Origin: a virus
IMG/VR virus record: IMGVR_UViG_3300011114_000091
Coordinates: 1-21,189 of that record
DNA: 21,189 bases
Reading direction: 5' to 3' (one strand)
The position numbers and the translations under genes were made by a program. How positions within the stretch are numbered: the first letter of the stretch is position 1; each line of letters starts with the position of its first letter. The notes under the pieces were generated by a model. The model made no database searches and had not been told where the DNA came from. It saw only the letters and a program-made list of their open reading frames with translations. Positions 1 to 21,189 of this stretch are shown in pieces.

Positions 1-2
1 CC

Positions 3-89
3 TTCCGGTACATTGGCCTTATGAGTCGGGAACCAGCCAAGCGCAAACCCAAACCCATGCTCGAGGCCGCAGGCAGCTGGATGAATTAA
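3..89 (+). CDS. C-terminal end of upstream gene, probably terminase large subunit (partial)
   Basis: The reading frame starting at base 3 is open from the window edge and ends at TAA 87-89, giving a 28-residue basic tail that ends GSWMN. The next gene starts a few bases later, which is the tight spacing usual between terminase and portal in P22-like phages. No catalytic motif is visible in such a short piece, so the terminase assignment rests only on its position immediately before the portal gene. Confidence 0.5.
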   Translation, partial: FRYIGLMSREPAKRKPKPMLEAAGSWMN

Positions 90-97
90 GGATGACC

Positions 98-1075
98 ATG
101 AACGCCCCTCGGATTGACGAAGCTATTAAGTTTTGGCAGCTGGTGAACGACAGCGACAGCACAAACCGCAGCGAGGCACTGCAAGATATTCGATTTGCAG
201 CTGGTGACCAATGGCCCGTGGAAATCCAGAACAGCAGAAACCTCGAGGCCAGGCCATGCCTGACCATCAACAAAATTGATGCTTACGTGCGCCAGGTGAC
301 CAACCAGCAGCGCCAGCAACGACCTCGCATCAAGGTGCATCCAGTAAACAACTTGGCAGACTACAAGATTGCTCAGGTGCTGGAAGGCATTACCCGTCAC
401 ATTGAGGTCAACAGCAACGCCGACACCGCATATGACACGGCTTTTGATTACGCTGTACGCATGGGCTGGGGATACTGGCGCATCAATACCAAGTACGTCA
501 GCGAGGAATCGTTTGACCAAGAGATTTACATTGATGCTATCGACAACCCGTTTACCGTTTATTTTGACCCCAATAGCGTAAGACCAGATGGGTCAGATGC
601 CGAACGCTGCCTGGTGACCACGCTGCTGAGCAAGACCATTTTTAAGGAAATGTACCCGGATGCCGATGACGGGGCTAACTTTACTCACCGCAGCACTGGT
701 GACAATTCCGCAAGCTGGGTGACCAAAGAGGATATTCGGATTGCTGAATTCTTCTACGTCACCAGGGAAAAGGCCAAGCTGTACTTGTTGAGTGATGGCA
801 GCAGCGGGTTTGCAGACTCTGACCGATTCCTTGAGCGTGTTGCAGCTGCTGGATTGACAATGGTGGACACCCGTGAGAGTTTCCGCAGAGCAGTCAAATG
901 GTGCAAGATGACAGCGCTCGAGATTCTTGAGGAAAAGACCTGGGATGGCAAATACATCCCCATCGTGCCCTGCTACGGCGCTCAAGTGATCGTGATGACA
1001 AGCGCAAGAAGTATGGCCTGGTGCGGTTTGCCAAAGACCCCCAGCGGATGTACAACTTCTGGCGTACCAGCATGA
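98..1075 (+). CDS. Portal protein, N-terminal part (P22-like, frame-disrupted)
   Basis: This is the first half of a P22-type portal protein, the dodecameric ring at the capsid vertex through which DNA is packaged and ejected. Recognisable family features are the N-terminal stretch with DIRFAAGDQW, LTINKIDAYVRQVTNQQRQQ, the YWRINTKY segment, and IPIVPCYG about residue 287 onward. I place the start at ATG 98 because AAGGA (88-92) lies 5 bases ahead of it; an in-frame ATG at 92 overlaps that site and would add two residues. After about base 985 this frame reads an unrelated tail to a stop at 1075, while the family sequence resumes in another frame. The true protein should continue to 2199, about 700 residues in all, close to the 725 of P22 gp1. 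Confidence 0.85.
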   Translation: MNAPRIDEAIKFWQLVNDSDSTNRSEALQDIRFAAGDQWPVEIQNSRNLEARPCLTINKIDAYVRQVTNQQRQQRPRIKVHPVNNLADYKIAQVLEGITRHIEVNSNADTAYDTAFDYAVRMGWGYWRINTKYVSEESFDQEIYIDAIDNPFTVYFDPNSVRPDGSDAERCLVTTLLSKTIFKEMYPDADDGANFTHRSTGDNSASWVTKEDIRIAEFFYVTREKAKLYLLSDGSSGFADSDRFLERVAAAGLTMVDTRESFRRAVKWCKMTALEILEEKTWDGKYIPIVPCYGAQVIVMTSARSMAWCGLPKTPSGCTTSGVPA

Positions 1076-2199
1076 CCGAGAGCATTGCACTGGCTCCCAA
1101 GGCCAAGTGGTTGCTTGCTGAAGGCCAGGACGAGGGCCATGAAAATGAATGGGCGCTGGCTAACATCAAGTCTAGCCCTGTGCTGCGTTACAAGCAAAAG
1201 GACATAGAAGGCCAGCCAGCCCCTGTGCCAGTGCGTCTACAGCCTGAATCACCGCCTGCTGGCATCATGGATGCTGCCAACGCGATCAACACTGACTTGC
1301 AGATGGTGCTGGGCATCTTAGACCCTAACCAACTGCCAAGCGGCAACATTAGCGGCAAAGCGCTCCAGGGGCAGCAAAGCCAGACTGATTTGAGCAACTT
1401 CCACTTTTACGACAACCTGACGCGCAGCATCAAGCATACGGGCAAGATTCTGCTGGATTTGATACCCAAGATTTACGATACCCAGCGGGTGATGCGGATT
1501 ATTGGCAGCGATGGACAGCCAGATATGACCACCATCAACGAGCAGACCGCGGTGGGCGAAGTGTTGAACGATGTGACGGTGGGCGAGTATGACGTTGTGA
1601 TGGACACTGGGCCAGGGTTCCAAAGCAAGCGCCAGCAAGCTGTTGAGGCCATGATGCCACTGCTAACAGGCAACAAGGAACTGTTTGACTTGGCTGGCGA
1701 CCTGGTGTTTAGGAATATGGACTTTCCAGGCGCTGATGTGATTGCTGACCGTCTGGCGGCTAGAAACCCAATGGCGCAGATTGACGAGAAATCAGATATA
1801 CCACCTCAGGTGCAGATGCAGATGGCCCAGCAACAGAAGCAGATTGAGCAGATGCAGCAACAGTTGCAAGCAGCGCAGCTGGAGATCAACAACCGTATGC
1901 AAGTGGCACAACTCAAGGACAAGGGCGAAACCAGGCGTAAGCTGATGGACGTTACATCAAGGGCGCACAACACCGAGACAATGGCAGAGGTCAGGGTTAA
2001 TGATCAGAATACCCGTGCCGTGACAAGCCAGAACAAGACTGAACTGGATGCAATTGTGCAAATGTTGATTCATAACATGGACACTAATCAGCTGATGCAA
2101 GAAATTGACCGCAGAAATGTGGAACAAGGCCAGTATGCCCAATTTGCAGCCCAAGATATTAGCCAAGGAGCAAACCCGTTGATCCAACCCATGCAGTAG
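1021..2199 (+). CDS. Portal protein, C-terminal part (P22-like, continuation in shifted frame)
   Basis: This is the second half of the portal protein, in frame 1 rather than the frame of the upstream piece. Its family-type sequence (DRDDKRKKYGLVRFAKDPQR, then MYNFWRTSMTE) is already readable from about 988, so GTG 1021 is only the first conventional start codon and not a believable natural one: no Shine-Dalgarno site precedes it. The middle carries the clip/wing region of the family (ILDPNQLPSGNISGKALQGQQ). The last third, from about 1800, is rich in Gln and Met with helical periodicity (MQMAQQQKQIEQMQQQLQ), as expected for the C-terminal barrel helices of P22-type portals. If the frame break is a sequencing or assembly indel, this joins 98-1075 as one gene; if real, the portal is split or made by frameshifting. 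Confidence 0.85.
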   Translation: MRFAKDPQRMYNFWRTSMTESIALAPKAKWLLAEGQDEGHENEWALANIKSSPVLRYKQKDIEGQPAPVPVRLQPESPPAGIMDAANAINTDLQMVLGILDPNQLPSGNISGKALQGQQSQTDLSNFHFYDNLTRSIKHTGKILLDLIPKIYDTQRVMRIIGSDGQPDMTTINEQTAVGEVLNDVTVGEYDVVMDTGPGFQSKRQQAVEAMMPLLTGNKELFDLAGDLVFRNMDFPGADVIADRLAARNPMAQIDEKSDIPPQVQMQMAQQQKQIEQMQQQLQAAQLEINNRMQVAQLKDKGETRRKLMDVTSRAHNTETMAEVRVNDQNTRAVTSQNKTELDAIVQMLIHNMDTNQLMQEIDRRNVEQGQYAQFAAQDISQGANPLIQPMQ

Positions 2200-2228
2200 T
2201 TGCATAACCTTTTGTTTTTGGGTAATAA

Positions 2229-2262
2229 TGCCCTAACCCGACCCGTGGGTTCATACGGGGCA
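2229..2262 (+). repeat. Inverted repeat in the portal-scaffold spacer
   Basis: In the 80-base spacer between portal and scaffold, TGCCC (2229-2233) can pair with GGGCA (2258-2262); alternatively CCCGT (2242-2246) can pair with ACGGG (2255-2259). There is no T tract after it, so it is not a rho-independent terminator. It lies just upstream of the scaffold ribosome binding site (TTGGAG, 2268-2273) and could tune expression or RNA stability, but the stems are short and may be chance. Confidence 0.3.
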
Positions 2263-2279
2263 AATCCTTGGAGTAATCC

Positions 2280-3170
2280 ATGTCTGAAGTGGTAGTGAGT
2301 GAAACGCAGAAAAGACTAGAAGCCAGTACGGTGACTAGCGAGAATTTAGCTGAATACCAAGCTGAAAAACTAGGTTTAGCTGACAAAACGCCACGCGAGG
2401 CTATTGAAACAATAGAGCCGCTGGATGATGACAGTCAGAGTGAGCCTGCCAGTGACGAGCAGCAAACAACAGAGGAAAAAAGACGACCTAAGATTGAGCG
2501 ACGGTTTGAAAAGGTAACCAAAGATCGTGACGATGCAAAGCAAGAAGCGATGCGGGAGCGCGAAGCTAGGGTAAGCCTGGAGCAGCGGTTAGCGGACATG
2601 GAACGGAAACAAGCCCCAAAAAGCGATTCCGAACCAGATCCTAGCCAGTTCACCGATATGTTTGAATATGCCAAGGCATTGACAGACTTTAAGGTTGACC
2701 AGCGATTAGGGGAAGAAAAGCAGAAAGCGGTACAGGCAAAGGTGCAGGCCGAGAAAGAACAGGTGTTAAACACCTGGGTGGAACGGGTTAACCAGGCCAA
2801 AGCAGCAATGCCAGATTTTGAGCGAGTGGTAAAAAGCGCAGACATGACGGTAGTCAATGAAGTGCGAGATGCCATATTCGAGTCAGATGTAGGGCCGCAG
2901 TTGTTGTATCACCTTGCTGACAACCCTGAGTTCGTTGAAAAGCTGCAAGGGATGACGCCATCAGCACAGTTGCGACAGATTGGGAAGTTAGAAGCTATGT
3001 TTGAGAAACAAGACTCAAAGCCTGTTGTGCAAAGAAGTAAGGCAAGCGCACCGATTAATCCCATTCGGTCAGCCGCTAACGGGCGTGATGTTGCATTGAC
3101 TGCTGATGGGCAGTTTCATGGCAGCTTTCAAGCTTGGAAAGCAGGTCGATTGAATGGGCAAATTCGATAA
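2280..3170 (+). CDS. Capsid scaffolding protein (P22 gp8-like)
   Basis: This 296-aa protein fits the internal scaffold that guides coat assembly and leaves before or during packaging. It lies between portal and coat and is nearly the length of P22 scaffold (303 aa). Composition is very charged and helical: an acidic N-terminal third (LDDDSQSEPASDEQQTTEE), then a long predicted coiled coil about residues 70-175 rich in Glu, Lys, Arg and Gln. A segment typical of phage scaffolds runs about residues 213-240 (LADNPEFVEKLQGM, then TPSAQLRQIGKLEA). The C-terminus is short and basic (WKAGRLNGQIR); in P22 a basic C-terminal helix-turn-helix binds coat. The start at 2280 has GGAG six bases upstream. 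The identification is from position, composition and motif, so the family is firm but not the detailed fold. Confidence 0.85.
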   Translation: MSEVVVSETQKRLEASTVTSENLAEYQAEKLGLADKTPREAIETIEPLDDDSQSEPASDEQQTTEEKRRPKIERRFEKVTKDRDDAKQEAMREREARVSLEQRLADMERKQAPKSDSEPDPSQFTDMFEYAKALTDFKVDQRLGEEKQKAVQAKVQAEKEQVLNTWVERVNQAKAAMPDFERVVKSADMTVVNEVRDAIFESDVGPQLLYHLADNPEFVEKLQGMTPSAQLRQIGKLEAMFEKQDSKPVVQRSKASAPINPIRSAANGRDVALTADGQFHGSFQAWKAGRLNGQIR

Positions 3171-3189
3171 CCATTTTTTAGGAAATATC

Positions 3190-4437
3190 ATGGCAAATAA
3201 TTTGCTTACCATCAGCATGATCACCAACGAAGCGTTGATGGTGCTGGAAAACGAACTGACCTTTACGAGCCAGGTTGAACGTAACTATGATGACCAGTTC
3301 GCCGTAACTGGCGCAAAGATTGGCGCGACATTGAATGTCCGTCGTCCTGGCCGTTTTATTGGAACTAGTGGGCCGGCGTTGAATGTGGAGGACTTTAACG
3401 AGACTTCTGTTCCCGTTACCTTGTCCACGCAATTCCACGTTGACACGCAGTTCACAACGCAAGACCTGGCGCTGTCTCTTGACCGCTTCAGCGATCGAGT
3501 GCTGAAACCCGCAGTGGCTGCGATCGCCAACAAGATTGACCGTGATGGTTTGGTTATGGCCAAGAACGCCACTGCCAACATTGTCGGTACTGCCGGGACT
3601 GTCCCGACCAGCTTGCTGACTTACCTGACCGCAGGCGCATATCTGGACTCTGAGGGCGCACCCCGTGATGGCCGCAGGGCTTGCATTGTTGAACCGTTCA
3701 CCGGTGCCACAATTGTGGACTCTCTAAAAGGTCTGTTTGTGCCAAGCAACACCATTGCCAAGCAATACGAGCGCGGCATGATGGGCAAGGACTCGGCAGG
3801 CATGATGTGGAAGATGGATCAGAACGTTGTTAGCCAAACATTTGGCTCTTACGCTACTGCAACCCTGGCTTGCGCTACGACCACGGCAACGGGCTTTCTG
3901 ACCAGCGGCTGGGCATCAACGTCCACCATTGCTCTGACTGCCACGACTGCTACGGCTGGCTTGAAGCAAGGCGATACCTTCACGATTGCAAACATCTTTG
4001 CAGCTAACCCACAAAATCGCGCTGCTTACGGCTCTAACCGTTTGCGTAGTTTTGTTGTGCAAGCTGATGTGACGGTTGCAACGGCTGGTACAACTTCTGT
4101 GATTGTCAGCCCTGCTGTGATCACTGCTGGTCAGTTTCAGAATGTGGTTGTCAACAGCACCAGCGCAACCGCAGTGGTGACCCCGTTCAACAACACTGGC
4201 ACCGTTAGCCCACAGAACATTGTGATGCACAAAAATGCCTTCACGATGGCCTGCGCTGACCTGGAACTGCCAGATGGGGTTCACTTTGCAGGCCGTGCAG
4301 CTGACAAGGAACTGGGCCTGTCCATGCGTGTTGTGCGTCAGTACACTATCAACAACGACTCTATCCCAACCCGTGTAGATGTTCTCTACGGCTGGGCACC
4401 GCTGTACCCCGAGCTTGCTTGCCGGGTTGCCGCTTAA
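3190..4437 (+). CDS. Major capsid (coat) protein, P22 gp5-like
   Basis: This 415-aa protein is the major coat subunit, an HK97-type fold of the P22 coat family (P22 gp5 is 430 aa). Family-like stretches are the N-terminal helix with TNEALMVLENELTFTSQVER, the early beta region around KIGATLNVRRPGRF, and the segment AVAAIANKIDRDGLVMAK. Residues about 215-330 (GLKQGDTFTIANIF and a run of Thr/Ala/Val-rich strands) line up by position and character with the inserted I-domain of P22 coat. I choose ATG 3190, with AGGA at 3180-3183, over an ATG at 3154 that would sit inside the scaffold gene and lacks a ribosome site. High expression is expected. Confidence 0.9.
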   Translation: MANNLLTISMITNEALMVLENELTFTSQVERNYDDQFAVTGAKIGATLNVRRPGRFIGTSGPALNVEDFNETSVPVTLSTQFHVDTQFTTQDLALSLDRFSDRVLKPAVAAIANKIDRDGLVMAKNATANIVGTAGTVPTSLLTYLTAGAYLDSEGAPRDGRRACIVEPFTGATIVDSLKGLFVPSNTIAKQYERGMMGKDSAGMMWKMDQNVVSQTFGSYATATLACATTTATGFLTSGWASTSTIALTATTATAGLKQGDTFTIANIFAANPQNRAAYGSNRLRSFVVQADVTVATAGTTSVIVSPAVITAGQFQNVVVNSTSATAVVTPFNNTGTVSPQNIVMHKNAFTMACADLELPDGVHFAGRAADKELGLSMRVVRQYTINNDSIPTRVDVLYGWAPLYPELACRVAA

Positions 4438-4461
4438 CACCTATCACAAGGAGTAACTATC

Positions 4462-4893
4462 ATGGCAAATCCAGGCGCGGCAACAACCACTACCGTTCAC
4501 CCGCAAGTTCTGTCCAGCAACCAGGCTATTCGCTTGATTGCTTACGCAACGAGCGTTTCAGTCAATGCTACCGGCGATGCGGTAATTACCTTGCCCGTCA
4601 TCAACACCACCAGCTACAACATCACTAACGTCATTATTACTAATGCCAACAAAGATGTGTCTGCTGGTTATCTGGCAATCTGGACTCAACCAGCTGGTGC
4701 GGGTACTGAAATCGTCACCAACGCAGCACTAACCAGCAACACCAGTTCAGCTTACGTCACCAAATCCACGGTGGTAGCAGCTACTGGCACAGCAAACCTT
4801 TCTGCTCAGACGTTTTACGTCAGAATTGGAACTGCTGTTGCTAGTGGCACGGTTGACGTTTACGTGTACGGTACTGATTTCACAGCGTTCTAA
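4462..4893 (+). CDS. Small Thr/Ala-rich structural protein, possible capsid decoration protein
   Basis: I do not recognise this 143-aa protein as a named family. It begins 24 bases after the coat stop behind a strong AAGGAG site, and the pair probably share one mRNA that ends at the terminator at 4913. The sequence is low in charge and rich in Thr, Ala, Val and Asn with alternating strands (VNATGDAVITLPVINTTSYN; VDVYVYGTDFTAF at the end), consistent with a compact beta sandwich. Genes directly after coat in tailed phages often encode decoration or head-fibre proteins, and that is the most likely role here. A minor tail component is the alternative. Confidence 0.6.
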   Translation: MANPGAATTTTVHPQVLSSNQAIRLIAYATSVSVNATGDAVITLPVINTTSYNITNVIITNANKDVSAGYLAIWTQPAGAGTEIVTNAALTSNTSSAYVTKSTVVAATGTANLSAQTFYVRIGTAVASGTVDVYVYGTDFTAF

Positions 4894-4912
4894 ACTCTGT
4901 TTCATCAAAAAC

Positions 4913-4947
4913 AAAAGGGGACTGTTCGCAAGGGCGGTTCCCTTTTT
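4913..4947 (+). terminator. Probable rho-independent terminator after the capsid genes
   Basis: AAAAGGGGAC (4913-4922) pairs with GTTCCCTTTT (4937-4946) as a ten-base stem with one G.U pair, enclosing a 14-base loop and ending in a run of five T (4943-4947). It falls in the gap between the capsid-associated gene and the receptor-binding cassette. It may limit read-through from highly expressed coat mRNA into the fibre genes. The T tract is short and partly used in the stem, so termination may be incomplete. Confidence 0.6.
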
Positions 4948-4959
4948 CACTAAAAAATC

Positions 4960-5418
4960 ATGGCTACAACATCCCTATCACCCACGCCTAAGCTGCAATT
5001 CTTTGATTTGAATGGCGCTCCGCTATCTGGTGGGAAGCTGTACACCTACGCTGCTGGTACGACCACGCCATTGGCGTCCTACACCGATTCCACGGGCAAC
5101 ATTGCCAACACTAACCCCATCATCTTGGACAGCCGTGGCGAGGCCAATGTGTGGCTTAGTGGGGCTATCTATAAGATTGCCCTGTACGACAGTACCAACG
5201 TGCTGATCTGGACAGTGGACAACATCAACGGCACCACTTTTGCCACTAATTTCACTGGTACAGGTTCGCAAGTTGCTTTCTCGGTGGTCAACGGTTTTAC
5301 CGCTATCTACATCAATGGCGTTTACCAGAATCGCAACACTTACACTGTCACTAGCGGCACGGTAACATTTAGCCAAGCACCGCCATACACATCCATCATT
5401 GAAGTTGTTTACAACTAG
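4960..5418 (+). CDS. Tail fibre/spike N-terminal-type adaptor protein
   Basis: The first 75 residues are a module often found at the N-terminus of phage tail fibres and spikes: SPTPKLQFFDLNGAPLSGGK, LYTYAAGTTTPLASYTDSTG, then NTNPIILDSRGEANVWL and YKIALYD. The rest (VAFSVVNGFTAIYINGVYQN, TYTVTSGTVTFSQAPPYTSI) resembles a short repeat unit seen in phage receptor-binding proteins. At 152 aa it is only an adaptor plus a small domain, with no receptor-binding tip, so it probably joins the longer fibre and spike encoded next to the particle. No Shine-Dalgarno sequence precedes ATG 4960, only AAAAAATC, yet the N-terminal match makes this start convincing. Confidence 0.7.
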   Translation: MATTSLSPTPKLQFFDLNGAPLSGGKLYTYAAGTTTPLASYTDSTGNIANTNPIILDSRGEANVWLSGAIYKIALYDSTNVLIWTVDNINGTTFATNFTGTGSQVAFSVVNGFTAIYINGVYQNRNTYTVTSGTVTFSQAPPYTSIIEVVYN

Positions 5419-5426
5419 GAATTGCC

Positions 5427-6590
5427 ATGTTAAAGACAGTCTCATCTATAACCAATGCCATTGGAGCGTTGAATTACAAAGGCACCTGGGACGCCAGCAC
5501 CAACACTCCAACACTGGCTGATGGAACTGGGGTAAAAGGCGATTATTACGTAGTCAGCACCGCAGGAACACAGACATTTAACGGGATTTTGTTGTTCTTT
5601 GGTGCAGGCGATTGGATTGTCTACAACGGCGCTGTGTGGCAGCGTGTGGAAGGCGGGAGCGATGGCAACTTTGCTAACGTAACGCTGAACTCTACAGACG
5701 CCGGAGCCACTGCTGCACCCTTGCTTGACCTGTATCGCAACTCAGCCAGCCCCGCAGCGTCAGACACAATGGGAGAGATTAAGTTTAACGGCCAAGACTC
5801 GGCTGGCAACAAGCAACAGTACGCAGTCATTCACGCATCAATTCTTAGCCCAACGTCAACTGCTGAAACAGGGCAGATTCATTTTGAAACTGCAACAGGC
5901 GGCGCATCAACTGAGAAGATGATTATCGGCACGACCAATCTTGTGATTAACGATATTGGGGCTGTGTTCAACGTGCGGATTGAAGGCGACACAGATGCTA
6001 ATCTGTTATATACAGATGCAACAAATAGCCGTGTAGGTGTAGGCACAATTAGCCCTGCTGAAAAACTAGACGTTGTTGGAAATATTAAGCTGTCCGGCAA
6101 TGTAATTCCTGCAAGTGGTTATGGAATTGACTTTTCGGCAACTTCTGGAACAGGCACAAGCGAGTTGTTGGCCGACTATGAGGAAGGAACTTGGACACCA
6201 GTTGCTGTTTTTAGTGGTGGCAACGGAACACTTAGCTATGGCTTTCAAACTGGCCTTTATACGAAAATTGGTAGAGCAGTTAATCTTACTTGTAGGTTTG
6301 GAATTGTCAAAGGCACTGCCGCTGGTAATTATGTTATTGGCGGATTGCCTTTTACAATTGGCAATGGGCAAGCCTACTACGGAGGCGCCGCAGTAGCAGG
6401 TGTTATACGTATTGGCAAAGCAGGTAACGTTGTTACTATCCGAACATTAATTAATACGGCTACGTTAGACGTATTGCTTACTCCGTTTGAATCTCTTAAT
6501 GCTTCAGCATCGTTGACTGCTGCCGATATTGATGCTGGTGCAACTTCCGGAAATTCTGATCTTTTCTTTAGCATGACGTATTTTGTATAG
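5427..6590 (+). CDS. Tail fibre protein
   Basis: This is a 387-aa multi-module fibre. Residues about 14-75 (ALNYKGTWDASTNTPTLADG, then GDYYVVSTAGTQTFNG and GDWIVYNGAVWQ) form a small beta module recurrent in phage fibres. Residues about 90-225 form a shaft ending in VGVGTISPAEKLDVVGNIKL, the kind of segment that in other fibres precedes a tip. The C-terminal part (DYEEGTWTPVAVFSGGNGTL, then YTKIGRAVNLTCRFGI) matches in style a common phage fibre tip domain. No Ser-Lys protease (S74) dyad is evident. The first half has base composition like the capsid genes, while from about base 5900 the DNA turns AT-richer, suggesting a tip swapped in by recombination. It starts 9 bases after the preceding gene, and a small gap also precedes the spike gene. 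Confidence 0.75.
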   Translation: MLKTVSSITNAIGALNYKGTWDASTNTPTLADGTGVKGDYYVVSTAGTQTFNGILLFFGAGDWIVYNGAVWQRVEGGSDGNFANVTLNSTDAGATAAPLLDLYRNSASPAASDTMGEIKFNGQDSAGNKQQYAVIHASILSPTSTAETGQIHFETATGGASTEKMIIGTTNLVINDIGAVFNVRIEGDTDANLLYTDATNSRVGVGTISPAEKLDVVGNIKLSGNVIPASGYGIDFSATSGTGTSELLADYEEGTWTPVAVFSGGNGTLSYGFQTGLYTKIGRAVNLTCRFGIVKGTAAGNYVIGGLPFTIGNGQAYYGGAAVAGVIRIGKAGNVVTIRTLINTATLDVLLTPFESLNASASLTAADIDAGATSGNSDLFFSMTYFV

Positions 6591-6598
6591 GAAAAGCA

Positions 6599-8377
6599 AT
6601 GTCTTTAACTAAAGTTTCAGCCTCCATGATAGGCGACGCTGGCGGTGGCCTTGCTGCTGCTGTTGCTGCGGTCGGGGCTACCTCAATACAATTTATTATT
6701 AGCGACAACTTGACTGTTTCTGACAATCTTACAATTCCCAGAAATATTAGCGTTTGCGTGTTTAATGGCGCAATAATTACCGTTGCAACAGGTAAGACTC
6801 TAACCATCAATGGCAATCTTGAAGCTGGCTTGTATCAAATATTCGGTGCAACTGGCAACGTGATTCTTGGTAAAGGATGCGTTGAGAAAGCAAATCCCGA
6901 ATGGTGGGGAGCTGTAGCTGATGGCACAACTGATTGCCAACCGGCAATAACTTTGTACGCTGCGGCGTTAATGGCATCTGGAAGTGGTGTTATTACATTT
7001 TCATTCTCTAGCGGCAATTACTATCTAGCAACGCCTGTCATTCTGTACCTTGATGCGACATTCCAAGGCATACGCATGGAAGGCACTGCTGCTATTTCCA
7101 ACTATGTCAACAAAGGAACGGTTATCACTGGCGCAGCAGCAATGCTCAGTATGTTTGTGTTTCGTGCTGTTGCAATCACAACAACGTTTTTCTATTCATT
7201 TGAATGTCGAAATATTGCTTTTCTTAGTGGAACATTTGGAACCACAGGGCCAAAATCAGCTTTGTTGTCTCTAGGTAGTGGACAGTCTGCTAGACCCTTT
7301 ATTGTGGAGAATTGCACGTTTAAGGGGTTTACTGCGGCAATCAAATCAGATATGACAGGGACAAGCCTATCTACTGGCATTTGTAACGTAATTATTCGCA
7401 AAAACTTTTTCCAGTTTAATACATATTCATTACATGGCGTTGGCACTGACTCAGTTGTTAATTTGGATTTTGCAGACAATCAAGCTGGAACTGGAGGCGG
7501 CATCAACGCTGCTGTTGGTGGCCCCTATTACATCCATAATAACATAATGGAAAGCAATGCAACTGCTCTTGGTAACGCACCTTCTATTGTCATATCAGGA
7601 GGTTTGCATAACGGGCGCATCACAAACAATTACTTTGAAGCGATTGTTACAGGTGATTTGATTAGCGTATCCGCAACAGCACCATATTCAACTGTTTATA
7701 TTAGCGATAACTATATAACTAGTTGCTCGGGTTCGTCAATTTCTGTGACGGGCGTTTACTTAAATATGCCTCAAGATTTGTCATGGGGCGGTGTTCAAGC
7801 AAGACCGAATTTGTTATACGGAAAGTCTGTTATCAACAGTCAATCTATCGTTTATCCAGCATCGCTTTCGATTGGTGAAGTGTGTCTTGATGTTTATTCT
7901 GTTGCGTTAAAAACAACGCTTAACCCTGCCACATTAACCAGTGCTGCATATTCCAATGCAGTTGGTGCAGCACAGATCACTCCTATGGGAGAAGCTGTCA
8001 ATGTAGACACAATCAATGGTGTAGGGGTAAATAGAGCATTTACGCTCAATGCGCTTACAGGAGACTGGATTGTTTTTTCTGCTCTGGTCAGAAGAAGGAA
8101 CTCTACGGCGGGGACACTTTACATTGAGGCAATAGATGGCGCGGGAATAGCTTCGATTGGTGCTTCAAATACCAACTCTGATATTTTGATGACTGGTGTT
8201 GGTGAGTGGGTCTATGTAATGAAGTATTTTCAAGCCACAGGCAACAGTGGTGCAACGATCAATTGGGCTTGGACTTCATCTGGTGGCGCTCAATTTGATG
8301 TTACTAGCACCTATATTTACAAAGTGGCTTCTCCTACGCTTACAACGCCAATTTATCTTGTGTTGCCATCGCTATAG
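6599..8377 (+). CDS. Tailspike with pectate-lyase-like beta-helix, possible polysaccharide depolymerase
   Basis: This 592-aa protein begins with LTKVSASMI, a short N-terminal peptide seen on many phage tail proteins. At residues 99-109 it has NPEWWGAVADG, a signature that opens the right-handed beta-helix of phage tailspikes and other pectate-lyase-fold proteins. The region to about residue 400 shows irregular strand-turn periodicity with many Asn and short GN/NN turns (IIRKNFFQFN; NNIMESNATAL; ITNNYFEAI), as in beta-helix coils. Residues about 450-592 look like a separate beta-sandwich, perhaps carbohydrate-binding or trimerising. I infer binding and possibly cleavage of capsule or O-antigen; catalytic acids cannot be assigned by eye. 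The whole gene is AT-richer than the capsid genes. AGGA eight bases before ATG 6599 supports the start. Confidence 0.75.
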   Translation: MSLTKVSASMIGDAGGGLAAAVAAVGATSIQFIISDNLTVSDNLTIPRNISVCVFNGAIITVATGKTLTINGNLEAGLYQIFGATGNVILGKGCVEKANPEWWGAVADGTTDCQPAITLYAAALMASGSGVITFSFSSGNYYLATPVILYLDATFQGIRMEGTAAISNYVNKGTVITGAAAMLSMFVFRAVAITTTFFYSFECRNIAFLSGTFGTTGPKSALLSLGSGQSARPFIVENCTFKGFTAAIKSDMTGTSLSTGICNVIIRKNFFQFNTYSLHGVGTDSVVNLDFADNQAGTGGGINAAVGGPYYIHNNIMESNATALGNAPSIVISGGLHNGRITNNYFEAIVTGDLISVSATAPYSTVYISDNYITSCSGSSISVTGVYLNMPQDLSWGGVQARPNLLYGKSVINSQSIVYPASLSIGEVCLDVYSVALKTTLNPATLTSAAYSNAVGAAQITPMGEAVNVDTINGVGVNRAFTLNALTGDWIVFSALVRRRNSTAGTLYIEAIDGAGIASIGASNTNSDILMTGVGEWVYVMKYFQATGNSGATINWAWTSSGGAQFDVTSTYIYKVASPTLTTPIYLVLPSL

Positions 8378-8391
8378 TTTTTTAACCCGTA

Positions 8392-8408
8392 CCAGTTCGG
8401 ACAACTGG
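8392..8408 (+). repeat. Perfect 6-bp hairpin CCAGTT-cggac-AACTGG
   Basis: The 79-base gap after the tailspike gene holds a perfect inverted repeat with a five-base loop. The right arm starts a near-repeat: AACTGGAAAC (8403-8412) recurs as AGCTGGAAAC (8436-8445). The element lies before the ribosome site (AAGGAAA) of the next gene. It has no following T run, so it is not a classical terminator. It could protect or process mRNA. Confidence 0.4.
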
Positions 8409-8456
8409 AAACCCTAATGCCTGACTGGATGGTCAAGCTGGAAACAAGGAAATATC

Positions 8457-8702
8457 ATGCTAGAAAAAGTTATCTCTGTAGATCTGATTGAAGTGGTTGA
8501 GAATGGCAGCGTACAAGTACGCACCAAGACCGCAGTAATGGAAGATGGCAAGCAGATTAGTGGCGCGTTTCACCGCCACGTTGTTGCACCCGGCGATGAT
8601 TACAGCCGCGAGGATGACCGTGTGAAGGCCATTGCCAAATCTATTCATACGTCTGCCGTAATTGCGGCGTATAAAGCGGCTCAGGCTGTTGCTAGGACAT
8701 AA
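8457..8702 (+). CDS. Hypothetical 81-aa protein
   Basis: I do not recognise this small protein. It starts with a two-strand-like segment (VISVDLIEVVENGSVQVRTK), has a central charged stretch with GAFHRHVVAPGDDYSREDDR, and ends in an Ala-rich helix (AVIAAYKAAQAVA). There is no signal peptide or membrane span. It sits between the tailspike and the tail-completion genes, behind AAGGAAA, and is flanked by two small hairpins. Its position suggests a structural-module role such as chaperone or fibre-assembly factor, but nothing in the sequence proves this. Confidence 0.6.
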   Translation: MLEKVISVDLIEVVENGSVQVRTKTAVMEDGKQISGAFHRHVVAPGDDYSREDDRVKAIAKSIHTSAVIAAYKAAQAVART

Positions 8703-8710
8703 TTAGGCAT

Positions 8711-8727
8711 AAGTTGCTAAACAACTT
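8711..8727 (+). repeat. Perfect 6-bp hairpin AAGTTG-ctaaa-CAACTT
   Basis: This sits in the 37-base gap between the 81-aa and 105-aa genes: a six-base stem with a five-base loop. It is similar in size and in AGTT/AACT core to the hairpin at 8392-8408 on the other side of the 81-aa gene. No T tract follows. Confidence 0.35.
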
Positions 8728-8739
8728 TGAAAGACAAAG

Positions 8740-9057
8740 ATGACTCAAGAAGTATTTCAACCAATTGGCTTGACTGTTAACTTTACTGGTGCTACCACTG
8801 CTCCGACAGCAGTGCAACCCAATCCATCTAACGTGGTCAACACCAACTTTAGGTTTGTTAATAGCGGGATTGTTACTGTGTTTTTGGGAACTGGTACATC
8901 GTCAGCAATTGCTGTAACGGCTGCATCGGTGACAACGGGTATACCTTTGGTTTCTGGCGCAGTTGAAGTAATGAGTTTTCCTGCTGGAACATTCTTCACT
9001 GGAATTACTGGATCTAGTACTGCGGTAATCTACGTTACGCAAGGTCAAGGGCTGTGA
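8740..9057 (+). CDS. Small hydrophobic beta-rich protein, probable minor structural protein
   Basis: This 105-aa protein has very low charge and is rich in Thr, Val, Gly and Ala, with alternating beta strands (FRFVNSGIVTVFLGTGTSS; VEVMSFPAGTFFTGITGSST; AVIYVTQGQGL). There is no signal peptide, and the pattern is not a membrane helix. Its stop codon overlaps the GTG start of the gp4-like gene by four bases, tying it to the head-tail completion genes. I infer a small virion component; it is not a named family that I recognise. Confidence 0.6.
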   Translation: MTQEVFQPIGLTVNFTGATTAPTAVQPNPSNVVNTNFRFVNSGIVTVFLGTGTSSAIAVTAASVTTGIPLVSGAVEVMSFPAGTFFTGITGSSTAVIYVTQGQGL

Positions 9058-10022
9058 CAACCCCACAAGACATTATCAATCGAGCGCTGAAGGACGTTGG
9101 CGCTTTAGCTGCGGGGGAAACCCCAGCGGCAGCAGATTCGGCAGATGCGTTTGATATGCTGAATGATATGTGTGCGCAGTGGTCAAACGAAAACATGATG
9201 GTCTTTTACAAGACAGAAATCATTTTTTCAACAACGCCAAACCAGGTGCAGTACACGATCGGGCCAGGTGGTCAGGTAGGTGCATCGTTTACCGGATCTA
9301 TTGCCGGCACAACTCTGACGGTCACCGCCATCACCTCTGGCGCCATCGCAATCGGTCAAACATTGTCTGGCACTGGCATTACGGTTGGAACCACCATTGT
9401 TGGCTTCACAACGGGCGCAGGAGGCAACGTTAACGAGTCAGGCACATACACTGTCAGCACTAACCAAACAGCGTCCAGCACCACGATATCAGGGTACTAC
9501 GAACGGCCCTTGACGATTGAGAGTGGCTTTGTGCGGATTGCAACAATGCAGGGTGGCAGTAGTATTGCTGGAGGTTACCTTGACTATCCCGTGGCCATTC
9601 TTAGCGCAGAGGAATACCAGAGCATTGGCATCAAGCAGCTAAGTGGGCCGTGGGCCAAGGCGATCTACTACCAGCCAAGCGAGTTGCTAGGAACATTGTT
9701 TGTTTACCCAAACCCCAGCCAGGGAGAATTGCATCTGTTTACTCAAACAATCTTTCGGCAGTTTAACGGGTATACAGACAGCATCCAGCTGCCGCAGGGC
9801 TACAACAATGCGTTGCGTTGGTGCCTGGCAGAACGGTTGATGCCTATGTACGGAAAGGCCAATGCAACCACCATTGGAATGATCAACGCATTTGCTGCTC
9901 AGGCCAAGGCTACGATCAAGCGTACCAATATGCGACCACCACAAGTTTCGCGCTATCCTGATGCCCTGATGGTTGGAAAAGCCAAAGATGCCGGGTTCAT
10001 TCTTGACGGAGGCTTCTGCTGA
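9054..10022 (+). CDS. Head-tail adaptor / tail accessory factor, P22 gp4-like with inserted domain
   Basis: The protein fits the P22 gp4 family, which binds the portal after packaging and begins tail assembly. The helical N-terminus (PQDIINRALKDVGALAAGET, then ADAFDMLNDMCAQWSNENMM) and the YTIGPGG ... RPLTIESGFVRI region are typical. The C-terminal part (LPQGYNNALRWCLAERLMPM) is also family-like. Length is 322 aa, against 166 for P22 gp4. The main extra segment is about residues 77-147, which separates YTIGPGGQ from the YYERPLTIES strand and reads as a Gly/Thr/Ser beta module (TLSGTGITVGTTIVGF, then GTYTVSTNQTASSTTIS). The start is GTG 9054, overlapping the previous stop in a GTGA junction that suggests coupled translation. 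Confidence 0.85.
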   Translation: MTTPQDIINRALKDVGALAAGETPAAADSADAFDMLNDMCAQWSNENMMVFYKTEIIFSTTPNQVQYTIGPGGQVGASFTGSIAGTTLTVTAITSGAIAIGQTLSGTGITVGTTIVGFTTGAGGNVNESGTYTVSTNQTASSTTISGYYERPLTIESGFVRIATMQGGSSIAGGYLDYPVAILSAEEYQSIGIKQLSGPWAKAIYYQPSELLGTLFVYPNPSQGELHLFTQTIFRQFNGYTDSIQLPQGYNNALRWCLAERLMPMYGKANATTIGMINAFAAQAKATIKRTNMRPPQVSRYPDALMVGKAKDAGFILDGGFC

Positions 10023-10064
10023 TTTATAAATAAACTAGAATGGTGGTTTTACAAAGGAATCATC

Positions 10065-10559
10065 ATAAAAGCTGGAAGACCACAAAATACACCAGAAGTT
10101 TTATGGACAAAAGTTAATGTTAAAAACCCTGATGAATGTTGGCCTTGGATTGGTAATGTCACCAAAAGTGGCTATGGCCGAACTTGGATTGATGACAAAG
10201 GTTACTATGCTCATCGGGTCATCTTTAATTTGGCAAATCCAAGCATGATTGAATTAAAGTCACCCACCAACAAAAAAACCAGAGGGTTTTTGATGCACAT
10301 TTGCGACAATCGTATTTGTTGCAATCCAGCGCATTTGCGGGTGGCGACCTTGCGTGAAAACAATCTTGATATGCATCAAAAAGGCAGGGTCAAGCATAAA
10401 ACTGGCGGTGATCACCATCGTTCTATTTTTACTAATTTTCAAATTAATGAAATTATGTCTTTGCGTAACAATGGCATGACCATGAGTTTGATTGCAGAAA
10501 AAATAAACGCCAACAAATCAACCGTTAAGTCTTTGATAAGAAGGGCATCAAATGCCTGA
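10065..10559 (+). CDS. HNH homing-type endonuclease with C-terminal helix-turn-helix, apparent AUA start
   Basis: This is a free-standing phage HNH nuclease, 164 aa if begun at ATA 10065. The domain opens with ECWPWIG...SGYGR...YYAHRVIF and continues LMHICDNRICCNPAHLRVAT, giving the His, Asn and His of the beta-beta-alpha metal finger plus structural Cys. Residues about 125-164 (FTNFQINEIMSLRNNGMTMS, then LIAEKINANKSTVKSLIRR) form a resolvase-type helix-turn-helix for DNA binding. No in-frame ATG, GTG or TTG exists before TTG 10230, which would delete half the domain. AAAGGA (10053-10058) lies six bases before ATA 10065, which is followed by KAGRPQ, a usual beginning for such nucleases. It is AT-rich and lies between tail genes, consistent with a mobile intruder. 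The frame is also continuous with the gp4-like gene after its UGA. Confidence 0.75.
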   Translation: MKAGRPQNTPEVLWTKVNVKNPDECWPWIGNVTKSGYGRTWIDDKGYYAHRVIFNLANPSMIELKSPTNKKTRGFLMHICDNRICCNPAHLRVATLRENNLDMHQKGRVKHKTGGDHHRSIFTNFQINEIMSLRNNGMTMSLIAEKINANKSTVKSLIRRASNA

Positions 10560-10581
10560 TTTCGTTAAATAAGGATTGAAC

Positions 10582-11190
10582 ATGACTACCGTTGCCATTT
10601 CTGCTTTGCCAGTTGCTACCGTTATTAACGCTGCTGACATTGTTCCCTTGGTTCAAGCAGGCACAACCAAAAGCATCAGCAAGACATTGCTGTTTACCAG
10701 CCCTACAATGGTTACGCCTGTGCTGGGAACAGTAGCTAGCGGCAACATCAGCGCTTGCACTAGCACCTCAATGGCGTTGACCACGCCAGTTATCGGTGCG
10801 GCAACTGGAACAAGCCTTAGTACCACTGGCAATCAAGTTATCAGTGGAACAGGAAAGCAGGGGTATGCAACTGGTTCAGGCGGTGTTGTAACGCAGCTTA
10901 CTGACAAAACAACAGCGGTTACCTTAAGCAAATCCACTGGTCAAATTACATTGACTGCTGCTGCGTTGGCTGCATCTACGACTGTGAGCTTCACCTTGAC
11001 AAACACAGTGATTGAGGCTGGCGACATTTTGTTGATGAACCACATTAGCGCAGGCACTGCGGGTTCTTACCTGCTCAATGCTCAGTCTGCGGCTGGTTCG
11101 GCCAGCATCAACGTGAGGAATATTTCCTTGGGTTCCTTGAGTGAAGCCATTGTGATTGCGTTTGCTGTCATCAAAGCTGTAACTGCTTAA
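10582..11190 (+). CDS. Fibre-like structural protein
   Basis: This is a 202-aa protein of low charge, rich in Thr, Ser, Ala and Gly. The N-terminal part has short repeats around VTPVLGTVASGNISACTSTS and LTTPVIGAATGTSLS, like those in phage fibre shafts. The C-terminal half (VVTQLTDKTTAVTLSKSTGQ, ITLTAAALAASTTVSFTLTN, then INVRNISLGSLSEAIVIAFA) resembles a compact beta tip domain common at phage fibre ends. The start is ATG 10582 with AAGGA six bases upstream; a TTG at 10576 is in frame but overlaps the spacer. Its position beside the tail-completion genes suggests a small virion appendage. The receptor or partner is unknown. Confidence 0.65.
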   Translation: MTTVAISALPVATVINAADIVPLVQAGTTKSISKTLLFTSPTMVTPVLGTVASGNISACTSTSMALTTPVIGAATGTSLSTTGNQVISGTGKQGYATGSGGVVTQLTDKTTAVTLSKSTGQITLTAAALAASTTVSFTLTNTVIEAGDILLMNHISAGTAGSYLLNAQSAAGSASINVRNISLGSLSEAIVIAFAVIKAVTA

Positions 11191-11191
11191 T

Positions 11192-12880
11192 ATGCCAGAT
11201 TTTGGTTTTGTCGGGACTTCCTACGAAGCCCCATCCATCTATCAAGATGCTCAAGAGTGCATTAATTTCTTTGCTGAGATTGATCCTCAAAAGCAGCCTG
11301 GTGAACGTGGTGTTGTAGCGCTATACCCAACGCCAGGATTGGTGCTAAAAACGCAGCTTGCAGTGTCAGAAGTGCGTGGCCTGCACACAATGTCCGGCGA
11401 ACAGATCCTGATTGCGGTATCTGGCGCAAATGTGTACTCTGTCAATACCAGCATGGTGCCAACACTGATTGGCACCTTAACAAGCGTATTAGGGCAGGTA
11501 TCCATCAGCGATAACATCACGACCAACAACGGGCTAACAGCTTACATCGTAGATGGTGGTAGCCGCTACACCTGGATTGCAGCCACAAACACTTTTGCAA
11601 CCGTGTCTAGCGCTGATGGCCCGTGGCAAGGCGCAAACGTTACAGACCAAGTTGACAACTATTTTCTGTACAACGAGCCAGGAACGCAAAACTGGGCCTG
11701 TAGCGACCTTGGACTTGCCTCATCATCTTTGGCGCTCTACGGCACGGCTGATGGGTCTAGTGACCTTTTGGTAAGCCTTATTGTTGACCGCAGGCAGGTT
11801 TATCTGTTGGGCGAAACAACCACTGAAGTATGGACTGACGTTGGCAATGTAATCGCAGGCATCACAACTTTTCCTTTTCAACGGGTTCCCGGAACAAGTT
11901 CACAAAGTGGCATTGACGCACGGTTTTCGTTGGCGCGGTTTGGCGATAGCTTTGTTTGCGTAGCAAAAGACACTCGAGGCAATGGCACGATTGAGATGAT
12001 GCAGGGCTACACCTGGGTTCGCATTTCAACCCATGCAGTTGAGCAATCATTGATTGATAAACACACTGCTGATGCTATTGCCTACACCTACCAGATTGAA
12101 GGTCATGAAATGTACGTTGTTACATTTCCATCGGTTAATCTTACATGGGTGTATGACCTGTCCACCAAAAGCTGGCACAAGTGGCTGGCATTTGCCAATG
12201 GCGTTTATGGTCGGCATCGTTCAAATTGCGGTGCGTTCTTTGCTGATACCTACATTGTTGGAGACTACGAAAACGGCAAGTTGTACAGCATTCAAAACGA
12301 TGTTTACACAGAAGATGGCGCAACAATTCGCAGACTGCGTCGAGCGCCGCATTTGGTTGCTGATTTCCAACGTCAATACTTTGATGAACTGCAAATCCAA
12401 TTTCAACCTGGCGTTGGGCTAGGCGTTACACCAGGGTACGACTCCGAGGGCATCATTACTGAGTTGCTAAACGTCCCACCAGCCGGGCCAAGCTACCAAC
12501 TCATTGCTGAATTTAACTGGGAATACTTGGCAACAGAAAGCGGCGATAAAATCACTACTGAGGCTGGCGATGGTTTTGAATCGTTGGTGACGTTTGCCTA
12601 TACCGGGCCTGATACGGCTGGTGCTGAAATTGTCACTGAACAATATCCGGCAACCCCTGGGTACGATCCACAAGCCATGCTGCGGTGGTCAAGCGATGGT
12701 GGCAGCACCTGGTCAAGTGAACACTGGACTTCTATCGGCAAAATGGGCGAGTACAACAACCGTGCTATCTGGCGGCGGTTGGGTTGGGGGCGTGATCGAA
12801 TCTTTGAAGTAAGCATTTCAGCACCTGTTAAAGCGGTCATCATCAGTGCAAATTTGAAAGCGTATGCCGGGGATAACTGA
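11192..12880 (+). CDS. Packaged-DNA stabilisation protein, P22 gp10-like
   Basis: This 562-aa protein matches the gp10 family, which stacks beneath gp4 to close the tail and holds packaged DNA in place. Family features include the N-terminal GTSYEAPSIYQDAQECINFF, the IVDRRQVYLLGETTTEVW segment, FPFQRVPGTSSQSG, then RFGDSFVCVAKD, YDLSTKSWHKW and the terminal MLRWSSDGGSTWSSEHW. These suggest a beta-propeller-like repeat fold. P22 gp10 is 472 aa; much of the excess here is a segment of about 75 residues (413-487) between QPGVGLGV and the MLRWSSDGG strand, flanked by two copies of TPGYD. The gene starts one base after the previous stop, and its own stop overlaps the next start. Confidence 0.9.
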   Translation: MPDFGFVGTSYEAPSIYQDAQECINFFAEIDPQKQPGERGVVALYPTPGLVLKTQLAVSEVRGLHTMSGEQILIAVSGANVYSVNTSMVPTLIGTLTSVLGQVSISDNITTNNGLTAYIVDGGSRYTWIAATNTFATVSSADGPWQGANVTDQVDNYFLYNEPGTQNWACSDLGLASSSLALYGTADGSSDLLVSLIVDRRQVYLLGETTTEVWTDVGNVIAGITTFPFQRVPGTSSQSGIDARFSLARFGDSFVCVAKDTRGNGTIEMMQGYTWVRISTHAVEQSLIDKHTADAIAYTYQIEGHEMYVVTFPSVNLTWVYDLSTKSWHKWLAFANGVYGRHRSNCGAFFADTYIVGDYENGKLYSIQNDVYTEDGATIRRLRRAPHLVADFQRQYFDELQIQFQPGVGLGVTPGYDSEGIITELLNVPPAGPSYQLIAEFNWEYLATESGDKITTEAGDGFESLVTFAYTGPDTAGAEIVTEQYPATPGYDPQAMLRWSSDGGSTWSSEHWTSIGKMGEYNNRAIWRRLGWGRDRIFEVSISAPVKAVIISANLKAYAGDN

Positions 12881-13743
12881 TGGCAACAGCAATTCCCAAT
12901 TCCAACATCAATATTCCGTATGCTGAGTTTTTAGATCCGATTACGGGTAGGCCCAGCATTCCGTGGATGCAGTGGCTGATGAACCCAACGTTTATAACAA
13001 TTAATTTAGGGTCGGCAGTACCAGTTACCAGCGGCGGCACAGGGCTAACCACTATCCCGACCAACGGGCAACTTCTGATTGGCAATGGCACTGGATACAC
13101 ATTAAACACGCTGGGCGCTGGCGCAGGCATTTCGGTTACCAATGGCTTAGGCACCATCACGGTAGCCAACACGGGCGTTCTGAGCGTTTCTGGAGGCACT
13201 ACCGGCCTTACACCCGCTGCGGCTACTACGGGCGTTGTAACGCTGGCTGGAAGGCTTGCAATTGCCAACGGTGGCACAAACGCTACGGCTACCCCCACGG
13301 CAGGCGCGGTGGCCTATGGCACGGGTTCGGCATATGCGTTTACTTTGGCTGGGACACTAGGCCAATTTCTCACAAGTGCTGGTGCAGGAACGCCAACTTG
13401 GACAACCCCAACTAATGGAACTGTTACCAGCGTTGGCGGTACAGGAACGGTCAACGGCATCACGCTGACAGGCACGGTCACCACGGCAGGCAACTTGACG
13501 CTTGGCGGTGCGCTTAGTGGAGTGAGCCTGACAAGTCAGGTATCTGGCATCCTGCCGGTAGCTAATGGCGGCAATGGTCTAGGCGTGGCTTACACCGTAG
13601 CAACGCTGCCAACAGCCGGAACACAGGGCCGCAGATCATGGGTGACTGATGCTCTAGCACCAGTGTTTCTGGCGGCTCCTACGGGCGGTGGTGCGGTAGT
13701 CTGCCCCGTGTTTGACAATGGATCGGCTTGGGTAGTGGCATGA
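12880..13743 (+). CDS. Fibre protein at the tail-needle (gp26) position
   Basis: This 287-aa protein begins with YAEFLDPITGRPSIPWMQWL followed by MNP, a segment that recurs in small phage structural proteins next to gp10. The body is Gly/Thr-rich beta fibre with three variants of a repeat: VPVTSGGTGLT (about residue 47), LAIANGGTNAT (about 128) and LPVANGGNGLG (about 224), each typical of trimeric fibre shafts. The C-terminus (VATLPTAGTQGRRSWVTDAL, then FDNGSAWVVA) is a common phage fibre end. In P22 this position is the coiled-coil tail needle gp26; no long coiled coil is present here, so a beta-type needle or fibre is inferred. ATG 12880 overlaps the gp10-like stop by one base. Confidence 0.7.
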   Translation: MATAIPNSNINIPYAEFLDPITGRPSIPWMQWLMNPTFITINLGSAVPVTSGGTGLTTIPTNGQLLIGNGTGYTLNTLGAGAGISVTNGLGTITVANTGVLSVSGGTTGLTPAAATTGVVTLAGRLAIANGGTNATATPTAGAVAYGTGSAYAFTLAGTLGQFLTSAGAGTPTWTTPTNGTVTSVGGTGTVNGITLTGTVTTAGNLTLGGALSGVSLTSQVSGILPVANGGNGLGVAYTVATLPTAGTQGRRSWVTDALAPVFLAAPTGGGAVVCPVFDNGSAWVVA

Positions 13744-14177
13744 CCGTACTCACCTTAGTCACTCAAGTTACCAAAGAGCAGATTGAACGTTTGCAGAGCC
13801 AGATGGCGGCAATGCCGCAGGCTGAGTTGGTGACAGAGCATTCATTTAGTCCAGGAATGTATTTGCGAAAAGTATTTCGACCCGCAGGAACGCTGATTGT
13901 TGGCAAGGTGCATAAAGAGCCGCATTTCTTTCTTTGCGCCAAAGGTGAAATAATCGCTTGGACAGAAGGCGGCATGAAGCACTTGTACGCTGGGGATGTG
14001 GTGGAAAGCAAGCCAGGCACAAAGCGAGTGACACTAGCGGTGACTGATGCGATTGGGATTACCATTCACCGCACCGACAAAACAGATTTAGATGACATTG
14101 AAACTGAATTGATTGAACCGGACACAGCAGCATTGTTTGATTCTTCAAATAAGTTAAAAATAAAGGAGTTGACATGA
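13740..14177 (+). CDS. Cupin-like (RmlC-fold) protein at the gp14 position
   Basis: This 145-aa protein has an N-terminal amphipathic helix (VTKEQIERLQSQMAAM) and then a single cupin-like barrel: SPGMYLRKVFRPAGTLIVGK, VHKEPHFFLCAKGEIIAWTE, LYAGDVVESKPGTKRVTLAV and ITIHRTDKTD. The H-x3-H pair in KVHKEPHF and the later His in TIHRT are placed as cupin metal ligands usually are, followed by a Gly-Glu turn (KGEI). It has no signal peptide. ATG 13740 overlaps the preceding stop as ATGA, and the downstream gene overlaps its end likewise. It occupies the slot of P22 gene 14, a head-assembly/ejection gene. An enzymatic role and a structural role are both possible. Confidence 0.65.
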   Translation: MTVLTLVTQVTKEQIERLQSQMAAMPQAELVTEHSFSPGMYLRKVFRPAGTLIVGKVHKEPHFFLCAKGEIIAWTEGGMKHLYAGDVVESKPGTKRVTLAVTDAIGITIHRTDKTDLDDIETELIEPDTAALFDSSNKLKIKELT

Positions 14178-15031
14178 CTTGGGTAGCAGCAGCCTTATCG
14201 GGCGTAGGATCGTTTATTGGCGCAAATGCTTTACCGCTTGCACTTGGTGGTAGTGCTTTGTTGGGTTATGCGGGTTCAAAAGGCCAAGCAGATGCCGCTA
14301 CACAAGCTGGCCAACTTCAGTATCAAGCTACGCAAGATGCAGCCAAGCAGCAAAGGGAAATGTTTGACATTCTCAATGCTCAACAGCTGCCATACCGTAC
14401 CGCAGGAACAGGAGCATTAACCAGCTTGCAAAGTATGTTGCCGTACTTTACGGCAGAGCAGCCTGGTTACAAACCGTTTACGGCAGAAGATTTGAAATCT
14501 AACCTAGCGCCAAACTACCAGTTTATGAAAGAGCAAGGACTGGGCGCTACTGGTCAAGCAATGAACGTTGGCGGTGGCGGCAGCAATGTGGACTTGGCCA
14601 GAACTAAGTTTGCTGAAGATTACGCTGGCAATGCTTATCAGAATGCTCTGCAAAACTATATGTCCCAGCAGCAAAACATATTTAACCAAGACCAAAGCCA
14701 AAAAACCAACATCTACAACCGCCTGTCTAACCTGGCTGGCATTGGACAAACCGCTACAACCAACATTGGTAACGTGGGTGTTGGTACTGCTGCCAATCTT
14801 GGTAATCTTGGGATTGGTGGTGCTACGGCTCTTGGTTCTGGCAACATCGGTGCGGCAAACGTAATGGCTGGTGGCCTGCAAGGAATCGGAAACGCTGCAA
14901 CCTTGGCAAGTTTGCTTAGGCCACAAGGTGTTAGCTACTCACCTTCACAAGTTTCCAATGCTAATGCTATGAATGTTCCAACATCTGCAATGCCATTAGA
15001 TTCAAGTTTTAATAAATATCTAGTGGGATAA
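14174..15031 (+). CDS. DNA transfer / ejection protein, gp7-like
   Basis: The 285-aa sequence matches the general plan of phage DNA-transfer proteins packed in the head and ejected with the genome. It has a hydrophobic Gly/Ala N-terminus (LSGVGSFIGANALPLALGGS, ALLGYAG), then a Gln/Ala helix, then APNYQFMKEQGLGATGQAMN, GGGGSNVDLARTKFAEDYAG and a Gly/Asn/Ala-rich tail with imperfect repeats (LGNLGIGGATALGSGNIGAA). This layout and the phrase pattern PNYQF...GG...YG(A/G)N occur in many podovirus and siphovirus proteins annotated as ejection proteins. The order corresponds to P22 gene 7. The strong AAGGAG five bases before ATG 14174 and the ATGA overlap indicate high coupled expression. Confidence 0.75.
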   Translation: MTWVAAALSGVGSFIGANALPLALGGSALLGYAGSKGQADAATQAGQLQYQATQDAAKQQREMFDILNAQQLPYRTAGTGALTSLQSMLPYFTAEQPGYKPFTAEDLKSNLAPNYQFMKEQGLGATGQAMNVGGGGSNVDLARTKFAEDYAGNAYQNALQNYMSQQQNIFNQDQSQKTNIYNRLSNLAGIGQTATTNIGNVGVGTAANLGNLGIGGATALGSGNIGAANVMAGGLQGIGNAATLASLLRPQGVSYSPSQVSNANAMNVPTSAMPLDSSFNKYLVG

Positions 15032-15034
15032 AAA

Positions 15035-16525
15035 ATGGCTGATTTCAACATAACACCGATCGGCAACACCGTTAAACCCGTGGCTGGAATGTCGTTGTCT
15101 GACATGATGAACATGGCCAACAGTGCCCAGGCGTACCAGCAAGCCCAGCAGATCAATCCCCTGAACTTGCAAGCAGCACAGCAAACGGTTGAACAGGCAC
15201 GGCAGATGAACCCTATGTTGCTGCAACAACAGCAACAAATTGTTAACCAAGCTGCTCGAGTAAATCCAGAATTGTTGCGTAGTGTTACCGCTGCCGCAGG
15301 CACTGCCGAAACTGGTCAAGCGTCAGCTAAGTTGGATTTTGCCAATAAAAAAGTAATTGCTGTTGCTAACAGATTAACTTCTTTGATTATGAACCCGTTG
15401 ATCATTGCTGCCGCACAAAATCCAGAAGCGGTAGACAAAGATGCTTTTTATGGTTTGATAAAAAACTATGGCATGACTCAAGCTAAAGAAATGGGCATAC
15501 CAGAAGACCAAGCTAATTCTTTAATTCAACCTTATCTTGAAGTTCCTCCAGTTGCCATGCAACAGTTTTTAAAAGATAAATTCTTGTCAACAATTGAAGC
15601 TGGTAGTCGCCTTTCTGCTATGCAACCTACTGGCGTACCTGTTAGCAGCGGTGCTCATACATCAGTTATTTCCACCGGTATGTTTAGCGCTACTCCTGCC
15701 GGTGCTGCACTGCCAGGCACTACGGTTACAACCCAATTGCCACCAACCCAGCAGCTGATTGCCGTTGAAAATGATGGCACTGGCCTTGCACCTGGAACAC
15801 CATACGTTAAAGGCCCACAAACGGGTACTGTGCCTGGCCCTGTGCCAATGCTGTCACCAGCACCAAGACCAGCTGCGCCTGCTGCTATGGCTCCACCAGC
15901 CGTTAAACCGGCTGTTACAGGCCTGGCTCCTGGCGTTTCTCAGACAATAACGGCAAACGCAACAGTGGCAAGTGAAGATTGGTCAAACACTTCTAAAGAC
16001 GCAGCAGCTGCTCAACAACGCATCATGACGTTGCAGAAAATCAAGCAGTTGGCTCCTGAAGCGTTTACGGGTGTCCTTGGTCAACGCAAAGAGTTGATTG
16101 CAGGCATTGCTAATGCTATTGGCATTTCAGCGTATGAAGCAGAAAAGACAGCCACTGATGAGTTGATGAAAAACTCAAACCTGTTGTCTCTTGCTGGCGG
16201 TAATACTGATGCAGCCAGGTTGTTGGCAGAAGCAGCAAACCCCAACAAAAAGATGAACGAAAAGGCCATTAAAGACGTTGTTAAGCAACTGATTGGCATG
16301 GAAAACATGAAGTCTGCCAAAGCCCAATATCTTGGCCAATACAGAAGTGATCCTAATGCTTACATCCAAAAGTTAGCTGAGTTCAACGCTGTAGCAGACA
16401 GCAGGCTTTTTCAAGAAATGGACAGAGAAGAAGTTGCCAAGCTAAAAGCATCAATGAGTGAATCAGAGCAAAAAGCAATGATTGACAAAATTCGCAAAGC
16501 TAAACAAATGGGGGTCATCAAATAA
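15035..16525 (+). CDS. Internal virion / ejection protein, gp20 position
   Basis: This 496-aa protein follows the gp7-like gene, the order of P22 gp20. Residues about 30-82 are a Gln/Ala-rich helical region with an exact 18-residue periodicity of NP pairs at 41, 59 and 77. A mostly helical domain follows (about 95-200), then a Pro/Ala/Thr-rich disordered linker (about 205-310, e.g. PAPRPAAPAAMAPPAVKPAV), then a helical C-terminal domain with many Lys and Glu. No signal peptide, catalytic motif or transmembrane span is obvious. It starts three bases after the previous stop and ends in a TAATG overlap with the next gene. Function as a periplasm-spanning ejection protein is inferred from order and architecture. 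Confidence 0.65.
   Translation: MADFNITPIGNTVKPVAGMSLSDMMNMANSAQAYQQAQQINPLNLQAAQQTVEQARQMNPMLLQQQQQIVNQAARVNPELLRSVTAAAGTAETGQASAKLDFANKKVIAVANRLTSLIMNPLIIAAAQNPEAVDKDAFYGLIKNYGMTQAKEMGIPEDQANSLIQPYLEVPPVAMQQFLKDKFLSTIEAGSRLSAMQPTGVPVSSGAHTSVISTGMFSATPAGAALPGTTVTTQLPPTQQLIAVENDGTGLAPGTPYVKGPQTGTVPGPVPMLSPAPRPAAPAAMAPPAVKPAVTGLAPGVSQTITANATVASEDWSNTSKDAAAAQQRIMTLQKIKQLAPEAFTGVLGQRKELIAGIANAIGISAYEAEKTATDELMKNSNLLSLAGGNTDAARLLAEAANPNKKMNEKAIKDVVKQLIGMENMKSAKAQYLGQYRSDPNAYIQKLAEFNAVADSRLFQEMDREEVAKLKASMSESEQKAMIDKIRKAKQMGVIK
15149..15280 (+). repeat. 18-residue helical repeat within the gp20-position protein
   Basis: Residues 39-82 of the encoded protein contain two full units and one partial: QINPLNLQAAQQTVEQAR, then QMNPMLLQQQQQIVNQAA, then RVNPELL. 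Asn-Pro recurs exactly every 18 residues, equal to five turns of an alpha helix. The DNA units have diverged, so this is an old protein-level repeat rather than a recent tandem duplication. Confidence 0.6.
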
Positions 16526-19404
16526 TGGCTACTCTTGCTGATCTGTTTGAAGATACGCCTGCGGAAGTAGTGCCGACCAGCCCACCAAAGCTGACCGTTG
16601 TTCGTGCCGCACCACCACCACCAGTCGTACAAGCTGCTTCTGCCCAGCCGGTCGCGCAGCCCACATCCCGGTTTGATGCGTCCGAGCAAAAGTCACGCGA
16701 CTCCGACTCCCGGCTGATCCTGGAATCTGAACTCAAGAAAGCCGAATCCCGTCAGACCGACCTACTGCGCGAATACAACAATGGTGAACCTGAAAAGCGT
16801 GGTGGCGAGGCGCAAAACTACCAGAAGTACGTCGAACGTGTGGCTGAACTCAAGGCAAGCCTGGCGCGTAACGAAAGTGACATGGCTGGCATTCGCCGTG
16901 AACTAGGTCGCGTTCCTGCGTCAAAGTTGACCGTTGTTCCATCATTAACATTGAGCGATCCTGTTCCAATTGCTGCTTATCCTCCTGCACAGCCTGCTGC
17001 ACAGCCTGCTGCACAGACCGCTAAAGATGTGGGGAACTTTTCTGATTTGTTTGAAACAACAGTACCAGCATATGAGCCAGGCTCAGTTGTGCAAAAGCCT
17101 GTGCCACAAGTCAGTGCATACGCCGGCACCAGAGGCGATACCGGCATTTCTGGTGGCGATGGCCCGATTGCCCAAGCAGCGCTAAAGCATTTAAAGGCTC
17201 TAGGAGCCGCAACAGCATCATTGGCTGACACAACCATTGGCGGCATCATCCCTGGCGTTGCTGGGCCTCTTACCTATGCTGGCGCTCGAGCCTTGCAACT
17301 ATCGCCAGACGAGGCGGCGGCTGCTGAAAAATCAGTTGTTGGAGCCTTAGAAAAGCCGTTTGGCAAGGCATTTGGCGTTACTGAATCCCCTGCTTACAAA
17401 GGTGAACTGAGCCGAGAAATCATGGATTTTATTGGCAAAAACGTTGGCAAAGGTGCCAAGTACATTGCTGAACAAACAGGATTGCCAGAAAGCGATGTTG
17501 CCAACATGATTGGCACAGGCTTAGTCGGCGTTGCTCCTGTTGTCGGAAAAGTTACAGCACCTGTCAGACGGGCATTGGGACAAGGCGTATACGAAATAAC
17601 TGAACCTGTTGCTAGGAGCATTGATAACTTTGCTGGCAAGCCTGTAGCGGCTGCGGTGGAACGTCCCAGGGTTGAGCCTACGATGGAAGCACCTTTGACA
17701 GAGGCAGCAGGATCAGGAGCAATGTCTGCCACTCAGTTGGCAGATACTCAGGCGGCATTTGCCAAGCGCCAAGAGGCGGCGGCTGCTGCCAAGGCTGCTA
17801 TGCCACCACCAGCTGCTACACCAACTGCTGTGGCATTGCCTGCTGGCGCGGAGCCTGGTAGTGTGGGGGCTGCTGCTGTTCGTGCTAACCCGTTTGCTGG
17901 AAAACTTACTGGTGAAGTTGTTGGTTCAAAAGGACAATTCCCGCAGGTTAAATTATCTTTAGTTGCTGAAAATGTACCAGTAACTGAGCAACAGTTAATT
18001 TCAAGAATTGCTCAAGAGGTCAATCCTGGTCAACCAGTTCGAAGCGGTGTGATCACACGGAATGAAGGAACATTGCGCACAGAACACACTGAAGCAAATA
18101 TGCCTAACTTAACCCCAAGGGGTCAAGTGTTGAAGTCGCAGATAGCAAATGAACAAAACGCATTGACAAACTTTAGCAAAGAAAGAATTGACGCCACAGG
18201 CGCATCACCAACTTTGTTGAGCGATTCAATGCGTGGAGAAGTAATCAACGATGTATTTTATGGAGCAGCAATAGAAGGCGAAGCGGCAACAAGTTTGATT
18301 GCGTACCTAGATCAATCAAAGCGTCAAATTTATAAATCAGCGTTAGACCGGGTTGGTAGCAATCAAATCAAAACTTCAAACATTGATAACTTGTTAAAAA
18401 ATCCACAGTGGAAAGCAGGTCTTGAATTTAAAGGTGTTGAAGGTGTTGCCAAAGGTGCTGAGAAATATTTGAACCTTGCTAAGACAACAGGGTTTGAAGA
18501 TGTGAATGGGGTGATGCACCCACCTGGAACCGTATCAACTTATGACGCTGTACGCAAAGCTGTTAATGCAGAATGGTCACCAGAAAACGCAAGTGCAATT
18601 CGAAAAATAAACGAAGCAATTGACAAAGATATTGCCGCAGTTGCAGACCCTGCCTTGTATAAACTTGGAGACAAAATTCATCAAGTTGAAAAAATTATTT
18701 TTGGTTCAAAAGGAATTAAAAATTTGTTTGGCAAAATAGATAAAAATGGTGTTGTCTTATCTTCCACTCCATTAGAAAAAATACCTACTAAATTAAATGA
18801 ATTGGCAAAAGATCAATGGCAGCACATTAGAGGCACATTAGATGAATTGGCAAATGGACAAGTAAGAGGCGCGCCAAGCGGTATGCCACCTGTCCCTGCT
18901 GAGTTGCGTCAAGCGGCAGCTGTTGCAAGAAACGAAATTGATGGTGCGTTGGCAAGGGCTGTCTATCAATCTGGATCAAATAAAGCTGGCGTATGGAATC
19001 AAAATTCTGTTAACACAACGTTAAATTCTGTTATTGGTGAAAAAATTTTGGAGAACTTTCCACCATCAGAAGTTAAAAAATTCCATACGTTAAACATCGC
19101 TGGTTATTTGATGCCTGGTATCCATTCTTACGAGGGCGCTGCATTGCAAGCTAGAAGGGCTGGCAAAATTGAAGCGTATGCTGAAAAAGCTGGCATTGGT
19201 GCTGGCGCAGCAACAGGTGGATTTGTAGGTTCGGCATTTGGCCCAGCAGGAACCACAGCAGGCACTGTTATAGGTGGTGAAGCTGGGCGAAGGTTTGGAG
19301 CAGCAATCAGCGGTAAACAAGCAGCAAAAGCAGAGGCAAAAGCTGCTGATGCTTTAAGAAATGAAATGCAAAAAAATGCACAACTTAGAGATATGTTGCC
19401 ATGA
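16525..19404 (+). CDS. Large internal virion / ejection protein, gp16 position
   Basis: At 959 aa this is the largest gene and the last structural one, the place of P22 gp16. The N-terminus (ATLADLFEDTPAEVV) and residues 171-180 (NFSDLFETTV) share a DLFE motif, and KLTVV occurs at 22-26 and 134-138, separated by a charged helix (about 53-128) and a Pro/Ala/Gln linker containing an AQPA repeat. Residues about 210-370 are Gly/Ala helices resembling membrane-interacting segments (TIGGIIPGVAGPLTYAGARA; GLVGVAPVVGKVTAP). The middle to C-terminal region is mixed helical, and about 890-930 is a Gly/Ala-rich stretch (IGAGAATGGFVGSAFGPAG) that could insert in membrane. No lytic transglycosylase motif is evident. 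The DNA is AT-richer from about 17900 onward. It starts in a TAATG overlap. Confidence 0.65.
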   Translation: MATLADLFEDTPAEVVPTSPPKLTVVRAAPPPPVVQAASAQPVAQPTSRFDASEQKSRDSDSRLILESELKKAESRQTDLLREYNNGEPEKRGGEAQNYQKYVERVAELKASLARNESDMAGIRRELGRVPASKLTVVPSLTLSDPVPIAAYPPAQPAAQPAAQTAKDVGNFSDLFETTVPAYEPGSVVQKPVPQVSAYAGTRGDTGISGGDGPIAQAALKHLKALGAATASLADTTIGGIIPGVAGPLTYAGARALQLSPDEAAAAEKSVVGALEKPFGKAFGVTESPAYKGELSREIMDFIGKNVGKGAKYIAEQTGLPESDVANMIGTGLVGVAPVVGKVTAPVRRALGQGVYEITEPVARSIDNFAGKPVAAAVERPRVEPTMEAPLTEAAGSGAMSATQLADTQAAFAKRQEAAAAAKAAMPPPAATPTAVALPAGAEPGSVGAAAVRANPFAGKLTGEVVGSKGQFPQVKLSLVAENVPVTEQQLISRIAQEVNPGQPVRSGVITRNEGTLRTEHTEANMPNLTPRGQVLKSQIANEQNALTNFSKERIDATGASPTLLSDSMRGEVINDVFYGAAIEGEAATSLIAYLDQSKRQIYKSALDRVGSNQIKTSNIDNLLKNPQWKAGLEFKGVEGVAKGAEKYLNLAKTTGFEDVNGVMHPPGTVSTYDAVRKAVNAEWSPENASAIRKINEAIDKDIAAVADPALYKLGDKIHQVEKIIFGSKGIKNLFGKIDKNGVVLSSTPLEKIPTKLNELAKDQWQHIRGTLDELANGQVRGAPSGMPPVPAELRQAAAVARNEIDGALARAVYQSGSNKAGVWNQNSVNTTLNSVIGEKILENFPPSEVKKFHTLNIAGYLMPGIHSYEGAALQARRAGKIEAYAEKAGIGAGAATGGFVGSAFGPAGTTAGTVIGGEAGRRFGAAISGKQAAKAEAKAADALRNEMQKNAQLRDMLP
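16987..17016 (+). repeat. 12-bp tandem repeat, 2.5 copies, encoding AQPA
   Basis: The unit GCACAGCCTGCT occurs at 16987-16998 and 16999-17010, followed by a half copy at 17011-17016. It is in frame and encodes the Ala-Gln-Pro-Ala linker of the large ejection protein, so slippage would change linker length without breaking the frame. Confidence 0.8.
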
Positions 19405-19568
19405 GCCTTGAATCACAATTCACCAGCCACGAAGCCGTCTGCGCTGAACGATACGCGCAAATCAACGCACGATTAAAACGCTTGGAAGGCGTCATTATGA
19501 AGACCGCCGGGGTACTTATCGTCAGTATGTCGGCTATTGTGTATGCGTCACTCACACTGCATCGTTAA
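19401..19568 (+). CDS. 55-aa holin-like membrane protein
   Basis: The ATG at 19401 overlaps the previous stop as ATGA and opens a 55-codon frame ending at TAA 19566. The first 30 residues are polar and helical (SLESQFTSHEAVCAERYAQI, then NARLKRLEG), and residues about 31-53 form one hydrophobic span (VIMKTAGVLIVSMSAIVYAS) ending LHR. A short coiled-coil or amphipathic head before one membrane helix resembles XhlA-type and other single-span lysis proteins. With a signal-less muramidase two genes downstream, a holin or holin accessory is the best inference. The only other candidates for membrane release here are the exported protein and genes outside the window. Confidence 0.6.
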   Translation: MSLESQFTSHEAVCAERYAQINARLKRLEGVIMKTAGVLIVSMSAIVYASLTLHR

Positions 19569-19579
19569 AAACGGGAAAA

Positions 19580-20113
19580 ATGATGAAGTATTTAATTACG
19601 CTTTTGTTTGTTAGTGCAGCCTGGGCCGAGCCTGCGCTCATCATGTGTCACGGCAAGTATGCGCTCTGCGCCGCCAGCCCGACAACGCCAACTGATAAGA
19701 CAATGGTTATCAATGGCGTGACCTTTCAGCAGGGCGTATCGGTCTGCCCAGTGCTGACAGGCAAGTCAATCGGTGATCGGAACCTGATCGGCTCCTGCAA
19801 GCCGCCAAAAGGCAAGAACACGGTCTGGTCACTGTTTAGCACTCAGATGGAGTATCCCCAAGCTCCAAGTTGGGCGGTTGTGAAAGCTACGCCACGCACC
19901 TTTGTCACCGCGGCTGGCTCAGGCGGCATGGCAAATCAGTGGTCGTATCCTTGCGTAATCCGGCCACACAAGGTCAACGGCGCTATGCTGGCAGACTGCC
20001 TTGGCCCAATCAATGAAAGCCCTTGGGGCGGCGCTGTAGTGCCTGTGGGAAGCAGTGTGATTACCTCTGCGCCTGTCGGGGCGGCTTACCCTGTGGGCGG
20101 TAATCTGCCATGA
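19580..20113 (+). CDS. Exported six-cysteine protein of the lysis cassette
   Basis: The 177-aa protein has a clear Sec signal peptide: MMKYLITLLFVSAAWA, with an A-W-A cleavage motif before EPAL. The mature part has six cysteines (residues 23, 30, 56, 73, 125, 140), an even number that could form three disulfides in the periplasm. It is rich in Pro, Gly and Val, with few charges near the end (VVPVGSSVITSAPVGAAYPV). There is no lipobox, so it is not a typical outer spanin, and no known catalytic motif is visible. It lies between the holin-like gene and the endolysin and overlaps the latter by ATGA. The role is unknown; possibilities are a spanin substitute, a surface-exclusion protein or an envelope-modifying factor. 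Confidence 0.65.
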   Translation: MMKYLITLLFVSAAWAEPALIMCHGKYALCAASPTTPTDKTMVINGVTFQQGVSVCPVLTGKSIGDRNLIGSCKPPKGKNTVWSLFSTQMEYPQAPSWAVVKATPRTFVTAAGSGGMANQWSYPCVIRPHKVNGAMLADCLGPINESPWGGAVVPVGSSVITSAPVGAAYPVGGNLP

Positions 20114-20577
20114 ACTTTGACCTTGCGTTTGAGCGGCTTTTAGGCTTAGAAGGCGGCTACGTTAACGATCCGCATGACGCAGGCATGGAAACTAAATATG
20201 GCATCTCTCGGCGCTCTTACCCCGGCGAGATGATCCGCACCATGACTCTGGAACGGGCCAAGGAAATCTACTTGCGCGACTACTGGGGGCCAGCCGGGTG
20301 TGATGCGGTGCCTGATGCCATCAAGTTTGACTTGTTTGATATGGCCGTGCATAGCGGTGTCATCACTGCCATCAAAACGCTCCAGCGCACCGTTGCCGTG
20401 GAGGACGATGGCAAACTCGGCCCGATCACCTTGCAGGCTGTAGCGTCGATGCCTGCTCTGAGGTTTGTCGCCAGGTTCAATGGCGCCAGGCTACAGTTCA
20501 TGTCAGCCTTGCCAACCTGGCCGTCATTCGGTCGGGGCTGGGCTAACAGGATCGCCAAGAACCTGCTGGATGCGTAG
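20110..20577 (+). CDS. Endolysin, glycoside hydrolase family 108 muramidase
   Basis: This 155-aa protein is a peptidoglycan muramidase of the GH108 type. The N-terminal signature LEGGYVNDPHDAGMETKYGI at residues 13-32 contains the presumed catalytic Glu14; most relatives have GGETKYGIS, so Met26 replaces a common Gly. The usual AKEIYLRDYWGPAGCDAVPD and FDLFDMAVHSG segments follow, then a C-terminal region like the peptidoglycan-binding PG_binding_3 domain (TLQRTVAVEDDGKLGPITLQ). It has no signal peptide or membrane anchor, so it needs a holin for access to the wall. The gene starts in an ATGA overlap with the exported-protein gene and converges with the leftward gene at 20706-20524, overlapping it by 54 bases. 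Confidence 0.9.
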   Translation: MNFDLAFERLLGLEGGYVNDPHDAGMETKYGISRRSYPGEMIRTMTLERAKEIYLRDYWGPAGCDAVPDAIKFDLFDMAVHSGVITAIKTLQRTVAVEDDGKLGPITLQAVASMPALRFVARFNGARLQFMSALPTWPSFGRGWANRIAKNLLDA

Positions 20578-20706
20578 CATCTTCATCGCGTCCTTCAGGT
20601 CGCCCCGCAGTTGCTCCAGCGCGTCCTCTTGTGCCTGTAGGCGCAGGTAAGCCTCAGTTGCAAACCTGTCTAAGGTCTGGCGATCCCATGCTGCAAAGTG
20701 AGGCAT
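20524..20706 (-). CDS. Small conserved-type phage protein, coiled-coil
   Basis: On the minus strand, ATG 20706 gives a 60-aa protein (PHFAAWDRQTLDRFATEAYL, then RLQAQEDALEQLRGDLKDAM and KMLRIQQV) with an amphipathic helix that may self-associate. AAGGA lies 8 bases before this start; an ATG at 20715 in the same frame overlaps the site, and an ATG at 20844 would run far into the zinc-ribbon gene. Its first codons overlap the end of the preceding leftward gene in another frame, and its end overlaps the endolysin gene antisense by 54 bases. Similar short proteins occur beside NrdR-like genes in phages, but I do not know a function. Confidence 0.6.
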   Translation of the reverse strand: MPHFAAWDRQTLDRFATEAYLRLQAQEDALEQLRGDLKDAMKMLRIQQVLGDPVSPAPTE

Positions 20707-20881
20707 ACGTTTCATCCTTGAGTTGCTGGCGCAGTTGCGCTTGTGTTTTGCCTTGCGGCACCAAAGCTTCCTGCGTGGTAAATCTGTGCAGGTTAGCGCA
20801 CATATACCTGCGTCGAACACCTTTTGGGTTATCCCGAGTCTCAAGAACCTCGGTGTACTTACCGCATTTTGGGCAATTCAT
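20654..20881 (-). CDS. NrdR-type zinc-ribbon protein without ATP-cone
   Basis: The 75-aa product begins MNCPKCGKYTEVLETRDNPK, then GVRRRYMCANLHRFTTQEAL. This matches the N-terminal zinc ribbon of the NrdR repressor of ribonucleotide reductase genes (CPxC, a basic RRRxxC turn, RFTTxE). Likely ligands are Cys3, Cys6, Cys28 and His32, so the fourth Cys of cellular NrdR is replaced by His one position later. The ATP-cone of the 150-aa cellular protein is absent. It may be a DNA-binding regulator or an antagonist of host NrdR, raising dNTP supply. Its ATG overlaps the stop of the previous leftward gene as ATGA. Confidence 0.75.
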   Translation of the reverse strand: MNCPKCGKYTEVLETRDNPKGVRRRYMCANLHRFTTQEALVPQGKTQAQLRQQLKDETYASLCSMGSPDLRQVCN

Positions 20882-21102
20882 TCGTTCTCTTTGTTTTCAA
20901 CTGCTTCATCCCGCCGGCGGTCGCTCTCCGACTCAGCAGCGTCCAGGAGGATATCTTCCGCTTCTTCAAGCGTGATTCCGTCTTGCTCGGCAAGATGCCG
21001 GATTTGTTCGCGCATATTCATTTCGATTCCTTTATTTGTATAGTCTTCGCCTCTTGCTAGCAAGTATTCCAGATGCGCTGCAAGCAGGCGAAAGCGGTTC
21101 AT
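20878..21102 (-). CDS. Hypothetical small helical acidic protein
   Basis: This 74-aa minus-strand protein is almost wholly helical and strongly charged: MNRFRLLAAHLEYLLARGED, then MREQIRHLAEQDGITLEEAE, DILLDAAESESDRRRDEAVE. There is no membrane or signal sequence. GAGGAG eight bases ahead of ATG 21102 supports the start. It overlaps both its upstream and downstream leftward neighbours by four bases (ATGA), so it is part of a compact early or accessory operon. I do not recognise a family. Confidence 0.6.
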   Translation of the reverse strand: MNRFRLLAAHLEYLLARGEDYTNKGIEMNMREQIRHLAEQDGITLEEAEDILLDAAESESDRRRDEAVENKENE

Positions 21103-21188
21103 GGTTTCTTCTCCTCAATCTTTGCTACCCGCCACATAAAAGTTTCCTCTCCGGTGTCGCCGCTGTACAGCCACTCAACTTCTTTTGC
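21099..21188 (-). CDS. 3' end of a leftward gene (partial)
   Basis: The minus-strand frame is open from the window edge to TGA 21101-21099 and encodes 29 residues (AKEVEWLYSGDTGEETFMWR, then VAKIEEKKP). Its stop overlaps the ATG of the next leftward gene as ATGA, the same spacing as the other genes of this operon, which supports it as real. Too little is present to name it. Confidence 0.5.
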   Translation of the reverse strand, partial: AKEVEWLYSGDTGEETFMWRVAKIEEKKP

Positions 21189-21189
21189 C

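Follow-up and report, generated by a model that had tools for sequence, protein, structure and literature searches.

In phage P22, gene 14 lies between the head closure and needle genes and the gene for gp7. Its product carries the Pfam designation DUF2824 (PF11039) and the label "head morphogenesis" in its record, and in the portions of the literature searched, DUF2824 receives a bare mention (PMC7946995), with PMC11773190 as a further paper that came up for it. T7 gp13 (PF11090) is described as "necessary for infection", with its location given as undetermined, in the sections covered of one account (PMC8811829). A T7 study at about 3 Å builds gp14, gp6.7 and gp7.3; its main text, when searched, returns no mention of gp13 (PMC11784390). 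A protein that is needed for infection yet goes unmentioned in the structure paper would fit a factor scarce in, or absent from, the virion. For both of these long-known proteins, the records and the parts of the literature searched give no mechanism.

We analysed a 21,189-nucleotide stretch of viral DNA (IMG/VR record IMGVR_UViG_3300011114_000091; the window), in which an original prediction had placed a small cupin-like protein among the ejection genes, in the slot of P22 gene 14, and had offered three roles for it: virion component, assembly factor or sugar-modifying enzyme.

Gene order in the window and the cupin reading frame

Gene order and PHROG profile matches identify the window as the late region of a P22-like podophage, running from portal, scaffold and major head protein through the head closure gene Hc3 and a fibre-like gene to the cupin ORF, a "DNA ejection" gene and two long ORFs. 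The cupin ORF lies between the fibre-like and ejection genes and takes the slot that gene 14 has in P22, as had been proposed. A megablast search found no near DNA match to the window among 50,697 phage records. The features discussed below are the following:

11192 to 12880, + strand: head closure Hc3 (P22 gp10-like); phrog_578, E 3.1e-95
12880 to 13743, + strand: tail-fibre-like protein upstream of the cupin; phrog_31660, E 1.1e-6; this neighbour is not conserved in the cupin family
13740 to 13743, + strand: ATGA overlap of the fibre-like and cupin genes; read from the sequence
13740 to 14177, + strand: cupin-fold protein of the PHROG 12032 family, 145 aa; profile match, AlphaFold2 model and fold matches
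13911 to 13925, + strand: codons of H58-K-E-P-H62; aligned with the TM1459 chain in a weak match, E 0.034
14067 to 14069, + strand: codon of H110, a possible third ligand; His in 69 of 97 representatives
14164 to 14168, + strand: AGGAG, resembling a ribosome-binding site for the downstream ejection gene, within the 3' end of the cupin gene; read from the sequence
14174 to 15031, + strand: P22-gp7-like "DNA ejection" protein downstream of the cupin; phrog_598, E 2.8e-16
15035 to 16525, + strand: ORF in the gp20 position, placed by position; best family match E 0.094
16525 to 19404, + strand: ORF in the gp16 position; weak tape-measure-like match, phrog_167, E 3.6e-7

A direct BLAST comparison of the 14174-15031 protein with P22 gp7 was not significant and Pfam returned no match, so its tie to gp7 is made by the PHROG profile. 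At the other end of the window, the portal gene is read in two frames (2-1075 and 1021-2199) that correspond to the first and second halves of phrog_156, which could reflect either an assembly or sequencing error or a genuine frameshift. A 592-aa ORF (6599-8377) lies between the head and tail genes and matches phrog_4250, "EPS depolymerase", weakly (E 9e-4); it has no match in the loci of 80 relatives, whose flanks may end before it.

The cupin ORF runs from ATG to TGA over 145 codons, with HKEPH at residues 58-62, GTKR at 93-96 and a histidine at 110. Taken alone, such a frame is only mildly unusual: 25 of 2000 mononucleotide shuffles of positions 13500-14400 contained one of 145 codons or more. 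We accept it as a real gene because it has homologues, both in PHROG 12032 and among phage and IMG/VR relatives. As predicted, it overlaps each neighbour by four bases, sharing an ATGA with 12880-13743 and another with 14174-15031. By eye, no clear ribosome-binding site lies directly 5' of the cupin gene, so its translation is likely coupled to that of the upstream gene at the 13740-13743 overlap.

The PHROG 12032 family

The window protein matches PHROG 12032, "short tail fiber protein", with E 1.4e-36 (residues 5-137 against profile positions 13-146 of 160), and the corresponding protein of the whole virus record does so with E 1.4e-38. Further matches are to PHROG 24280, "tail fiber adhesin" (1.9e-30), and PHROG 34170 (2e-17); the Pfam Cupin_2 score, 16.4 bits, is under the cut-off of 27.2. 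Relatives occur in 61 phage records, which include phages of Vibrio, Shewanella, Thalassomonas, Dickeya, Sphaerotilus, Variovorax and Rhodoferax, and Bordetella phage BPP-1 (Bbp23). In IMG/VR, 137 of 146 pattern matches were confirmed as relatives, and 80 were kept. From 264 loci with a cupin match we dropped, before clustering, 12 without a complete ORF, one with a 536-aa protein (L133) and the window's own locus (L266); clustering at 70% identity then gave 97 representatives. ORF starts were set mechanically at the farthest upstream ATG, and some N-termini are overlong.

Within this known family the window protein is nothing out of the ordinary. Members of PHROG 12032, 24280 and 34170 (PHA00672 in older records), such as BPP-1 Bbp23, VvAW1 gp04, BA3_0007 and SnaP-R1 gp38, are homologous to it over most of its length, and in most of the named phages inspected they stand before ejection genes, as in the window. 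They are annotated as tail fibre or hypothetical proteins. Among the records listed, four from Vibrio are named "RmlC-like jelly roll fold protein", and to recognise a cupin here is therefore no novelty.

In the portions of the literature searched, the family appears only as PHA00672 in a VvAW1 table (PMC3558961), and no biochemical or proteomic data, virion proteomics included, were found for any member. In the sections covered, mass spectrometry of BPP-1 concerns two main capsid bands (PMC3863775), and a word search of the main text of the phage X14 paper finds no mass spectrometry (PMC9011153).

Predicted fold and candidate metal ligands

An AlphaFold2 model built from an 87-sequence alignment (pLDDT 90.8, pTM 0.82) bears out the predicted cupin barrel. 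The monomer is a single compact domain with a beta barrel at about residues 31-110 and flanking helices, and it has the double-stranded beta-helix fold of the cupin superfamily. The best matches in a Foldseek search of the PDB are cupins, led by 3fjs (E 4.1e-7). VIA-align gave HP0902 with Z 10.8 (rmsd 2.1 over 86 residues), and its further matches include KdgF (10.0), D-lyxose isomerase (9.8), a TM1459 variant (9.3) and phosphomannose isomerase (9.1); the cupins of CENP-C, within Z 9-10, and Mif2 are also among the fold matches. Because the matches near Z 9-10 are tied, the fold identifies a superfamily and not a reaction. The absence of RmlC among the fold matches listed excludes nothing. For the suggested sugar-modifying role this comparison offers no specific support, since many other cupins score level with the sugar isomerases.

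The canonical cupin motif 1 is G(X)5HXH(X)3-4E(X)6G, and motif 2 carries a histidine. The window protein departs from both, reading K56-x-H58-x3-H62-x6-G69 in the first and GTKR in the region of the second. In a weak profile alignment (E 0.034) with a chain of the manganese cupin TM1459, H58 and H62 stand opposite His54 and His58, and K56 opposite His52; we take His52, His54 and His58 to be metal ligands of TM1459. The two proteins would thus have the fold and two histidine positions in common, and differ at His52, replaced by K56 in the window protein, and at the motif-2 histidine of TM1459, which would fall at K95/R96 by motif spacing, beyond the printed alignment. H110 is a possible replacement ligand.

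Across the 97 representatives, R43 is kept in 97, G69 in 96, H34 in 92, H58 in 85, H62 in 75 and H110 in 69. The original prediction had proposed histidine metal ligands and looked to homologues for their conservation, and here the outcome is divided: 59 of the 97 representatives have histidine at 58, 62 and 110, as the window protein does, whereas BPP-1 Bbp23 has lost all three. A metal enzyme is therefore plausible for the window protein and not for the whole family. Judging from these residues, the window protein could bind metal through H58, H62 and H110, which would share one pocket.

Gene neighbours across the family

We extracted the flanking ORFs of 251 cupin loci by a mechanical choice, which went wrong in a few cases, such as a 194-base ORF following L005. 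The downstream set holds 89 proteins, the window's and those of 88 of the 97 representatives, nine having no suitable downstream ORF; the upstream set holds 86, the window's and 85 of 95 neighbours, with 10 short or doubtful ORFs left out. Downstream, the DNA ejection families phrog_598, phrog_21132 and phrog_4287 match 49, 11 and 3 of the 89 proteins, counts that may overlap, and Pfam assigns 12 to P22_gp7 and 5 to T7_gp14. A few of the 89 match internal virion families. Families named "tail fiber protein" are rare there (phrog_1980 in 2 of 89, phrog_6921 and phrog_5668 in 1 each), as are two Rz-like spanin families (1 and 1 of 89). The 86 upstream neighbours are spread over 118 families, the commonest occurring in 6. 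Because the downstream matches recur and the upstream ones scatter, the usual partner of the cupin is the ejection gene and not the fibre gene. The cupin gene overlaps its downstream neighbour by four bases in 93 of 251 loci and is separated from it by one base in 70, many of these loci being close relatives.

Two T7-like phages, Sphaerotilus phage SnaP-R1 and Variovorax phage VAC_51, have the cupin in the T7 gene-13 position, directly between tail tubular B (labelled "tail protein" in VAC_51) and a gene of the T7_gp14 family. The cupin genes of BPP-1, ctQRb9 and Foturvirus H4/4 are found near a head-to-tail connector gene and have no recognised gp7- or gp14-type neighbour. Given the frequency of phrog_598 downstream, the scatter upstream and the gene-13 position in the two T7-like phages, the name "short tail fiber protein" is doubtful, and PHROG 12032 is probably misnamed. 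Among 64 relatives with both flanks, the window's genes were covered over at least 80% of their length as follows: the cupin in 64 (median identity 82%), the gp7-like gene in 60 (60%), Hc3 in 57 (74%) and the fibre-like gene in 21 (59%), a comparison biased toward the cupin because the loci were gathered by cupin similarity. Taken together, the gene neighbours suggest that the cupin helps to make or modify ejection proteins.

Fusions to a SET domain

In some 55 of the fetched loci the cupin is joined to a domain resembling SET lysine methyltransferases (L091, L098, L462, most of L099-L152, and L158). Among the 60 proteins longer than 240 aa, a pattern search recovers both SET signature motifs in 45, and inspection by eye adds another 10; the remaining five (L196, L202, L228, L236, L257) are not SET proteins and are probably over-called at their starts. 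Rhodoferax phage P26218 gp30 is one such cupin-SET protein, with the SET domain at the C-terminus (phrog_34170, E 3.1e-168; PF00856 at 16.2 bits, under the cut-off of 22.4), and UOF81456 of MW202744, with the domain at the same end, is another (PF00856 at 27.0 bits against the same cut-off). Both occupy the slot before an ejection-type gene. In MW202557 a cupin-SET ORF (L462:2563-3447) takes the same slot and overlaps a gp7-like gene by four bases; it is unannotated in the public record, which has a reverse-strand ORF annotated nearby. The SET domain of P26218 gp30 and of the MW202557 ORF, both of the phrog_34170 type, is additional, being absent from the window protein.

None of the 14 SET-fused representatives keeps H110, which is Y, F or I instead, so all 69 instances of H110 belong to unfused proteins. 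In 7 of the 14, H56-Q58 replaces K56-H58, and one unfused representative (L154) has the fused-type pattern. Because the SET-fused proteins are probably mainly one clade, the fusions do not count as independent events. One cupin-SET protein is already listed in BFVD as "SET domain containing protein", and our literature search for SET domains in phage papers returned nothing relevant among the papers listed.

The slot before the ejection genes

P22 gp14 precedes gp7 in the slot that the cupin takes in the window, and is of similar size. Our model of P22 gp14 (L096:8911-9366; 20-sequence alignment including phiSG1-like relatives; pLDDT 83.4, pTM 0.80) resembles GNAT acetyltransferases, SpeG among them (E 3.2e-9, TM 0.79), and gp14 is accordingly predicted to have a GNAT fold, in contrast to the cupin of the window. 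The assignment comes from the model, a search of the PDB by sequence giving no GNAT match. The comparison with gp14 that had been proposed for the cupin turned out negative: hhalign gave probabilities of 1.15% and 0.22%, PF11039 has no match in the window protein, and we reject homology on the profile comparison and the GNAT model. With a GNAT-type model for gp14, it appears that unrelated small enzyme-type folds fill one slot. At the T7 gene-13 position, where the cupin extends the slot finding beyond P22-like phages, T7 gp13 has no family in common with the cupins of SnaP-R1 and VAC_51.

Neither DUF2824 (PF11039) nor T7 gp13 (PF11090) was found in any of 49 cupin-bearing records (17 named phages and 32 IMG/VR records hand-picked from more than 200 cupin loci, some possibly incomplete); the controls P22, phiSG1 and T7 respond. 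GNAT genes (PF00583) coexist with the cupin in 3 of the 17 named phages, adjacent to it in BPP-1 and ctQRb9 and apart from it in SnaP-R1, so GNAT and cupin are not strict alternatives. In BPP-1 and ctQRb9 the cupin gene comes directly after the GNAT gene, and the pair lies close to the head-to-tail connector gene (L081:11483-12402 and L377:3992-4902). The GNAT-gene region of Limnohabitans phage DC33 (L378, PQ492659.1; 39 kb) is laid out like that of ctQRb9; DC33 is filed under Inoviridae, a label that is probably wrong.

We also considered whether the slot proteins of P22 and T7 form one family; hhalign on shallow alignments gave no significant match between them. A C-terminal stretch of T7 gp13 looks GNAT-like by eye, and neither a PDB profile search nor Pfam returned such a match. 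MW202520, whose ejection protein is homologous to that of the window (38.8% identity over 67%), has a different, 123-aa ORF in the slot, homologous to PBR31 orf030 at 40% identity (L460:2819-3190, L461:2975-3346). These two, of which the MW202520 ORF is unannotated, form a third slot family. An FCKRLGF stretch suggested GNAT by eye, and no family model or hhalign comparison confirms it (best match phrog_308, E 0.043, for orf030). Two genes upstream of orf030, PBR31 orf028 is named acetyltransferase and has no family match. In Escherichia phage Sortsne, yet a further family, phrog_17333, lies between the needle and ejection genes (L464:1984-2382).

Possible roles of the cupin

Our preferred reading, put forward tentatively, is that the cupin is an assembly or modification factor for ejection proteins that acts before procapsid loading. 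A cupin-fold morphogenesis factor would be made just ahead of the first ejection protein (of the P22 gp7 type, or in some relatives of the T7 gp14 type), its translation probably coupled to that of this partner. It would most likely act in the infected cell upon the nascent ejection protein, either binding it as a client in the manner of a chaperone or modifying it enzymatically through a putative pocket lined by H58, H62 and H110, and the ejection protein would then be loaded into the procapsid. The cupin would fill the slot of the GNAT-fold P22 gp14 without being its kin. A factor that acts on the ejection protein would explain the usual partner, the translational overlap, the position in common with P22 gp14 and T7 gp13, and the SET fusions.

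A structural part of the internal core or of the ejected channel, present in several copies beside the gp7-like protein and non-enzymatic, with the barrel as a dimerising or binding module, seems to us somewhat unlikely. The gene does stand within the ejection block, where it shares bases with the gp7-like gene, cupins can be non-catalytic dimerisation domains, as the CENP-C and Mif2 matches recall, and the ligands are lost in part of the family. However, the retention of H34 (92/97), R43 (97/97) and H58 (85/97) is stricter than a plain structural role seems to need, and the SET fusions point to a protein-modifying context.

Jelly-roll folds are able to bind sugars, the window's upstream neighbour is fibre-like, and phrog_12032 and phrog_24280, the two function-bearing PHROGs of the family, are both named for tail fibres, as several GenBank records are, all of which would suit a short tail fibre or adhesin. 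This role rests on inherited names, and the fold, neighbours and fusions speak against it, so that we regard it as quite unlikely: the model is one compact 145-aa cupin domain, the upstream genes vary freely whereas the ejection gene usually stays, the cupin is covered in 64 of 64 relatives against 21 of 64 for the fibre-like gene (with the bias toward the cupin already described), and some members carry SET domains with signature motifs. The fold matches to KdgF, D-lyxose isomerase, the TM1459 variant and phosphomannose isomerase would suit a metabolic or sugar-modifying enzyme with a small-molecule substrate (an isomerase, lyase or dioxygenase). This role is highly improbable: many other cupins score level with those enzymes, the usual first His and the Glu are missing from motif 1 (K56, H62), motif 2 has K/R for His, and none of 19 window proteins scanned matches a sugar-biosynthesis family, the nearest being the weak "EPS depolymerase" match at 6599-8377.

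The preferred reading, a factor acting on ejection proteins, can be carried further. The place before the ejection genes may be a protein-modification slot in which a GNAT, a cupin or a cupin-SET protein each modifies ejection proteins, probably on lysine side chains, before packing, and so tunes loading or membrane insertion. We consider this extension unlikely as it stands. If true, post-translational maturation of the ejection machinery would be a step not recognised until now, carried out by three enzyme folds with no relation to each other.

For annotation, the "short tail fiber protein" label of PHROG 12032 is poorly founded and may mislead predictions of receptor binding. The window protein itself is unexceptional, and the interesting part is the slot pattern together with the SET fusions: cupin, GNAT fold and cupin-SET in one place suggest a common step that prepares ejection proteins.
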